Assembly: GCF_003254475.1 (NCBI RefSeq)
Contig: NZ_QFYQ01000001.1
Coordinates: forward strand, 1,736,001 to 1,800,000
Direction: 5' to 3'
Source of the DNA: Phenylobacterium soli
GTDB lineage: Bacteria; Pseudomonadota; Alphaproteobacteria; Caulobacterales; Caulobacteraceae
Length of the DNA stretch: 64,000 nucleotides
Part shown: one piece after another, positions 1 through 64,000 of the stretch
Numbering within the stretch: the first letter of the stretch is position 1
How the letters are laid out: each line of letters starts with the position of its first letter
Notes under the pieces: generated by a model
What the model saw: the letters and a program-made list of their open reading frames with translations, nothing else
Databases searched by the model: none
What the model was told of the DNA's origin: nothing
Position numbers and translations under genes: made by a program

Positions 1-325
1 GCTGTCGGACGAGAACCTCCGCCACTTCCGGCTGATCATCGCCGAGGCCGAGCGCTATCCCGAGATCGGCAAGGCCTTCTACGAGGCCGGGCCGGGACGC
101 GGCTCGGAGCGCCTGGCGGACGAGATCCGCGCCTGGGTGAAAGCCGGCCTGCTCGAGGTCGACGACCCGCAGATGGCGGCGTTCCACTTCACCGGCCTGT
201 GCCAGAACCGCTACATGAAGGCGCGGCTGTGCAACTACGTGCCCGAGCTCTCCGATGCGGAGATCGAGGCCGAGGTGGCGGCGGCGGTGAAGACCTTCCT
301 GCGGGCCTACGGGCCGCGCGGCTAG
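1..325 (+). CDS. TetR-family transcriptional regulator, C-terminal part (cut by window start)
   Basis: The window opens inside this gene; the reading frame is open from base 2 to a stop at 323-325, giving about 107 residues. The visible part is all helical and resembles the ligand-binding C-terminal half of TetR/AcrR regulators (residues such as ERYPEIGKAFYEAG, then a helix ending in TFLRAYGPRG). The N-terminal helix-turn-helix lies outside the window, so the family call rests on the C-terminal domain only. The gene ends 4 bp before the convergent lysC stop, leaving no room for a separate terminator. Target genes cannot be told from here. Confidence 0.7.
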   Translation, partial: LSDENLRHFRLIIAEAERYPEIGKAFYEAGPGRGSERLADEIRAWVKAGLLEVDDPQMAAFHFTGLCQNRYMKARLCNYVPELSDAEIEAEVAAAVKTFLRAYGPRG

Positions 326-329
326 GCGA

Positions 330-1580
330 TCAGAGCTTGTCCAGGCCGTAGGCGGCGTGCAGGGCGCGCACCGCCAGCTCGGTGTAGGCCGCGTCGATCA
401 GCACGCTGATCTTGATCTCCGAGGTGGAGATCACCTGGATGTTGACGCCCTTGTCCGCCAGCGCCTTGAACATCGACTGGGCGACGCCCGCGTGGCTGCG
501 CATGCCGACGCCGATGACCGACACCTTGGCGACGTCCTCGTCGCAGGTGGCGCCCTCAAAGCCGATCTTGGCCTTGACCTTGTCGACGATCTCCATGGCG
601 CGGGCCGCGTCGCGCTTGCCAACGGTGAACTCCATGTTGGCCGTGTCGGCCGAGCGCGCATGGCTCTGGACGATCATGTCGACGTTCACGTTGGCGTCGG
701 CGAGGGCGCCGAAGATCTCGGACGAGACGCCCGGATGGTCGGGCAGGCCGAAGAGGCTGATCTTCGCCTCGTCGCGGCTGTAGGCGACGCCGCTCACGAT
801 CCGCTTTTCCACGATCTCCTCCTCGTCGCAGACGATGGTGCCCTGGCCAGGGGCTTCGCCCGGCTCGACAAAACTGGAAAGGACCCGCACCGGCACATGA
901 TAGGCCATGGCGAGCTCGACGGAGCGGGTCTGCAGGACCTTGGCCCCGAGCGAGGCCATCTCGAGCATCTCCTCGTAGGAGATCTTCTCGAGCTTGCGGG
1001 CCTTGGACTCGATGCGCGGGTCGGTGGTGTAGACCCCGTCCACGTCGGTGTAGATGTCGCAGCGCTCGGCCTTGAGGGCGGCCGCCACGGCCACGGCCGA
1101 GGTGTCCGAGCCGCCGCGGCCCAGGGTGGCGATGCGGCCGTCGCGGGTGACGCCCTGGAAGCCGGCGATCACCGCCACCTCGCCGCCGTCCATCGCCGCC
1201 CCGAGCTTCTCGGGCGGGATGCCGTCGATGCGCGCCTTGCCGTGCGCGTCGTCGGCGATGATCGGGATCTGCCAGCCGAGCCAGGACTTGGCCCGCACCC
1301 CCATGTTGCGCAGCGTCATGGAGAGCAGGCCGGCGGTCACCTGTTCGCCGGAGGCCACCACCACGTCGTATTCGTCGTCGGAGGGCTCGATGCCCTCGGC
1401 CGCCGCGCCGGCGCCGTCCGTCCAGGCGACCAGCTCGTTGGTCTTGCCGGCCATGGCCGAGACCACCACGGCCACCTTGTGACCCGCTTCCACCTCGGCG
1501 TTGACCAGCCGGGCGACGCGCCGGATGCGCTCCAGGTCGGCCACCGACGTGCCGCCGAATTTCATCACCAGCCGGGACAT
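330..1580 (-). CDS. lysC: Aspartate kinase
   Basis: Phosphorylates aspartate, the first step to lysine, threonine, methionine and diaminopimelate. The 416-residue product starts with the kinase signature KFGGTSVADLERI (residues 7-19), carries GRGGSDTSAVA in the middle of the catalytic domain, and ends with two ACT domains (about 265-340 and 345-410) that bind feedback amino acids. Length is normal for the monofunctional, lysine/threonine-sensitive class (about 410 residues). It is divergent from ubiG with 132 bp between the starts, and I see no lysine riboswitch in that gap. Confident call. Confidence 0.95.
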   Translation of the reverse strand: MSRLVMKFGGTSVADLERIRRVARLVNAEVEAGHKVAVVVSAMAGKTNELVAWTDGAGAAAEGIEPSDDEYDVVVASGEQVTAGLLSMTLRNMGVRAKSWLGWQIPIIADDAHGKARIDGIPPEKLGAAMDGGEVAVIAGFQGVTRDGRIATLGRGGSDTSAVAVAAALKAERCDIYTDVDGVYTTDPRIESKARKLEKISYEEMLEMASLGAKVLQTRSVELAMAYHVPVRVLSSFVEPGEAPGQGTIVCDEEEIVEKRIVSGVAYSRDEAKISLFGLPDHPGVSSEIFGALADANVNVDMIVQSHARSADTANMEFTVGKRDAARAMEIVDKVKAKIGFEGATCDEDVAKVSVIGVGMRSHAGVAQSMFKALADKGVNIQVISTSEIKISVLIDAAYTELAVRALHAAYGLDKL

Positions 1581-1712
1581 GAGGCTTTGGTTCTGGCCTG
1601 CGTTCTTAAAGAGTTGTGCGCCCGCGAAGGGCGGAGCCTTCTAGCGGCGCGTCGGCAGGGCTGCAACGGGTAGGACGTTTCGCGTTGGCGCGGCCGGCGC
1701 TATCTAGCGGGC

Positions 1713-2528
1713 ATGACCTCCCCAGCCGAAGCCCGATCCAGCATCGATCCTGCCGAAGTCGAGCGGTTCTCGAAGATCGCGGCCGAGTGGTGGGACCCGC
1801 GCGGCAAGTTCGCGCCCCTGCACAAATTCAACCCTGTCCGGCTGAGCTTCATCCGCGACCAGGCGCTCTATCGTTTCGGCCGCGATCCGCAGGCCCGCCG
1901 GCCGTTCGAGGGCCTGCGGCTGCTCGACATCGGCTGCGGCGGCGGCCTGCTCTCCGAGCCCATGGCGAGGCTGGGCTTCCAGGTGGTCGGCGTCGACGCC
2001 TCGGCCCGCAACATCGGCACGGCCTCCACCCATGCGGCCGAGCAGGGCCTCGAGATCGACTATCGCTGCTCGACCGCCGAGGATCTCCTGGCCTCCGGCG
2101 AGCCGGCCTTCGACGTGATCCTCAACATGGAGGTGATCGAGCACGTGGCCGACCCGGCCGAGTTCGTGCGCACCTGCGCGCGGATGCTCAAGCCCGGCGG
2201 GCTGATGATCGTGGCGACGCTGAACCGGACGCTGAAGGCCTTCGCCCTCGCCAAGGTGGGCGCCGAATACGTGCTGCGCTGGCTGCCGGCCGGCACCCAC
2301 ACCTGGAACAAGTTCCTCAAGCCCGACGAGATCCGCGACTTCCTGGCCGGCGAGCCGGTGGTGGTCGACGGCCCGTTCGGCGTCGCCTTCGAGCCCCTGA
2401 CCGGCCGCTGGCGCCAGAGCCACGACGTCGACGTGAACTACATGATGACCGTGGTGCGCGAGGGCGTCTGGGAAGCGCCCGCCAAGCCTAAGCCGCCGCG
2501 CAGGCGGGCGGCCAAGCCCGCGGGCTAG
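1713..2528 (+). CDS. ubiG: Ubiquinone biosynthesis O-methyltransferase
   Basis: Carries out the two SAM-dependent O-methylations of the ubiquinone ring. Of 271 residues, the conserved AAEWWDP motif is at 23-29, SAM motif I (DIGCGGGLL) at 72-80, and the acidic end of strand 2 (GVDAS) near 93-97; NMEVIEH follows. The C-terminus ends in a short Lys/Arg-rich tail ([12 protein letters not shown]) not needed for the fold. It is next to lysC in a head-to-head arrangement. No strong Shine-Dalgarno precedes the ATG, but no better start exists. Confidence 0.93.
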
Positions 2529-2622
2529 CCGGAGCCAAGCCGCGGCGTTCGGCGATGTTGCGCCGCAGCGCGGCCGGGGCTTAGGTGCGCGGCAACGAAC
2601 GAGGTCTGCGGAGGAGGCGCCC

Positions 2623-4254
2623 ATGCAAGGGCTGATGATGGACTGGCCGCTGACGCTGCCTTCGATCCTGGAGCATGCGGCGCTCTACCACCCGAACCAG
2701 CAGGTCGTGGCGCGCACCGTCGAAGGGCCGATCCACCGCTACGGCTACGCCGAGGCCCTGGAGCGGACCAAGCGTATCGCCCAGGCGCTCATCGACCTCG
2801 GCGTGAAGCCGGGCGATCGGGTGGCGACCCTGGCCTGGTCGACCCACCGCCACTTCGAGCTCTACTTCGCCGCCACCGGCATCGGGGCGGTGCTGCACAC
2901 CATCAATCCGCGCCTGCATCCGGACCAGGTGGCGTGGGTCGCCAACCACGCCGAGGACACGATCCTCCTCTACGACATCAGCTTCGCCGACCTTGTGGCC
3001 GAGACCCACGACAGGATGGCGACGGTGAAGAGCTTCGTGGCGCTCACCGACCGGGCGCACTTCCCGGCCAACGCGCCGGACGGGACGCTGGTCTACGAGG
3101 AGCTGGTGGCGTCGACGGCGCCGATCCCCGCCTGGCCGGAGCTCGACGAGAAGACGGCCTGCGGCCTCTGCTACACCTCCGGCACAACGGGCAATCCGAA
3201 GGGCGTGCTCTATTCGCACCGCTCGACCGTGCTGCACGCCATGGCGCTCGGCCTGCCGGACAACTTCAACTTCTCGGCGGCGGACGTGATCCTGCCCTGC
3301 GCCCAGATGTACCACGCCAACGCCTGGGGCACGCCCTACGCCGCGCCGCTGGTGGGGGCCAAGCTGGTGCTGCCTGGCCGGGCGCTGGACGGCGCCTCGG
3401 TGGCCGAGCTGATCGAGTCTGAGAAGATCACCTTCGTGCTGGGCGTGCCGACCATCTGGGTGGGCGTGGCCGAGCACCTGGAGCAGGCGGGCAAGGCGCT
3501 GGACTGCGTGAAGACCATCGCCATCGGCGGCTCGGCTCCGACCGCGGCCCTGATCGAGCGGATAGAGGGGCGGCTGGGCGGCAAGGTGCACCAGATCTGG
3601 GGCATGACCGAGACGAGCCCGCTGGGCGTCATCAACAAGCCCCTGCCGCAGCACGCGGGCGAGCCGGCCGAGGTCGGCGCCGCGCGCAAGATCAAGCAGG
3701 GACGCGGCCTCTATGGGGTGGAGCTGCGGATCGTCGACGAGACGGGCCATCTCCTGCCGCGCGACGGCAAGAGCCCGGGCCGGCTGCAGGTCAAGGGGCC
3801 CTGGGTCGCGGCCGCCTATTTCAAGCACGACGGGCAGGCCTCCTTCACCGACGACGGCTGGTTCGACACCGGCGACATCGCGACCATCGACGAGGAGGGC
3901 TATCTGCGCCTGACCGACCGGGCGAAGGACGTCATCAAGTCCGGCGGCGAATGGATCTCGACCCTGGACCTGGAGGACGCGGTCTGTTCGCACCCGGCGG
4001 TCGCCATGGCCGCCGCCGTCGGCATGCCGCATCCGAAGTGGGATGAGCGGCCGCTGCTGCTGGTGACGCTGAAGGCCGGCCAGACCGCCGACCCGGAGGA
4101 GCTCAAGGCGCACGTGGCCGCGCGCGTCGCCAAGTGGTGGACGCCGGACGAGGTGCGCATCGTCGACGCCCTGCCGATCGGACCCACGGGCAAGGTGCTG
4201 AAGCGTGAACTTCGTGACCAGCTGACCACAGCGCCGGCGGTTCCGGCCGAATAG
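2623..4254 (+). CDS. Medium/long-chain fatty acyl-CoA synthetase (AMP-forming)
   Basis: Activates a carboxylic (probably fatty) acid through an acyl-adenylate to the CoA thioester. The 543-residue protein has the P-loop-like AMP-binding motif [11 protein letters not shown] (184-194), a GMTETSPLG segment, the [12 protein letters not shown] hinge region, and a C-terminal catalytic lysine motif [11 protein letters not shown] about 15 residues from the end. A strong ribosome site (GGAGGAGG) lies 6-7 bases upstream of the ATG. An alternative in-frame Met at residue 5-6 is possible. The exact chain length cannot be read from sequence. The acyl-CoA dehydrogenase and SDR genes later in the window could act in the same beta-oxidation-like chemistry, but they are not linked to it. 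Confidence 0.88.
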
Positions 4255-4296
4255 GTCGAACCCCGTCGAACCAGGGCTTGAAAAGCGCGTTTGCGA

Positions 4297-4324
4297 CCTC
4301 AGGTGACATGACGTGAACCTGAGG
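4297..4324 (+). promoter_or_regulatory. Inverted repeat whose right arm contains the ribosome binding site of the next gene
   Basis: CCTCAGGT (4297-4304) and ACCTGAGG (4317-4324) are a perfect 8-bp inverted repeat with a 12-base spacer. The right arm runs into GAGGAG (4321-4326), the evident Shine-Dalgarno for the GTG start at 4335. As RNA the hairpin would mask the ribosome site; as DNA the same dyad could be an operator. The sequence alone does not decide which. Confidence 0.5.
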
Positions 4325-4334
4325 AGTTGCTGAC

Positions 4335-5276
4335 GTGCCGCGTAAACGGCCGAAGGGTGTGCTCGCGATGGGCTGGGCCTGCATCGAAGCGGCCGCCAGC
4401 GGACGCACCGAGCACAAGCCGCTCGCCCAAGACTATCCCGAAGACGTGGTGCGCCGGACCGCCTTCACGGCCGGCGGCGGCCATGGCTGGCGCATCTCGG
4501 CGCTGGAAACCCCACGGCCCGAGCCGGCGCCCTGGAAGATCGTGGTCATCACCGGCGCGCCGTCCTGGGCCGAGTACTGGGCCGAGACCCTGGCCGAGCT
4601 GCCCCCCGACCGGGAGATGATCGTCGTCGACCGGCCCGGCTATGGCGCGTCCGAGCCGCTGCATCCGGTGACCGACATCCGCGTCCAGGCCCAGGCCCTG
4701 TCGCCGGTGCTGAAGGCGGAGCGCGGCCAGAAGGTGCTGCTGGTCGGCCAGTCCTACGGCGCGGCGATCGCCACCCTGATGGCCGAGCTGAACCCCGGGA
4801 AGGTCGCGGGCCTCGTGCTGCTCTCCGGCTTCTTCGGGGAGCCTGGCCCCACCGCCAAGTGGCTGATGGACGTGGGCTCCAAGGCGCTGAAGGTGATCCC
4901 GCGCGACCTGCGCCATGCGGTGATCGAGGCGACCGGCCAGAAGGAGCAGCTCGTCCACGCCAAGCGGGCGCTGGCGCGGCTGAACATCCCGATCCACATG
5001 CTGCACGGCGACAAGGACGACTTCGCGCCCATCGAGGTGGCCGAGCGGCTGGCCGAGGAGACGGTGACCCGCCGTCCGATCCGCTTCGCGCGCGTTGACG
5101 GCGCCAACCACTTCCTGAACGACGGTCCGGCCAACGAGCTGATCGCGGCGCTGGAAGACTGTCTGCCGACCCGCAAGGCCTGGACCTTCCGCTGGCCGCA
5201 GATGCCGAAGCTCGCCCTGCCGCGAGCCGCCAACTTCTTCACCCCGGCCGCCGGCAGGATCGAAGCGCGGATCTAG
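4335..5276 (+). CDS. Alpha/beta-fold hydrolase
   Basis: A 313-residue serine hydrolase of unknown substrate. The nucleophile elbow is GQSYGAA with Ser140; an acid in GDKDD (228/229) and a histidine in GANHF (259) complete a plausible triad, and an oxyanion-hole region TGAPSW sits at 73-78. There is no signal peptide, so it is probably cytoplasmic; residues 1-35 are an unusual extension before the hydrolase core. The start is a GTG preceded by GAGGAG at 8-base spacing, and that ribosome site lies within a hairpin (4297-4324). It follows the acyl-CoA synthetase by 80 bp and ends 6 bp before the convergent chromate transporter gene. Confidence 0.82.
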   Translation: MPRKRPKGVLAMGWACIEAAASGRTEHKPLAQDYPEDVVRRTAFTAGGGHGWRISALETPRPEPAPWKIVVITGAPSWAEYWAETLAELPPDREMIVVDRPGYGASEPLHPVTDIRVQAQALSPVLKAERGQKVLLVGQSYGAAIATLMAELNPGKVAGLVLLSGFFGEPGPTAKWLMDVGSKALKVIPRDLRHAVIEATGQKEQLVHAKRALARLNIPIHMLHGDKDDFAPIEVAERLAEETVTRRPIRFARVDGANHFLNDGPANELIAALEDCLPTRKAWTFRWPQMPKLALPRAANFFTPAAGRIEARI

Positions 5277-5282
5277 CGGCGG

Positions 5283-6527
5283 CTAGACGAGGGTGCGGGT
5301 CACGACGCCCGTGGCCGCGGCGAAGCCCAGCACCACCAGCCACGGCGGCAGACGGGCGATCGCCAGGAACACCCAGGCCGCCGCCACCAGCGCCCAGTCC
5401 GCGGGCCGCTGCACAGTCGAGGTGAGCACGGGCTGCCAGAGTGCGGCGGCCAGTAGGCCGACCACCACGGCGTTGACTCCGGCGAGCGCGCCGCGCGCCT
5501 GCGGGTAGACCTTGAGGCGGTCCCAGAACGGCAGGACCCCGACGACCAGCAGGAGGCTAGGCAGGAAGATCGCCACGACGGCGGTGAGGCCGCCCAGCCA
5601 GCCGGCCGGCGCATAGGCCTGGGCGGCGCCGACGAAGCCGGCGAAGGAGAACAGCGGGCCCGGCAGCGCCTGGACGGCGCCGTAGCCGGCGAGGAAGACG
5701 TCCTGGTCCAGCCAGCCGCGGCCGACCACGTCGCGCTCGAGCAGCGGCAGCACCACATGGCCGCCGCCGAACACCAGGGCGCCGGTGCGGTAGAAGACGC
5801 TGGCCAGGCCCAGCAACGGCTGCTGCAGCAGGGTGGCGGCGAAGGGCAGCACCACGAGCAGCACGGCGAAGGCGGTGAGCGCGCCGGCCGAGACCGACGG
5901 CGGCACGGCGTGGGTGACCGGATCGTCCTCGGGCGCGGCCGCGCCGTCGTCGCGGAGCCAGGCGAGGCCGAAGAGGCCGCCGGCCACGAGGGCGAAGATC
6001 TGCGGCGTCGCGCCGGTCCCGTGGGCGATCAGCACGCCAAGGCCGGCGCCGATGGCCATGCCGGCCTTGATCGGCCCGGTGGCGAGCTGGCGGGCCATGG
6101 CGAACAGCGCCTGGATAACCACGGCGGCGGCGGCGATCTTGAGCCCGTGCAGCCAGCCCTCGCCCCAGGTGGTGGAGAGGGCAGGCGCCAGGTACGCCAG
6201 GAGGATCATCGCCAGGGCGGCGGGCAGGGTGAAGCCGAGCCACGCGGCCAGCAGGCCCGCGTAGCCGGCGCGGCGCAGGCCGATGGCCATGCCGAGCTGG
6301 CTCGACGCGGGGCCGGGCAGGAACTGGGCGAGCGCCAGCAGGTCGGCGAAGGCGGCTTCGGAGACCCAGCCCCGCTTCTCGACGAATTCGCGCCGGAAGT
6401 AGCCGATGTGGGCCACCGGCCCGCCGAACGCGGTCAGACCCTGCCGCAGGAAGGCGAGGAAGACCTCGAAAGCGCCCCGTGGCGTCCCTGGCGGTCCGGC
6501 GGCGTCACTCGGCTCGACGGCGGTCAT
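5283..6527 (-). CDS. chrA: Chromate transporter (CHR family, two-domain)
   Basis: Inner-membrane anion transporter associated with chromate efflux. The 414-residue protein contains two homologous CHR domains: the first with FGGPVAHIGYFRREFV (about 35-50) and QFLPGPASSQLG, the second with FGGGHVVLPLLERDV and QALPGPLFSFAGF. About ten to twelve hydrophobic segments are visible. The duplicated, about 400-residue layout is the usual long-chain ChrA form. A Shine-Dalgarno-like AGAAGG precedes the ATG. No chrB or other chromate-responsive regulator is adjacent, so the true physiological anion is uncertain. It is divergent from the alcohol dehydrogenase gene. Confidence 0.88.
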   Translation of the reverse strand: MTAVEPSDAAGPPGTPRGAFEVFLAFLRQGLTAFGGPVAHIGYFRREFVEKRGWVSEAAFADLLALAQFLPGPASSQLGMAIGLRRAGYAGLLAAWLGFTLPAALAMILLAYLAPALSTTWGEGWLHGLKIAAAAVVIQALFAMARQLATGPIKAGMAIGAGLGVLIAHGTGATPQIFALVAGGLFGLAWLRDDGAAAPEDDPVTHAVPPSVSAGALTAFAVLLVVLPFAATLLQQPLLGLASVFYRTGALVFGGGHVVLPLLERDVVGRGWLDQDVFLAGYGAVQALPGPLFSFAGFVGAAQAYAPAGWLGGLTAVVAIFLPSLLLVVGVLPFWDRLKVYPQARGALAGVNAVVVGLLAAALWQPVLTSTVQRPADWALVAAAWVFLAIARLPPWLVVLGFAAATGVVTRTLV

Positions 6528-6636
6528 GGGCCTTCTCTTGCGGCGAACCGCCGGTCACGTCGACTTGAAATTACGTAAGGTCGCGCTCGAAACCCCCTTG
6601 GCCGTGGCGACTGAACGGCGATAAGGCTTTCGACGA

Positions 6637-6650
6637 CGAACAATCGTTCG
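6637..6650. promoter_or_regulatory. Small dyad upstream of the alcohol dehydrogenase gene
   Basis: CGAAC-AATC-GTTCG is a 5-bp inverted repeat in the 146-bp gap between chrA and the alcohol dehydrogenase, 24 bp before the latter's start. Its size and position suit a repressor operator, but arms this short arise by chance. Confidence 0.25.
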
Positions 6651-6673
6651 AAATTCAGTGGGGAAGGAACGCC

Positions 6674-7759
6674 ATGAAGGCCGCAGTCCTGCGCGAAGTC
6701 GGCAAGCCGCTTCAGATCGAAGACGTCCAGATCAACAAGCCGGGTCCGCACGAGGTGCTGATCCGCACCGCCGCCGCCGGCGTCTGCCACTCCGACCTGC
6801 ACTTCATCGAGGGCTCCTATCCGCACCCGCTGCCGGCGGTGCTGGGCCACGAGAGCGCCGGCGTCGTCGAGGCGGTGGGCTCGGAAGTGCGAACGGTTAA
6901 GCCGGGCGACCACGTGATCACCTGCCTGTCCGCCTTCTGCGGCCACTGCGAGTTCTGCCTGGGCGGCCGGATGAGCCTGTGCGTGTCGCCGGAGACCAAG
7001 CGCGAAGCCGGCGAGGAGCCGCGGATCACGGCCGCGACCGGCCCGATGAACCAGTACCTGAACCTGTCGTCCTTCGCCGAGCAGATGCTGATACACGAGC
7101 ACGCCTGCGTGGCGATCCGCCCCGACATGCCGCTCGACCGCGCCGCCCTGATCGGCTGCGGGGTGATGACTGGCGTCGGCGCGGTGTTCCACACCTCCAA
7201 GGTCCAGCCGGGCGAGACCGTGGCGGTCATCGGCCTGGGCGGCGTGGGCCTGGCGGCGGTCAACGGCGCGGCGATCGCCGGCGCCAGCCGGATCATCGCC
7301 ATCGACATGGCCGAGGGTAAGGAGAACATGGCCAAGGCCTTCGGGGCCACGGACTTCATCTGCGCCAAGGACAAGGACGTGGTGAAGGAAGTGATCGAGA
7401 TGACCAAGGGCGGGGTGCACCACTCGTTCGAGGCCATCGGCCTGGCCAAGACCGCCGAGCAGTCGTTCAACATGCTGCGCCGCGGCGGCACGGCCAACAT
7501 CATCGGCATGATCCCGGTCGGCCAGACGGTGAACCTGATGGGCGCGGCCTTCCTGGGCGAGAAGCGCATCCAGGGCTCGCTGATGGGCTCCAACCGCTTC
7601 CCGATCGACATGCCGCGACTGGTCGACTTCTACATGTCCGGCAAGCTGAAGCTGGACGACATGATCTCGCGCCGCATCAAGCTCGACCAGGTCAACGAGG
7701 CCTTCACCGAGATGAAGACCGGCGCGGTGGCCCGTTCTGTGATCGTGTTCGACGCCTAA
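6674..7759 (+). CDS. Zinc-dependent alcohol dehydrogenase (class III-like MDR family)
   Basis: NAD(P)-dependent oxidation of an alcohol or reduction of an aldehyde. Of 361 residues, the catalytic zinc ligands are Cys38, His59/Glu60 and Cys162 (GCGVMTG); the structural zinc ligands are Cys89, Cys92, Cys95 and Cys103. The nucleotide-binding GLGGVG is at 187-192, followed by the acidic residue of AIDMA. The class III layout does not prove glutathione-dependent formaldehyde activity; the substrate is not deducible. A good ribosome site (GGGGAAGG) precedes the ATG, and a clear terminator follows the stop. Confidence 0.9.
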   Translation: MKAAVLREVGKPLQIEDVQINKPGPHEVLIRTAAAGVCHSDLHFIEGSYPHPLPAVLGHESAGVVEAVGSEVRTVKPGDHVITCLSAFCGHCEFCLGGRMSLCVSPETKREAGEEPRITAATGPMNQYLNLSSFAEQMLIHEHACVAIRPDMPLDRAALIGCGVMTGVGAVFHTSKVQPGETVAVIGLGGVGLAAVNGAAIAGASRIIAIDMAEGKENMAKAFGATDFICAKDKDVVKEVIEMTKGGVHHSFEAIGLAKTAEQSFNMLRRGGTANIIGMIPVGQTVNLMGAAFLGEKRIQGSLMGSNRFPIDMPRLVDFYMSGKLKLDDMISRRIKLDQVNEAFTEMKTGAVARSVIVFDA

Positions 7760-7785
7760 GCGCGGGGATCCGATCCGAGACGATG

Positions 7786-7812
7786 AAGGGGCTGCTTCGG
7801 CGGCCCCTTTTT
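7786..7812 (+). terminator. Rho-independent terminator of the alcohol dehydrogenase gene
   Basis: GGGGCTGC (7788-7795), a TTCG tetraloop, then GCGGCCCC (7800-7807) with one G-T pair, followed by TTTTT. It lies 27 bp after the stop codon. Confidence 0.88.
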
Positions 7813-7834
7813 CATTGCGCCCGTTCGGTTGAGC

Positions 7835-8203
7835 CTAGCGGCCTGAGGCGCGCGGCAGGGCGGCGTCCTGGTGGGTCTGGATCGACTTCAGATAGGCGAT
7901 GATCGCTTGGACGTCGCTCGGGCTGAATTCGAATTCCGGCATGGCCGGGTGGCCGGTGAGCAGCCCCTCGGCGAGGCCTTCGGCCAGGTCGTCGATCTGG
8001 TAGCGGGTGTGCAGGTCGCGGAACGGCGGGGCGGCGGCGTTGGGGCTGGCCCCGCTCTGGCGCACCGCGTGGCAGCCGGCGCAGTACCGCTCGACCAACT
8101 GTTCGCCGCGATGAAGGTCGGCGCGATCCGCGGCGAACGCGGAGGGCGCCACGGCGAGGAGGGCGAGGGCGGCGATCGGAGCGGCGAGGACGAAGCTGCG
8201 CAT
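7835..8203 (-). CDS. Small periplasmic c-type cytochrome
   Basis: Class I cytochrome c of 122 residues. From the ATG at 8203 it has a signal peptide (MRSFVLAAPIAALALLAVAPSAFA), then the heme motif CAGCH, and a likely axial methionine in GHPAMPEFEF near the C-terminus. A frame extending to a TTG at 8251 would add 16 residues before the signal peptide and is less likely. The partner is not evident: neighbours are a methyltransferase and an alcohol dehydrogenase, so electron transfer from a dehydrogenase is only a guess. Confidence 0.85.
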   Translation of the reverse strand: MRSFVLAAPIAALALLAVAPSAFAADRADLHRGEQLVERYCAGCHAVRQSGASPNAAAPPFRDLHTRYQIDDLAEGLAEGLLTGHPAMPEFEFSPSDVQAIIAYLKSIQTHQDAALPRASGR

Positions 8204-8278
8204 GGCGCCAGTTGGCGCGCGCGGCGGCGAGGCCGCCTTGACGCGGATCAATCGACGACGCGGATGAATGGTCGCCGA

Positions 8279-9097
8279 TCAGGCCCTTGCGGGCCAGCCC
8301 GCCTTCGGCCGCATGACCAGCCAGGGGGTCGCCGTGACGCGCCACTCCCAGAGGGCGATCAGCCGGTCGAGGTGCGGCAGACCCTGGAACCAGGGCGGCG
8401 GCTCGAAGGGCAGGTACTGCTGGTCGACGCGGATGATGTCGTGGGTCGGCGAGAACCGCTCGACCATGGCGGCGAGCGCACCGGGGCGGCTGATGTCGTG
8501 CGTCTCCACCAGGATCTTGAGCTGGGCGAGGCCGGGCCCGAGGTCCGGCCGCAGGATGTCCATCTCGGCGCCCTCGGCGTCGACGATGACCAGGGCGCGG
8601 CGGCCGGCGAAGGCGTTGAAGTCCTCCGGCTTGAACTCGCCCCCGACCATCACCCGGTCGGCCACGCCGTTCTTGGCCGCCAGCGCCCGGCAGGCGGCCT
8701 GCGCCTTGGCGTCGATGTCGTGCGCGTGGACCGTGATCGTCGGCAGCATGCGGGCGAGGCCCACGGCGTAGTAGCCTTCGGCGCAGCCCACATCGACGAC
8801 GCAGTCGAGCCCCTCGTCGGCCAGGGCGCGCAGGTGCGGGTGAAGCTCGGACTCGTAGCTGCCCAGGAGGCGCGGCATGAGCGCGCCTTCGGCGGAGTTG
8901 CCGATGTAGTCCATGCCCTTGAACGGACCGGCCCAGATGATCGTCCCGTGCCGCTGCTGGTAGGTCTGGACCAGGCGCAGCTGGCGCCAGCGGGTGAGCA
9001 CGCGGAGCACGCCGTTGAGGTGCGCGAGCGGCGGCGGCGCGGTCCAGCCGCCGACGGTCTCTTTCAGGTAGTTGTAGGCCTGAAGGTCGAGGGACAT
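8279..9097 (-). CDS. FkbM-like SAM-dependent methyltransferase
   Basis: A 272-residue class I methyltransferase. The SAM motif is CVVDVGCAEGYYAVGLA (about 94-110), the acidic strand-2 end is HAHDID, and VIVDAEGAEMDIL is the typical FkbM D-x-E-G-x-E motif. FkbM enzymes O-methylate sugars or polyketides; the acceptor here is unknown. The N-terminal 70 residues (WAGPFKGMDYIG) look like a substrate-binding extension. It sits 23 bp upstream of the M23 peptidase gene's stop on the same strand. Confidence 0.75.
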   Translation of the reverse strand: MSLDLQAYNYLKETVGGWTAPPPLAHLNGVLRVLTRWRQLRLVQTYQQRHGTIIWAGPFKGMDYIGNSAEGALMPRLLGSYESELHPHLRALADEGLDCVVDVGCAEGYYAVGLARMLPTITVHAHDIDAKAQAACRALAAKNGVADRVMVGGEFKPEDFNAFAGRRALVIVDAEGAEMDILRPDLGPGLAQLKILVETHDISRPGALAAMVERFSPTHDIIRVDQQYLPFEPPPWFQGLPHLDRLIALWEWRVTATPWLVMRPKAGWPARA

Positions 9098-9120
9098 GCG
9101 GTCGGGGTCTCTCCGGCTGC

Positions 9121-10431
9121 TCAGCGGCGGATCGGGCCGCCGCCGCTGTCGGCCACGGCGGTGGTGCGGGGAGCGGCCAGAAGGCCGTCGATCCGCGCCT
9201 TCGCCGCCCGGAACCGGGCGAGCTCCGCGCCCGCCAGCACCGAGCCCTGCGGGACCCGGGTGGAGAGCGGGTTCACCCGCGCGCCGTTCCGCCAGATCTC
9301 GTAGTGCAGGTGCGGGCCCGTGGCGAGCCCCGTGGCGCCGACATAGGCCACGACCTGGCCCTGGCGGACGTGGACGCCGGGCCGGATGCCGGGAGCGTAG
9401 CGGGAGATGTGGCCATAGCCGGTGTCCCAGCCGGCGGTGTGGCGGATCCGCAGCCAGTTGCCGTAGCCGCCCCAGCGCCGCGCCTCCAGCACCACGCCGT
9501 CGCCCGCCGCCAGGATCGGCGTGCCGACCCCGGCTCCGAAGTCGATGCCCTCGTGGGCCCGGGTGTAGCCCAGCACGGGATGGCGGCGCAGGCCGAACAG
9601 GGAGGTGATGCGCGCGCCGTCGACGGGGGTTTTGAGCAGGAAGCCTTTGATGTTCTTGCCGGTCTCGTCGAAGTACTCGACGTTTCGGCCGCGTTCGAAG
9701 CGGTAGAATTTCACACCGTGCAGCTCGGCGTACTCGAGGTCGCCCGCGGAGATGGTGCGGCCGCTCTCGGTGACCTTGCGGTCGAATACCAGCTTGAACC
9801 GGTCGCCCGGCTGGATGTCGCGCTGGAAATCGAGCTTGTGGGAGAAGAGCTTCATCACCTGGGCGGTGATGGCCGGCGTCGCGCCGAGCTTCTCGGCTGT
9901 TTCGTAGAGCGAGCCCTCGATGGCTCCGTCGGCGGCGACGGTGTCGTCACGGATCTTCTCGTCGAGCTGGCGCAGGCTCAGGGCGCCGTCGAAGGTGCGC
10001 GACAGCGTCAGGGCGCTGGCGGGTCCGGTGCGCAGAGACAGGCCGACGAGCCGCACCGAGCCCTGCGGCGCGCGGGGCCGGGCCACCGCGGCCTCGAGCG
10101 CGAGGCCGGCCTCGATGTGCACGGTGTCCATGGCCTGGCCGAGGACGTCGACCACCTGGCGCGCCTCCACGGCGGGGATGCCGAGGCGCAGGATGGCGGC
10201 TTCGAGGGTCTCCCCCCGAGCGACCTTGATCAGCACCGCCTCGGGTGGGGCGAACGCCGGCTGGGGCGGAGCGGCGGCCTGGGCCGCGACGGCGGGGCGA
10301 GGAGCCGCTTTGGGCGCGGCGCGCAGGTCGATGACCTTCCAGGCGACGAACACGGCCAGCAGCACGGCGGCGAGGGCCATCACGCGCGGCGCAAGGCGGA
10401 GCGACAGGCGCCGCGGCTCGTAGTCTTCCAT
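9121..10431 (-). CDS. M23-family (LytM-like) peptidoglycan endopeptidase, membrane-anchored
   Basis: Probable cell-wall hydrolase acting in the periplasm. From the ATG at 10431 (436 residues) there is a short cytoplasmic N-terminus, one membrane segment (about 17-36), a Pro/Ala-rich linker, an OapA/LysM-like domain (ETLEAAILRLGIP), and a C-terminal M23 domain. Both zinc motifs are intact: HEGIDFG (H-x3-D) and HLHYE (H-x-H), so it should be catalytically active rather than a LytM regulator. The frame is open a further 40 residues upstream, but those are Arg-rich and precede no better start; GGGGGCG lies before the chosen ATG. Confidence 0.87.
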   Translation of the reverse strand: MEDYEPRRLSLRLAPRVMALAAVLLAVFVAWKVIDLRAAPKAAPRPAVAAQAAAPPQPAFAPPEAVLIKVARGETLEAAILRLGIPAVEARQVVDVLGQAMDTVHIEAGLALEAAVARPRAPQGSVRLVGLSLRTGPASALTLSRTFDGALSLRQLDEKIRDDTVAADGAIEGSLYETAEKLGATPAITAQVMKLFSHKLDFQRDIQPGDRFKLVFDRKVTESGRTISAGDLEYAELHGVKFYRFERGRNVEYFDETGKNIKGFLLKTPVDGARITSLFGLRRHPVLGYTRAHEGIDFGAGVGTPILAAGDGVVLEARRWGGYGNWLRIRHTAGWDTGYGHISRYAPGIRPGVHVRQGQVVAYVGATGLATGPHLHYEIWRNGARVNPLSTRVPQGSVLAGAELARFRAAKARIDGLLAAPRTTAVADSGGGPIRR

Positions 10432-10597
10432 CACGCCCCCGAACTCATACTGGCGAACTGGTCCGGCCCATCGCCTTGGGGCCGGCCGGCGAAGCTTGTT
10501 GTTCTTGGCCCGCGCTGATGCCGCGCGAAGGCGACAGGAAGATGACCGCAAACGGGGCGTGCGGCTCCCGGTCGATTTGTCTCAGGCGGGAAGGTCC

Positions 10598-10951
10598 TCA
10601 GAGGACCTCGAGCACCCGCTCCTTGGGACGGCAGAGCACGGCGCCCTTGGGCGTCGAGACGATCGGGCGCTCCACCAGGATCGGGTTCTCGGTCATGGCC
10701 TTCAGGATGGCGGCGTCGGAGACGTCGGGCGCGGTGAGGCCGCGTTCCTCGGCGTCGGTGCCGCGGACCCGCAGGATGTCGCGCGGTGAGGCGCCGCCCA
10801 TGCGGGCCAGCAGGTCCTTCAGCAGCGGCTCGGTCCAGCCGGTCTTGAGGTACTCCACGACCTTGGGCTTGAGACCCTTTTCGCGGAGCAGCTCGAGGGT
10901 GTTGCGCGAGGTGCCGCAGTTCGGGTTGTGGTAGATGGTGACGTCGCTCAT
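10598..10951 (-). CDS. arsC: Arsenate reductase, glutaredoxin-dependent type
   Basis: Reduces arsenate to arsenite. From the ATG at 10951 the protein has 117 residues with a thioredoxin fold; the catalytic cysteine is in HNPNCGTSRNTLELL (Cys12), and the later NPILVERPIV supplies the conserved arginine. There is no arsR or arsB nearby, so this is an orphan; such orphans can belong to the related YfgD/Spx-like branch whose substrate is less certain. It is downstream of the M28 peptidase gene by 29 bp on the same strand. Confidence 0.85.
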   Translation of the reverse strand: MSDVTIYHNPNCGTSRNTLELLREKGLKPKVVEYLKTGWTEPLLKDLLARMGGASPRDILRVRGTDAEERGLTAPDVSDAAILKAMTENPILVERPIVSTPKGAVLCRPKERVLEVL

Positions 10952-10980
10952 GGGGCTCTGGTTACCCAATCCGGCGGCGA

Positions 10981-13365
10981 TCACCAAGCCAGCCGGCGCG
11001 CGCCGGTGACCAGGGTCGAATCCGAGTCATTGAAGGGCATGACTTGCGCCGGGCGGCTCGGCAGGGGCGGTGCGCCGTCGGGCCAGCGCGGCAGCCTGGC
11101 CGCGTACTTCACGGTCAGGGTTCCGGGCCCCGCGGGCTTCAGGATCAGCTCCAGCCCATCCTTCGCCGCGTCCCAGCGGACGCGCGAGACGGCGCCGGGC
11201 GCGAGCGGCATCCCGATCGGCGCGCCCTGGATGCTCACCAGGGTGGCGGGCGTGTCGGGCGTCAGGGCGAGGGCGATCTGGCGCGAGCCGGCCGGCGGGA
11301 GGACGCGCAGCGACAGGGCGCCGTCCGGCCGGCGCGAGAGCGTCATCTCGGGGGCCGGGGCGGCGAGGTAAGGCGCGGGCGCGGCGTCCACGGGTCTGCG
11401 CCAGACCCAGTGGCTGAGCTTGGTGAGCTTGCCACCGGCGGATTTCAGGACGGCGTCGGCCCAGGCGCTGCGCTCGGGGGTGTCGCTGACCAGCCAGCCG
11501 CGGCGGGCGTCCTGGTCGAGCTGGTAGGCGACGTAGGAGGCCTGGGGGAAGCGGGCGTCGTAGGGCTGGTTGACCCGGACGGCGACGGTGAGGGCGAGGC
11601 CGAGGATCACCAGGGCGGGTCCGACGAGCCGCTCGGGCGGCGCGCCCTCTGTCGGTTGGGCGAGGGGCCAGACGAGCAGGGCTGCGCCGAGGAGGCTGAT
11701 GGCCATGAGCTCGACGAGGTCGAGGCTGATGAAGGCCGCGTGGGCGTAGCCGGCCAGCCAGCCGAGCCCGACGGCGGCGGCGAGGCCGATGAGCACCAGG
11801 CTGGCGACGCCGCGGCGGCTGGACATGTCGGTGAGCGCCGCAGCCAGGGCGGCGAGCGCCAGGGGCCAGGCGACGATGAAGGCGACCGGTGCGGCCAGCG
11901 CCTGGGCCGCCACCGCGAGCAGGAGGCCGAAGAGGAGCGCCCCCGACCAGGCGCCGGCGCGACTGACGGGCCGGCCATAGGCGGCCACGGCGACCAGGGC
12001 GGCGGCGACGCCGAGGCCAAGGCCGACCGGGTCGAAGCCGCCAAAGGCGGAGGCGGCGAGCCCGGCAAGCAGCGGGACGAGGGCCATCAGCCGGCGGCCG
12101 CGGGCGATCTCGGCGATGGCCGCCAGCAGGAAGCCCAGGCCGAGCAGGATAAGAGCGCTCTCCCAGCGCGTGACCTGGGCCAGGAGGAAGCGCTGCTCCA
12201 TGAAGCCGAACCCCGCGCCGGTGGCGCGCCGGGCGAAGTGCAGCAGGGTCACCGCGCCGAGCACCGCGAAGAGGGCGGCGCCCATGCCGCGCAGGATGTC
12301 CGTGCGCGCGAACCCTTCCCGGCGGCGGGCCCGCACCGTGGCCAGGATGATCAAGACGGCGCTGAGGGCCAGGACCACCCAGCCGATCGCCGGGGCGTAG
12401 GCGATGATCAGGTTTCCGAACACCTGGCTGTAGACGACGTTCGGCGCGCGGCCCGGCAGATCCGGCGCAAAGGCCGCGGCGCGGGCGGCGGCCAGCCCTT
12501 GCTGACCCATGTCCTGCAGCGTGCCGGGATCGAGGGTGGCGGGCGTCGAGGACGGCGAATGGTAGTCGAACTGGCGGCCGGCGAAGGCGAAGTTGAGGCC
12601 TGCGAGCCCGGCTTTCTTGGCCTCCGTGAAATCGGTGTCGTTGGGCATGTGCTCGTAGATGAACACCGCCAGGGAGGCCGACTGCGGGCGCACGGCCGCC
12701 TTGCGCAGGAGCGCGATGGTCGGGCCGTTGTCGGCCCCCGTCTGGAACATCTGGACGCGGCCGGCGCTGCCGCGCGCCTCCATGTTGATGACGAAGCCGA
12801 CGTGGTGGGCGAGCGGGTCGGCCCGGAAGAAGGCGTTGGCCCCGAGGAGGCCCGCCTCCTCGCCATCGGTGAGCAGGACGAGGACGTCGCGGGCCGGCGT
12901 TCCCTGGGCCTTCAGGGCGCGAACGATCTCGAGCGCCGAGGCGACGCCCGCGGCGTCGTCGGCCGCGCCGGGGGAGCCCGGCACGCTGTCGTAGTGGGCC
13001 ATGAGCGCCACGGCCGGCGCGGCGCGGTCACGGCCGGGCAGGACGCCGACGATGTTCTCCACCTGGCCGCCGAGGACGAGGCCGGCCACCCGATCGTTCT
13101 TGGCGGCGCCGACGCCGGCCCGCACCTGCGGCGAGAGACCGAGCGCGGCCATGCGCGCGACGAGCCGGTCACGGACGGCGTGGTTGGCCTCCGAGCCGAC
13201 CGGATGCGGGACGGGCGCCATGGCGCGGACGTCCGCCATCGCACGCTCCGCGCTGAACTGGTCGGCCGGCGTCGAGAGCGGGCGGGGCTTGGGCGGCTGC
13301 TGGACCGTCCAGGCGATCAGCGCCGCCCCGATCAAGGCCGCGACCAGCGCGAGCAGGCGTCCCAT
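10981..13365 (-). CDS. Membrane-bound M28-family zinc aminopeptidase
   Basis: A 794-residue protein: an N-terminal membrane segment (3-20), a periplasmic M28 peptidase domain (about 40-310), about eight to ten hydrophobic segments (330-600), and a C-terminal beta-rich domain. Metal ligands visible are His124 and Asp126 (AHYDSVPG), Asp136/137 (GAADDAAG), Glu169/170 (DGEEAG), Glu196 and a late histidine in YHSPSSTP (about 268). This layout matches the ER-metallopeptidase-1/Fxna-like group found in some bacteria. Substrate unknown. The gene is convergent in layout with nothing, but lies downstream of ctrA's terminator on the same strand. Confidence 0.85.
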   Translation of the reverse strand: MGRLLALVAALIGAALIAWTVQQPPKPRPLSTPADQFSAERAMADVRAMAPVPHPVGSEANHAVRDRLVARMAALGLSPQVRAGVGAAKNDRVAGLVLGGQVENIVGVLPGRDRAAPAVALMAHYDSVPGSPGAADDAAGVASALEIVRALKAQGTPARDVLVLLTDGEEAGLLGANAFFRADPLAHHVGFVINMEARGSAGRVQMFQTGADNGPTIALLRKAAVRPQSASLAVFIYEHMPNDTDFTEAKKAGLAGLNFAFAGRQFDYHSPSSTPATLDPGTLQDMGQQGLAAARAAAFAPDLPGRAPNVVYSQVFGNLIIAYAPAIGWVVLALSAVLIILATVRARRREGFARTDILRGMGAALFAVLGAVTLLHFARRATGAGFGFMEQRFLLAQVTRWESALILLGLGFLLAAIAEIARGRRLMALVPLLAGLAASAFGGFDPVGLGLGVAAALVAVAAYGRPVSRAGAWSGALLFGLLLAVAAQALAAPVAFIVAWPLALAALAAALTDMSSRRGVASLVLIGLAAAVGLGWLAGYAHAAFISLDLVELMAISLLGAALLVWPLAQPTEGAPPERLVGPALVILGLALTVAVRVNQPYDARFPQASYVAYQLDQDARRGWLVSDTPERSAWADAVLKSAGGKLTKLSHWVWRRPVDAAPAPYLAAPAPEMTLSRRPDGALSLRVLPPAGSRQIALALTPDTPATLVSIQGAPIGMPLAPGAVSRVRWDAAKDGLELILKPAGPGTLTVKYAARLPRWPDGAPPLPSRPAQVMPFNDSDSTLVTGARRLAW

Positions 13366-13418
13366 GTCGTCCCTCCCCAGAAGACGTGGAGCGAGACCCT
13401 AGCCGCAGGCGGCGCAAA

Positions 13419-13448
13419 CGAAAACGCCCGCCTTTGGAGGCGGGCGTT
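13419..13448 (-). terminator. Terminator of ctrA
   Basis: AACGCCCGCC (13423-13432) and GGCGGGCGTT (13439-13448) form a perfect 10-bp stem with a 6-base loop. Read on the minus strand it is followed by TTCGTTT, fitting termination of ctrA, whose stop is 26 bp upstream. Confidence 0.85.
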
Positions 13449-13473
13449 CCGTACTCTCCTCGAACTAAACCGG

Positions 13474-14169
13474 TCAGGCGGCGACGGCGCCTTCCATCGG
13501 GTCGCGCAGCACGTAGCCGCGGCCCCAGACGGTCTCGATGTGGTGTTTGCCGTTGGCGGCGGCCGCCAGCTTCTTGCGCAGCTTGCAGATGAACACGTCG
13601 ATGATCTTCAACTCGGGCTCGTCCATGCCGCCATAGAGATGGTTCAGGAACATCTCCTTGGTCAGGGTGGTGCCCTTCCGGAGCGAAAGCAGCTCCAGCA
13701 TCTGGTATTCTTTTCCGGTGAGGTGGACGCGGATGCCGTTCACTTCGACCGTCTTGGCGTCGAGATTGACCACGATGTCGCCGGTCTTGATCACCGACTG
13801 GGCGTGGCCCTTGGAGCGGCGGACCACGGCGTGGATGCGGGCGACCAGCTCGTCCTTGTGGAACGGCTTGGTCATGTAGTCGTCGGCGCCGCCGGAGAAG
13901 GTCTTCACCTTCGTCTCGATCTCGGCCGTGCCGGACAGGATCATGATCGGGGTGTTGATCTTGCCGACCCGCAGGGTGCGCAGCACGTCCATGCCGCTCA
14001 TGTCGGGAAGGTTCAGATCGAGCAGGATCAGGTCGTAGTCGTAGATCTTCCCGAGGTCCACGCCCTCCTCACCCAGGTCGGTGGTATAGACGTTGAAACC
14101 TTCGGACTTAAGCATCAGCTCGATGCTCTGCGCGGTAGCGCTGTCGTCCTCGATCAACAGTACGCGCAT
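13474..14169 (-). CDS. ctrA: Cell-cycle master response regulator CtrA
   Basis: OmpR-type response regulator that, in Caulobacter, blocks replication initiation and activates flagellar, division and methylation genes. The 231-residue product has the receiver domain with acidic pocket Asp8/Asp9, phospho-acceptor Asp51 (LLDLNLPDM) and a switch lysine in MTKPFHKDE, then a winged-helix domain (about 125-223) ending GRGYVLRDP. The final residues are VAA; a C-terminal Ala-Ala is the known ClpXP recognition end of Caulobacter CtrA. It is divergent from fliI across 386 bp that hold clustered GANTC sites and TTAA half-sites, the elements that control ctrA in Caulobacter. Confidence 0.97.
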
Positions 14170-14212
14170 CAGGCTCTCCTACCCTATTCCCGCACATGCC
14201 CGCGAATTCTGT

Positions 14213-14364
14213 GAATCCGCCCCGATCCTCGCCGGATAACTTGCCGCCGAGTTAATTTAAGACTGGTTAACGAGTGGTGTCCCTCTGAGCCGAATCGTTA
14301 ATCCGATTTGAGAATCGTGTTCAAGCGGGGCTTGAGTCCGCGCGACTCGCGGTCGCGTTGAATC
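14213..14364. promoter_or_regulatory. Cluster of GANTC (CcrM methylation) sites upstream of ctrA
   Basis: GANTC occurs at 14213-14217, 14292-14296, 14312-14316, 14334-14338, 14344-14348 and 14360-14364; five fall within 73 bp. Another is at 14524-14528 before fliI. In Caulobacter one such site in ctrA promoter P1 makes transcription depend on methylation state. The sites are seen directly; the role here is inferred. Confidence 0.7.
14252..14270. promoter_or_regulatory. Candidate CtrA-binding half-sites in the ctrA upstream region
   Basis: TTAA occurs at 14252-14255, 14257-14260 and 14267-14270; on the minus strand it reads TTAACCAG-TC-TTAA, close to the TTAACCAT half-site. The spacing between the latter two is 6, one short of the consensus 7. 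A fourth TTAA at 14298-14301 abuts a GANTC site. Autoregulation of ctrA is known in Caulobacter, which makes these plausible. Confidence 0.5.
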
Positions 14365-14424
14365 TTTTGTGATTGGACGGAACCGGCGAAGCAGGGGTTC
14401 CCCGTCACGCTGTTTTCCGAGCGC

Positions 14425-14457
14425 GCGAGCGGCCTGCGAGCGGCCTGCGAGCGGCCC
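14425..14457. repeat. Three tandem 11-bp units upstream of fliI
   Basis: GCGAGCGGCCT is repeated head to tail at 14425-14435, 14436-14446 and 14447-14457, the last unit ending in C instead of T. It lies about 100 bp before the fliI start, in the ctrA-fliI intergenic region. Confidence 0.85.
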
Positions 14458-14555
14458 GGCGAGTGGCCCTGGGCCACCCGGCAAAACCTGCCGATCTTCA
14501 CCACCGCTTAACACCGAACACCCGACTCTTAACGGCGCAGTTTCGAGGGGCGTTC

Positions 14556-15893
14556 GTGCAGAGTCTGGTGGCCGCGGTCGAGCGGCTGGATCCACTGACG
14601 GTTTCGGGGCGCGTGGCCGCCGTGCAGGGTCTCCTCATCGAGGCCCGCGGCGGCTTGAGCCGCCTCGCCGTCGGGGCGCGCGCCGAGATCGAGCGCTATG
14701 GCGAAAAGCCCCTGCCGGCCGAGGTGGTCGGCTTCCGCGAGACCCGCGCCCTGCTGATGCCCTACGGCCCGGTCGAGGGCGTCGCCCCCGGCGCGGCGAT
14801 CAAGATCGAACCCCAGGGCGGGGCGGTGCGTCCCCACAAGGCCTGGCTGGGCCGCATCGTCGACGCCTTCGGCGAGCCGATCGACGGCAAGGGGCCGCTG
14901 CCCCAGGGCATCGTGCCCTATTCGCTGCGCGCCGCGCCGCCGCCGGCCCACGCCCGTGACCGCGTGGGCGAGCGGCTGGACCTGGGCGTCCGGGCCATGA
15001 ACGTCTTCACCACCTGCTGCCGCGGCCAGCGCCTGGGCGTCTTCGCCGGCTCCGGCGTCGGCAAGTCGGTGCTGCTCTCGATGCTGGCCAAGAACGCCGA
15101 GTGCGATGCGGTCGTGGTCGGGCTGATCGGCGAGCGGGGCCGTGAGGTTCGCGAGTTCATCGAGGAGACGCTCGGCGAGGAAGGGCTGAAGCGCGCCATC
15201 GTGGTGGTCGCCACCTCCGACGAGCCGGCGCTGAAGCGGCGCCAGGCAGCCTATATGACCCTCGCCATCGCCGAGTTCCTGCGCGACCAGGATCTCGAGG
15301 TCCTGTGCATGATGGACAGCGTCACCCGGTTCGCCATGGCCCAGCGCGAGATCGGCCTGGCCGCCGGCGAGCCGCCGACCACCAAGGGCTATACGCCGAC
15401 CGTCTTCACCGAATTGCCGAAGCTCCTGGAGCGCGCCGGGCCGGGGCCCATCCGCCCGGACGGCACCCGCGCCGGCCCGATCACCGGGCTCTTCACCGTT
15501 CTGGTGGACGGCGACGACCACAACGAGCCGATCGCCGACGCCGTGCGCGGCATCCTCGACGGACACATCGTCATGGAGCGGGCTATCGCCGAGCGTGGCC
15601 GCTTCCCGGCGATCAACGTCCTGAAGTCGATCAGCCGGACCATGCCCGGTTGCCAGGAGCCGATGGAGCGCGAGCTGGTCAAGGCGGCGCGCCAGGCGAT
15701 GTCGGCCTATTCGAACATGGAGGAGCTGATCCGCATCGGCGCCTACCGGGCGGGCTCCGACCCGCAGATCGACCGCGCCATCGAGCTGCATCCGGCGCTG
15801 GAGGCGTTCCTGTCGCAGGACAAGGAGGATTCCTCGACGCTGGACGCCTCGTTCGCGGGCCTCGCTGACATCCTCGGGGTCAACGCGGCATGA
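14556..15893 (+). CDS. fliI: Flagellar export ATPase FliI
   Basis: Cytoplasmic ATPase that feeds substrates to the flagellar type III export gate. The chosen GTG start at 14556 gives 445 residues, the normal FliI length, with GAGGGG five bases upstream; the frame is open further upstream but that segment looks non-coding and overlaps the repeats. Walker A is GSGVGKS (165-171), followed by [13 protein letters not shown] and a Walker B region CMMDSVTRF. It overlaps fliJ by 4 bp (ATGA). TTAA half-sites at 14508 and 14529 and a GANTC at 14524 lie just upstream, in keeping with cell-cycle control, though their spacing is not the CtrA consensus. Confidence 0.95.
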
Positions 15894-16297
15894 GCTGGGC
15901 CCAGTCACTGATCAAGCTGGCGACCTACGAGGTCGAGACGCTGCAGAAGCGGCTCGCCGAGGTGCGCGACCGGCGAGAGGCGGCGGAGCTGAAGCTCGCC
16001 GTGCTGGAGGCCGAGGGCGAGGCGGAGATGACCCGCCCGGACGCCGACCCGATGGACGGACTCTACCGCGCCCACTTCATGGCCGCCCTGCGCGACCGCA
16101 AGGCGCAGGCGCGGGCCGAGATCGAGGTCATCGCCATCGAAGAGCAGGGCGCGCGCGATGCCCTGACCCAGGCCTTCGAAGAGCAGAAGAAGTACGAGCA
16201 GGTCGCCGAACAGGCCCGCGTCCTGGAGGCCCGCAACCAGGCCAAACGCGAGACCGCGGCGCTGGACGAGCTCGGTCTGCGCAAGCTCGCGCGCTAA
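15890..16297 (+). CDS. fliJ: Flagellar export chaperone/stalk protein FliJ
   Basis: The 135-residue product is almost entirely alpha-helical with heptad-like charged repeats ([19 protein letters not shown] and [19 protein letters not shown]), as expected for FliJ, a coiled-coil protein that sits in the FliI ring and contacts FlhA. Sequence identity to FliJ is always low; the call rests on length, coiled coil and its ATGA overlap with fliI. It ends the two-gene operon; a 110-bp gap follows before the next gene. Confidence 0.88.
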
Positions 16298-16407
16298 GCG
16301 CCCGGGCAGGTTTCGCCGACGAACGCCGTTCCTTTGCGAACAGACCTTCCAGGTGCGGAAGTCTTGAGGCTAAGTCTGCCGCTCGATTTCTCCCGAGAGG
16401 CAACATC

Positions 16408-18348
16408 TTGCGCAGCATCCTACTCGCCGCGGCCTCGGCCGCAGTCCTGACCGCCTGGGGCGCGGCCGCCGTTGCGCAGACCAAGGCGGCGCCGACCCCG
16501 CCCATGACGCCGGACATCACCGGGACCTTCGTCGCCCCGACCGCCACGTTCGACTACGTGAAGCGCGAGGTGATGATCCCCATGCGCGACGGGGTGAAGC
16601 TGCACACCGTCATCGTCGTGCCCAAGGGCGGGACGCACCTGCCGATCCTTTTGACCCGCACGCCGTACAACGCCGACAAGCGCGCCGAGCGGTCGCTGTC
16701 GACCACCATCCTCGGGGAGATGCCGCAGGGCGACGAGCCCTTCATGCAGGACCACGACTACATCCGCGTCTTCCAGGACGTGCGCGGCAAGTACGGTTCG
16801 GAAGGCGACTACGTCATGACCCGGCCCCTGATCGGGCCGCTGAACGACACCAAGGTCGACCACTCCACCGACGCCTACGACACCATCGACTGGCTGGTGA
16901 AGAACGTGCCCGAGACCAACGGCAAGGTCGGCATGATCGGCTCCTCCTACGAGGGCTTCACGGTGGTGATGGCGCTGGTCCATCCGCACCCGGCCCTGAA
17001 GGTCGCCGCGCCGGAAAGCCCGATGGTCGACGGCTGGATGGGCGACGACTGGTTCCACTACGGCGCGTTCCGGCAGGTGAACCTCGACTACTTCACCGAA
17101 CAGACCAGCAAGCACGGCGAGGGGGACTCCATCCCGCGCCAGGATCTCGACGACTACACCAACTTCCTGCGAGCCGGATCGGCCGGCGACTTCGCCCGCG
17201 CGGGCGGGCTGGAACAACTGCCCTGGTGGCGCAAGGTGCTGGAGCACCCCGCCTACGACGCCTTCTGGCAGAACCAGGCGCTCGACAAGGAGATGGCCCG
17301 CCAGCCGCTGACCGTGCCGACCATGTGGCTGCAGGGCCTGTGGGACCAAGAGGACATGTGGGGCGCGGTCCACGCCTATGCGGCGGCGGAGCCCAAGGAC
17401 ACGGCCAACGACAAGAACTACCTGGTGCTCGGCCCCTGGCGGCACTCGGGGGTGAACTACGAAGGGCGCAGCCTGGGCGCCCTGAAGTTCGAGGGCGACA
17501 CCGCCCTGCAGTTCCGCCGCGACGTGCTGAAGCCGTTCTTCGACCAGTACCTGAAGGATGGGGCGCCCAAGGCCGACACCCCGCCGGTGTTCATCTACCG
17601 CACCGGCCTCGACCGCTGGGATCGCCTGCAGCGCTGGCCGCTGGCCTGCGAAAGCGCCTGTCCGACCAAGCTGACGCCGCTCTACCTTGCCCCCGGCGGC
17701 GGCCTCAGCTTCGCGTCGCCCGCCAAGGCGGCTTCGGACGACTACGTCTCCGATCCGATGAAGCCCGTGCCGTTCGTGGCCCGCCCGGTGAAGCCGGACG
17801 ACCGGACGCAGTGGACCACCTGGCTGGTCGCCGACCAGCGCTTCGTCGACGGCCGGCCCGACGTGCTGACCTACGAGACCGAGCCGCTGAAGGCGCCGGT
17901 GCAGATCTCCGGCCCGCCGGTGGTCAACCTGTTCGCCTCGACCACGGGCTCGGACGCAGACTGGGTGGTGAAGCTGATCGACGTCTATCCGGGCGAGGTC
18001 CCGTCACAGGCCGAGATGGGCGGCTACGAGCTGCCGATCGCCATGGACATCTTCCGCGGCCGCTACCGCGAGAGCTTCGAGCATCCGAAGGGCATCGCTC
18101 CCGGCAAGGCGCTGAACTACCGGTTCGTCCTGCCCAATGCGAACCATGTGTTCCTGCCCGGCCACCGGATCATGGTGCAGGTGCAGTCGAGCTGGTTCCC
18201 GCTCTATGACCGCAATCCGCAGAGCTTCGTTCCGAACATCTTCCAGGCCAGGCCCGCGGACTATCGCAAGGCCACCCAGCGGGTGTTCACCGGCGGCGCC
18301 GCGGCGAGCGCGGTCGAGCTGCCGATCGTGCCGTTTACGGGGAGATAG
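16408..18348 (+). CDS. Secreted CocE/NonD-family (peptidase S15-like) hydrolase
   Basis: A 646-residue protein with a signal peptide ending AVAQ (residues 20-24). The alpha/beta-hydrolase domain has IGSSYEG with probable nucleophile Ser180, FQDVRGKYGSEGD as the usual oxyanion/strand region, and LGPWRHSG supplying the triad histidine. The C-terminal jelly-roll domain begins near YETEPL and is typical of X-Pro dipeptidyl-peptidase/CocE enzymes. These cleave amides or esters; family members include cocaine esterase, glutaryl-7-ACA acylase and alpha-amino-acid ester hydrolase, so the substrate is open. The start is TTG with GAGAGG seven bases upstream. Confidence 0.87.
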   Translation: MRSILLAAASAAVLTAWGAAAVAQTKAAPTPPMTPDITGTFVAPTATFDYVKREVMIPMRDGVKLHTVIVVPKGGTHLPILLTRTPYNADKRAERSLSTTILGEMPQGDEPFMQDHDYIRVFQDVRGKYGSEGDYVMTRPLIGPLNDTKVDHSTDAYDTIDWLVKNVPETNGKVGMIGSSYEGFTVVMALVHPHPALKVAAPESPMVDGWMGDDWFHYGAFRQVNLDYFTEQTSKHGEGDSIPRQDLDDYTNFLRAGSAGDFARAGGLEQLPWWRKVLEHPAYDAFWQNQALDKEMARQPLTVPTMWLQGLWDQEDMWGAVHAYAAAEPKDTANDKNYLVLGPWRHSGVNYEGRSLGALKFEGDTALQFRRDVLKPFFDQYLKDGAPKADTPPVFIYRTGLDRWDRLQRWPLACESACPTKLTPLYLAPGGGLSFASPAKAASDDYVSDPMKPVPFVARPVKPDDRTQWTTWLVADQRFVDGRPDVLTYETEPLKAPVQISGPPVVNLFASTTGSDADWVVKLIDVYPGEVPSQAEMGGYELPIAMDIFRGRYRESFEHPKGIAPGKALNYRFVLPNANHVFLPGHRIMVQVQSSWFPLYDRNPQSFVPNIFQARPADYRKATQRVFTGGAAASAVELPIVPFTGR

Positions 18349-18369
18349 CGGCCCTTTAGGAAGGTCCCA

Positions 18370-18765
18370 ATGTCCATCTGGGGGGGAACGGTCATGGGAC
18401 GGATCTGGGCGATCGTGGCGGCGCTGGCGCTATCGGCTTCGGGCGCGTCGGCTCAGCCGAAGCCGGGTTTCAAGCCCCCGATCACCATCCCGGTCACTTG
18501 CCCGGGCGTTCTCACCCTAGATCCGCATGCGCCGGCCGTCTTCAGGCCGCCGGGCCGGAACGTGAACCTGCAGCGGTCGGTGATGTGGGACGGGACGCTG
18601 ACCTGCCTCTACGCCGATCCCGGCCGCATGGCCTACACCACCTTCGAACTCGACACCGTTTCGGCCAAGTGCCGGCCGCTCGCGCCTCAGGCGTGGTACG
18701 AGGGCATGGGGGGGCCGCAGTGCGACGCCGGCCACAACTGCACGGTGGCCTGCGACGAAGGCTGA
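18370..18765 (+). CDS. Hypothetical secreted cysteine-rich protein
   Basis: I do not recognise this 131-residue protein. It has a signal peptide (cleavage likely after GASAQ, about residue 29) and a mature part of about 100 residues with six cysteines (VTCPG, TCLY, AKCRP, and three in the final QCDAGHNCTVACDEG), suggesting up to three disulfides. GGAAGG six bases upstream supports the ATG at 18370; a second ATG at 18394 would also give a signal peptide. It lies 21 bp after the S15-type hydrolase, probably co-transcribed, and ends 13 bp from a convergent gene. Confidence 0.65.
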   Translation: MSIWGGTVMGRIWAIVAALALSASGASAQPKPGFKPPITIPVTCPGVLTLDPHAPAVFRPPGRNVNLQRSVMWDGTLTCLYADPGRMAYTTFELDTVSAKCRPLAPQAWYEGMGGPQCDAGHNCTVACDEG

Positions 18766-18778
18766 ATGGGCGGGATGA

Positions 18779-19144
18779 TCAGCCGCGCGGGTGGCGGGCG
18801 CGTTCGGCGTCGGCTTCCTGGCGCAGGGCGGTGAGATCCTCGCTGATCTTGAAGATCGTCACATAGAACTCGCAGAACGAGCGCCAGAGCAGCACCAGCA
18901 CGGCGGTGACCAGGAGGCCGGCGATCAGCACCGGGATCGCCAGCAGGATGCCCCAGGGCAGGGGGTCGCGGATCGCCACGCCGACGGCCGCGCCGAGGCT
19001 GCCGAAGGCCACCAGCAGGATGACGCCGAGGCCCGCCCAGTAGACCAGGTGGATGACCGCGTTGGTCATCAGCCGCTCGAAGGTGAGCAGGTCCCAAAGA
19101 AGCGCCCACCCCGTGCCCTCGGGCCGATTGAAAGCTCGCCGCAT
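18779..19144 (-). CDS. Small two-helix membrane protein, DUF4282-like
   Basis: From the ATG at 19144 the protein has 121 residues with two long hydrophobic segments (about 29-53 and 64-86) between a conserved-looking LLWDLLTFERLMTNAVI and WRSFCEFYVTIFKISEDL. That pattern resembles DUF4282, a family of small membrane proteins of unknown function. The frame is open 24 residues further upstream without a better start. Function unknown. Confidence 0.6.
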   Translation of the reverse strand: MRRAFNRPEGTGWALLWDLLTFERLMTNAVIHLVYWAGLGVILLVAFGSLGAAVGVAIRDPLPWGILLAIPVLIAGLLVTAVLVLLWRSFCEFYVTIFKISEDLTALRQEADAERARHPRG

Positions 19145-19243
19145 CCGAATCCCAAGACTGACGGGTCCGAGGAGGACCCCTGCCGAACCGCTACCAGCCG
19201 CAAGCCTGCCCTGCAACGGGGCAGACCGTGCGGCGACTTCACC

Positions 19244-19585
19244 TCAGGCGAACACCCGCCCCACCGCTGCGCCGAGCGCGCCGGTGGCCAGCGAGGCCGC
19301 CACGACGATCCCGAGCACGAGCGCCGAGACATCCTTGAAACGCACGGACACGGCGAAGGCGACCAGCGCGCCGAGCGCGCCCGCCGCCGCCCCGCCCAGC
19401 AGGGCGGGAATGACCGACAGGCCGCACAGCCGCCCGTAGATCAGTCCCGCCGCGAGGGACAGGGTCACGCCGCCCACCGGCAGCAGGCCGACGCGGACGA
19501 ACTCGTTGCGCCGCCCGGCCCACACCATGCCGCCCTGGAAGGCGAGGCCGACGCCGAAGGCGATCAGGAAGGCTGTGGGGTTCAC
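19244..19585 (-). CDS. Small hydrophobic membrane protein at the end of the flagellar operon
   Basis: A 113-residue, very hydrophobic protein with four likely membrane segments, rich in Gly and Ala; I do not recognise the family. It starts 11 bp after the flhA stop on the same strand and so is probably the last gene of the fliF-flhA transcript. The position suggests a link to the flagellar export gate or simply read-through; the sequence gives no other clue. Confidence 0.6.
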   Translation of the reverse strand: MNPTAFLIAFGVGLAFQGGMVWAGRRNEFVRVGLLPVGGVTLSLAAGLIYGRLCGLSVIPALLGGAAAGALGALVAFAVSVRFKDVSALVLGIVVAASLATGALGAAVGRVFA

Positions 19586-19595
19586 GAGGATGGCC

Positions 19596-21680
19596 TCAGA
19601 TCGCGCCGACGGTCTTCAGCCGCGCGCGCGGGTGGATCTCGTTCTGACTCATCACCGGGGTCTGGCCGCGGAAACGCTCGACGATGGAGCGGACGTAGGG
19701 CCGGATCATCGGGCTGGTCAGCAGCACCGGCGTCTCGCCCGAGAGGGCGGCGCGCTCGAAGGTCTCCCGGATCGCGCGGATGAAGTCCTGCAGGCGCGAG
19801 GGCGCCAGGGCGAGCTGCTTGTCCTCGCCCTGGCCGACCAGGGCTTCGGCGAAGGCGCCTTCCCACTCCGCGCTCATGGTGACGATCGGCAGGGCGCCGT
19901 CGTCGCCGCGGTAGGCGAAGCAGAGCTGGCGCGAGAGGCGGCCGCGGACCTGTTCGACGAGGTTGGTGATCGAGCTGGTGTGGGGGGCGGCCTCGCCGAT
20001 GCCTTCGAGGATGGCCGGCAGGTCGCGGATCGAGACCCGTTCGCGCAGCAGCGACTGCAGGACGCGCTGCACCGTGGTCACCGAGACCACGTTGGGGATC
20101 AGGTCGGAGACCAGCTTCTTCTGCTCGGCCGGCAGCTCGTTCAGCAGCTTCTGCACCTCGGCGTAGGAGAGCAGGTCCGGCATGTTCTCCTTGAGGATTT
20201 CGGTGAGGTGCGTGGTCAGCACCGTGGCCGGGTCGACGATGGTGTAGCCGTGGAAGGTGGCTTCCTCGCGCAGGCTCTCGTCGATCCAGGTGGCGGGCAG
20301 GCCGAAGGCGGGTTCGCGCAGGTGCTCGCCAGGCAGCTCCACCTGGCCGCCGCGCGGGTCCATGGCCATCAGCTGGCCGAGGCGGACCTCGCCCGAGCCG
20401 GCCTCCATCTCCTTGATGCGGATGCAGTAGCCCTGCGAGGGCAGGCGCATGTTGTCGAGGATCCGCACGCTCGGCATGACGAAGCCGAAGTCCGCGGCCA
20501 GCGTCTTGCGCAGAGCCTTGATCTGGTCGGTGAGGCGGCGGCCCTCGAGGTCGTTGATCAGGCCCAGGAGGCCGTAGCCGAGCTCGATCTTGATCTCGTC
20601 GATGGCGAGAGTCTGGGAGATCGGCTCGTCTTCCTGCTGGGCGTCGGGCGCGATCTCCACGGCCGGCAGCTCGGGACCCTTCTGAGCCCGGCGCCAGGCC
20701 AGCGAGCCGGCCCCGATGGAGATGACCGCGAACGGCAGGATCGGCATGCCCGGGATGAAGGCGATGACGCCCGCCGCGGCCGAGACCATGCCGAGGCTGA
20801 TCGGGTTCATGGCCAGCTGGGTGACCAGGGCCTTGTCGGCCGAGCCCTCGACGCCGGACTTGGAGACCAGCAGGCCGGCGGCGATCGAGATGACCAGCGC
20901 GGGGATCTGGCTGACCAGGCCGTCGCCGATCGACATGATCGTGTAGGTCGAGAACGCCTGGCCGATCGGCACGTGGTGCTGCACGACGCCGATGATGATG
21001 CCGCCTATGACATTGATGGCGAGGATCACCAGGCCCGCGATGGCGTCGCCGCGGACGAACTTCGAGGCGCCGTCCATGGCGCCGAAGAAGGTCGATTCCT
21101 GCTCCAGCTCCTTGCGGCGCTTCTTGGCCTCTTCCTGGTCGATGAGGCCCGAGGACAGATCGGCGTCGATGGCCATCTGCTTGCCGGGCATGGAGTCGAG
21201 GGTGAAGCGCGCCGCCACTTCGGCGATGCGGCCCGAGCCCTTGGTGATGACCACGAAGTTCACCACCACCAGGATGGCGAAGACGATGATGCCGATGACG
21301 AACGAGCCGCCCATCATCAGCTTGCCGAAGGCCTCGATGATGTGGCCCGCCCCGTGGACGCCCTCGTGGCCGTGGCCGAGGATCAGGCGCGTCGAGGCGA
21401 TGTTGAGCCCCAGGCGGTAGAGGGTCGTGACCAGCAGCACCGACGGAAAGGCGGTGAACTCCAGCGGCCGCTTGATGAGCAGGGACGTCATCAGGATCAG
21501 CACGGCGGAGGTGATCGACATGCTGAGCAGGGCGTCCAGCATGAAGGCCGGGATCGGCAGGATCAGCAGGATGATGATCCCGATGATGCCGATCGCCAGG
21601 GCGACGTCGCCACGCGCCACCCAGCTCCACATCTCCTTCGGGGAGGGGCGCTCGGACAGCAGGGTGGAGATGTCGGCCAT
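19596..21680 (-). CDS. flhA: Flagellar export gate protein FlhA
   Basis: Central inner-membrane component of the flagellar type III export gate. The 694-residue protein has eight N-terminal membrane segments (about 25-320), the conserved cytoplasmic loop between segments 4 and 5 (DADLSSGLIDQEEAKKRRKE), and a C-terminal cytoplasmic domain of about 350 residues that binds chaperones. Length and the motif RLGLNIASTRLIL are typical. It is 32 bp downstream of flbD in the same operon. Confidence 0.96.
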   Translation of the reverse strand: MADISTLLSERPSPKEMWSWVARGDVALAIGIIGIIILLILPIPAFMLDALLSMSITSAVLILMTSLLIKRPLEFTAFPSVLLVTTLYRLGLNIASTRLILGHGHEGVHGAGHIIEAFGKLMMGGSFVIGIIVFAILVVVNFVVITKGSGRIAEVAARFTLDSMPGKQMAIDADLSSGLIDQEEAKKRRKELEQESTFFGAMDGASKFVRGDAIAGLVILAINVIGGIIIGVVQHHVPIGQAFSTYTIMSIGDGLVSQIPALVISIAAGLLVSKSGVEGSADKALVTQLAMNPISLGMVSAAAGVIAFIPGMPILPFAVISIGAGSLAWRRAQKGPELPAVEIAPDAQQEDEPISQTLAIDEIKIELGYGLLGLINDLEGRRLTDQIKALRKTLAADFGFVMPSVRILDNMRLPSQGYCIRIKEMEAGSGEVRLGQLMAMDPRGGQVELPGEHLREPAFGLPATWIDESLREEATFHGYTIVDPATVLTTHLTEILKENMPDLLSYAEVQKLLNELPAEQKKLVSDLIPNVVSVTTVQRVLQSLLRERVSIRDLPAILEGIGEAAPHTSSITNLVEQVRGRLSRQLCFAYRGDDGALPIVTMSAEWEGAFAEALVGQGEDKQLALAPSRLQDFIRAIRETFERAALSGETPVLLTSPMIRPYVRSIVERFRGQTPVMSQNEIHPRARLKTVGAI

Positions 21681-21712
21681 GGGTCAGGTCAGCCCGGTCA
21701 GATCGGCTCGGT

Positions 21713-23080
<1,368 letters not shown>

Positions 23081-23112
23081 CGGAAGTCTCCTTACCTACT
23101 GCGCCAGGGCCA

Positions 23113-23475
23113 TCAGGCCGCGGCGTCGCCGTCCTTGATGATTTCCGTCATGGTCACGCCCAGGCGCTCGTCGACGATGACGACCTCGCCGCGGGCCACC
23201 AGGCGGTTGTTGACGTAGATGTCGATCGCCTCGCCGACCTTGCGGTCGAGCTCGAGGATGCTGCCCTGCCCGAGCTGCAGGAGCTGGGCGACCGAGACGC
23301 TGGCCCGGCCGAGCACCGCCGAGATGCTCACCGGCACCTCGAACACCGGCTGCAGTTCGGCCGCCGTCTTGTCCTCGGCGATCGATTCCGGCAGCGCGCC
23401 TTCCTCCGGCGAGAACTCGTCGAGCTTCATTTCGCTCGGCGGCGGGGCTTGGTTGTCGATATCGCTCTCGGACAT
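23113..23475 (-). CDS. fliN: Flagellar motor switch protein FliN
   Basis: C-ring component at the base of the flagellar motor. The 120-residue product has an acidic, variable N-terminus (1-45) and the SPOA/FliN domain (VPVSISAVLGRASVSVAQLLQL, shown in part, then GEAIDIYVNNRLVARGEVVIVDERLGV in the same domain). It starts 2 bp after the fliH stop. The length is typical; the N-terminal part is probably unstructured. Confidence 0.93.
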   Translation of the reverse strand: MSESDIDNQAPPPSEMKLDEFSPEEGALPESIAEDKTAAELQPVFEVPVSISAVLGRASVSVAQLLQLGQGSILELDRKVGEAIDIYVNNRLVARGEVVIVDERLGVTMTEIIKDGDAAA

Positions 23476-23477
23476 GG

Positions 23478-24134
23478 TCAGCCTTCCGGCTCGGTTTGAG
23501 CGCCAGGGATCAGGGGTTCGGCGTGCAGGCCCTCGGCGGCGAGCGCCTCTTCGAGGGCCGCGGTGACGCGGGCGGCAGCGGCCTCGGGATCGAACGCGGC
23601 CTGACCGTCGCCGAAATCGAGGCCGAAGGCGTGGGTCGGCAGGCCGGCGTCCGGCTTCACCTGGATGGCGCCGGCGTAGCCCGCCGCGCCGGCGAGTTCG
23701 GAGAGCACGCCCTGGATCCGCTCGGCGAGGTCGGGCGCGGCGGTGACGACGAGCCTCGGCGCGGCCTCGATCTCCTGGGAGAGGCTCGCCAGCGCCGCCT
23801 GGAGCGGCGCCTCGGGGAACCGGTCGAGGGCCGCGCCGGCGATGGCCCGGGCGCAGGCCAGCGACAGCCGCGCGGAGGTGACACGGTGCTCGTGGGCGAC
23901 CTCAGCGAGCTTCGGCAAGGCCTGGTGGCAGGCGGCCGCGACGCCGGCGAGCGCCAGCTGTTGCTGGGCCGCGATCGAGGCGTGGGCCGCCTGCTCGCCT
24001 TCGGCGAAGGCCTTGCGGCGGATCTGCTCGACCTCCTCGGCGGAGAAGGTGCGCTTGGGCCGCGGCGCCTGAAAGGCGATGCCGCCGTCGGCGTCGAACA
24101 CCGTGTCGAAGCTGAATTTCTGGAGTTCGGCCAT
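23478..24134 (-). CDS. fliH: Flagellar assembly protein FliH (FlbE)
   Basis: Regulator of the FliI ATPase. The 218-residue protein has an Ala/Glu-rich helical central part (EEVEQIRRKAFAEGEQAAHA onward) and a C-terminal domain with TAAPDLAERIQGVL, matching FliH/YscL in layout. In Caulobacter the gene in this operon position was called flbE. It overlaps the fliG stop by one base and precedes fliN by 2 bp. Identification rests on position as much as on sequence, since FliH is poorly conserved. Confidence 0.88.
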   Translation of the reverse strand: MAELQKFSFDTVFDADGGIAFQAPRPKRTFSAEEVEQIRRKAFAEGEQAAHASIAAQQQLALAGVAAACHQALPKLAEVAHEHRVTSARLSLACARAIAGAALDRFPEAPLQAALASLSQEIEAAPRLVVTAAPDLAERIQGVLSELAGAAGYAGAIQVKPDAGLPTHAFGLDFGDGQAAFDPEAAAARVTAALEEALAAEGLHAEPLIPGAQTEPEG

Positions 24135-25156
24135 TAGTAGACGAGCTCGTCGTCGCCGCCGGCCCCGGCCAGCATGATCTCGCCCTTGTTGGCGAGGTCC
24201 TTGGCAACCTGCACCATGGCCATCTGGGCCTGGTCGACGTCGCGCAGGCGGACCGGGCCCATGCTCTCCATGTCCTCGCGCATGATCTTGGCGGCGCGCT
24301 CGGACATGTTGGAGAAGAACTGCTCGCGCAGGCTGTCGGAGGCGCCCTTGAGGGCCAGGCCGAGCTGGTCCTTCTCGACCGCGCGGAGCAGGGTCTGGAT
24401 GCCGCCCGGATCGAGTTTGGAGAGGTCCTCGAAGACGAACATCAGGGCGCGGATGCGCTCGGCCGCCTCGCGGTTGCGCTCCTCGAGGGCGGTGATGAAG
24501 CGGGCCTCGGTCTGGCGGTCGAAGGCGTTGAAGATCTCCGCCATCATCTCATGGCTGTCGCGCTTGGAGGTGCGCGCCAGGTTCGACATGAACTCGGTGC
24601 GCAGGGTCTGTTCGATCTTGTCGAGGATCTCGCGCTGGACGGGCTCCATGCGCAGCATCCGCATGACGCACTCGAGGGCGAAGTCCTCGGGCAGGGCGGC
24701 CAGCACCCGGGCGGCGTGCTCGGACTTGATCTTCGACAGCACCACCGCGACCGTCTGCGGGTATTCGTTCTTCAGATAGTTGGCGAGCACGGCCTCGTTC
24801 ACGTTGCCGAGCTTGTCCCACATGGTGCGACCCGCCGGGCCGCGGATCTCCTCCATGAGCTGGTTGACCCGGTCCTCGGGCATCATCGCCGCGAGCAGCT
24901 TCTGGGTCTGTTCGAAGGAGCCCATGATCGCGCCGCCGCCGGACATGCCGGAGACGAACTCGACCATCAGGTCCTCGACCACGCTGGAGGTGACCGTGCC
25001 CAGGCTGGCCATTGCCTGGGAGACTTCCTTGATCTCGTCCTCGTCGAGCTGCTGCCAGACGCTGGCGTGCTCTTCGCCCAGCGCGAGCAGGATCACCGCG
25101 GCCTTCTCGGGGCCGGTGAGGCGGGACGGATCGACGACGGATTTGCCCTTCGCCAT
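24134..25156 (-). CDS. fliG: Flagellar motor switch protein FliG
   Basis: Torque-generating C-ring protein. The 340-residue product begins with the FliF-binding domain ([19 protein letters not shown]), has the middle domain and armadillo repeats with the conserved EHPQ-like region written here as [13 protein letters not shown], and ends with the torque helix charges ([20 protein letters not shown] then [14 protein letters not shown]). It overlaps fliF and fliH by one base at each end, implying translational coupling. Confidence 0.96.
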
Positions 25157-26805
25157 CAGGCGCTCTCATGCAGCCAGTTGCGGAGGATCGAGACCGACTC
25201 CTCCGGATGCTTCTCGACGAACTCGGCGACGCGCTTGACGGAGCTGGCCTTCACCTGACCCTCGATGCGGGCGATGTCGATCTTCGCGTCGAGGTCGCCG
25301 GCGACGGGCCCCGGCAGGGCGAGCTGCTGGCCGGTGGCGGGGTCGACGGTGACCTGCAGCGGCTGGCCGTCGGCGGTGGTGGTGATGTGGGTCACGCCCT
25401 GGCCGCTCGACAGCATCATCGGGGCAGGGGTGGCGCCGGTCGCCCCCTTCACCAGCGGCCGCACGATGAAGAACATCATCAGCAGGGCGACGATGCCCAG
25501 CACGCCCAGCTCGGCCGCGCGCATGATGTCGTTCTTGTCGAAGCCCATCAGCGGGTTGGCGGCGGTGACGCCCTCCGGGTCGGCGGTGGTGGGGAAGCGC
25601 ACGTTGACCACCGTCACCTGGTCGCCGCGCTGCTGATTGAAGCCGACGGCCGAGCGGACCAGCTGGTCGATCTGCTGCATCTCCTGCTGCGAGCGGGGGG
25701 TGTAGGGGCCCGGCTTGCCGTCCTTGCCGACCGCGGTGACGCCGTCGACCGCGACCGCGACCGAGAGCCGCTTGATCGCGCCGGGGGCCTGGACCTCGGT
25801 TCGGGTGGTCTTGGAGATCTCGTAGTTGGTGGTGCTCTCCTGGCGGCCGCTGGCCGAGGAGTTGTTGTTCGAACCCGCGCCCACCGCGCCGCCGGGGACG
25901 TTGGCGGCGGCCGACACCTGGCCGGAGTTCTCGGGCTGATTCTCCTTGGAGTTCTCGTCGGTCGTCGATTCCGAGCGGACCACCTGGCCGTCCGGGTCGA
26001 AGGTCTCCTGCTGGGTGGTGACCTGGGCCATGTCGACGTCGGCCGAGACGTTCACCCGCGCCTTGCCGGCGCCGACGATGCCTTCGACCATCGCCTTCAC
26101 CTGCTTGGCGATGCGCTGCTCGACCTCGGTCTTGCGGCCGTCGGCCTCGGCGGCCATGCCGGTGTCGCCGCCGGAGAGGGTCTTGGCGTGCTGGTCGACG
26201 ACGGTGACCTTGTCGGGCTTCAGGCCCGGCACCGCCCCGGACACCAGGTTCTGGATGGCCCGAACGTTGTCGGCGTTGGGCTCGCGGCCGCCGACGCCGA
26301 TCGTCACCGCCGCGGAGGGCTGCTCGGCCTCCTCCTCGAAGAGCTGGCGCTTGGGAATGACCAGGTGGACGCGGGCCGAAGTGATGCCGTCCAGGCTGCG
26401 GATGGTGCGGGCGAGCTCGCCCTCGAGGGCGCGCTGGCGGTTGAGCTGCTGGACGAAGTCGGTCTGGCCGAGGGCGTTGCCCTGGTCGAAGATCTCGTAG
26501 CCCACCGAGCCCGAGGTCGGCAGGCCCTTCGACGACAGCATCAGGCGGGTGGAGGCGACCTGGTCGCGCGGCACCAGGATGGTCGAGCCGTCACCCTTCA
26601 CCTCGTACTTGATGCCGCCCTGGTCGAGCGCCTGGGTGATAGAGCCGGCTTCCTTGAGGTCCAGGTTGGAATAGAGCAGCGCCTTGGGCTGGCCCAGGTT
26701 GAGGCTCATGGCGAACAGCGCCGCCGCGACGCCGGCCCCGAGGCCAAGGATGGCGACCAGGCGTCCGATGCCGAACCTCTGAAGCGCCGCCAGGAACTGA
26801 TTCAC
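25156..26805 (-). CDS. fliF: Flagellar MS-ring protein FliF
   Basis: Forms the MS ring in the inner membrane, the first flagellar structure built. The 549-residue protein has two membrane segments (about 17-37 and 440-462), periplasmic ring-building motifs between them ([27 protein letters not shown] region), and a cytoplasmic C-terminus that binds FliG ([23 protein letters not shown], in part). The start is GTG. A CtrA-box-like sequence lies 81 bp upstream, so this is the head of the class II flagellar operon. Confidence 0.96.
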
Positions 26806-26885
26806 TTAAGGGCGTCCCTTCCCGAACAGCGGGCAGGCGCAGGCATTCCCCACCCCCCGCTAGGCAGGAATTACCCAGTGGATGG

Positions 26886-26900
26886 TAAACGCGGCCTTAA
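26886..26900 (-). promoter_or_regulatory. CtrA-box-like site in the fliF promoter region
   Basis: On the minus strand TTAA-GGCCGCG-TTTA (N7 spacing), the second half continuing as TTTACCAT, one base from the TTAACCAT half-site. It is 81 bp upstream of the fliF start and opens the six-gene flagellar operon, as in Caulobacter, where CtrA activates fliF. Confidence 0.7.
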
Positions 26901-26915
26901 GGTTCAGCTTGCGGC

Positions 26916-29090
26916 TCAGCCGCTCCAGGGGCTGAGCGCGCCCCAGGTGGCGAGCAGGATCGAGAAGGCGGCATAGACGATCACCGTCAGGGTGAAGGCC
27001 GCCTTGCGTCCGTAGCTCCAGGAATCCACGCGCCGGCCGCCGCTCCAGACGGCGGGCAGGGCGGCGATGGTCACGAGGGTGAGGACCGCCGCCACCAGGG
27101 CGCAGGCCGAGCCCAGGATCAGCGAGGGATTGGGCCAGCCGTACATGAGCCAGGCGAGGTCGCCGGCGGCGTGGCTGAAGAAGGCGCCGAACAGGACCAT
27201 GGCCAGCAGCCACAGGCCGGCCTGGATGTTCTGGACGATGCTGGCGCGGCTCTGGGTCAGGTTCTCGCGCAGGTCGCGGCGATTGCGGAACGCAAGTCCG
27301 ATCAGGGTAAGCAGCGCGGCGAGGCCGGTCAGCGCGGCCATGAGCGCCAGCGTCCCGGGGCTCTTCCAGCCGGGTTCGCGTTCGTAGGCCGCCGCGTTGG
27401 CGTCCGGAACGATGGCCACGGCGCGACCGTCCTTCATACGCACGTCGAGGCGGCGTTCACCGTCGAGGCTGACGAAGCGGCCGCCGGAAGGGGCGCCGTC
27501 CGGAACCCAGGCCGTGGACTGGCCGAAGGACGAGAGCAGCAGCCGGCCGTCGGGCGTCACCCTGACGTCGACCCCGCCCGGCCCTAGCCGCATCACCAGC
27601 CCTTCCAGGCCGGAGTAGGCGCGGCGGGTGCTGACATAGTGGCCGGTGAAGGTCGCGGCCTCTCCCGCGAGCTCGGGCGAGCCGGCGCGCGGTGCGGTCT
27701 CGGGCGGGGCGTAGAAGTGGCGCACGATGGCCGGCGCGAGGCGGCTGGCGAGCTGGGCGCCGCCCTCGGTGTTCGTGGAGACGAAGACGCCGAGGTTCAG
27801 GCTCGGCACGACGACCATGTTGGAGAAGAAGGAGAGCGTGCCGCCGTCGTGGCCGTAGCCGGTCTGGCCGCCCGGCAGGCTGTAGACGACGAAGCCGTGC
27901 GCCCAGCCGTTGACGCCGCTCGCCGTCGCCTGGATGGGCGCGCGGATCGCGTGCGCCGTGGCGGGGCCATAGATGGTGGCGCCGTCCAGCGCGCCATCGC
28001 CGAGCAGCAGGAGCATGTAGCGGGCCATGTCGCCGGCGGTGGAGGAGGCGGCGCCGGCGGGCGCCACCTGTTCGATGAACTCGTAGGGCCGCGCCTTCAG
28101 CCCGCCGCCCGTCCAGCGGAACCCCTGCGAGACGTCGGCGGCGAGGCCGGCCGGCATGGGGGCTGGCAGGCCCGCCTTGGCCGCATGCGGCTCGCGGAAG
28201 GTGGTGTGGGCCATGCCCGCCGGACCGAGGATGTCGTCCTCGACGAGCTGTTCGTAGGGCTTTCGGGCGACGTTGGCGGCCGCTTCGCCGGCCAGGGCCG
28301 CGCCATAGTTGGAGTAGCTGGAAAGCTGGCCCGGCGGACGCACCCGCTTTGGCCGTTCCTGGCGCAGGTAGAGGTCCAGCGGCCGGACCCGTTCGAAGCG
28401 GTCCTCGAACAGGTGGCCGAGCGAGCGGTCCTCGAAGCCGGGCGCATGGTCCATCAGGTCGAGGATGCGGACTGGTCGGTCGAAGCCCTGGTCCTTCACC
28501 CGCAGCGGCTCGGGCAGGTAGGCGTTGACCGGCTGGTCGAGGCGCAGCCGCCCGGCCTCGGCCTGTTTCAGCACCTCGAGCCAGGTGAAGGTCTTGGAGA
28601 TGGAGCCGATGCGGAACAGCGTCCGGTCAGGATCGACGCGCCGCGCGGGCGACAGGCTGGCGAAACCGTAGCCGCGCTTCATCACCACCTGCCCGTTCTG
28701 GACGACGCTGACGGTGACGCCGGCGATGTGCGCCTGGGCCATGGCGGCGCGTACGTAGCCGTCAACGAACCCGTCGAGTTCGCCGACCGGCAGCGGCTGC
28801 CCGGGCGCCAGACGCGCGCCGGCCTCGGCTTGCGGCGGGGCGGCAGCCGGAGCTTGAGGCGGCGTCGGCGGCAGGGCGGCCGGCCCGGACGGCGCAATGG
28901 CGGCCGGCGTCGTGCTCGCCGCCGGGGAAGCAGTCGCGGGCTTAGGCTTTGGCTTGGCGGCCTTGGGCTTCAGCTGGCTGTAGGGAATGGGATGGGACGG
29001 CAGCGGCGGCGCCTCGTCCTGGGCGCCGGCGCGCGGCGCGCCGAGCAGCACGGCGAGCGCCGCGACGGTGGCCGGAAGAATGGACCGCAT
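26916..29090 (-). CDS. Secreted serine hydrolase, class C beta-lactamase/esterase fold, with C-terminal membrane segments
   Basis: From the ATG at 29090 the protein has 724 residues: a signal peptide (to about AGAQ, 24), a Pro/Ala/Lys-rich linker (30-95), a beta-lactamase-like domain (about 105-460) with nucleophile motif SISK (163-166), a Tyr motif YSNYG near 262-266 and GHDGGTL as the third motif, then a small beta domain and three or four C-terminal hydrophobic segments. Such proteins are D-alanyl peptidases, esterases or beta-lactamase relatives; the membrane tail is shared by a subgroup. Substrate unknown. A GTG two codons upstream is an alternative start. Confidence 0.85.
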   Translation of the reverse strand: MRSILPATVAALAVLLGAPRAGAQDEAPPLPSHPIPYSQLKPKAAKPKPKPATASPAASTTPAAIAPSGPAALPPTPPQAPAAAPPQAEAGARLAPGQPLPVGELDGFVDGYVRAAMAQAHIAGVTVSVVQNGQVVMKRGYGFASLSPARRVDPDRTLFRIGSISKTFTWLEVLKQAEAGRLRLDQPVNAYLPEPLRVKDQGFDRPVRILDLMDHAPGFEDRSLGHLFEDRFERVRPLDLYLRQERPKRVRPPGQLSSYSNYGAALAGEAAANVARKPYEQLVEDDILGPAGMAHTTFREPHAAKAGLPAPMPAGLAADVSQGFRWTGGGLKARPYEFIEQVAPAGAASSTAGDMARYMLLLLGDGALDGATIYGPATAHAIRAPIQATASGVNGWAHGFVVYSLPGGQTGYGHDGGTLSFFSNMVVVPSLNLGVFVSTNTEGGAQLASRLAPAIVRHFYAPPETAPRAGSPELAGEAATFTGHYVSTRRAYSGLEGLVMRLGPGGVDVRVTPDGRLLLSSFGQSTAWVPDGAPSGGRFVSLDGERRLDVRMKDGRAVAIVPDANAAAYEREPGWKSPGTLALMAALTGLAALLTLIGLAFRNRRDLRENLTQSRASIVQNIQAGLWLLAMVLFGAFFSHAAGDLAWLMYGWPNPSLILGSACALVAAVLTLVTIAALPAVWSGGRRVDSWSYGRKAAFTLTVIVYAAFSILLATWGALSPWSG

Positions 29091-29170
29091 CACCACGCCT
29101 GGCTGCCCCCGCGCCTGAAGTGACTTGTCGTAGAGGTTGTAGATGCCGCCCTGAGTCCCTCAAAGCGAAG

Positions 29171-29959
29171 TCAGTGCGTCGCGGCGCTCGTGAAGGTCAG
29201 CAGCGGCAGGATGGGCCGCAGGTTGCCGCCGACGAAGAGCTGCGGCTCTGACGGCGGACCGGCGCCCGTCTCGGCTTCCTTCGCCGCAACGCAGGCCTGC
29301 ACGGCGCGCCCGAGCCCGGTGAAATCGCGGGCCCCCTTCATCGACTGCAGGAAGCAGTCGTCGAAGTAGGGGTACTTGTCGGCCTCGCCGCAGCCGAAGG
29401 ACGAGCGATCAGGGCGCGCGGCGGTGAGCACCATGCGGTTGGCGCGCGCAAGGGTGGGCACGAAAACGCCGGAGAAGCAGGCGGAGATCACCACCACGGT
29501 CGGCCGCTTGCCGCAGGTCCGGTCCAGCATGGTGTCGAGCACGCCGGGCGCGAGGACGTGGTCGTCGACGATCGCGCCGGCCGGCGAGCCGTGGGAGCTC
29601 AGGTAGAACATGCAACCCGCGGACGTCTTTGAAGTCAGGTCGCCGAGATCCTCGTAGATCCCGTTGAGGTCGGACTTGGCTGGGCGGGTGTCGTGGTAGC
29701 GCTCCGGGCGCACGGAGTATTGGCGCAGGTTGGCCGGCTGGAAGCCGGCCTGCTCGAGGGCGCGGGCGACATCGCGGCGGGCGTTGTCGAAGGCCTCCGA
29801 GGGACCGCCGGAGTGGGCGTGCCAGTCGCCGGCGACGACGACCGCGGCCCAATCCTTAAAGGCGCTGGGCTGGAAGGCGCCCGGCTGGCCGGGCGATGCA
29901 GCGGCGGCGGGCTGCGCAAGACCGAGGAGAAGACCCCAGACCAGCGCGACCCACCGCAT
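29171..29959 (-). CDS. Secreted caspase-like peptidase, C13 (legumain) family
   Basis: From the ATG at 29959 there are 262 residues with a signal peptide (cleavage after QPAAA, about 20). The cysteine-protease dyad is visible: His123 in FYLSSHGSP and Cys161 in VVISACFSG, each at the end of a hydrophobic strand, as in clan CD enzymes. SFGCGE and DDCFLQS add further cysteines. Bacterial C13 proteins are common in Alphaproteobacteria, but their substrates are unknown; legumains cleave after Asn or Asp. It begins 2 bp after the thioesterase stop and so probably shares an operon with sspB. Confidence 0.75.
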   Translation of the reverse strand: MRWVALVWGLLLGLAQPAAAASPGQPGAFQPSAFKDWAAVVVAGDWHAHSGGPSEAFDNARRDVARALEQAGFQPANLRQYSVRPERYHDTRPAKSDLNGIYEDLGDLTSKTSAGCMFYLSSHGSPAGAIVDDHVLAPGVLDTMLDRTCGKRPTVVVISACFSGVFVPTLARANRMVLTAARPDRSSFGCGEADKYPYFDDCFLQSMKGARDFTGLGRAVQACVAAKEAETGAGPPSEPQLFVGGNLRPILPLLTFTSAATH

Positions 29960-29960
29960 G

Positions 29961-30434
29961 TCACTTGCCCTTGTAGCTGGCGAATGGCGTGGGGATCGCC
30001 GTCCCGGTGCCCTTGGCGAGGAGCCGGCCCTCCGGATCATAGAGCTCGCCCTCGGTGAAGGCGACCCGGCTGCCCCAGCGGACCACCTTGCCGATCCCGC
30101 GGATCTTCCCCGGCTGGGCGGGGCGGAAGAAGGTGGTCTTCATCTCGGCGGTCGGCGCGACGTGGGTCATGCCCGAGGCGACCATGCAGGCGACGCTCAT
30201 GCATTCGTCGAGCATGGCGCAGAGATAGCCACCCTGGATCTGCTTCATCGGGTTGAGCAGCAGTTCGGCGCGGGCGTCGAACTCCACCTCGACCGACTTC
30301 TCGGCCTGGCTCACCGCGACCATGCGGAAGCCGAGGGTCTGGGAGCCGGTGGGCTGGTTCTTGCTGCGCAGGAACCGGGCAAGGATGGCCTCGTCGGTCA
30401 GGGCCTCAGGCTCGGGGCTCGCGACGTCGGTCAT
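29961..30434 (-). CDS. PaaI-type hotdog-fold thioesterase
   Basis: A 157-residue single hotdog domain: the long central helix contains MLDECMSVACMVASG, preceded by QGGYLCA, and the strand TAEMKTTFFRPAQPG follows. Such enzymes hydrolyse acyl- or aryl-CoA thioesters; the exact acyl group is not deducible. It overlaps the sspB stop by one base (TAATG-like) and precedes the C13 peptidase by 1-2 bp, so the three genes are tightly coupled. No functional tie to SspB is known to me. Confidence 0.8.
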   Translation of the reverse strand: MTDVASPEPEALTDEAILARFLRSKNQPTGSQTLGFRMVAVSQAEKSVEVEFDARAELLLNPMKQIQGGYLCAMLDECMSVACMVASGMTHVAPTAEMKTTFFRPAQPGKIRGIGKVVRWGSRVAFTEGELYDPEGRLLAKGTGTAIPTPFASYKGK

Positions 30435-30916
30435 TATTTCTTCCGGAACTGGTCGAGGGAAACGATCTTGGACCCGTCCTCGCCGGTGGGCGGCTCGGGC
30501 GAGGTCTCGGGCGTCTCGGCGGGCTTGGCCTCGGCCGGCGTGGCGGGCGGCGCCTCGAACTGCAGCAGGAATTGCACCGAGGGGTCGTAGAAGCGGGTCA
30601 CGGCCGAGTAGGGCACCGAGAGCCGCTTCGGCTGGCCGGAGAACTGCAGGGTCACCGAGAAGAAGGTCTCGCCCGGGGCGAGGTCCCAGTACTGGTGCTG
30701 CAGGACGATGGTCATCTCGTCCGGGTACTTGGCGAGCAGGTCGCTCGGGCCCGAGACGCCGGGCGCGTCGGTCTTGAAGGTGATGTAGAAGTGGTGCGCG
30801 CCGGGAAGGCCCTCGGACGCCGCGCGCTTGAGGGCGGACTTCACCACCCCGCGCAAGGCCTCCTGGGCCATGGCGTCATAGTGCATCAGGTCCTGAGCCG
30901 GCGGGTCCTGAGCCAC
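30434..30916 (-). CDS. sspB: ClpXP adaptor SspB (alphaproteobacterial type)
   Basis: Delivers ssrA-tagged proteins to the ClpXP protease. From a GTG at 30916, with GGGAG seven bases upstream, it has 160 residues: a helix, the tag-binding beta-sandwich (FYITFKTDAPGVSGP, then LLAKYPDEMTIVLQHQYWDL), an acidic Pro/Glu linker, and a C-terminal ClpX-binding tail (KIVSLDQFRKK). This arrangement matches Caulobacter SspB. The frame is open 22 codons further upstream but without a ribosome site. The gene is directly downstream of the tmRNA gene on the same strand. Confidence 0.93.
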   Translation of the reverse strand: MAQDPPAQDLMHYDAMAQEALRGVVKSALKRAASEGLPGAHHFYITFKTDAPGVSGPSDLLAKYPDEMTIVLQHQYWDLAPGETFFSVTLQFSGQPKRLSVPYSAVTRFYDPSVQFLLQFEAPPATPAEAKPAETPETSPEPPTGEDGSKIVSLDQFRKK

Positions 30917-31002
30917 TTGAATCTCCCAACGGAACGCTACCCTCAAAGGGTAACGCCTGAACGTACGCGCGCAAGGCGGCATTCGCGAGTGCGAAACGAA
31001 CA

Positions 31003-31025
31003 GGGGCGGCCCTGCGGACCGCCCC
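31003..31025 (-). terminator. Terminator downstream of the tmRNA gene
   Basis: GGGGCGG (31003-31009) and CCGCCCC (31019-31025) pair across a 9-base loop; on the minus strand the stem is followed by TGTTCGTTTCG. It separates the tmRNA gene from sspB, whose start is 87 bp further on. Confidence 0.65.
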
Positions 31026-31030
31026 CTAAA

Positions 31031-31117
31031 TCGGTGGAGGGGTTCTGTCGCCAGGCCCCCTCATGGGCTGCATCGCCCCTGCAATTCGGTGGAGGGGTTC
31101 TGTTGCCAGGCCCCCTC
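31031..31117 (-). repeat. Two direct copies of a hairpin-forming 32-bp element, period 55
   Basis: The 32 bases at 31031-31062 recur at 31086-31117 with one mismatch (position 31049 C versus 31104 T). Each copy contains a stem (GGAGGGG with CCCCTC or CCCCTCC) enclosing a 14-base loop that on the minus strand reads GCCTGGC(A/G)ACAGAA. Stem and loop are both kept. The copies lie between the tmRNA tag region and the terminator; the one nearer the tag may belong to the mature tmRNA. Confidence 0.85.
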
Positions 31118-31409
31118 CGAGCCCCGCCTTACGGTGCTAACCGCAAGGGCTTTAGGTTGAAGTCAGCGCGCGCTTACGCGGCGAGCCGAACTTCAGAAGC
31201 GAAGTTATCGTTCGCATCTATCAAAAGACCCGAAACGGTGGGTCAGGCCGGGAGAAAGCTACGCCTTTACACGTCTGTCGATCCTGATCGGCCCCGCACT
31301 TGCCCGGCGATACCCGGGGGAAGATTTGGTGGAGCCGCCGGGAATCGCACCCGGGTCCAGTCCGCTTATTACGCGCGCGTTTATCCCCATAGTCGGGCAA
31401 GCCCGACGC
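31086..31409 (-). ncRNA. ssrA: Transfer-messenger RNA, circularly permuted two-piece form
   Basis: tmRNA rescues stalled ribosomes and tags the nascent protein for proteolysis. In transcript order: an acceptor piece (about 31409 to 31327) with a hairpin (GTCGGG-CTTG-CCCGAC), a T-arm (CCGGGTGCGATTCCCGG) and CGGCTCC-A-CCA at its 3' end; a 31-base excised segment (31326-31296); then the coding piece starting GGGGCCG (31295-31289), followed by ATCAGGATCGACAG. GGGGCCG pairs with CGGCTCC in seven pairs including G3-U70, the alanine identity pair. The tag frame is 31215-31174, and a 9-bp hairpin follows it at about 31131-31152. This permuted order is the alphaproteobacterial form. The 3' limit of the coding piece is not certain and may exclude the repeat copy at 31086-31117. 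Confidence 0.93.
31174..31215 (-). other. tmRNA tag reading frame
   Basis: Thirteen codons from the resume codon GCG to TAA encode ANDNFASEVRLAA; with the alanine carried by tmRNA itself the full tag would be AANDNFASEVRLAA. The AANDNFA start matches the Caulobacter tag as I know it (AANDNFAEEFAVAA), and the LAA end is the ClpX-recognised signal. Confidence 0.92.
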
Positions 31410-31414
31410 CCATG

Positions 31415-31443
31415 AATATAGGGATCAACCGTTCCGAATTAAA
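31415..31443 (-). promoter_or_regulatory. Probable promoter of the tmRNA gene
   Basis: TATATT (minus strand, 31420-31415) is a good -10, with TTTAAT (31443-31438) as a -35 at a 17-base spacer. Transcription would start near 31408-31409, about 82 bases before the CCA end, the acceptor-piece length I would expect. The -35 and spacer lie inside the 3' end of the GT87 gene. Confidence 0.6.
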
Positions 31444-32552
31444 GACGCCTCGGGCTCGCGGCCGAGGAACGGCGGCAGGGGCAGGGCCTTGAGCAGCGGC
31501 AGGCTGAGCGTCGCGGCCAGCGAGAAGAAGGCCGGATGCAGCACGATCGCCTGCAGCACGGCGGCTGCGGCGTAGGCGGGCCAGCGCGGGTCGCGGGTGC
31601 GCGCCAGGTAGGCGGCGGTGGCCGGCGCGAAGAGGGCCAGTTCGTAGTTCATGGCGTAGGGCGAGATCAGGAAGGCCCCGCCGAAGAGGGCGATGATCTT
31701 GTCGGAAAGGTCGGCGCCGCGCCGGAACGTCAGCCACACCCACAGCGCCGCGCCCGGCGCGAGCAGCAGGGCCCAGGAGCCCTCCTGGCGCCAGTAGGTG
31801 AGCGCCGCATAGGGAGTGATCGCGTTGGCCACCAAAAGGCGGGCATGGGAGACGAGGTATTCGAAGCGCGACAGGGCGCCCAGCCACTCGAACCAGGGCT
31901 GCAGGCCGAAGACGGCGGCGGAGACGGCGCACAGCACGAGGCCGGTGACGCCGGTGGCGACGATCGTCGTCCAGCGACGCTCGGCGATCAGCGCCAGGGG
32001 AAGAAGCATCAGGAGCTGCGGCTTCATCGCCGCGGCGCAGCCGAAGAGGACGCCGGCGATGATCGGGCTGGAGGTCAGCGCCAGGCCCGCCATGACCAGG
32101 CCGCCCAGCAGGAAGGTCGCCTGGCCGCAGAAGGCGGCGAAGGCCACCCAGGGAATCAGCGGGAACCACTTGGGCGCCCCAGCCTTGACGCCGGCCCAGA
32201 CGAAGAAGGCGCCGGTGGCCAGCGTCCAGACGATATAGCTGAGGTTCCACGGCGCCAGGGCGAAGGGCGTCAGGAGCAGGAGCGCCGAGGGCGGATAGGC
32301 GTAGGGGCGAAGCTTGCCGGGCCCGAGCGGCCAGCCCTGCAGCTCCGACACATAGTGGAAGTCGTAGAGCTTGCCGATGTCGGTGAGCGCCGCCTTACCG
32401 CCCGCCCACAAGCCGGCGAAGTCGACGCCCGCCGGCTGAAGCTTGAGCAGGTTCAAGGTGCCGAGGCTGAGCGCGAGGAAGCCGAGCAGCACGGCCAGCA
32501 GGACCGGCGTGGTCAGGCGCTCGCGCAGCGTCGGGGCGGACGTCAAGGACAT
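31425..32552 (-). CDS. Polyprenol-phosphate-dependent glycosyltransferase, GT87 family (DUF2029)
   Basis: A 375-residue integral membrane protein with about ten hydrophobic segments. The first periplasmic loop holds GVDFAGLWAGGKA and KLYDF, typical of GT87 (mannosyltransferase PimE-like), with KLRPYAYPP following; the mid-protein segment AAAMKPQLLMLLPLAL is also characteristic. It likely transfers a hexose from a lipid-linked donor on the periplasmic side; the acceptor is unknown. The start is the ATG at 32552; the frame is open far upstream, but that part is Arg/His-rich and implausible. Its 3' end contains the tmRNA promoter. Confidence 0.82.
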   Translation of the reverse strand: MSLTSAPTLRERLTTPVLLAVLLGFLALSLGTLNLLKLQPAGVDFAGLWAGGKAALTDIGKLYDFHYVSELQGWPLGPGKLRPYAYPPSALLLLTPFALAPWNLSYIVWTLATGAFFVWAGVKAGAPKWFPLIPWVAFAAFCGQATFLLGGLVMAGLALTSSPIIAGVLFGCAAAMKPQLLMLLPLALIAERRWTTIVATGVTGLVLCAVSAAVFGLQPWFEWLGALSRFEYLVSHARLLVANAITPYAALTYWRQEGSWALLLAPGAALWVWLTFRRGADLSDKIIALFGGAFLISPYAMNYELALFAPATAAYLARTRDPRWPAYAAAAVLQAIVLHPAFFSLAATLSLPLLKALPLPPFLGREPEASLIRNG

Positions 32553-32601
32553 GGGGCGGCTGTAAAACCCATACCGGCCCCCCCTTGCAAGCGCCTTGGC
32601 G

Positions 32602-32664
32602 CCGCTCGCGAAGCGCGGATCGACGCGCCCTTTCCGTGAGCAGCCACCTATTCTTCGCGAGCGG
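32602..32664. repeat. Perfect 12-bp inverted repeat in a divergent intergenic region
   Basis: CCGCTCGCGAAG (32602-32613) and CTTCGCGAGCGG (32653-32664) are exact inverse complements separated by 39 bp. They lie in the 174-bp gap between the divergent GT87 and septation-protein genes. Each arm has an internal TCGCGA palindrome. Confidence 0.75.
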
Positions 32665-32726
32665 ATTCTGAGCGCGGCCGGCGTCTCGCTAGCCTTGCGG
32701 GCGATCCTCAACGCCGGAGACTTCCG

Positions 32727-33317
32727 ATGTCCAACCTCGTCCGCGCCCTGCGCCCGCTGGCCTGGGACTTCCTGTCCACCCTCGTGTTCGCCACCCTCGT
32801 CGCCCTGCACGTGGACGCCCGCGCGGCCACCGCCCTGGCGATCGGCACGGGCCTCGTCCAGCTGGCGGCGGTGCGACTGAGGGGCGGGCGGATCGAGTTG
32901 CTGCAGTGGGCCGGCCTTGGCCTCACCCTGGTGTTCGGCGGGCTGAGCCTGGCGACTCACGACCCGCGGTTCATCATGGCCAAGCCGAGCCTCATCTACC
33001 TCGCCATCGCCGCCGTGATGCTGAAGCGCGGCTGGATGCTCCGCTACATCCCCGCCATCGCCCAGGGCCACGCCGAGGACCTCGCCGTCGGGTGGGGTTA
33101 TGCCTGGTCGGCGCTGATGGGGGCGACCGCGGCGGCCAACCTGATCGTGGCGGTGTGGTTCGCGCCGCAATGGCCGGCGTTCATGGCCATCGCGCCGGCG
33201 GCCTCGAAGCTGGCGCTGTTCCTCGTGCAGTACGTCAGCATGCGCATCGTGATCCGCGGGCGGATCAACGCGGCCCAGGCGGCGGGACTGCAGGCTGCGG
33301 AACTGCAGGCGGCGTAG
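32727..33317 (+). CDS. Inner-membrane septation protein A-like (YciB/IspZ family)
   Basis: A 196-residue membrane protein with five or six hydrophobic segments. The conserved KPSLIYLAIAAVMLKRGWML region matches YciB's central motif (K-P-T-x-x-Y), and the C-terminal segment PAASKLALFLVQYV fits as well. YciB family members affect cell-envelope synthesis and septation in enterobacteria; the role here is unproven. The C-terminus ends with a short repeat (AAGLQAAELQAA). Its last 53 bp overlap the convergent gene on the other strand. Confidence 0.75.
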   Translation: MSNLVRALRPLAWDFLSTLVFATLVALHVDARAATALAIGTGLVQLAAVRLRGGRIELLQWAGLGLTLVFGGLSLATHDPRFIMAKPSLIYLAIAAVMLKRGWMLRYIPAIAQGHAEDLAVGWGYAWSALMGATAAANLIVAVWFAPQWPAFMAIAPAASKLALFLVQYVSMRIVIRGRINAAQAAGLQAAELQAA

Positions 33318-34227
33318 CGGCTTCCGCCTGCGGCGCGGGCTCGGCGCCGATCGGGGCGGCGGCCGGCTGGGCGCGGCCGTTCGGGTCGGGACGCAGGGCG
33401 CCGCCGCGCGCGAGCAGCGCCTGGTAGGCCTGCCGCGCCTTGGCGAAGTTGACGCCGGCGGGGAACAGCACGTCAAACCGCCCGTCCTGGCCGAGGGCGG
33501 CGCGCAGGGTGGGCTCGAGCGCATCGGCCACCTGGCCGTACTCGGCCTCGTCGCAGGCGCGGTGCAGCGAGCGCGAGCGGCCCGGGACCACGAGGGTCAC
33601 GTCGTAGGAGACGCCGTCGATGCAGACGCCCTCGGACGCGCCGCCGCCCTCGTCGACGCTGACCAGCCGCGGCGCCTGCCACATGGGATGGCTGCGCAGG
33701 GCCAGGAAGGCCTGGGCCGAGCCGGCCGGCAGCTCGGCGTCGAAGCCGATCCGGCGGGTGATCTGGGCCTCACAGCAGGCAAGGCCCGCGCGGCCCTGGA
33801 CGAAGGCCTGGCCGTCGCGGCGGACGATGACGCGGGACACCGCCTGCCGCACGCTGTTGGCCGGCCGCACCCACACCTCGAGGATCATCTCGCCCTGATG
33901 CAGCACCTGCCACTGCAGCGGCATCAGGCCCCAGAGGCGGTAGGTGGAGGCGTCGACGCCGTTGTCGATCGCCGCCAGCCGCTGGCCGCGCGGGATGCGC
34001 CGGCCGGCGAGCGGATCGGCGGCCTCGGCGGGCTTGGGCCGCTTGTCCTCCCACCAGCTCTTCGGGTCCGGGGGCGGATAGGGCCAGATGTCGGCTTCGG
34101 CGGGCGGCAGATCGGCCGGCGGGGCGGCGACGGGGACCTGGCCCGCCGGCGCACGGCGGAGCAGCTGCGCGTGGCTGGCCCCTGCGCAGGCGGCGATCAT
34201 CAGGCTGGTGAGAAGGATCCGGCGCAC
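33265..34227 (-). CDS. Hypothetical secreted protein
   Basis: A 320-residue protein I do not recognise. The signal peptide ends near GASHAQ (about residue 21); a Pro-rich stretch follows (22-60) with PYPPPDPKSWWED, then a globular part of about 200 residues (GQRLAAIDNGVDASTYRLWG onward) with five cysteines (ACCEA, VCID, RACDE), and a Pro/Ala-rich tail. The tail's coding region overlaps the end of the convergent septation-type gene by 53 bp, so that part may be under little constraint. No operon partner. Confidence 0.65.
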   Translation of the reverse strand: MRRILLTSLMIAACAGASHAQLLRRAPAGQVPVAAPPADLPPAEADIWPYPPPDPKSWWEDKRPKPAEAADPLAGRRIPRGQRLAAIDNGVDASTYRLWGLMPLQWQVLHQGEMILEVWVRPANSVRQAVSRVIVRRDGQAFVQGRAGLACCEAQITRRIGFDAELPAGSAQAFLALRSHPMWQAPRLVSVDEGGGASEGVCIDGVSYDVTLVVPGRSRSLHRACDEAEYGQVADALEPTLRAALGQDGRFDVLFPAGVNFAKARQAYQALLARGGALRPDPNGRAQPAAAPIGAEPAPQAEAATPPAVPQPAVPPPGPR

Positions 34228-34261
34228 GCCTATTCAGCGCGCGAGCCGGAGCGCGGTTTCG

Positions 34262-34810
34262 CTAGAGCGCCTCGACGCCGCGCTGGATCGAGAGGACGCC
34301 GGTGCGGGAGACCTCGACGAGGCCGAGGGGGCGCATCAGCTCGATGAAGCTGTCGATCTTGGACGGCGCGCCGGTGAGCTCGAAAACGAAGCTCTCGTGG
34401 GTGGTGTCGATGACCTTGGCGCGGAAGATGTCGGAGACGCGCAGGGCCTCGACCCGCTCGGCGCCCGTGCCGCGCACCTTCACCAGGGCGAGCTCGCGTT
34501 CCAGGCCGTTGGGGTCGCGGCTCACGTTCTGGACGTGGCGCATTGAGACCATCTTCTGGAGCTGGGCCTCGATCTGGGTGAGCACCTGGGGCGTGCCGCG
34601 GGTGACGATGGTGATGCGGCTGGTGTGCGCGTTGCGGTCGGTCTCGGCGACCGTCAGGCTCTCGATGTTGTAGCCGCGCGCCGCGAACAGGCCGACGACC
34701 CGGTGCAGCACGCCCGGCTCGTTGTCCACCAGGCAGGCGAAGGTGGCGAGGCTCTCGGCTTCCTCGGTGTGGGCGAGGTCGTAGACGGAGGCGGGCTGGG
34801 CGTCGGTCAT
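34262..34810 (-). CDS. ilvH: Acetolactate synthase small (regulatory) subunit
   Basis: Regulates acetolactate synthase by valine binding in branched-chain amino acid synthesis. Of 182 residues, the N-terminal ACT domain begins LACLVDNEPGVLHRVVGLF-like sequence (TFACLVDNEPGVLHRVVGL in part) with GYNIESLTVAETD, and the C-terminal domain has RDPNGLERELALVKV and ELTGAPSKIDSFIELM. Length and motifs are typical. The catalytic subunit gene ilvB lies about 3.8 kb away on the same strand rather than adjacent as is usual, with unrelated genes between. Confidence 0.95.
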   Translation of the reverse strand: MTDAQPASVYDLAHTEEAESLATFACLVDNEPGVLHRVVGLFAARGYNIESLTVAETDRNAHTSRITIVTRGTPQVLTQIEAQLQKMVSMRHVQNVSRDPNGLERELALVKVRGTGAERVEALRVSDIFRAKVIDTTHESFVFELTGAPSKIDSFIELMRPLGLVEVSRTGVLSIQRGVEAL

Positions 34811-34930
34811 GGCGTGGACCCTTAGCGCGCCGGCCGGGGAGTGTCATCCGGCCGTTGCGGCAGATGGGTGGCCGGACTCGTGAGAATTGCGCCGCTTGCG
34901 CGGCCAACGACATCGGCCAACATCGCTCCC

Positions 34931-35251
34931 GTGTCCCTTCGCCTGCCGAGCCTGACCAAGCGCCTCCGGATCCAGACCGGCGAGGCCGTGCTCCAGTACG
35001 AGCTGATGGAGGAGCAGGCTCATGCGCTCGGCCGCTCCGGCAAGAAGGTGGAGGCCGCGCTGGCGGCTCTGAAGGCGCACGACGACGCGGGCGGCCGAGC
35101 CGAGGCGCGCGGCCCGCTGCTCAAGGCGGCGGCCGATGCAGTGTGGGGCTTCCTGGTCCAGCGCGAAGCCATGGGTCTGCGCGACCGGGCGGCGGTGGTC
35201 GCCCAGTACGGCATCCCGAAGGAAGTGCTGAACCGGATGGGCGCGCGTTAG
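34931..35251 (+). CDS. Small conserved protein, DUF6665-like
   Basis: From a GTG at 34931 it has 106 residues, mostly helical, with ALGRSGKKVEAALAALKAHDD, a segment AADAVWGFLVQREAMGLRD and an ending YGIPKEVLNRMGAR. This pattern resembles a small uncharacterised family common in Alphaproteobacteria that I believe is DUF6665. The frame is open upstream to 34841, but the upstream codons look non-coding. A strong hairpin starts at the stop codon. Function unknown. Confidence 0.65.
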   Translation: MSLRLPSLTKRLRIQTGEAVLQYELMEEQAHALGRSGKKVEAALAALKAHDDAGGRAEARGPLLKAAADAVWGFLVQREAMGLRDRAAVVAQYGIPKEVLNRMGAR

Positions 35252-35289
35252 GCGCCGGTCTGCCCGCTTAACCGGCGCCCAGCGCTTTT
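35251..35289 (+). terminator. Probable terminator after the DUF6665-like gene
   Basis: GGCGCCGGT (35251-35259) and ACCGGCGCC (35271-35279) form a perfect 9-bp stem with an 11-base loop; TTTT follows seven bases later at 35286. The first base of the stem is the last base of the stop codon. The gap to the T run makes it less than ideal. Confidence 0.6.
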
Positions 35290-35398
35290 CTCAATTGCCA
35301 CGCTTGTTGCTGGCACCGTTCGCCCCCACAAGCCTGGGGATGTATCGTCACAGATCCCTCGCCCCGGTCTTGTCCCGCCGTCCCCGCGTTGGGTCCTG

Positions 35399-35971
35399 AT
35401 GATCAGTGACGCTCACCGCCTCCTCCGCGAGGCGACGCAGGCTGCGCATGCGCAACTTGAGGAGCGGATCGACATCCATCGGCGCATCGCAGACCTCTCC
35501 GGCCGCCGCCGCCTGGCGCGGGGCTACTGGCGGCTGCATGCCGAGGTCGAAGCCGCCGCTGCGCCCTGGCTGGAGGCGCTGGCCGGTCTCGACTTCGCCG
35601 CTCGCCGGCGCAGCGCCCTGATCGCTCGCGAGCTCGCGGCGCTGGGGGGCGAGCCGCCGGCAGAGGCGGAGATGGCGTCGCCGACCGCCTCAAGCCGGGC
35701 CGAGGCGCTGGGCCTGCTCTACGTGCTGGAAGGCTCGACGCTTGGCGGGCGCATGATCCGCCGGCAGGTGGCCGCCGGCGGCGGCGACTTCACCGGCCTG
35801 GGCTTCCTCGATCCCTATGGCGATGCGGCGGGCGACCGCTGGCGCGCCTTCCTTTCCGTGCTGGCCGTGGAGGCGGGCGAAGGGCCGGCCATCGCGGCCG
35901 CCGTGTGCGGCGCTCTGACGGGCTTCCGTCACGCCGAGGCCCGTCTCTGTGAAGAGCCTTCCCATGTCTGA
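35399..35971 (+). CDS. bphO: Biliverdin-producing heme oxygenase
   Basis: Opens heme to biliverdin IX-alpha, the chromophore of the phytochrome encoded next. The 190-residue protein has the proximal heme ligand His17 (TQAAHAQLEE) and the distal-helix glycines in LEGSTLGGRMI. Its length is normal for bacterial BphO. It overlaps the phytochrome gene by 8 bp, so translation is likely coupled. No promoter is obvious in the 147 bp upstream, which also hold a probable terminator of the preceding gene. Confidence 0.9.
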   Translation: MISDAHRLLREATQAAHAQLEERIDIHRRIADLSGRRRLARGYWRLHAEVEAAAAPWLEALAGLDFAARRRSALIARELAALGGEPPAEAEMASPTASSRAEALGLLYVLEGSTLGGRMIRRQVAAGGGDFTGLGFLDPYGDAAGDRWRAFLSVLAVEAGEGPAIAAAVCGALTGFRHAEARLCEEPSHV

Positions 35972-38150
35972 CCTCCTGGCCCTCGTCCCGCCGGCGTTCG
36001 ATCTCGACGACTGCGCCCGCGAGCCGATCCACATCCCCGGCGCGATCCAGCCGCACGGGGTGATGCTGGTCATCGATCCGTCGAGCCAGGAGATCCGCTG
36101 CCTGGCCGGCGATGTGGCGCGCCTGTTGGGGGCGGAGGCCCGGATCGGCGCCAGCCTCGGGGAGGTGCTGGGCGACGATTTCGCGGCTCGGGTGGCGCAG
36201 GTGACCCATTCCAGCGCCGTCGCCGGCTACGCGGGCCGGCTGGAGCGCGAGGGGCGGGCGCTGGACGTCTCGGCTCACGTGTCGCCGAACGTCTCTGGCG
36301 AGGTGCTGGTGGTCGAGATCGAGCCGGCGCTCAGCCCCGCCATGCCGGCGGCCGTTTTGCTGGCCCAGCTCGAGGCCGCGGGCGCGGCCTTCGAGCGTGC
36401 GTCGAACCTGAAGGCGCTGTGCGAGCGGGCGGCGATCGAGTTCCGCCGACTCACCGGCTTCGACCGGGTAATGATCTACCGCTTCCTGGATGACGAGGCC
36501 GGCGCGGTGCTGGCGGAGAGCGTCGCGGAGGGAATGTCCTCCTTCCTCAACCATCACTTCCCAGGCTCGGACATCCCGGCCCAGGCCCGCGCCCTCTATG
36601 TGCGCAACCTCGTGCGCGTGATCCCGGACGTCGCCTACGAGCCGGCGCCGCTTCGGCCCGCGTGGGACGGGTCAGATCCGCTCGACATGAGCGACAGCGT
36701 GCTGCGCAGCGTCGCGCCGGTGCACATGCAGTACCTGCGCAACATGGGGGTCGGCGCCTCGGCGTCCATCTCGATCGTCAAGGACGGGATGCTGTGGGGC
36801 CTGGTCGCCTGCCACCACCAAAGCCCCAAGCTGATGCCCTACGACGTGCGGGCGGCGAGCCGCGCGCTCGCCGGCGCCCTGGCCCGCCAGGTTCGCGCCA
36901 AGGAGGAGGCGGAGGCCTATCGTGAGCGACTGCGCCTGCGCGGCATGGAGGACGAGGTCGCCTCCCGCTTCGCGCGGCTCGGCGGGCTGGAAGCCAACCT
37001 CGAGACGGGCGTCGCGGAGCTGCGCCGGGTGATGGACGCCGATGGCGTGGCGGTGCTGCGCGGCGCTGCGCTCTACGCCGACGGCGTCCGGCCGCCGGCG
37101 CATGCCATCCGGGACCTGGCGGCCTGGGTGCTGGCGCGCGGGGCGGAGCCGCCGTTCGCCACCAGCGAACTCTCCCAGGTGCTGCCTCATATGGCGGAGC
37201 ACCAGGCCGAGGCGAGCGGACTGCTGGCCACGGTGGTCAATCCCGAGGAGCCGTTCGTCGTCCTCTGGTTCCGGGCCGAGGCCGTGGAGCTGGTCAACTG
37301 GGCGGGCAATCCGCACAAGGCGGTGTCGCTCGGACCGGGCGAGGCGTTGACGCCGCGAGCTTCCTTCGAGGCCTGGCGCGAGACCGTTCGCGGCCGTTCG
37401 CGGCGCTGGACGCTGGCCGAACTCGACGCGGCGGTTCGGCTGCGCGACCTGCTGCTCGATCAGCGCGCCCAGCGCCGGCTGCGCGACATGAACCAGCAGC
37501 TCACCGTGACGCTCAGCGAGAAGGACGGCCTGCTGCAGCAGAAGGAGATGCTGCTGAAGGAGGTCAACCACCGCATCCAGAACAGCCTGCAGCTGGTCTC
37601 GAGCTTCCTTGGCCTGCAGTCGCGGGCGACGGGCGATCCGATCCTGCACGCCGCCTTCGAAGAGGCGCGCAGCCGGCTGAGCGCCGTGGCCCTGGTGCAC
37701 CGGCGGCTCTATCGCGCCGACCAGATCGAGACCGTGGACCTCGGTCGCTACCTCGAGGACCTGATCGGCGAGATGAGCCACGCCATGGGCGAGGAGTGGG
37801 CGGGCAAGATCAGCCTGGCCACCGATCCTGTGCTCGTGCCCACCGACCGCGCCGTGACCATCGGCCTGGTGGTCACCGAGCTGGTGATCAACGCCAACAA
37901 GTACGCCTACGGCGGCGCGCCGGGACCGATCGAGGTGTCGCTGGAGGCGGCGGGAGCGAAGCTGCGGGTCATCGTCGCCGATCGAGGGCGGGGCAAGCAG
38001 CGCAGCGAAACGGGCGGCGGATTCGGCAGCCGGATGATGTCGGCAATGGTCAAGCAGCTGTCCGGCGAGATCCTGCAGGCGGACAACCGGCCGGGCCTGC
38101 GGGCGATCCTCACCGCCCCGGTGGAAGCGGCGCTGCAGCCCGCGGAATAG
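35964..38150 (+). CDS. bphP: Bacteriophytochrome histidine kinase
   Basis: Red/far-red photoreceptor kinase of 728 residues. Domains in order: PAS with the biliverdin-attaching Cys17 in DDCAREPIHIPGAIQPHG; GAF with PGSDIP (the usual motif is PASDIP) and RVIPDVAYEP; PHY with the tongue motif TPRASFEAWRE; and a HWE/HisKA_2-type kinase with phospho-acceptor His in LLKEVNHRIQNS and an ATPase domain with ELVINANKYAYGG and GGGFGSRM. No response regulator gene is adjacent, so the output is unknown. The frame is open five codons upstream; the ATG at 35964 fits the family's start. It ends directly at the convergent ybaK stop. Confidence 0.93.
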   Translation: MSDLLALVPPAFDLDDCAREPIHIPGAIQPHGVMLVIDPSSQEIRCLAGDVARLLGAEARIGASLGEVLGDDFAARVAQVTHSSAVAGYAGRLEREGRALDVSAHVSPNVSGEVLVVEIEPALSPAMPAAVLLAQLEAAGAAFERASNLKALCERAAIEFRRLTGFDRVMIYRFLDDEAGAVLAESVAEGMSSFLNHHFPGSDIPAQARALYVRNLVRVIPDVAYEPAPLRPAWDGSDPLDMSDSVLRSVAPVHMQYLRNMGVGASASISIVKDGMLWGLVACHHQSPKLMPYDVRAASRALAGALARQVRAKEEAEAYRERLRLRGMEDEVASRFARLGGLEANLETGVAELRRVMDADGVAVLRGAALYADGVRPPAHAIRDLAAWVLARGAEPPFATSELSQVLPHMAEHQAEASGLLATVVNPEEPFVVLWFRAEAVELVNWAGNPHKAVSLGPGEALTPRASFEAWRETVRGRSRRWTLAELDAAVRLRDLLLDQRAQRRLRDMNQQLTVTLSEKDGLLQQKEMLLKEVNHRIQNSLQLVSSFLGLQSRATGDPILHAAFEEARSRLSAVALVHRRLYRADQIETVDLGRYLEDLIGEMSHAMGEEWAGKISLATDPVLVPTDRAVTIGLVVTELVINANKYAYGGAPGPIEVSLEAAGAKLRVIVADRGRGKQRSETGGGFGSRMMSAMVKQLSGEILQADNRPGLRAILTAPVEAALQPAE

Positions 38151-38624
38151 TCAGCTCGCCACCGCGGCGACCCTGGCGTCCAGGACCTTCACGAGATCGG
38201 CCGGGGCGAGGCGGACCTGCAGGCCGCGCTGGCCGCCGTTGACGTAGGCTTCGGTGAGCTCTGCGGCCGCGGCGTCGATGACCGTCGGCAGGCGCTTCTT
38301 CTGGCCGAAGGGACTGACCCCGCCGACCCGGTAGCCGGTGGTGCGCTCGGCGAGCGGAACGGGCGCCATCTCGGCCGACTTGGCGCCGAGCGCGGCGGCC
38401 AGGCGCTTCATCGAGACCTCGCGGTCCGAAGCCAGCACCACACAGGCGGGCTTGCCGTCGGCGACGACGATCAGGGTCTTCAGCACCTCGGAGGGGGGCG
38501 CGCCGAGCGCCTCGGCGGCCTGCAGCCCAATTCGGTCGGCGTCGGGATCGTAGGCGTAGGTCGTCACGCTGTAGGCGACGCCCGCCTTGTCGAGCGCCGC
38601 GGTCGCCGGGGTCGCCCTACTCAA
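38151..38624 (-). CDS. ybaK: Cys-tRNA(Pro)/Cys deacylase, YbaK/EbsC family
   Basis: Removes cysteine wrongly attached to tRNA-Pro, acting in trans with prolyl-tRNA synthetase. The 157-residue protein has the family motifs EVLKTLIVVADGKP, SDREVSMKRLAAALG and GYRVGGVSPFGQKK. It starts with TTG and overlaps the ilvB stop by 3-4 bases (TTGA), so it is translated from the ilvB transcript; I know no functional reason for the coupling. Its stop abuts the phytochrome stop. Confidence 0.9.
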   Translation of the reverse strand: MSRATPATAALDKAGVAYSVTTYAYDPDADRIGLQAAEALGAPPSEVLKTLIVVADGKPACVVLASDREVSMKRLAAALGAKSAEMAPVPLAERTTGYRVGGVSPFGQKKRLPTVIDAAAAELTEAYVNGGQRGLQVRLAPADLVKVLDARVAAVAS

Positions 38625-40411
38625 ACCAGCCGCTTGCCGGCGTCGTCGATGATCGAGCCGAGGTCGCGGGATTCCTCGGCCATGATCATCTCGTTGTGCG
38701 CCTTGCCGGACGGGATCATCGGGAAGCAGTTCTCTTCCTTGGTGACCCGGCAGTCGAAGATCACCGGCTTGTCCACCGAGATCATCTGGCGAATGGCGTC
38801 ATCGAGCTCGTCCGGATGCTCGGCCCGGATGCCGACCGCGCCATAGGCCTCGGCCATCTTCACGAAGTCCGGCAGGCTGGCCGAATAGGAGTGGGAGTAG
38901 CGCTCGCCGTGCAGCAGCTGCTGCCACTGGCGCACCATGCCCATCCACTCGTTGTTGAGGATGAAGATCTTGATCGGCAGCTCGTACTGAACCGCGGTCG
39001 ACATCTCCTGCATGGTCATCTGCACGCTGGCGTCACCGGCGATGTCGATCACCAGGCTCTTGGGATGGGCCATCTGGACGCCGACGGCGGCCGGCAGGCC
39101 GTAGCCCATGGTGCCGAGGCCGCCGGAGGTCATCCAGCGGTTCGGTTCGTTGAAGTGGTAGAACTGGGCGGCCCACATCTGGTGCTGGCCGACCTCGGTG
39201 GTGATGAAGGTGTCGCGGTCCCTGGTCAGCTCGTAGAGGCGCTGAATCGCGTACTGCGGCTTGATGAGCTTGTCGTCCTGCCGGTAGCGGAAGGAGTCCC
39301 GGGCGCGCCAGGCCTCGATCTCGCGCCACCAGTCGCCGAGCGCGGCCTTGTCGGTCTTGTAGCCGCGGCTCTTCCAGGCGGCGATCAGATCCTCCAGCAC
39401 GCTCGCCGCATCGCCGACGATGCCGACGTCGGCGCGGACGTTCTTGCCGATCGAGGAGGCGTCGATGTCGATGTGGATCTTCCGCGAGGTCGGCGCGAAG
39501 GCGTCGAGGCGGCCGGTCACCCGGTCGTCGAACCGCGCGCCGATGGCGACCATCACGTCGCAGTCGTGCATGGCGTTGTTGGCCTCGAACGAGCCATGCA
39601 TGCCGACCATGCCCAGCCACTTCTTGTCCGCGGCCGGGAAGGCGCCGAGACCCATCAGGGTGGAGGTGACCGGCGCGCCGGTGATCTCGGCCAGTTCGCG
39701 CAGCAGCTCGGCTGCGCGCGGGCCGGCGTTGATGACGCCGCCGCCCGTGTAGAGGATCGGCCGGCGCGCGCCGGCGATCAGGGCGGCCGCCTCGGCGATG
39801 CGGGCCGGGTCGCCCTTGGTGCGCGGCTGGTAGTTGTGCGAGTGGGTGACCTCGGCCGGGCCCTTGTAAGGGGCCTTGGCGAACTGCACGTCCTTGGGGA
39901 TGTCGATGACCACCGGGCCAGGGCGGCCGGAGGTGGCGATGTGGAAGGCCTCGTGCAGGATGCGCGGCAGCTCCTCGACCGACTTCACCAGGTAGTTGTG
40001 CTTGGTGCACGGCCGGGTGATGCCGATGGTGTCGCATTCCTGGAAAGCGTCGGTGCCGATCAGGTGCGTCGCCACCTGGCCGGTGATGACGATCAGAGGG
40101 ATGGAGTCCATCAGGGCGTCGACGATGCCGGTGATGGCGTTGGTCGCGCCGGGGCCCGAGGTGACGAGGACGACGCCGGGCTTGCCGGTGGAGCGGGCGT
40201 AGCCCTCGGCGGCATGGGTCGCGCCCTGCTCGTGGCGGACCAGCACGTGCTGCAGCCGCGGCTCGGCGAAGAGCGCGTCGTAGATCGGCAGCACCGCCCC
40301 GCCCGGATAGCCGAACAGCACCTCGACGCCCTGGTCGATGAGGGCGCGAACGACGATCTCCGCGCCGGAGATGACGTCTTGTTGGGCTTCGATGGTCTGG
40401 TGGGCGGTCAT
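38621..40411 (-). CDS. ilvB: Acetolactate synthase large (catalytic) subunit
   Basis: ThDP-dependent condensation of pyruvates or pyruvate with 2-oxobutyrate, the first common step to valine, leucine and isoleucine. From the ATG at 40411 it has 596 residues with the ThDP-activating glutamate in LVRHEQGATHAAEGYAR, the FAD-region RFDDRVTG, and the ThDP-binding GDASVQMTMQE to NNEWMGMV. Expression is probably controlled by attenuation: a leader peptide with Ile-Leu-Val-Leu-Val codons (40496-40540) and a terminator (40436-40461) precede the gene. ilvH is about 3.8 kb downstream. Confidence 0.96.
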   Translation of the reverse strand: MTAHQTIEAQQDVISGAEIVVRALIDQGVEVLFGYPGGAVLPIYDALFAEPRLQHVLVRHEQGATHAAEGYARSTGKPGVVLVTSGPGATNAITGIVDALMDSIPLIVITGQVATHLIGTDAFQECDTIGITRPCTKHNYLVKSVEELPRILHEAFHIATSGRPGPVVIDIPKDVQFAKAPYKGPAEVTHSHNYQPRTKGDPARIAEAAALIAGARRPILYTGGGVINAGPRAAELLRELAEITGAPVTSTLMGLGAFPAADKKWLGMVGMHGSFEANNAMHDCDVMVAIGARFDDRVTGRLDAFAPTSRKIHIDIDASSIGKNVRADVGIVGDAASVLEDLIAAWKSRGYKTDKAALGDWWREIEAWRARDSFRYRQDDKLIKPQYAIQRLYELTRDRDTFITTEVGQHQMWAAQFYHFNEPNRWMTSGGLGTMGYGLPAAVGVQMAHPKSLVIDIAGDASVQMTMQEMSTAVQYELPIKIFILNNEWMGMVRQWQQLLHGERYSHSYSASLPDFVKMAEAYGAVGIRAEHPDELDDAIRQMISVDKPVIFDCRVTKEENCFPMIPSGKAHNEMIMAEESRDLGSIIDDAGKRLV

Positions 40412-40435
40412 CGGGTGGGACCTTGGCGTGGGGGC

Positions 40436-40461
40436 AATAAAAAAGGCCCGCGGGGGGCCTG
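40436..40461 (-). terminator. Attenuator terminator of ilvB
   Basis: On the minus strand AGGCCC (40460-40455), a 5-base loop, GGGCCT (40449-40444), then TTTTTATT. It is a complete rho-independent terminator 25 bp before the ilvB start and 35 bp after the leader-peptide stop, the expected attenuator position. Confidence 0.85.
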
Positions 40462-40481
40462 GGTGCAAGCGACCGTTCGGA

Positions 40482-40500
40482 TCTGACGCGGATCGTCAGA
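40482..40500 (-). promoter_or_regulatory. Leader (pause) hairpin overlapping the leader-peptide stop codon
   Basis: TCTGACG and CGTCAGA (plus-strand 40482-40488 and 40494-40500) form a perfect 7-bp stem with a 5-base loop; the leader TGA (40498-40496) is inside it. A ribosome completing the leader would disrupt it, one that stalls on the Ile/Leu/Val codons would not, as in classical attenuation. I could not identify the antiterminator pairing with certainty. Confidence 0.6.
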
Positions 40501-40540
40501 CCGGTTGCGGCCGCCCTACGAGTACAAGAATTCCGCGCAC
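40496..40540 (-). CDS. Branched-chain amino acid leader peptide of ilvB
   Basis: A 14-codon frame from a GTG at 40540 reads MRGILVLVGRPQPV, with GAGGA about six bases upstream as a ribosome site. Codons 4-8 are ATT CTT GTA CTC GTA: five branched-chain residues in a row, several written with codons that are rare in this GC-rich genome. The same frame is open to another GTG at 40567, which would add MILLFRGTH and three more such residues but lacks a ribosome site. A pause hairpin and a terminator follow before ilvB. Too regular to be chance, though translation is inferred. Confidence 0.82.
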   Translation of the reverse strand: MRGILVLVGRPQPV

Positions 40541-40582
40541 GTGCGTTCCTCGAAAGAGAAGGATCACGCGTTTCGCATGCCG

Positions 40583-41506
40583 CTAACCGGCCGTCAAGCG
40601 CGGGTCGAGGGCAATAAACTGCCTCCACTGGTTGTCGTGCCCCTCGTCGGTCAACCTGGGCCAGTCGGCCATCTGGCCGCGCATCCAGGTGAGCTGGCGC
40701 TTGGCGTAGCGGCGGGTCTCGCGCTGGGCGGCGGCAAGGGCCTCGGCCCGCGTGGCCTGGCCGTGGACGTAGGCGGCGAATTCCCGCACTCCCACCGCCT
40801 TCATCGCCGGCAGGTCGGGGTCGAGGTCGCGCGCGATCAGGGCGGCGACCTCGTCGATGGCGCCTTGGCTGACCATGGCCTCCAGGCGCGCGTCGCAGCG
40901 GGCGTAGAGCGCCTCGCGCGGGGGCTCCAGGGCGAGCGGGACATAGGCGCCCGGCGCGAGCGCCGGCTGGCCGGAGGCCTGCCAGTCGGACAGCGCGGTC
41001 CCGGTGGCCTCGGCGACCTCCCACGCGCGGACCAGGCGCTGGCGGTCGTTGGCGGCGATGCGGGCGGCGGCGGGCGGATCGCGTTCGGCGAGGCGGGCGC
41101 GGAACGCCGCTTCCCCCAGGCGCTCATAGTCGGCCTCGGCCGCGGCGCGCGCTTCGGCGGGGATGGCCGGCACTTCGGCGAGGCCTTGGGTGAGGGCGCG
41201 GAAGTAGAGCCCGGTGCCGCCGACGAAGACCAGCGGGGCGGATTCGCTCTCCATGATCTCGCTCGCGGCGCGCAGCCAGCGGCCGACCGACCAGCCCTCG
41301 GCCGCATCGACCGTTCCGAACAGCCGGTGCGGCGCCTCGGCCTCCTCCTCGGGGCTCGGGCGGGCGGTCAGGACGTGCAGGTCGCGGTAGAGCTGCATGG
41401 AGTCGGCGTTGACGATCTGCGCCCCGGTCGCCTTGGCCAGGCGCAGGGCCAGCGCCGACTTGCCGCTTGCCGTGGGCCCGGCGATCAGCCAGATGCGGGG
41501 CTCCAT
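40583..41506 (-). CDS. miaA: tRNA dimethylallyltransferase
   Basis: Adds the dimethylallyl group to A37 of tRNAs that read UNN codons. From the ATG at 41506 it has 307 residues with the P-loop [11 protein letters not shown] at the start, [22 protein letters not shown] and the late [13 protein letters not shown] motif. Length is normal. The start codon overlaps that of the divergent serB (CATG at 41504-41507), so each gene's upstream signals lie inside the other; a GTG 15 bp upstream (41521) is an alternative. It ends 15 bp before the ilv leader region. Confidence 0.94.
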
Positions 41507-42398
41507 GCAGCTTGCTCTCACCCTGGTCAGCCCGGAGCCGGGCGCCGCCGAAGACGCCCTTGCTCATCTCGCCTCAGCGCTCGCAGGCGCGCGGGCCCGC
41601 GTCAAGGAGCCCCGGCCGCTCGGGCCCGGCGCGGTCGACGTCGCCCTGGAGGCCGAGGATGCGAGCGCGGTGCGCGAGGCCGCCGAGGGGGCGCTCGAAG
41701 GGCGCGCGGTCGACGTCTGCGTCCAGCCGTGGAACGGGCGCAGGAAGAAGCTGCTCGTCGCCGACATGGATTCGACCATCATCAACGTCGAGTGCCTGGA
41801 CGAGCTGGCCGACTTCGCGGGGCTGAAGGCGCACATCGCCGCCATCACCGAGCGGGCCATGCGCGGCGAGCTGGAGTTCGAGACGGCGCTGAGAGAGCGG
41901 GTGGCGCTGCTGCGCGGCCTCTCCACCGGCGCCCTGCAGCAGACCTATGACGAGCGCGTGCGGCTGAACCCTGGCGCCCGGACGCTGGTGCGGACCATGG
42001 CGGCCAACGGCGCGCGCTGCGCCCTGGTCTCCGGCGGCTTCACCTTCTTCACGAGTCGGGTGGCCGAGGCGGCCGGCTTCCACCTCAACCGCGCCAACAC
42101 CCTGCATGAGGAATCCGGCAAGCTGACCGGCGAGGTGGGCGAGCCGATCCTCGGGCGCGAGGCCAAGCTGAGGTCGCTGCTCGGCGAGGCCGAGGACCTG
42201 AAGCTGCCGCTCTCGGAGACCCTGGCGGTGGGCGACGGGGCCAACGACCTGGCCATGATCGAGGTGGCGGGGCTGGGCGTCGCCTACCGCGCCAAGCCCA
42301 TAGTGGCGGCCCAGGCCGACGCCAAGGTGGACCACGCCGACCTGACGGCGCTGCTCTACTACCAGGGCTACCGGGCCGCCGAGTTCGTCACGGACTGA
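41505..42398 (+). CDS. serB: Phosphoserine phosphatase
   Basis: Last step of serine synthesis. From the ATG at 41505 the protein has 297 residues: an ACT-like N-terminal part (1-80) and a HAD phosphatase domain with nucleophile motif [14 protein letters not shown], the serine-binding [15 protein letters not shown], and [26 protein letters not shown] precedes the start weakly. The frame is open upstream into the antisense of miaA; the chosen start gives the usual SerB length. Its ATG overlaps the miaA start codon on the other strand. Confidence 0.94.
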
Positions 42399-42446
42399 AG
42401 CGGTCCGTGATTTGGGCCTGAGGCCGCGAGTCGGCTAAGTCGGCCC

Positions 42447-43115
42447 ATGGCCCTCCCCAGACCCGTCAAAGCCGTCGTCTTCGACATGGATGGCCTGCTC
42501 GTCGCCACCGAGCAGGTGGTGTTCGACGCCATGCAGCAGGCGGCCTCCGGCGCCGGGCGCGAGATGCCGTTCGAACTCTTCAAGCGGATGATCGGCCTGC
42601 CGGGCCACGCCAGCGACGCGATCGTCGTCGAGCACTTCGGGAAGGGCTTCGACCTGGAGGTCTGGCGGCGAGAGGTGTCGCGCCACTTCGACGACATCGC
42701 CGCGGCCGGGATCGCCCTCAAGACCGGGGTCCTGGAGCTGCTCGACGCGCTCGACGCGCACGGCCTGCCCCGGGCGGTGGCGACCTCCTCCACGCGGCAT
42801 GCGGTGGAGCACAGCCTGGGCCAGCACGGCCTGATCGAGCGCTTCCATGCGATCATCAGCCGCGAGCTGCAGACCCGCCACAAGCCGCACCCCGATCCGT
42901 TCCTGATCGCCGCCCAGGCGCTCGGCGTCGCGCCAGAGGACTGCCTGGCGCTGGAGGACAGCCACAACGGCGTCCGCTCGGCCTCGGCCGCCGGCATGAT
43001 GACGATCATGGTGCCGGACATGCTCGATCCGACCGAGGAGATGCAGTCGCTGTGCGTACGCATCGCCGCCGACCTGCACGAGGTCCGCGAGCTGGTGGAG
43101 CGGCAGCGCCTCTAG
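42447..43115 (+). CDS. HAD-superfamily phosphatase (beta-phosphoglucomutase-like, subfamily IA)
   Basis: A 222-residue HAD-IA hydrolase. The nucleophile is in VFDMDGLLVATE (Asp13 by count), motif II is ATSSTRH, the lysine is in RHKPHPDPF, and the acidic motif is LEDSHNG. The helical cap between residues 20 and 90 is the type 1 form. Related enzymes act on sugar phosphates, phosphoglycolate or 2-deoxyglucose-6-phosphate; the substrate here is not deducible. It follows serB by 48 bp and could share its transcript. Confidence 0.85.
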   Translation: MALPRPVKAVVFDMDGLLVATEQVVFDAMQQAASGAGREMPFELFKRMIGLPGHASDAIVVEHFGKGFDLEVWRREVSRHFDDIAAAGIALKTGVLELLDALDAHGLPRAVATSSTRHAVEHSLGQHGLIERFHAIISRELQTRHKPHPDPFLIAAQALGVAPEDCLALEDSHNGVRSASAAGMMTIMVPDMLDPTEEMQSLCVRIAADLHEVRELVERQRL

Positions 43116-43124
43116 AGCTGGGGC

Positions 43125-44012
43125 TTAGCGCCCCGGCCCGCGCTGGAAATATTTGAAGAAGTCGCTGTCGGGGGAGAGCACGAGGGTCGTGTCGCCCTGC
43201 GCCAGCGCCTGGTCGTAGGCCTGCATCGAGCGGTAGAAGGCGGCGAAGGACGGGTCCTTGCCGTAGGCCTGGGCGAAGATGCGGGTTCGCTGGGCGTCGC
43301 CCTGGCCCCGGGTGACGCCGGCCTCCTCGCGCGCGGCGGCGAGGGTGATGGCCACTTCCTTGTCGGCGGCGGCGAGGATCTCGCGCTTCTGCTGCTCGCC
43401 GACCGCGCGGATCTGGGCGGCCTGCTGCTGGCGCGAGGTCTGCATGCGGCGATAGACGGCCGCCTGGTTGGCGGCCGGCAGGTCGGCGCGCTTGATCCTC
43501 AGGTCGATCACCTGGATGCCGAGGCGGCTGTCGGTGGCGCGCTTGGCCACGTCGGCGCGGGCCTGGCGCATCAGCTCGTCGCGCTTGCCGGAGATGATGT
43601 CGCTGGAGCTGGCCGAGCCCAGCACCTGGCGCAGCGAGGAATTCAGCAGCCGCTCGATCCGGTCGGCGGCGATCCGGTCGTCGCGCAGGGTCCGGTAGTA
43701 CTGCAGCGGGTCGGAGATGCGGTAGCGGATGAAGGCGTCGACCACCAGCCGCTGCTGGTCGGCGGCGATGATCTCCTCCTGGTCGGCCTCCTGGCCGAGG
43801 TTGCGGCGGTCGAACTTAACCACGTCCTCGACGAAGGGCTGCTTGACGTGCAGGCCGGCCTCCGGGCGATGCGGGGCGTTGACCACGCGCACCGGCTCGC
43901 CAAACCGCACGACGATCGCCTGCTCGCGCTGGTCGACCACGTAGAAGGTGTTGAAGACGAGGATCAGCAGGCCGAGCGCGACGACGGCCCAGGCCCAGTT
44001 GCGGCGGCTCAT
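43125..44012 (-). CDS. hflC: HflC, SPFH-domain partner of FtsH
   Basis: Inner-membrane SPFH protein that with HflK forms a large cage around the FtsH protease and modulates it. The 295-residue protein has one N-terminal membrane segment (7-25), the SPFH domain (VDQREQAIVVRFGEPVRVV onward) and a long coiled-coil (QQQAAQIRAVGEQQKREILAAADK in part). It overlaps hflK by 4 bp (ATGA). Length is somewhat shorter than E. coli HflC, within the family range. Confidence 0.95.
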   Translation of the reverse strand: MSRRNWAWAVVALGLLILVFNTFYVVDQREQAIVVRFGEPVRVVNAPHRPEAGLHVKQPFVEDVVKFDRRNLGQEADQEEIIAADQQRLVVDAFIRYRISDPLQYYRTLRDDRIAADRIERLLNSSLRQVLGSASSSDIISGKRDELMRQARADVAKRATDSRLGIQVIDLRIKRADLPAANQAAVYRRMQTSRQQQAAQIRAVGEQQKREILAAADKEVAITLAAAREEAGVTRGQGDAQRTRIFAQAYGKDPSFAAFYRSMQAYDQALAQGDTTLVLSPDSDFFKYFQRGPGR

Positions 44013-45193
44013 GGGTTCGGCCTCGCGGCTTGGGCTTGCGGTTGGGCCGGCTCGGGCGCGGCGGCGGGCGGCGCAGGGGCCGGCGCGGGCGCCGGGGCGT
44101 TGCGCGGCTGGAATACGTCCGGCGGCAGGATGATCGGGGCGGTGGTCCCCTTGCCGGAGACGACCACCTTGTTCGAGTGGGCGAGCACGCGCTCCATGGT
44201 CTCCAGGTAGAGCCGCTCGCGGGTGACGCCCGGCGCCCGGCGGTACTCGCCGAGGATCTGGCTGAAGCGGGAGGCCTCGCCGTAGGCGTCGCGGACGCTC
44301 TGCTCGCGGTAGCCCTGGGCCGACTGGACGATCTTGGCCGCGTCGCCCTTGGCCTCGTTGACCACCCGGTTGCGGTAGGTGTTGGCCTCGTTGACCGCGC
44401 TGTCGGCGTCCTGCTGGGCGTTGCTCACGTCCCGGAAGGCGGCGACCACGTCCGGCGGGGGGTTGGACGAGCGGATCTGCACCTCGACGATGGAGACGCC
44501 GGCGCCCCAGGAATCGAGGGTGCGCTGCATCAGCTCGGCCGCCTGCTGCTGCACCTGGCCGCGACCCGTGGTGAGGATCGGCTGCAGGGGCGTCTTGCCG
44601 ACCACCTCGCGCATGGCGCTCTCGGCGACGGCCTTCACGGCCTCTTCCGGATTGCGGGTGGAGAAGACGTAGCGGGCCGCGTCGTTGATCCGCCAGGTGA
44701 CGCTGAAGTTCAGGTTCACGATGTTCTCGTCGCCGGTGAGCATCAGGCTCTCCTCCGGCGTGTCCGCATTCCCGCCGGCGCCGCCGACGTCGATCCGGTT
44801 GAGGGTCGTGACCGGAACCTTCTCGACCCGCTCGATGGGGGCGGGGAGATGATAGCGCAGGCCCGGTCCTTCGGAGCGCGAATAGGCGCCGAAGGTGGTG
44901 ACCACCGCCTGCTCGTTGGGCTGGACCACATAGAGGCCGCTGAGCGCCCAGAGGGCGAGGACGCCGCCGGCGATGGCCACCGCCGCGCCGGGCCGCAGGC
45001 CACGGCCCGGGCCGCCGCCGAACACGCCACCGACCCGGCGGCGCAGGCGCTCGAAGGCGTCGTCGAACTCGGGGCCGCCGCCATTCCGCGGGCCTTGCGG
45101 GCCGCCTTGCGGGCGCTGGGGCCGGTCGCGGCGATCGTCGTCCGGCGGAGGCGAACCCCAGGGGCCGGGATTGGCGTTGTCGTTCCAGGGCAT
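44009..45193 (-). CDS. hflK: HflK, SPFH-domain partner of FtsH
   Basis: From the ATG at 45193 there are 394 residues: a Gly/Pro/Asp-rich cytoplasmic N-terminus (1-75), one membrane segment (about 80-98), the SPFH domain (YVVQPNEQAVVTTFG), a coiled-coil (NAQQDADSAVNEANTYRNRV in part) and a Pro/Ala-rich C-terminal tail. This matches HflK. The gene heads the hflK-hflC operon and is divergent from mrp with 118 bp between starts. The frame is open far upstream but without plausible coding sequence. Confidence 0.95.
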   Translation of the reverse strand: MPWNDNANPGPWGSPPPDDDRRDRPQRPQGGPQGPRNGGGPEFDDAFERLRRRVGGVFGGGPGRGLRPGAAVAIAGGVLALWALSGLYVVQPNEQAVVTTFGAYSRSEGPGLRYHLPAPIERVEKVPVTTLNRIDVGGAGGNADTPEESLMLTGDENIVNLNFSVTWRINDAARYVFSTRNPEEAVKAVAESAMREVVGKTPLQPILTTGRGQVQQQAAELMQRTLDSWGAGVSIVEVQIRSSNPPPDVVAAFRDVSNAQQDADSAVNEANTYRNRVVNEAKGDAAKIVQSAQGYREQSVRDAYGEASRFSQILGEYRRAPGVTRERLYLETMERVLAHSNKVVVSGKGTTAPIILPPDVFQPRNAPAPAPAPAPPAAAPEPAQPQAQAARPNP

Positions 45194-45311
45194 CAGGCGA
45201 GGCGCGACTTGGTCAAGCAGAACTCCCGGCGCGCCCGGACAGGGGACTTGTAAACCGGCGCAACCAGCCGGATATGAGACCCCTTTTTCGGCAACGCAAG
45301 CCAAAGGCGAC

Positions 45312-46424
45312 ATGAGCGAACCGGCCGTTCCCGACCGCGCCGCCGTCCTGGCGGCCCTCGACGAGGTGAAGGATCCGAAATCGGGCCAGGGCCTGAGCTC
45401 GGCCGGACTGGTGCGCGGGCTCGTCCTGCGGGCCGGCCGCGTGGCCTTCATGCTGGAAGTCCCCCCCGCCGACGTGGAGCTCTACCGGCCGGTGCGCGAG
45501 GCCGCCGAGCGGGCCCTGGCGTCGGTGGCCGATGTGGCGACCGCCCAGGTGGTGCTGACCGCCGAAGGGCCGCCCGCGCCGCCGCTCCGCACCTCGCCCA
45601 GCCCCGCCGCCCGGCGCGCCCGGGTGGCCGAGGACCCGCAGGCGCGGCTCGGCAACATGCCCGAGGCGACGCGGCCGGATCACGTGCGGAAGGTCATCGC
45701 GGTGGCCAGCGGCAAGGGCGGGGTCGGCAAGTCCACGGTGGCGGTGAACCTCGCCGCGGCCTTCGCCAAGCTGGGCCTGAAGGCCGGCCTGCTAGACGCC
45801 GACGTCTATGGCCCCTCGGCCCCGACGATGATGGGGATCACCGACGAGCCGACCTTCGACGCCGAGAAGCGGCTGATCCCGCTCGAGGCCTTCGGGGTGA
45901 AGGTCATGTCGATCGGCTTCATCGTCGAGGAGGGCGACGCCGCCATCTGGCGCGGGCCGATGGCCACCTCGGCCCTGCGGACGATGATGAACAGCGTCTG
46001 GGGCACGGCGGCCGAGCCGCTGGACGTGCTGGTGGTCGACCTGCCGCCGGGCACCGGGGATATCCAGCTGACCCTCGTCCAGCGCATGAAGCTCGACGGG
46101 GTGGTGATCGTCTCGACGCCGCAGGAGATCGCGCTGGTGGACGCGCGCCGGGCGGCGACCATGTTCAAGAAGACGGGCGCGCCGATCCTCGGCGTGGTCG
46201 AGAACATGGCGTTCTATGCGGACGCCACCGGCGCGAAGATCCCGATCTTCGGCGAGGGCGGGGCGGCGAGGGAGGCCGCGGCCCTGGGCGTGCCGCTGCT
46301 GGCGGAGATCCCGATCGAGGTCGCGCTCCGCGAGGCCTGCGACCAGGGCCGGCCGCTGGCTGCGACGGCGCCCGAGAGCGCCGCCGCGAAAGCCTTCCTC
46401 GAGATGGCGCGGAAGCTCGCCTGA
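45312..46424 (+). CDS. mrp: Mrp/NBP35-family ATPase, iron-sulfur cluster carrier
   Basis: P-loop ATPase thought to carry Fe-S clusters to apoproteins. Of 370 residues, an N-terminal MIP18-like domain (1-95) is followed by the ATPase domain with deviant Walker A SGKGGVGKST, DADVYGPSAPTMMG and VDLPPGTGDIQLTL. The CxxC pair that binds the bridging cluster in E. coli Mrp is absent: the segment after ENMAFY reads ADATGAKIPIFG. This variation occurs in other alphaproteobacterial Mrp proteins as I recall, and makes the cluster-binding role uncertain. Divergent from hflK; nearly abuts the MFS gene end. Confidence 0.9.
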   Translation: MSEPAVPDRAAVLAALDEVKDPKSGQGLSSAGLVRGLVLRAGRVAFMLEVPPADVELYRPVREAAERALASVADVATAQVVLTAEGPPAPPLRTSPSPAARRARVAEDPQARLGNMPEATRPDHVRKVIAVASGKGGVGKSTVAVNLAAAFAKLGLKAGLLDADVYGPSAPTMMGITDEPTFDAEKRLIPLEAFGVKVMSIGFIVEEGDAAIWRGPMATSALRTMMNSVWGTAAEPLDVLVVDLPPGTGDIQLTLVQRMKLDGVVIVSTPQEIALVDARRAATMFKKTGAPILGVVENMAFYADATGAKIPIFGEGGAAREAAALGVPLLAEIPIEVALREACDQGRPLAATAPESAAAKAFLEMARKLA

Positions 46425-46425
46425 T

Positions 46426-47847
46426 CTACTCGGCGGCGGGAGCAACGTTCTCGCCGGCCCCGACCAGCCCCTCCTGGGCCGAGTCGAAGTCGCGGGATTC
46501 CATCTCGTCGAGGGCGGCGCGGATCTCGCTTTGCCGCTGGGCGTCCAGCTTGTAGCCGATCAGGCAGACGGCCCCGATGACCACCAGGAGGATGGGCGCG
46601 AAGACGTAGCACATCTCCAGCCCGCGGATCGCCTCGGGTGTGTTGGCCGCTCCGGGCTTGGGATCGAAGCCGACCAGGTCGAGGATCGGATAAATGATGG
46701 CCACGGCGACCGAGGAGCCGAACTTCTGGGTCATGGTCACCAGGGCGTAGAGAACGCCGGCGCGTTCCTGGCCGGTGTTCAGCCGCAGCTCGTCGGCCAC
46801 GTCGGCGACCATGGCGCGGACCAGCACGACGAAGGCCGAGCCGCAGAAGCCGACCGAGAACATGCTCAGGAAGGTGGGCCAGAAAAGCCCGGCCGGGACC
46901 AGCATCAGGATCGTCTGGGTGATGGCGTAGCCGACAGCCGCGAGCTGAACCGTGCGGTGCTTGCCGAGCCGCTGGGCGACGCGGCCCCACAGCGGCGCGC
47001 CGATCATGCCGGCGCCGGTGTAGGGGATCAGCAGCAGGCTGACCGCCGCCAGGCTGAAGCCCTTCGATTCATGGAAGAAGAAGAGATAGATCGGTGCGCT
47101 GGCGCCCGGGCCGAGGGCCAGGAACAGGTCGGCGCCGATGAGCCGCAGCATCGACTTGTTGGAGACGATGGCGAGGTAGTCCTTGAGGCTGGTCCGCTGC
47201 TTATGCGCCAGAGGGGCCAGGCGCTCGGGCGTGGAGACCACCGCGGCCAGGACGGTGACCGTGCTGACCAGGATCATCACCCACCCGAGCACCGACATGC
47301 TGCCCGGGTCGGCCGGCTTGATCGCGCCGTGGGTCAGGATCGGCGTGGCCTGCAACATGGAGGAGGCGAGCACGCCGACGCCCAGCATCCAGCCGAACAT
47401 CCGAGAACGCTCGTGGTAGTCGCCGCTGAGCGCCGCCGCCCACGCCGAGTGCGCCAGCACCAGCATGGAGTAGGCGACGTAGAGCAGGATGTACCAGGTG
47501 AAGAGATAGCCGAGATCGGCGTCCGCCGGCGGGTTGAACACCTGGTAGAGCGAGATCCAGAGGACCGGGAGGGCCGCCAGGAACCAGGGCCGGTAGCGTC
47601 CGGCGGGCGTCCGGGTCTTGTCCATCACCCAGCCGAGGAGAAGGTCGACCCCGAGGTCGGTAAGGCGGACCATGCCGATGGTGGCGCCGACGGCGGTGAG
47701 GGTGGTGCCCAGCTTGCCGGCGTAGAACGGCGGCAGGTAGACGCCCATCATGGTCGCCATCAGGGCGGCCGGCACGCTGCCGAGCGAGAAGGCCAAAAGT
47801 CGTGGAAGCGGCAGCCGGCCGCGGGGCGCGGCGCTGGAATGAGTCAC
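46426..47847 (-). CDS. MFS transporter, glycoside-pentoside-hexuronide symporter type (first of a pair)
   Basis: A 473-residue, 12-segment major facilitator resembling the MelB/GPH sugar-cation symporters: conserved DLGVDLLLGWVMDKT in segment 2-loop-3 and YRPWFLAALPVLWIS after it. The GTG start is preceded by GAGGAG at seven bases. A near-identical-length paralogue lies immediately upstream on the same strand (47986-49407), so this is a tandem duplication that has diverged considerably. Substrate unknown; no glycosidase gene is nearby. Confidence 0.85.
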   Translation of the reverse strand: MTHSSAAPRGRLPLPRLLAFSLGSVPAALMATMMGVYLPPFYAGKLGTTLTAVGATIGMVRLTDLGVDLLLGWVMDKTRTPAGRYRPWFLAALPVLWISLYQVFNPPADADLGYLFTWYILLYVAYSMLVLAHSAWAAALSGDYHERSRMFGWMLGVGVLASSMLQATPILTHGAIKPADPGSMSVLGWVMILVSTVTVLAAVVSTPERLAPLAHKQRTSLKDYLAIVSNKSMLRLIGADLFLALGPGASAPIYLFFFHESKGFSLAAVSLLLIPYTGAGMIGAPLWGRVAQRLGKHRTVQLAAVGYAITQTILMLVPAGLFWPTFLSMFSVGFCGSAFVVLVRAMVADVADELRLNTGQERAGVLYALVTMTQKFGSSVAVAIIYPILDLVGFDPKPGAANTPEAIRGLEMCYVFAPILLVVIGAVCLIGYKLDAQRQSEIRAALDEMESRDFDSAQEGLVGAGENVAPAAE

Positions 47848-47985
47848 GGACGTCTCCTCAAAGTATCAATCGGGCGCCCTCTGATGGGGCGCTAATACCG
47901 AGAGGGAAGCGCGGCCTGCCGCGCCGCGCAAGAGCTTTCCGTCAGGTCAAATCGCCCGTGGCCGCGGGTGTGGCCGCTTGGCGGC

Positions 47986-49407
47986 TCAGGAGGCGGTGGC
48001 CTTGATCTCCACCGGGTCGGTGGCGGGCGGGCCGAAGGGCGGCTCGGCGTAGAGGGCGTCGCGCTCCTCGAGCGCCTTGCGGATCTCGGCGTGGCGCTCG
48101 GAGGTGAGGCGGTATCCAATGAAGCAGGCGCCGGCGATCATCACGAAGACGATCGGTCCGATGATGTAGGCGAGCTCCAGGCCGTGGATAGCGTCGGCCG
48201 TGTTGTGGGCGCCTTCCTTGGCGTTGTAGCCGACCGCGGTGAGCGCAAAGTTGAAGGTCAGGATGATGGCGCCGGCCTGGGCCAGTTTGCTGGTGCCGTT
48301 GGTCAGGGCGTAGACCAGCCCCATCCACTCGCGGCCGCTCTCCAGGCGCAGCTCGTCGGCGATGTCGCCGGCCAGGGCGCGGATCATCACGGTGAAGCCC
48401 GCCTGCATGGCGCCGACCACGAACATGCCCGGCGCGAAGGCGGCGAAGTTCCCGGCCGGCAGGAACGGCACCAGGATCAGGCCCAGGGAGTAGACCGTCG
48501 TGTTGAGCATCAGGGCGCGGTGCTTGCCGATGCGGTTGGCGATGAAGGCGGTGAACGGCGCGCCGACGAAGCCGGCGGCGATGTAGATGGCCAGCAGCAG
48601 GTTGGCCGGACCGGTGCCGAAGCCGCGGCTGTCGCGGAAATAGAACAGGTAGAGCGCGGCCATCCACCCGGGGCCGAGGGTCACGCAGAGGTCGGCGAGC
48701 AGCAGGCGCAGCACGTTCGGGCGCGTCAGCAGGCCCAGGTAGTCGGAGATCTTGAAGCTGAGCGGATGCTCCTTGCGGATCCGCTCCTTGGTGCTGCCGA
48801 GCACCAGGGCGGCGGCCAGCGGCACGCCGCCGATGATGAACCAGATCATCGCCTGGACGCCCTGCGCGTCGCTGAACTTCAGGGAGGTCATGACCACCGG
48901 GATCAGCAGCACCGCCACCGCGCCGGCGACACCCAGGCCGCCGATGGCGCCGAAGATGCGCGACCGCTCGTGATAGGTGCGGCTGAGGGTGCCGCCCCAG
49001 GCCAGGTGGCTGAGGTACATGCCGGAGTAGCCCATGTACATGGCCAGCAGCCAGGTGAAGAGGTAGCCGAGGCCGACGCCCTCCGGCGACTGCATCAGCA
49101 TGTAGAGGGCGAGCATCAGGACCGGCGCGCCGAGCGCCATCCAGAAGCGGTAGCGGCCGAACCGGGTCTTGGTCTTGTCCATGACGACGCCGAGCACGGC
49201 GTCGAGCGGAATGTCGACCAGGCGGACGAGGGCGAAGGCTGTGCCGACGGTGGCCAGGGACAGCCCGATGTGGCTCGCGAAATAGCGGGGCAGGTGGACC
49301 GAGAGCGCCAGCTGCAGGGCGGCGATGGGAATGCTCGCGCTGGCGAAGGCCAGGACGGAGGCCAGGCCGAGCGAGTCGGACGTCTGGGGGGTTTTAGCCT
49401 TCGACAA
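47986..49407 (-). CDS. MFS transporter, glycoside-pentoside-hexuronide symporter type (second of a pair)
   Basis: A paralogue of the next gene downstream, also 473 residues with 12 segments. The matching motif here is DIPLDAVLGVVMDKTKTRFGRYRFW (in part), and both share HLAWGGTLS/HSAWAAALS, SRIFG/SRMFG and LRLESGREWMGLVYAL/LRLNTGQERAGVLYAL patterns. It starts with TTG, preceded by GGAG. The 138 bp between the two genes hold a weak hairpin (47874-47892) without a T run, so they may be co-transcribed. Substrate unknown. Confidence 0.85.
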   Translation of the reverse strand: MSKAKTPQTSDSLGLASVLAFASASIPIAALQLALSVHLPRYFASHIGLSLATVGTAFALVRLVDIPLDAVLGVVMDKTKTRFGRYRFWMALGAPVLMLALYMLMQSPEGVGLGYLFTWLLAMYMGYSGMYLSHLAWGGTLSRTYHERSRIFGAIGGLGVAGAVAVLLIPVVMTSLKFSDAQGVQAMIWFIIGGVPLAAALVLGSTKERIRKEHPLSFKISDYLGLLTRPNVLRLLLADLCVTLGPGWMAALYLFYFRDSRGFGTGPANLLLAIYIAAGFVGAPFTAFIANRIGKHRALMLNTTVYSLGLILVPFLPAGNFAAFAPGMFVVGAMQAGFTVMIRALAGDIADELRLESGREWMGLVYALTNGTSKLAQAGAIILTFNFALTAVGYNAKEGAHNTADAIHGLELAYIIGPIVFVMIAGACFIGYRLTSERHAEIRKALEERDALYAEPPFGPPATDPVEIKATAS

Positions 49408-49522
49408 GGGCGCGTCTCCTGCAACTCGCCGGGCCTCTGGCGGACCCGGTCGGGGTCCAACTTACGCGCGATCACTTATTCCGAGGCAAGTGGATTTCGC
49501 GCACCGCGGTCATGCAAAAACA

Positions 49523-49547
49523 AAGGGGCGGCCATCGGCCGCCCCTT
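49523..49547 (-). terminator. Terminator of the short-chain dehydrogenase gene
   Basis: AAGGGGCGGCC (49523-49533) and GGCCGCCCCTT (49537-49547) form a perfect 11-bp stem with a 3-base loop; the minus strand continues TTGTTTTTGC. It lies 25 bp after the stop at 49573. Confidence 0.9.
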
Positions 49548-49572
49548 CGCAATTCACCTCTGGTTGAGCGGC

Positions 49573-50478
49573 TCAGCCGCCCTGCATCTTGCGGAAGAAC
49601 TTCTGGGTCTGCTCGCCGCCGGCGTTGTAGGCCTTCTGGCCTTCCGGATCGACGATCTTGGACCAGCTGTCGCGGACCTCTTCCACCGACAGGCCGCCGG
49701 CGCCCAGGTAGACGCCCTCGGTCTCGACGATGCGCGCGCAGGCGAAGGCGCCGGCGCCGGCGGTGAGCACCACGCCGGTCGGAGCCTCTTCCGAGCACAG
49801 GAAGACGACGCCCGGCGTGACGAACTCGGGCTTCAGGCGCTCGAGGATCTCCGGCGGCATCAGGTTCTCGGTCATCCGGGTCGCGGCCACCGGGCTGATG
49901 GCGTTGACGTGGATGTTGTTCTTCTGACCTTCGAGCTTCAGGGAGTTCATGAAGCCCACGAGGCCGAGCTTGGCCGCGCCGTAGTTCGACTGGCCGAAGT
50001 TGCCGTAGAGGCCCGTCGAGGAGGTGGTGACCACGATGCGCCCGTAGTTCTGGTTGCGCATGATCTCCCAGACCGCCTTGGCCGGCTTCACCGTGCCCAT
50101 CAGGTGGACGTCGACCACGAACGCGAAGTCGGGGATCTCCATCTTGGAGAAGGTCTTGTCGCGGAGCACGCCGGCGTTGGCGACCAGGATGTCGATCCGG
50201 CCCCAGGCGTCCATGGCGTCCTTGACCATGCGGGCGACGCCGGCGTCGTCGGTCACCGACGAACCGTTGGCGATGGCTTCGCCGCCGAGCGCCTTGATCT
50301 CGTCGACCACCTTGTTGGCGGCGTCCGAGCCGCCGCCCGAGCCGTCGACCGAGCCGCCGAGGTCGTTGACCACGACCTTCGCGCCGCGGCGGGCGAGTTC
50401 GAGTGCGTGCTGACGGCCCAGGCCGCCGCCCGCGCCGGTGACGATGGCCACTTTGCCGTCGAAGCGGATGTCCGCCAT
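49573..50478 (-). CDS. Short-chain dehydrogenase, (3R)-hydroxyacyl-CoA dehydrogenase type
   Basis: A 301-residue SDR. The NAD-binding TGAGGGLGRQHALELARRGA and the extended VNDLGGSVDGSGGG loop are typical of the dehydrogenase domain of peroxisomal multifunctional enzyme type 2; NANAG-like VANAGVLRD and the catalytic TTSSTGLYGNFGQSNYGAAK segment (Ser, Tyr, Lys) follow. The 35-residue C-terminal tail (DSWSKIVDPEGQKAYNAGG) also occurs in that group. It would oxidise a (3R)-hydroxyacyl-CoA in a fatty-acid or sterol-like pathway; the exact substrate is open. Single gene with its own terminator. Confidence 0.87.
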   Translation of the reverse strand: MADIRFDGKVAIVTGAGGGLGRQHALELARRGAKVVVNDLGGSVDGSGGGSDAANKVVDEIKALGGEAIANGSSVTDDAGVARMVKDAMDAWGRIDILVANAGVLRDKTFSKMEIPDFAFVVDVHLMGTVKPAKAVWEIMRNQNYGRIVVTTSSTGLYGNFGQSNYGAAKLGLVGFMNSLKLEGQKNNIHVNAISPVAATRMTENLMPPEILERLKPEFVTPGVVFLCSEEAPTGVVLTAGAGAFACARIVETEGVYLGAGGLSVEEVRDSWSKIVDPEGQKAYNAGGEQTQKFFRKMQGG

Positions 50479-50559
50479 GAGGATCCCCTTGTCTTGATCG
50501 GGTGTTCGGATGCGGCGCGCGTTGTGCGGCGCGGCAAAGGCCCCGTCAAGCGGACCCGA

Positions 50560-50579
50560 CGGAAGGCTTGGCCCTTCCG
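50560..50579 (-). terminator. Hairpin downstream of the HlyD-type gene
   Basis: CGGAAGG (50560-50566) and CCTTCCG (50573-50579) form a 7-bp stem with a 6-base loop, 24 bp after the adaptor gene's stop on the minus strand. There is no T run, so termination is uncertain. Confidence 0.35.
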
Positions 50580-50602
50580 CCGGCGCCGGGATCTCGCCTG
50601 GT

Positions 50603-51577
50603 TCAGCCCTGGGGAACGGCCGTCGCCGCCGCCTGCTGCTGGCCGCGCATGAACTTCACGAGCACGCGCTGGCCGATCAGGAACGGCGCGCCGTCGGCGG
50701 ACACCACCACCTCGACCACCCGCTCGTCCGACCGCTCGGTGGGATCGTCCGACTGCAGCTTGCGGGCGCCGAACACCGGCGCCTGGCGGATCACCTTGCC
50801 GGCGTAGGTCCGGCCAGGGTCGGCTTCCGGCGACATCTGCACGGTCTGGCCGACGGCGACATTGGGCAAGGCGCCTTCGGAGATCTCGGCGCGGACGATG
50901 CGGGCGGCGCGGGGCTCGAGGTCGAACATGTTGGAGACGTTGAGGGTCGAGGCGCCGGCGCCGGGGTTGGCGTAGCGGCGGACGATTTTGCCGTCGACCG
51001 GCGCGCGGATGACCGTGAGCTCCTGGTTGTAGCGGGCCTGGGCGAGCTTGGCCTGGGCCGTGCCGATCAGGGCCGCCTGGGCGTCGAGATTCGCCTGGGC
51101 CTGGCGCACGGCGTCGTGGGCGGCGTCGAGCTTCTGGCCGGCGACGAAGTTGGAAGAGACCAGACGCTGCAGGCGAGCCTCCTCGCGCTGGGCGGTGGCG
51201 AGCTGGACCTTCAGCAGCTCGACCTGGGCGCGGGCCTGGTTGAGCTCGGCGGCGGCGCTCTGGGCGGCGAGGCGCGGCTCGTCGTCCTCCAGGCGGGCGA
51301 GCACCTGGCCCCTGGCGACGTCCTGGCCCTCCTGGACGAGCACCTCGCGGACTACGCCGGAGGTGCGGGCGGCCACCTGGATGATGCCGCCTTCCACGTC
51401 GGCCTTGCCGTTGGACACGGCGACGTAGGGGCTCTTGGGCGCGGCCGCCGCCGCGACCTTGGCGGCTTCCGCCTTCTTGGCGTTGGCCTTGGACGACATG
51501 AACACGAAGCCGCCGCCGCCGAGCACCAGCACGGCGACGAGGATCCAGACGATGCGGTTCTTCAGGAGCGCGGGCAT
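50603..51577 (-). CDS. HlyD-family periplasmic adaptor of an ABC exporter (DevB-like)
   Basis: Membrane-fusion protein linking an ABC exporter to an outer-membrane channel. The 324-residue product has one N-terminal membrane segment (about 9-26), a lipoyl-like half (EVLVQEGQDVARGQVLARL), a coiled-coil hairpin (ELNQARAQVELLKVQLATAQ) and a beta-barrel part (VRAEISEGALPNVAVGQTV). It starts 5 bp after the ATPase gene's stop, as third gene of the operon permease-ATPase-adaptor, the DevBCA set. No TolC-type gene is in the window. Confidence 0.9.
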   Translation of the reverse strand: MPALLKNRIVWILVAVLVLGGGGFVFMSSKANAKKAEAAKVAAAAAPKSPYVAVSNGKADVEGGIIQVAARTSGVVREVLVQEGQDVARGQVLARLEDDEPRLAAQSAAAELNQARAQVELLKVQLATAQREEARLQRLVSSNFVAGQKLDAAHDAVRQAQANLDAQAALIGTAQAKLAQARYNQELTVIRAPVDGKIVRRYANPGAGASTLNVSNMFDLEPRAARIVRAEISEGALPNVAVGQTVQMSPEADPGRTYAGKVIRQAPVFGARKLQSDDPTERSDERVVEVVVSADGAPFLIGQRVLVKFMRGQQQAAATAVPQG

Positions 51578-51582
51578 TTGCT

Positions 51583-52338
51583 TCAGGCCTCGATGAGCGC
51601 GGGTTGGGCGGGGACGGGGTTCGCGGAGCCGACGGGCGCGGCGTGCGCGGTGCGCGCGTCGCTGAGGATCCGGCCGTCCTCGATGTGGATGACGCGGTCG
51701 GCGTAGGCTTCGAGCCGCGGGTCGTGGGTGACGCAGATGACGGCGGCGCCGTGCTGCTTGGCGGCGCGCTGCAGGAGCTTGACGATCACCTGGCCGGTCT
51801 CGCCGTCGAGCGCGCTGGTCGGCTCGTCGGCGAACAGCAGCTGCGGCTCCTTGGCGAGGGCGCGGGCGATGGCCACGCGCTGCTTCTCACCGCCGGACAT
51901 CTCCGAGGGGCGCTGGCGCAGGCGGTGGGTGAGGCCGACCTCGTCGAGGGCGATCTCGGCCCGGCGGCGGGCCTCGGCGCGCGACAGGCCCTTGTACTTC
52001 AGGATCAGCGCCACCTGGTCGAGGGCGTTGAGCGAGGAGAACAGGTTGAAGCCCTGGAAGATGAAGCCGCAGTGGTCGAGCCGGAAGCGGTCGATCTTGC
52101 CCGGGCGATAGCTCCAGAGGTCGTGGCCCATGGCGGTGACGCCGCCCTGGTCGGGCTTCAACAGGCCCGAGAGGCAGGCGACCAGGGTCGACTTGCCCGA
52201 GCCCGAGGGGCCCATGACCATGGTGACGTCGCCGTGGCGGGCGTCGAAGTCGACGTTCTTGAGCACCTCGATGTGGGTGCGGCCGGTCTTGAAGCGCTTG
52301 GTGAGGCCGGTGGCGGCGATCGCGGTTTGATGGCTCAT
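51583..52338 (-). CDS. ABC transporter ATPase (DevA/LolD-like)
   Basis: A 251-residue ATPase of the MacB/LolD/DevA group: Walker A GPSGSGKST, Q-loop IFQGFNLFSSL, signature MSGGEKQRVAIARAL, Walker B LLFADEPTSALD and H-loop VTHD. The start at 52338 overlaps the permease stop (ATGA). It powers the FtsX-like permease encoded upstream, acting with the HlyD-type adaptor downstream; DevBCA systems export glycolipids in cyanobacteria and unknown cargo elsewhere. Confidence 0.94.
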   Translation of the reverse strand: MSHQTAIAATGLTKRFKTGRTHIEVLKNVDFDARHGDVTMVMGPSGSGKSTLVACLSGLLKPDQGGVTAMGHDLWSYRPGKIDRFRLDHCGFIFQGFNLFSSLNALDQVALILKYKGLSRAEARRRAEIALDEVGLTHRLRQRPSEMSGGEKQRVAIARALAKEPQLLFADEPTSALDGETGQVIVKLLQRAAKQHGAAVICVTHDPRLEAYADRVIHIEDGRILSDARTAHAAPVGSANPVPAQPALIEA

Positions 52339-53480
52339 CGCAGGAGATCCGCAGGCTGGCTCTTCTTGAGGACGCCGAGCGACAGGGCGCCCGAGACCAC
52401 CGAGATGACGAGGAGCAGGATCGAGACGGAGACGATCCAGGTCATGGGGAAGCCCATCGGCACGCCGGCGTTCTGGGCCAGCAGCGAGATGAGCCAGGTG
52501 AAGAGGAAGGTGAAGGCGAGGCCGACCACCCCGACCCAGATCGACAGTTCCAGGACGAGCTTGCGCAGCGAGCCCATGGAGACGCCGAGCGCCCGCAGGC
52601 TGGCCAGTTCCTTGATGTTGGCGAGCACCGCCCCGCGCAGGGTCTGGGAGGTGATGCCGACGCCGATCAGGAAGCCCAGGAACACCGAGAAGCCGAGAAA
52701 GACGCCGATGATCTGTTCCTTCATCAACGAGCCTTCGTTGGCCTTGGAGAGCTCGCTGCGCGTCCAGGCGCGGTAGAGGCCGCCGGACGCCTTGTTGAGC
52801 TGATCGCGGACCTCCGGCGCCTTGGCCGGGTCCTTGATGCGCACCATCAGCGGGCCGAGGCGCGTGGGATCGCGCTTCATGCCCAGCATGCGGTAGCTGT
52901 CGCGGGACATGACGACGGTGGCCTGGTTGATGCTGGGGTAGCCGTCGAGCACGGCGCGGACGCGGACCGTGCGGCCGTTGATCACCGCGCTGTCGTTCAG
53001 CTTGACGCCGAGGCGGGCGAGGCTGGTGCGGTCGATGGCCACCGACAGCGGCTCGAGCAGGGCCACGCGGGTCGCCTCGGTGTAGTCGGTGGGCAGGGTG
53101 ACGGCGCCGGGCCGGGTGTCGACGGTCCAGATCTGCACGAAGTCGGTCTTGCGCTTCTGGCCCGGCGGCGGGTTGTTCATCCACATCGAGCCGTTGCCCT
53201 GCAGGTCCTGCACCTCGGTGACGTTGGGGTTCAGGTAGATCAGCGGCAGGACGCGGCCCGGCACGCCGGCGCCGGGCCCGGAATCGACCATGGCCTCGAC
53301 CTTGGGGCCCATGACGATGACGTCGGCGCGGCTGCGGTCGATCGTGGCGGTGATGCCGCTGACGATGCCGGTGAACATGCCCACCTGGGCCAGGATCAGG
53401 AGGCCCGAGAAGGCGAGCGCGACGACGGCCGCCGTGTAGCGGCGCCATTCGTAGAACAAGGTGGACAATGCCAGTGACAT
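52335..53480 (-). CDS. ABC transporter permease, FtsX-like (DevC)
   Basis: A 381-residue permease with four membrane segments: one near the N-terminus (about 18-40) and three at the C-terminus (about 265-290, 315-345, 350-372), separated by a large periplasmic domain. SLRALGVSMGSLRKLVLEL is the FtsX-type coupling segment. It is the first gene of the permease-ATPase-adaptor operon; the promoter should be in the 316-bp gap upstream. Confidence 0.9.
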   Translation of the reverse strand: MSLALSTLFYEWRRYTAAVVALAFSGLLILAQVGMFTGIVSGITATIDRSRADVIVMGPKVEAMVDSGPGAGVPGRVLPLIYLNPNVTEVQDLQGNGSMWMNNPPPGQKRKTDFVQIWTVDTRPGAVTLPTDYTEATRVALLEPLSVAIDRTSLARLGVKLNDSAVINGRTVRVRAVLDGYPSINQATVVMSRDSYRMLGMKRDPTRLGPLMVRIKDPAKAPEVRDQLNKASGGLYRAWTRSELSKANEGSLMKEQIIGVFLGFSVFLGFLIGVGITSQTLRGAVLANIKELASLRALGVSMGSLRKLVLELSIWVGVVGLAFTFLFTWLISLLAQNAGVPMGFPMTWIVSVSILLLVISVVSGALSLGVLKKSQPADLLR

Positions 53481-53796
53481 CGCGGTCGGCGCCCCTGCCT
53501 TAAACGAGCGCCAAAGAACTCTGCGGAGGGCGGCGGCGGAGCCAGTTAAATCGCCGTAACGCGGCGTTGTCCGGCTGTTACCTCGCCCGCATGAGGCGCT
53601 CGCTTCCTAGGAGGCGTCGAGGTGCGCGGGCGGATGCGGGCGCTGCAATTAAACCTTTGTAATCCGGGGGCGGCTCGGCCCCTGCGTGTGGCTTTTGGCC
53701 CCGCCTCGCTTGCCTAAGGTGAGGTTCTCATCCTCTATCACCCGCGGGGAGCCGCATCTGAGTCCTGTCGGGTTGGCGGCCGTGGTTGGGGAACAC
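53481..53796. other. Intergenic region between the divergent export operon and the nucleoside transporter
   Basis: This 316-bp stretch has no convincing gene. It must hold the promoters of both flanking genes but I see no clear -35/-10 pair. A loose dyad GTAAC (53556-53560) / GTTAC (53577-53581) and a TTAAA at 53547 are present. A 23-codon Arg-rich frame at 53591-53662 lacks a ribosome site and is not counted. Confidence 0.6.
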
Positions 53797-55080
53797 ATGT
53801 TCGGTCCTGAGAACGCCCAGAGCCTGCTGGGCCTGTTGCTGGTCATCGGCCTGTGCTGGGCGCTGTCGGAGAACCGGGGCCGTTTCCCCTGGAAGCTGGC
53901 GCTGGGCGCGATCGCCCTGCAGGCGGTGCTGGTGGCGGCGCTGTTCGGCCTGCCGGCCCTGCGAGTGGCGCTGTCCGGCGCAGGCCAGGCGGTGGACGGG
54001 CTGGCCTCGAGCACCCAGGCCGGCGTCAGCTTCGTGTTCGGCTTCCTGGCCGGCGGCCCCGACCAGCCCTACGCCCTCACCAACCCGGGCTCGATGTTCG
54101 TCTTCGCCTTCCGCGTGCTGCCGGTGATCCTGGTGGTCTGCGCCCTGGCCGCGCTGCTCTGGCACTGGCGGATCCTGAAGTGGGTGACCCAGGCGTTCGG
54201 GGTCTTGTTCGAGAAGACCATGGGCCTGCGCGGCGCGCCGGCGCTGGCCACCGCGGCGACCATCTTCATGGGCCAGGTGGAGGGGCCGATCTTCATCCGC
54301 AGCTATCTGACGACCCTGTCCCGCTCGGAGCTCTTCATGCTGATCTCGGTCGGCATGGCCTGCGTGTCGGGTTCGACCATGGTGGCCTATGCGACGATCC
54401 TGAAAGGCGTGCTGCCGAACGCGGCGGCCCATGTGCTGACCGCCTCCATCATCTCGGCGCCGGCCGGGGTGCTGCTCGCCCGCATCCTGGTGCCGCGCGA
54501 CCCCGAGACCGAGAAGCCCCAGGCCCTCGAGCCGGAGAGCGACAAGGTCTACGACTCCACCGTCGACGCCCTGATCCGCGGCACCTCCGACGGCCTGACG
54601 ATCGTGCTGAACGTCGGCGCGACCCTGATCGTCTTCGTCGCGCTGGTGGCCATGCTGAACGGCATCCTCGGCCTCCTCCCGTCGGTGGCCGGCGCGCCGC
54701 TGTCGGTCGAGAGGGGGCTCGGCGTGCTGTTCGCGCCGCTCGCCTGGACGCTGGGCATTCCCTGGCACGACGCCCCGACGGCGGGCTCGCTGCTGGGCGT
54801 GAAGCTGGTGCTCACCGAGTTCACGGCCTTCATCAAGCTGGGCGCGATCCCGGTCGACCAGATGGCCGAGCGCAGCCGGGTGATCATGACCTACGCCCTT
54901 TGCGGCTTCGCCAACGTCGCCTCGGTGGGCATCAACCTCGCCGGCTATTCGGTGCTGGTGCCCGAGCGGCGCAACGAGGTGGTCGGCATGGTCTGGAAGG
55001 CGATGATGGCCGGCTTCCTCGCCACCTGCCTGACGGCCTCGGTGGTCGGCGCCATGCCGCCGGCCCTGTTCGGCGGCTGA
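53797..55080 (+). CDS. Concentrative nucleoside transporter (NupC/CNT family)
   Basis: Proton- or sodium-coupled nucleoside uptake across the inner membrane. From the ATG at 53797 (GGGGA five bases upstream) it has 427 residues with about ten hydrophobic segments and the CNT motifs GQVEGPIFIRSYL, MACVSGSTMVAYATIL and GVKLVLTEFTAFI near the C-terminus. These match NupC/CNT, whose usual length is 400-425. A frame extending 37 codons upstream lacks a ribosome site. No nucleoside catabolic gene is adjacent. Confidence 0.9.
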   Translation: MFGPENAQSLLGLLLVIGLCWALSENRGRFPWKLALGAIALQAVLVAALFGLPALRVALSGAGQAVDGLASSTQAGVSFVFGFLAGGPDQPYALTNPGSMFVFAFRVLPVILVVCALAALLWHWRILKWVTQAFGVLFEKTMGLRGAPALATAATIFMGQVEGPIFIRSYLTTLSRSELFMLISVGMACVSGSTMVAYATILKGVLPNAAAHVLTASIISAPAGVLLARILVPRDPETEKPQALEPESDKVYDSTVDALIRGTSDGLTIVLNVGATLIVFVALVAMLNGILGLLPSVAGAPLSVERGLGVLFAPLAWTLGIPWHDAPTAGSLLGVKLVLTEFTAFIKLGAIPVDQMAERSRVIMTYALCGFANVASVGINLAGYSVLVPERRNEVVGMVWKAMMAGFLATCLTASVVGAMPPALFGG

Positions 55081-55151
55081 GGCTCACCCGGGGTGATGCT
55101 TGACGGGTGACCGATCGTGCTCTTTTCTGGGCGCGACAAGGGAGATCGCCC

Positions 55152-55787
55152 ATGAAGCTCTACGACACGCCGCTCGCCCCCAATCCGCGCCGGGTGCGCT
55201 GGTTCATGGCCGAGAAGGGCATCACCGACATCGAGATCGTCTCGCTCAACCTGATCAAGGGCGAGCACAAGACGCCGGACTACCTGGAGCGGGCCGGCCT
55301 GCCCAACGTGCCGGCGCTGGAACTGGACGACGGGACGACGATCACCGAGTCCATCGCCATCTGCCGCTACCTCGAGAGCAAGTATCCGGAGCCGAACCTG
55401 TTCGGCCGCACGCCGGAGGAGACGGCGGTGATCGAGATGTGGATGCGCCGGGCCGAGATGATGGTCGCGACCCCGCTGATGATGGGCGTGCGCCACACCC
55501 ATCCGGCGCTCGCCGCCCTCGAGCAGCAGAATCCGGTCATCGGCGACTACAACAAGGAGGCGGGCCTTAGGGCCCTCAAGCTGCTCGACCGCCGGCTCGG
55601 CGAGAGCGAGTGGCTGGCCGGCGAGCGCATCACCATCGCCGACATCGTCGCCTTCATCGGCCTCGACTTCGGCCGGTTGATCAAGCTGGCGCCGCCGCCC
55701 GAGCTGAAGAACGTCTGCCGCTGGGCCGACGTCATGCGCGCCCGCCCGGCCGCCGCCGCCGGCATGCCCGCCCAGGCGCCCGCCTGA
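55152..55787 (+). CDS. Glutathione S-transferase family protein
   Basis: From the ATG at 55152 there are 211 residues: an N-terminal thioredoxin-like domain (MKLYDTPLAPNPRRVRWFMA, with the conserved NVPALELDDGTTITESIAI cis-proline and ESIAI region) and an all-helical C-terminal domain with the N-capping motif ERITIADIVAFI. No catalytic Tyr is obvious at the N-terminus. Substrate unknown. It follows the nucleoside transporter by 71 bp and faces a convergent luciferase-like gene. Confidence 0.88.
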   Translation: MKLYDTPLAPNPRRVRWFMAEKGITDIEIVSLNLIKGEHKTPDYLERAGLPNVPALELDDGTTITESIAICRYLESKYPEPNLFGRTPEETAVIEMWMRRAEMMVATPLMMGVRHTHPALAALEQQNPVIGDYNKEAGLRALKLLDRRLGESEWLAGERITIADIVAFIGLDFGRLIKLAPPPELKNVCRWADVMRARPAAAAGMPAQAPA

Positions 55788-55806
55788 GCGCCCCCAGCCG
55801 GAGGGC

Positions 55807-56802
55807 CTAGGACGGCTTGATCAGCTCCAGCGACCGGATGCGGTCGGCGAGGGTCGGGCCGGTGGCCATGACGAACAGCTCGTCCGCGCCGGTCGACCGC
55901 GCCTTGGCCTCGAGCCGGGCGCGGACGGTGGCGGCGTCGGCGGCGATGGTGCGCGCCTCGACCATCTGCAGGAGCGGGGTTCCCTTGCGCTCGGCGAGGT
56001 AGGCCTCGGCTTCGGCCAAGTCGGGGAAGCGCTGACGGCGGCCCTCCATCATGGCGACGCTGCCCGCCCGCCGCGGCGCGTCCAGCCGCCAGGCCTCGTC
56101 CGCGGTCTCGGCGGCGAAGGCGATCAGGGCGGCGCCGGCCCAGGGCGTCTGGCGAAACTCAGAGGGTTCGAAGGCCTTGCGATAGGACTCGATAGCCGCG
56201 TCGGCGTCGGCGCGGGCGATGAACTCGGCGAACACCATGCCCAGCCCCGCCTGGCCGGCGAAGGCCGCGCTCTCGGCCGAGGAGCAGAGCATGAAAAGGT
56301 CCGGGTGCGAGGGGCCGGACGGGTTGGCGTGGATGTCGTGCAGCGGATGGGCGTCGCCGATCGGCGCCTTGCCGGCCGCGTCCAGGAGCCAGGTGGAGAG
56401 CAGCGATAGGTACTGCGGGAACGCCTCCGACCCGACCGAGCGCAGGGCGCCGCCGGTGCGCATGTCGGCGCCCAGCGCGCGGCCGAGGCCGAGGTCGATG
56501 CGGCCCGGCGCCAGGGCCTCCAGCTCCATGAAGGTCTCGGCCACCTTCAGCGGCGAATAGTTGACCAGCATCACCCCGCCCGAGCCGAGGCGGATGCGGC
56601 TCGTCGCCTGGGTGAGGGCGGCGATCAGGATCTCGGGATTGGGCGAGCCCAGGCCCTGGATGTTGTGATGCTCGGCCACCCAGAAGCGCTCGTAGCCGAG
56701 CCGCTCGGCGGCCCGGGCCACCTCGAGGGTGTCGCGCACGGCCTGGGCCTGGGTGCCGTTAGGCGAGACGGGGGAGAGGTCGAGGACGGAAAGGGAGACC
56801 AT
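55807..56802 (-). CDS. LLM-class flavin-dependent oxidoreductase (luciferase-like monooxygenase)
   Basis: A 331-residue TIM-barrel protein of the bacterial-luciferase superfamily: SVLDLSPVSPNGTQAQAVRD at the N-terminus, FWVAEHHNIQGLGSP, SGGVMLVNYSPLKVAE and RIDLGLGRALGAD are the usual strand-end motifs. Such enzymes use FMN/FMNH2, often with an unlinked reductase, and the substrate is rarely clear. It stands alone, ending 20 bp from the convergent GST gene, 30 bp downstream of the GFA-type gene on the same strand. Confidence 0.88.
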   Translation of the reverse strand: MVSLSVLDLSPVSPNGTQAQAVRDTLEVARAAERLGYERFWVAEHHNIQGLGSPNPEILIAALTQATSRIRLGSGGVMLVNYSPLKVAETFMELEALAPGRIDLGLGRALGADMRTGGALRSVGSEAFPQYLSLLSTWLLDAAGKAPIGDAHPLHDIHANPSGPSHPDLFMLCSSAESAAFAGQAGLGMVFAEFIARADADAAIESYRKAFEPSEFRQTPWAGAALIAFAAETADEAWRLDAPRRAGSVAMMEGRRQRFPDLAEAEAYLAERKGTPLLQMVEARTIAADAATVRARLEAKARSTGADELFVMATGPTLADRIRSLELIKPS

Positions 56803-56832
56803 GCGCCAGCGATATGGGGGCGCGGAGCGGCC

Positions 56833-57186
56833 CTAGTCCAGATACTCCCAGGTCTTGGCGCCGTCGAAATGGCGCACCCGGATACCGTTCCAGTCGAGCC
56901 CGGGCATGGCGCGTGCGTTGATCGCCATGCGCTTCTGGGCGCCGTCGAGGCTTTGCCAGTGGGTGACGATCCCGCAGGCGCGGCAGCGGTGGAAGGCCAG
57001 CATGCGGTCGCCCCACACATAGGGCTGAGTGGCGCCCGCGCGGGGCAACTCGACCTCGGCCGGGGAGTAGTAGGCCCAGCGGGCGCCGAGGCGGCTGCAG
57101 ATCGAGCAGTTGCACTCGGTCACCTCGGCGGGCGGAGCCTTGGCGGTCAGCCGGACGGCGCCGCAGTGGCAGCTGGCTTCGATCAT
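56833..57186 (-). CDS. GFA/CENP-V domain zinc protein
   Basis: From the ATG at 57186 there are 117 residues with the zinc motifs of the GFA (glutathione-dependent formaldehyde-activating enzyme-like) fold: SCHCGAVRL, then ECNCSICSRLG, and FHRCRACGIVTHW. Family members have varied, mostly unproven functions; formaldehyde activation is not established for this type. A frame extending 15 codons upstream lacks a good start. Probably co-transcribed with the luciferase-like gene 30 bp downstream. Confidence 0.85.
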   Translation of the reverse strand: MIEASCHCGAVRLTAKAPPAEVTECNCSICSRLGARWAYYSPAEVELPRAGATQPYVWGDRMLAFHRCRACGIVTHWQSLDGAQKRMAINARAMPGLDWNGIRVRHFDGAKTWEYLD

Positions 57187-57296
57187 CGGCCTAGGAGGAC
57201 CCGAGCCGCGGGCTTTTGTCCAGAGCTGCACGTGAACGTTGCGCTCCGGCCCGCGGCGTAGCCATGCTGCGGCCGGGGCGGGACGAGGAGGCTGGC

Positions 57297-58106
57297 ATGA
57301 CGCACGTCGACACCGCTTTCACCGGCTCCATCCCGGAGCTCTACGACCGCTATCTGGCGCGGATGTTCTTCCAGCCCTACGCGGACGCCATCGCCGCGCG
57401 GCTGCAGGGCTTCGCCGGCGAGCTCCTCGAGGTGGCGGCCGGCACCGGCGTGGTCACCCGCACGCTCGACCGCGCCCTGCCGCGGGACGCAAGGATCACC
57501 GCCACCGACCTTAACGAGCCGATGCTGCGCCACGCACAGGCCCAGGGTGCGTCGGAGCGGGTGTCCTTCCGCCAGGCCAACGGCCAGGACCTGCCCTTCG
57601 CGGACGGGCGCTTCGATGCGGTGGTCTGCCAGTTCGGCATGATGTTCTTCCCCGACCGCATGGGAGGCTACCGGGAGGCGCGGCGGGTGCTGCGGCCGGG
57701 CGGGACCTACCTGGCGACGATCTGGGACGACCTCACCGGCAACGCGATCACCCGCGTCGCCCAGGAGGCGCTGGCACAAACCTTCGCGGACAATCCGCCG
57801 ATGTTCATGGCGCGCACCCCGCACGGGCATGGGGACGTGGCGGTGATCCGCCGCGAGGTCGAGGCGGCGGGCTTCGCGGCGCCCACCATCGAGACGCTGG
57901 ATCTTGTCGGCTACGCCGAGTCCGCCGAGGCCGCGGCCACCGGCATCTGCCAAGGCACGCCGCTGCGCGGCGAGCTGGAGGCCCGCGGCGGCGCCGAGGC
58001 CCTGGAGCGCGCCACCGAAGCGGTCGCCGTGCGCCTGCGCGAGCGCTTCGGGACAGGCCCGATCGACGGAGCCCTGCGCGCGCACCTGATCACGGCGCGG
58101 CGCTGA
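57297..58106 (+). CDS. Class I SAM-dependent methyltransferase (UbiE-like)
   Basis: From the ATG at 57297, with GAGGAG seven bases upstream, it has 269 residues. The SAM motif is LLEVAAGTGVVTRTL, the acidic loop ATDLNEPML, and FDAVVCQFGMMFFPD is the post-II strand. The N-terminus SIPELYDRYLARMFFQPYAD resembles the UbiE/Coq5-like small-molecule methyltransferases of this size. Substrate unknown. It ends 6 bp before the convergent thioesterase gene. Confidence 0.85.
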   Translation: MTHVDTAFTGSIPELYDRYLARMFFQPYADAIAARLQGFAGELLEVAAGTGVVTRTLDRALPRDARITATDLNEPMLRHAQAQGASERVSFRQANGQDLPFADGRFDAVVCQFGMMFFPDRMGGYREARRVLRPGGTYLATIWDDLTGNAITRVAQEALAQTFADNPPMFMARTPHGHGDVAVIRREVEAAGFAAPTIETLDLVGYAESAEAAATGICQGTPLRGELEARGGAEALERATEAVAVRLRERFGTGPIDGALRAHLITARR

Positions 58107-58112
58107 ACCGGC

Positions 58113-58586
58113 CTAGCTGCGCGGGCCGCGCTTCTTGAGCACGGCCGAGAAGCTCATCATCGGCTCGCCGCCCTTCGAGGCGTTGGCGATGATGCCGCGC
58201 ACGAAGACCATGCTGCGGCCGCCCTTCACCACCTCGCCGGTGCATTCCACGAGGTCGCCGATGTTGGCCGTGCCGACGAACTCGCCGTTGAAGGTGGCGG
58301 TGACGGCGTGGCTGTCCTTCAGCTCCTCGCGGGCGATCACGAACAGGCAGAAATCGGCGAAGGTCATCACGCAGCCGCCGTGCATGAACATGCCGCCGTT
58401 CATGTGCTTCTTCTCGGCGCGGAAGGCGCAGCGCAGCGTCCCTTCCTCGTCACGGCGCCAGTAGAACGGCCCGGCGAGGTCCTCGAAGGGGTCGCCGCCC
58501 GGATAGAAGGACCACCCGGCCCACTCGCCCTCGGTCACCTCCTTCAGCCGGGAGGTGTAGTTCACGTCCTCGTCGCCGCCGTCCAT
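58113..58586 (-). CDS. PaaI-type hotdog-fold thioesterase
   Basis: From the ATG at 58586 (GGGG upstream) there are 157 residues with one hotdog domain: NGGMFMHGGCVMTFADFCLFVIA is the helix start (in part), then TATFNGEFVGTAN and the strands VRGIIANASKGGEPMMSFSA. Likely acyl-CoA thioesterase, exact substrate unknown. A TTG at 58604 is a less likely start. It is divergent from the secreted hypothetical protein gene with 62 bp between starts and is distinct from the other hotdog gene at 29961-30434. Confidence 0.82.
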   Translation of the reverse strand: MDGGDEDVNYTSRLKEVTEGEWAGWSFYPGGDPFEDLAGPFYWRRDEEGTLRCAFRAEKKHMNGGMFMHGGCVMTFADFCLFVIAREELKDSHAVTATFNGEFVGTANIGDLVECTGEVVKGGRSMVFVRGIIANASKGGEPMMSFSAVLKKRGPRS

Positions 58587-58648
58587 TGCCCCACTCAGGT
58601 TCAAACACTAGTTTGCCGGCCGCTCTTAAGCCCCATCGAGGACCCTTC

Positions 58649-59212
58649 ATGCAAGGCCGGACCGTCCCTGCGCGCGCCATCGCCGTCGCCGCCGCGCTTG
58701 GCCTCGCCGCCGCGCCGGCCCTGGCGGCCGAACCGGCGCCCGCCGCGCCGAAGACCATGGGCTTCACCCCGAAGACCTATGTGGACGGGCCGGTGCTGCA
58801 GGTGATCCTCGGCGAGCGGGCCCTGTTCCGCCTCGACGACAGCGGCAATCCCGTGCTGGAGAGCGTCGAGAAGGGGCAACTCGCCGTCGCCCATCCGGCC
58901 GGCGCCGTCAGTGAGACCTTCAAGCCGCCGGCGTTCGGGGCGATGGGCGTCGCGCTCGACGGCTCGGCCGAGAAGAAGGCGAGCTCCATCAAGGTCTGGA
59001 ACGGGACCGGCCGTCCGGTCCAGTACCGCGCCGTCGTCCTGGTGCTGCACGGCGAGACGCTGCGGCCCGTGGCCGTGCCGACCTGCCCGGTCGCGCCGGG
59101 CGCCACGCGCATCGAGAGCTGGCCGGCGCCGATTGTCGCCGTCGGCCTGTCACGCTTTAAGGCGGCCACCAAGGCCGCGCTGGCCCAGCCGGCCTGCAAG
59201 AAGGGGAAGTAG
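58649..59212 (+). CDS. Hypothetical secreted protein
   Basis: From the ATG at 58649 (GAGGA upstream) it has 187 residues: a signal peptide (cleavage after PALAA, about 27), then a probable beta-rich domain (GPVLQVILGERALFRLDDSG, KVWNGTGRPVQYRAVVLVLHG) and a C-terminus with two cysteines (VPTCPVAPG, AQPACKKGK) that could form a disulfide. I do not recognise the family. It ends 2 bp before the acyl-CoA dehydrogenase start, so it is likely the first gene of that operon. Confidence 0.65.
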   Translation: MQGRTVPARAIAVAAALGLAAAPALAAEPAPAAPKTMGFTPKTYVDGPVLQVILGERALFRLDDSGNPVLESVEKGQLAVAHPAGAVSETFKPPAFGAMGVALDGSAEKKASSIKVWNGTGRPVQYRAVVLVLHGETLRPVAVPTCPVAPGATRIESWPAPIVAVGLSRFKAATKAALAQPACKKGK

Positions 59213-59214
59213 CC

Positions 59215-60363
59215 ATGGCGCTCGACGCCGAGACCCGCGAACAGCTGATCGAGACCGTCCGCCGGTTCGTCACCGAGCGCCTGCGCCCGCTTGAGGCGCA
59301 GGTCGCCGAGCACGACGCGGTGCCGGACGACGTGGTCGAGGAGATGAAGGCGCTCGGCCTCTTCGGGCTCTCGATCCCGGCCGAATTCGGCGGCCTGGAC
59401 CTGTCGATGGAAGAGGAATGCCTGGTCGGCTTCGAGCTCGGCCGCACGAGCCCGGCGTTCCGCTCGACCTTCGGCACCAACGTCGGCATTGGCAGCCAGG
59501 GCCTCGTCATGTTCGGCACGCCCGAGCAGAAGCGGAAGTACCTGCCGGGCATCGCCTCCGGCGAGATCATCACCTCCTTCGCGCTCACCGAGCCGGAGGC
59601 GGGGTCCGACAGCGCCAACGTGCAGACCCGCGCCATCCTGGACGGCGACCACTATGTCCTGAACGGCTCCAAGCGGTTCATCACCAACGCCAACAAGGCC
59701 CACCTCTTCACGGTGATGGCGCGGACGGATCCGTCCAAGCCCGGCGCCGGTGGCGTCTCGGCCTTCCTGGTGGAGCGCGACCTGAAGGGCCTGACCGTCG
59801 GCCGACCCGAGAAGAAGATGGGCCAGCAGGGCGCCCACATCTGCGAGGTGTTCTTCGACAACGTCCGCGTGCCGGTGGAAAACCGCCTCGGCCGTGAAGG
59901 GGAGGGCTTCAAGGTGGCCATGCAGGTGCTCGACCGCGGCCGCCTGCACATCTCGGCGGTGTGCATCGGGGTGGCGGAGCGGCTGATCGCCGACAGCGTC
60001 GCCTACGCCTCGGAGCGCAAGCAGTTCGGCCAGCCGATTTCGAGCTTCCAGCTCATCCAGGGGATGATCGCCGACTCCAAGACCGAGGCCATGGCGGCCA
60101 AGGCCCTCACCCTGGAGAGCGCCCGCAAGCGCGACGCCGGCCAGAGCGTGACCCTCGAGGCCGCCGCGGCCAAGTACTTTGCCTCCGAGATGGTCGGCCG
60201 GGTCGCCGACCGCGCGGTGCAGATCTTCGGCGGCGCCGGCTATGTGGCCGACCACGGCATCGAGCGCTTCTACCGCGACGTGCGGATCTTCCGCATCTAC
60301 GAGGGCACCAGCCAGGTCCAGCAGGTGGTCATCGCCCGCGAAACCCTGAAGCGGGGCGGCTGA
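59215..60363 (+). CDS. Acyl-CoA dehydrogenase
   Basis: FAD enzyme oxidising acyl-CoA to 2-enoyl-CoA. The 382-residue protein has FALTEPEAGSDSANVQTRA and FLVERDLKGLTVGRPEKKMG (in part) in the middle domain, and RIYEGTSQVQQVVIARE at the C-terminus, with the catalytic glutamate in the usual IYEGT position. Length is normal. It overlaps the next gene by 3 bases (TGATG). Chain length or branching specificity cannot be read from sequence. Confidence 0.92.
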   Translation: MALDAETREQLIETVRRFVTERLRPLEAQVAEHDAVPDDVVEEMKALGLFGLSIPAEFGGLDLSMEEECLVGFELGRTSPAFRSTFGTNVGIGSQGLVMFGTPEQKRKYLPGIASGEIITSFALTEPEAGSDSANVQTRAILDGDHYVLNGSKRFITNANKAHLFTVMARTDPSKPGAGGVSAFLVERDLKGLTVGRPEKKMGQQGAHICEVFFDNVRVPVENRLGREGEGFKVAMQVLDRGRLHISAVCIGVAERLIADSVAYASERKQFGQPISSFQLIQGMIADSKTEAMAAKALTLESARKRDAGQSVTLEAAAAKYFASEMVGRVADRAVQIFGGAGYVADHGIERFYRDVRIFRIYEGTSQVQQVVIARETLKRGG

Positions 60364-60638
60364 TGAGCGAGGCGCCGGAAGACAAGACACCGGTCAACGC
60401 CAGGATCGAGACCGCGATCCTCGAACTTCTCGGCAAGGCGGGGCCTGGCAAGTCGATTTCGCCGGAAGAGGTCGCCCGGGCGGTTGAACCTGAGGCGTGG
60501 CGTCGCCAACTCTCCCATGTCCGCGGCACGGCGGTGGCCCTGGCCCGCGAGGGACGGCTGGTCATCCTGCGTCACAACAAGCCGGCGGATCCGGACGATT
60601 TCAAAGGTGTCTGGCGGATGCGTCTGCCGGAAGCCTGA
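60363..60638 (+). CDS. DUF3253-family small protein
   Basis: A 91-residue protein with a winged-helix-like layout: AILELLGKAGPGKSISPEEVARAV, then WRRQLSHVRGTAVALAREGRLVILR and DDFKGVWRMRL. This matches the DUF3253 family, of unknown function, often annotated beside oxidoreductases. Its ATG overlaps the acyl-CoA dehydrogenase stop, so translation is coupled. The winged-helix-like fold could bind nucleic acid, but that is inference only. Confidence 0.75.
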   Translation: MSEAPEDKTPVNARIETAILELLGKAGPGKSISPEEVARAVEPEAWRRQLSHVRGTAVALAREGRLVILRHNKPADPDDFKGVWRMRLPEA

Positions 60639-60684
60639 ACGAGGGCCTGAACTCAAGGCCCGAACCCAGGGAGGGGTCTGCAAG

Positions 60685-61344
60685 ATGATCATCTATGGCA
60701 GCTCGATGTCGCCGTTCGTGCGCAAGACCATGGTCTTCGCCATCGAGAAGGGGATCGAGTTCGAACTGGTCCAGGCGTTCGGTCCGAACGGCCCCCCCGA
60801 GTTCAAGGCGGCGAGCCCGTTCGGCAAGATCCCGGCCTTGAAGGACGGCGACTTCACCCTCGCCGACTCCACCGCGATCATCACCTATTTCGACGCCCTG
60901 AAGCCCGAGCCGAACCTGATCCCGACCGAGCCCAAGGCCCGGGCGAAGGCGATCTGGTACGAGGAGTTCGCGGACACCATCGTCGGCGCCTGCGTGGGCA
61001 AGGTGTTCTTCAACCGCATCGTCGCGCCCCGCTTCATGGGCCGCCCCGGCGACCTGGCCGCGGCCGACGAGGCCCAGGCCGTCGAGTTCCCCAAGCTCGC
61101 CGATTACCTGGAGAGCGTCGTCCCCGCCTCGGGCTACCTGGTGGAGGACCGGATCACCCTGGCGGACCTGGCCGTGGCGAGCCCCTTCGCCAACCTCGAG
61201 CACGCCGGCTGCGCCATCGACGCCAAGACCCACCCGAAGGCCGCGGCCTATCTGGCGGGGATCCTCGCCCGGCCGTCGTTCGCCAAGATCATCGCCGCCG
61301 AGAAGCAGGCCCTGGCCGCCATGGCCAAACGGGAGCCGGCCTAA
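60685..61344 (+). CDS. Glutathione S-transferase family protein
   Basis: From the ATG at 60685 (GAGGGG nine bases upstream) there are 219 residues: a thioredoxin-like domain with MIIYGSSMSPFVRKTMVFA, the Ser-containing SSMSPF as probable catalytic end, FGKIPALKDGDFTLADSTAI with the cis-Pro and ESxAI-like region, and a helical C-terminal domain with RITLADLAVASP. It differs from the GST at 55152 and is a separate branch. Likely in the same operon as the acyl-CoA dehydrogenase, 46 bp upstream. Confidence 0.88.
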   Translation: MIIYGSSMSPFVRKTMVFAIEKGIEFELVQAFGPNGPPEFKAASPFGKIPALKDGDFTLADSTAIITYFDALKPEPNLIPTEPKARAKAIWYEEFADTIVGACVGKVFFNRIVAPRFMGRPGDLAAADEAQAVEFPKLADYLESVVPASGYLVEDRITLADLAVASPFANLEHAGCAIDAKTHPKAAAYLAGILARPSFAKIIAAEKQALAAMAKREPA

Positions 61345-61352
61345 GGTTCGGC

Positions 61353-61937
61353 TTGGCCCTCGCCCGACTTCTCGACGAGATCGCCGCCTGCCGGGCCTGC
61401 GCCGGGGACTTCCCCCATGCGCCGCGCCCGGTGGTGCGGGTCTCGCCTGAAACCAGGATCCTGATCGCCGGCCAGGCGCCGGGGCGGCGGGTGCACGAGA
61501 GCGGCCTGCCGTTCGACGACCCGTCCGGCGACCGGTTGCGCGGCTGGATGGGCCTCGACCGCGCGACTTTCTACGGCGACGACCGCGTCGGCGTGGCGGC
61601 CATGGCCTTCTGCTTCCCGGGCACCAACCCCACGGGCGGCGACTATCCGCCGCCGCGGCGCTGCGCCGAGCTCTGGCGCGAACGGCTGATGGCCGAGCTG
61701 CCGAACGTCGAGCTGACCCTGCTGGTCGGCTCCTACGCCCAGGCCTGGGCGCTGAAGACCCGCCGCCCGCTCGGGGAGACGGTGCGCGACTGGCGCGCCT
61801 ACCTGCCTGAGGCCTTGGTGCTGCCGCATCCCTCGTGGCGCAATACCGCCTGGCTGAAGCGAAACCCCTGGTTCGAGGCCGAGGTTACGCCCTATCTGCA
61901 GGAGCGGGTGCAAGAGATCCTGACCGCCGACCGATGA
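61353..61937 (+). CDS. Uracil-DNA glycosylase-family protein
   Basis: A 194-residue protein of the UDG fold: the first active-site-type motif is LIAGQAPGRRVHESG with DDPSGDRLRGWMG following, and the second is LPHPSWRN near the C-terminus. CRAC at 13-16 resembles part of the four-cysteine set of family 4/5 enzymes, but the complete Fe-S set is not obvious, so activity and cluster are uncertain. The start is TTG. It overlaps the next gene by 4 bp (ATGA). Confidence 0.7.
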   Translation: MALARLLDEIAACRACAGDFPHAPRPVVRVSPETRILIAGQAPGRRVHESGLPFDDPSGDRLRGWMGLDRATFYGDDRVGVAAMAFCFPGTNPTGGDYPPPRRCAELWRERLMAELPNVELTLLVGSYAQAWALKTRRPLGETVRDWRAYLPEALVLPHPSWRNTAWLKRNPWFEAEVTPYLQERVQEILTADR

Positions 61938-62959
61938 AGCGCCTTCTCGTCCTCGCCTTCGCCCTGATGGTCTCGGCCTGCACGCCGCTCGTCGTGCAGC
62001 AGCCGCTCAGTCCGCCCACCGCCTTCGCCGGGCCGCGGCTGGAGGAGGACGCCGTCGTCAGCTTCGACGGCGCGCGCCTGGGGCTGAAGCACTGGGACAC
62101 GGCGGGCGAGCCGTGGGCGGTGATCGTCGGCGTGCACGGCATGAACGACTATTCCAACGCCTTCCACATGGCCGCGCCCTGGTGGGCGGAGCAGGGGATC
62201 GCGACCTACGCCTACGACCAGCGCGGTTTCGGGCGCTCTCCGGGGCGGGGCATCTGGGCCGGCGAGGAGCTGATGGTGCAGGACCTGCGCACCGTGACCA
62301 GCCTCGTGCGCCAGCGCTTCCCGCACGCCCTCATCGCCGTGGCCGGCGAGAGCATGGGCGGGGCGGTCGCCATCGAGGCGTTCGCCAGTTCGGACCCGCC
62401 GGCCGCCGACCGCCTGATCCTGCTCTCCCCGGCGGTCTGGGGCTGGCGCGAGCAGCCGCTGCCCAACAAGACGCTCCTATGGCTGGCCGCCAACTTCACC
62501 GCCGGCAAGGTCTATGAGCCGCCGCGCTGGCTGACCTCGAAGATCAAGCCGACCGACAACCGGGCCGAGCTGATCGCCATGGGCCGCGACCCGCTGATGA
62601 TCTGGGGCGCGCGCTCGGACACCCTCTATGGGCTGGTGTCGCTGATGGGGTATGCGGCGGACGACGTGGGCCGCATTCAGGCCCCGACCTTCTACCTGCA
62701 CGGGATCCACGACGAGATCATCCCGAAGAAGGCCGCCCGCCGCGCCGCGGCCGAACTGAAGGCCAGCGACCGCTCGGCCGAGTACGCCCACGGCTATCAC
62801 CTGCTGATGCGCGACCTCGAGGGCCCGGCGGTCTGGGCCGACGTGGCCGCCTTCCTCAAGGATCCGAAGGCGGACCTGCCGTCGGGCGCGCCGCCGATCC
62901 CGGGCTCGCCGGCCCGGGGCGCCAGGACGCAGACGGCGGCGAGCGCCTCGGGGTTGTGA
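61934..62959 (+). CDS. Lipoprotein alpha/beta hydrolase, monoacylglycerol lipase-like (S33)
   Basis: A 341-residue secreted hydrolase: lipobox MVSAC with Cys16, then VIVGVHGMNDYSNAF, TYAYDQRGFGRSPG and the nucleophile elbow GESMGGAVA; HGIHDEIIP and HGYHLLMRD give the acid and histidine. These match the Hydrolase_4/monoacylglycerol lipase group. The lipobox suggests attachment to a membrane facing the periplasm. The C-terminus is a Ser/Ala/Pro-rich tail. It overlaps the UDG-like gene by 4 bp, probably one transcript. Confidence 0.83.
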   Translation: MKRLLVLAFALMVSACTPLVVQQPLSPPTAFAGPRLEEDAVVSFDGARLGLKHWDTAGEPWAVIVGVHGMNDYSNAFHMAAPWWAEQGIATYAYDQRGFGRSPGRGIWAGEELMVQDLRTVTSLVRQRFPHALIAVAGESMGGAVAIEAFASSDPPAADRLILLSPAVWGWREQPLPNKTLLWLAANFTAGKVYEPPRWLTSKIKPTDNRAELIAMGRDPLMIWGARSDTLYGLVSLMGYAADDVGRIQAPTFYLHGIHDEIIPKKAARRAAAELKASDRSAEYAHGYHLLMRDLEGPAVWADVAAFLKDPKADLPSGAPPIPGSPARGARTQTAASASGL

Positions 62960-63023
62960 GATCGGTCCGTCGGGAGTAGGGAAGCCGCGCAACCGTCTTC
63001 CACTGAGCGGCGCTTACCCAGGC

Positions 63024-64000
63024 ATGACCTTGTTCGATTCCCCGGCCTTCGAGGGACATGAAGGCGTCCACGAGTTCTCCGACGAAAAAACCGGCCTTAG
63101 GGCGATCGTCGCGATCCATTCGACCGCCAGGGGCCCCGCCGCCGGCGGCTGCCGGATGTGGCCCTACGCCGACTCCGAGGCGGCCCTGACCGACGCGCTG
63201 CGCCTGTCGCGGGCGATGAGCTTCAAGAACGCCATGGCCGACCTCGACCTCGGCGGCGGCAAGGCGGTGATCATCGGCGATTCCCGCACCCAGAAGACGC
63301 CGGGCCTGTTCGAGGCCTTCGGGGCCTGCGTCGAGCAGCTCGGCGGCCGTTACTGGACCGCCGAGGACGTCGGCGTCTCGCCGACCGACCTCATGCACGC
63401 GCGCAAGCGGACCCGCTACGTGGCCGGGCTGGAGGGCCATGCGGCGGCATCGGGCGATCCCTCGCCGGTGACGGCCGAGGGCGTATTCCGGGGCGTGCAG
63501 CTCTGCGTGCGCCGGGCGCTCGGCCGCGAGCTCGACGGGGTCACCGTGGCCCTGCAGGGGGTCGGCCATGTGGGCGGCTACCTGGCCGACAAGCTCACCG
63601 CGGCGGGCGCCAAGCTGATCGTCACCGACGTCAACGCTGAGCAGCTGCACGCCGTGGCGGAGCGGACCGGCGCCGAGGTGGTGGCGCCGGGGGCCATCTT
63701 CGATGCGGAATGCGACGTCTTCGCGCCGTGCGCCCTGGGCGGGGCGATCAACGAGAGCACCCTGCCGCGGATCAAGGCGAAGGTGATCGCCGGCGCCGCC
63801 AACAATCAGCTCGCCGACGCCGAGGCCGGACGGGCGGTCTTCCAGCGCGGCATGCTCTACGCGCCGGACTATGTGATCAACGGCGGCGGCATCATCAACG
63901 TCGCGGCCGAGATCCGCGCCCTGGAGGCCGGCGGCGCCTTCGACCCGGCCTGGGTCGACGCCAAGCTCGACCGCCTGATGCTGACGCTGGAGGAGGTCCT
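63024..64000 (+). CDS. Leucine dehydrogenase-type amino acid dehydrogenase, partial at window end
   Basis: The first 325 residues are visible; the stop lies past the window. Glu/Leu/Phe/Val dehydrogenase family: FKNAMADLDLGGGKAVI holds the substrate- and catalysis-related lysines (Lys68, Lys80), AAGGCRMWPY precedes it, and the Rossmann domain starts VTVALQGVGHVGGYLADKL. Leucine dehydrogenases are about 350 residues, so only the end is missing. It deaminates branched-chain amino acids with NAD; ilv genes are 23 kb away and not obviously co-regulated. The GCATGACC start has no strong ribosome site. Confidence 0.88.
   Translation, partial: MTLFDSPAFEGHEGVHEFSDEKTGLRAIVAIHSTARGPAAGGCRMWPYADSEAALTDALRLSRAMSFKNAMADLDLGGGKAVIIGDSRTQKTPGLFEAFGACVEQLGGRYWTAEDVGVSPTDLMHARKRTRYVAGLEGHAAASGDPSPVTAEGVFRGVQLCVRRALGRELDGVTVALQGVGHVGGYLADKLTAAGAKLIVTDVNAEQLHAVAERTGAEVVAPGAIFDAECDVFAPCALGGAINESTLPRIKAKVIAGAANNQLADAEAGRAVFQRGMLYAPDYVINGGGIINVAAEIRALEAGGAFDPAWVDAKLDRLMLTLEEV

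Follow-up and report, generated by a model that had tools for sequence, protein, structure and literature searches.

Comparative evidence makes it highly likely that ilvB of Phenylobacterium (Caulobacteraceae) is controlled by a ribosome-mediated transcription attenuator. The candidate element lies on the minus strand between miaA (40583–41521) and ilvB in the window, i.e. the whole 64,000-nucleotide stretch of DNA that was analysed, and consists, from 5′ to 3′, of TTGACG, the segment GCATGCGAAA, a Shine–Dalgarno sequence, a short leader reading frame, an inner stem and a terminator, after which ilvB begins (Table 1). By its Pfam domains ilvB is a gene of Ile/Leu/Val synthesis, and the leader with its stop signal very probably turns it on when Val, Ile or Leu run short. 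The first-pass annotation had read the region as a branched-chain amino acid attenuator; the codons and distances it gave were confirmed, and we found support for this reading: leader, hairpin and terminator were present at all 70 Phenylobacterium ilvB loci for which upstream DNA was extracted, and the architecture covaried across the class. As far as comparison allows the function to be assigned, the element is a further example of a switch that is known in Caulobacter and predicted in rhizobia.

Table 1. Features of the ilvB leader region and adjoining genes in the window (positions are those of the window)
Feature	Position	Strand	Basis
Putative promoter	40597–40571	−	TTGACG at 40597–40592 and conserved GCATGCGAAA at 40580–40571
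Leader Shine–Dalgarno sequence CGAGGAA (core GAGGAA)	40552–40546	−	Sequence
Leader ORF MRGILVLVGRPQPV, GTG start, TGA stop	40540–40496	−	Sequence and genus conservation
Control codons ATT CTT GTA CTC GTA	40531–40517	−	Genus and class conservation
Hairpin 1:2 (pause/protector)	40519–40465; arms 40519–40508 (5′) and 40475–40465 (3′)	−	Folding and covariation
Inner 7-bp stem TCTGACG/CGTCAGA, over the leader stop codon	40500–40482	−	Sequence and covariation
Proposed antiterminator 2:3, GCUUG/CAGGC	40470–40457	−	Folding; weakly conserved
Intrinsic terminator 3:4 (40460–40444) with U-tract	40460–40435	−	Terminator scan, folding and genus conservation
ilvB, acetolactate (acetohydroxyacid) synthase large subunit	38621–40411, ATG at 40411	−	Pfam TPP enzyme N/M/C domains
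Aminoacyl-tRNA editing domain (YbaK-like) gene, overlapping the end of ilvB	38151–38624	−	PF04073

The leader, its control codons, hairpin 1:2 and terminator 3:4 are supported by both the sequence and its comparison with relatives. Behind its Shine–Dalgarno sequence the leader carries the run of five Ile/Leu/Val codons that had been reported in the first-pass annotation (the whole frame is GTG CGC GGA ATT CTT GTA CTC GTA GGG CGG CCG CAA CCG GTC TGA), and in the alignment of the genus loci a purine-rich box stands at the matching place. When the 171-nt intergenic region was shuffled 1000 times with its dinucleotides kept, such a run of five behind a start codon appeared in 4 of the shuffles. 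Start codon, frame and length (11 or 14 codons) were kept at 69 of the 70 loci, the leader at the remaining one (L003) being one codon longer; among the 69 tabulated, 45 leaders had 14 codons and 24 had 11. The shorter leaders end three codons earlier, ahead of the inner hairpin. Because these 24 stop before it, the overlap of stop codon and hairpin, which is indeed present in the window, is neither conserved nor essential. A longer leader from an in-frame GTG at 40567 (MILLFRGTHVRGILVLVGRPQPV) was rejected: it has no Shine–Dalgarno sequence and would begin at about the expected transcription start, and conservation favours the start at 40540.

All 57 distinct genus leaders have GTA as their central Val codon; the extraction script demanded GTA, which dropped only L003 among the 70 loci, and that leader, read by hand, contains GTA as well. 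The preceding codon encoded Leu in 51 of these leaders, Ile in five and Thr in one, the following codon encoded Leu, Ile or Val in every one, and the positions flanking the core varied freely. Control codons conserved in relatives between variable flanks were what the first-pass annotation had proposed to look for, and the 70 loci bore this out. As judged from these sequences, however, the conserved core is about three codons, (Leu)-Val-(Leu/Ile/Val), and the control run of five, although present in the window, is a long version of it; in some members of the genus the run of adjacent Ile, Leu or Val codons is as short as two (MRVRTVLEWRP).

The codons of the leader differ from those of the genes around it (gene codon usage was taken from the window only, 44 ORFs with 17,252 codons). 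GTA accounts for 13 of 1370 Val codons (0.9%) in the window genes versus 85 of 99 in the genus leaders, and ATT for 2.8% of Ile codons versus 22 of 43, whereas CTG, which makes up 57% of Leu codons in the genes, occurs once among 109 in the leaders. Thus the description of the control codons as rare holds for ATT, GTA and CTT (4.6% of Leu codons) but not for CTC (35%). In the genome we found one tRNA gene for each of Val UAC, GAC and CAC and Leu UAG, CAA, CAG and GAG; therefore GTA should be read by tRNA-Val(UAC), and CTT and CTC by tRNA-Leu(GAG). This suggests that the invariant GUA is the main sensor, via tRNA-Val(UAC), with CUY sensed alongside it via tRNA-Leu(GAG), and that the attenuator may be tuned to particular isoacceptors. 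On contig C3 of genome G000, 102 kb long, seven further tRNA genes (Thr, Gln, Pro, Trp, Met, Arg, Arg) lie clustered at 98347–99117 (L205), and several of them repeat anticodons found elsewhere; this contig is perhaps a phage or a plasmid.

The putative promoter spans the end of miaA and the first part of the intergenic region. TTGAC was found upstream of the leader at all 70 genus loci, 49–57 nt from the leader start codon, and at 67 of them the distance was 56–57 nt. The terminator (AGGCCC-CCCGC-GGGCCT followed by T6) matches the textbook terminator that had been placed ∼25 bp ahead of ilvB, as its T run ends at ∼40438, about 26 nt before the ilvB ATG; the terminator scan found this one site versus 0.2 expected. 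Just behind the U-tract, WTTGCC or AATGCC (40435–40443 in the window) is kept in most members of the genus and can pair with the leader sequence GGCGR. Since an intrinsic terminator does follow miaA, it could be argued that it merely ends miaA transcription, that the short ORF is incidental and that ilvB has its own unregulated promoter. We consider this very unlikely. A passive terminator has no need of a frame with a Shine–Dalgarno sequence, of an unchanging GTA and Leu-Val-Leu core in that frame, or of a covarying hairpin behind it, and at all 70 loci TTGAC precedes the leader by an almost constant distance; moreover, a simple sigma-70 scan detected no promoter-like site between the terminator and ilvB.

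The 7-bp hairpin over the stop codon that had been described first is present in the window, but it makes up only the inner portion of a more extensive conserved hairpin, 1:2, in which the leader sequence GTAGGGCGGCCG pairs with CGGTCGCTTGC. In the window RNA the pairing of the leader end GUAGGGCGGCCG with CGGUCGCUUGC had a folding energy of −28.2 kcal/mol, and the terminator pairing 3:4 (AGGCCC/GGGCCU) one of −10.3 kcal/mol. The total folding energy of the leader region was ordinary for its composition (z = −0.25). Since folding energy alone does not set the region apart, we base the case on comparison with relatives. The element had also been called complete; peptide, hairpin and terminator are all there, but an antiterminator had not been named, and the one that can be drawn is weak and poorly conserved. 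This proposed pairing, 2:3, would exclude both 1:2 and the terminator, as in a classical attenuator. Alone it has −3.3 kcal/mol in the window RNA (the genus mean, from segment 2 through arm 3, is −4.7 kcal/mol), and its exact bases are not kept in every member of the genus. Another antiterminator, 2:4 (GGUCGC/GCGGGCC), drawn by eye, was rejected, as full pairing is impossible in those members of the genus that have GA preceding the 3′ arm of the terminator.

When the leader was occluded in the folding test, 2:3 formed. When a ribosome stood at the control codons, the 5′ arm of the terminator was paired upstream before 3:4 was complete with a mean probability of 0.59–0.63 across 64 distinct genus sequences, compared to 0.27 with no ribosome. 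The E. coli trp leader, whose sequence we confirmed against E. coli genomes, behaved similarly in the same test (0.71 with the ribosome stalled, 0.23 with it absent). In contrast, when the ribosome was placed at the stop codon, 2:3 persisted at 0.49 in our element versus 0.0 in the trp leader. As the stop-codon ribosome fails to exclude 2:3 in folding, the mechanism has to assume that the ribosome is released. At equilibrium the terminator won in all ribosome states, but this is uninformative about the switch because the trp leader also showed the terminator in every state (0.96–0.98).

From these parts we infer a start site, ribosome stalling, the weak 2:3 pairing and a regulatory outcome that would fit together as follows. 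RNA polymerase would start at the end of miaA and transcribe the leader. If charged Val-, Leu- and Ile-tRNAs are available, the ribosome would read the 14 codons and leave; hairpin 1:2 would then re-form and hold segment 2 (GGUCGCUUGC), and terminator 3:4 would halt transcription before ilvB. On a shortage of Leu-tRNA or Val-tRNA, the ribosome would stall at CUU GUA CUC GUA and cover the 5′ arm of 1:2, and the freed segment 2 could form GCUUG/CAGGC with the terminator's 5′ arm. This pairing would delay the terminator, so that the polymerase enters ilvB and the tRNA-editing gene that overlaps it.

The editing gene is probably on the same transcript as ilvB. The gene for the small subunit, ilvN (34262–34810), lies 3.3 kb beyond the editing gene in the window, behind opposite-strand genes, whereas in most named Caulobacter loci it lies close behind ilvB. 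From this gene order we infer that control by the attenuator can extend to ilvB and probably to the editing gene, and not to ilvN on the same transcript. The opposite-strand genes between the editing gene and ilvN are DUF6665, an ORF without assignment and a phytochrome histidine kinase; the unassigned ORF takes the place at which one might look for a heme oxygenase. Gene order downstream of ilvB differs among Phenylobacterium genomes.

Covariation was assessed with a hand-drawn structure of three helices (outer 1:2, inner stem and terminator), from which we built a covariance model. Within the genus the structure was paired in 98.3% of cells with few two-sided changes, since the genus sequences are close. 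The model matched its own genome only once, at the window element, and it found ilvB leaders in other Caulobacteraceae, in other families of the order and in other orders of Alphaproteobacteria. In the class-wide alignment, 13 of the 16 base pairs showed two-sided compensatory changes. Two-sided cells numbered 132 versus 36 in shuffles, and the score was 0.481 versus ≤0.072 in slid controls, in an alignment that was fitted to the structure and so favours it. The core of 1:2 (6 + 5 pairs) was paired in 98.0% and 96.9%, and each of these 11 pairs showed two-sided changes. GTA was present in 39 of the 40 script-readable leaders among the class-wide matches.

Four matches of the model (L087, L088, L091 and L093; E 1e-4 to 0.01) lie away from ilvB and were rejected as chance. 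In genus g4 of the family no match was found in the four genomes checked; a close ilvB is absent there, so that the missing close ilvB, not loss of the leader alone, accounts for it. Two genomes of the same order (G080 and G085) gave no match to the model, yet have MRMSEVLVIRHP ahead of ilvB, and strict filters, which missed both, under-count the leaders. At ilvB loci of Parvibaculum and its relatives (L130, L131, L133, L136 and L139) no leader or model match was recognisable, unlike at most other named alphaproteobacterial ilvB loci sampled.

The closest known system is in the same family. Attenuation of ilvBN in Caulobacter crescentus has been published (Tarleton, Malakooti and Ely 1994, cited in PMC4117421), with the leader coding sequence named ivlL; as far as the citing account goes, it resembles our element in having the same gene, a leader with Ile/Val codons and a terminator before ilvB. 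The Phenylobacterium model matched named Caulobacter ilvB leaders with E values of about 1e-9 to 1e-12, those of C. vibrioides (L116 and L119) and strain Root343 (L117) scoring 53–55 bits, with the leader MRKTMIVLMERPFAG in L117 and L119. The core of the leader differs (ILVLV in the window, MIVLM in Caulobacter), and the arm sequences differ by compensatory changes. The E. coli trp attenuator is alike in architecture (leader peptide, 1:2, 2:3 and 3:4) but responds to another amino acid, is unrelated in sequence and has a stronger 2:3, which a ribosome at the stop codon excludes. In addition, the ilvB-OMG and ilvB-II motifs, the latter from Corynebacterium, comprise frames rich in branched-chain codons upstream of ilvB and have been proposed as attenuators (PMC10272879); the likeness is one of description, and no Rfam match of this kind was found in the window.

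In rhizobia, an ilvIH cis-regulatory element has been placed between SMc01431 and SMc01432 of Sinorhizobium meliloti, and in the citing account this attenuation is a prediction (PMC2573895, citing Vitreschak et al. 2004). The Rfam family Atu_C8 (RF02502), which Rfam files as a Rhizobiales sRNA, aligned end to end with our element at 18.5 bits, under its gathering cut-off of 50; the two share their architecture, and their sequences have diverged. Above the cut-off, RF02502 matched directly in front of ilvB in Phyllobacterium, two Mesorhizobium, Aquamicrobium, Devosia and a Hyphomicrobiales MAG, and the matches at L140, L142, L147, L156, L175 and L179 lie upstream of ilvB/ilvI with an Ile/Leu/Val-rich leader inside. 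Like our element, the rhizobial ilvIH attenuator and Atu_C8 have consecutive Ile/Leu/Val codons, a long 1:2 and a terminator directly upstream of ilvB/ilvI. Furthermore, both models matched one place in the alphaproteobacterial genome G301 and one ilvB leader in G382, and through these two genomes the sequences link our element to RF02502 as an indirect homolog. From its position at ilvB and these shared matches, Atu_C8 is most simply taken as the rhizobial form of the ilvB attenuator; it seems wrongly typed as an sRNA and is probably a cis-regulatory attenuator instead. On contig 3 of G301 (L187:5229–5348), an Atu_C8-type leader (98.8 bits, MQVSVVVGRRMGKAA) stands ahead of an MFS transporter gene, and no such leader was found in the miaA–ilvB spacer of that genome, an apparent relocation or recruitment of the attenuator.

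The filing of this homologous family as an sRNA, together with the alphaproteobacterial precedent of rnTrpL/peTrpL (PMC10117765), raises the question whether the element acts mainly in trans, as a small RNA or a peptide, like Sinorhizobium rnTrpL, with cis attenuation secondary. To this we give even less credence than to a passive miaA terminator, as the strongest conservation lies in the features of cis attenuation (codons, 1:2 and terminator) and in different orders the element keeps its place right in front of ilvB. By analogy with rnTrpL, the terminated leader RNA or its peptide might regulate other genes in trans as well, which we regard as unlikely; if it were so, the attenuator would report Val/Leu shortage to a wider regulon and Atu_C8 would be a rhizobial dual-function RNA. 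Finally, a structured RNA with a terminator ahead of a biosynthetic gene could be a ligand-binding riboswitch with a merely accidental reading frame, but this is hardly credible, as no Rfam riboswitch matched the window at the gathering threshold, the loops vary in length and sequence with no conserved unpaired core beyond the control codons, and the choice of codons is biased as in a translated sensor.

The window itself thus carries an ordinary, well-supported regulatory annotation of ribosome-mediated attenuation. What reaches further is that one alignment documents an attenuator found across the class, with a sensor of about three codons, one of which is a rare and invariant GTA. If Atu_C8 is the rhizobial ilvB/ilvI attenuator, the annotation would be corrected in many genomes, and the invariant GTA offers a usable test of which tRNA isoacceptor an attenuator should read.
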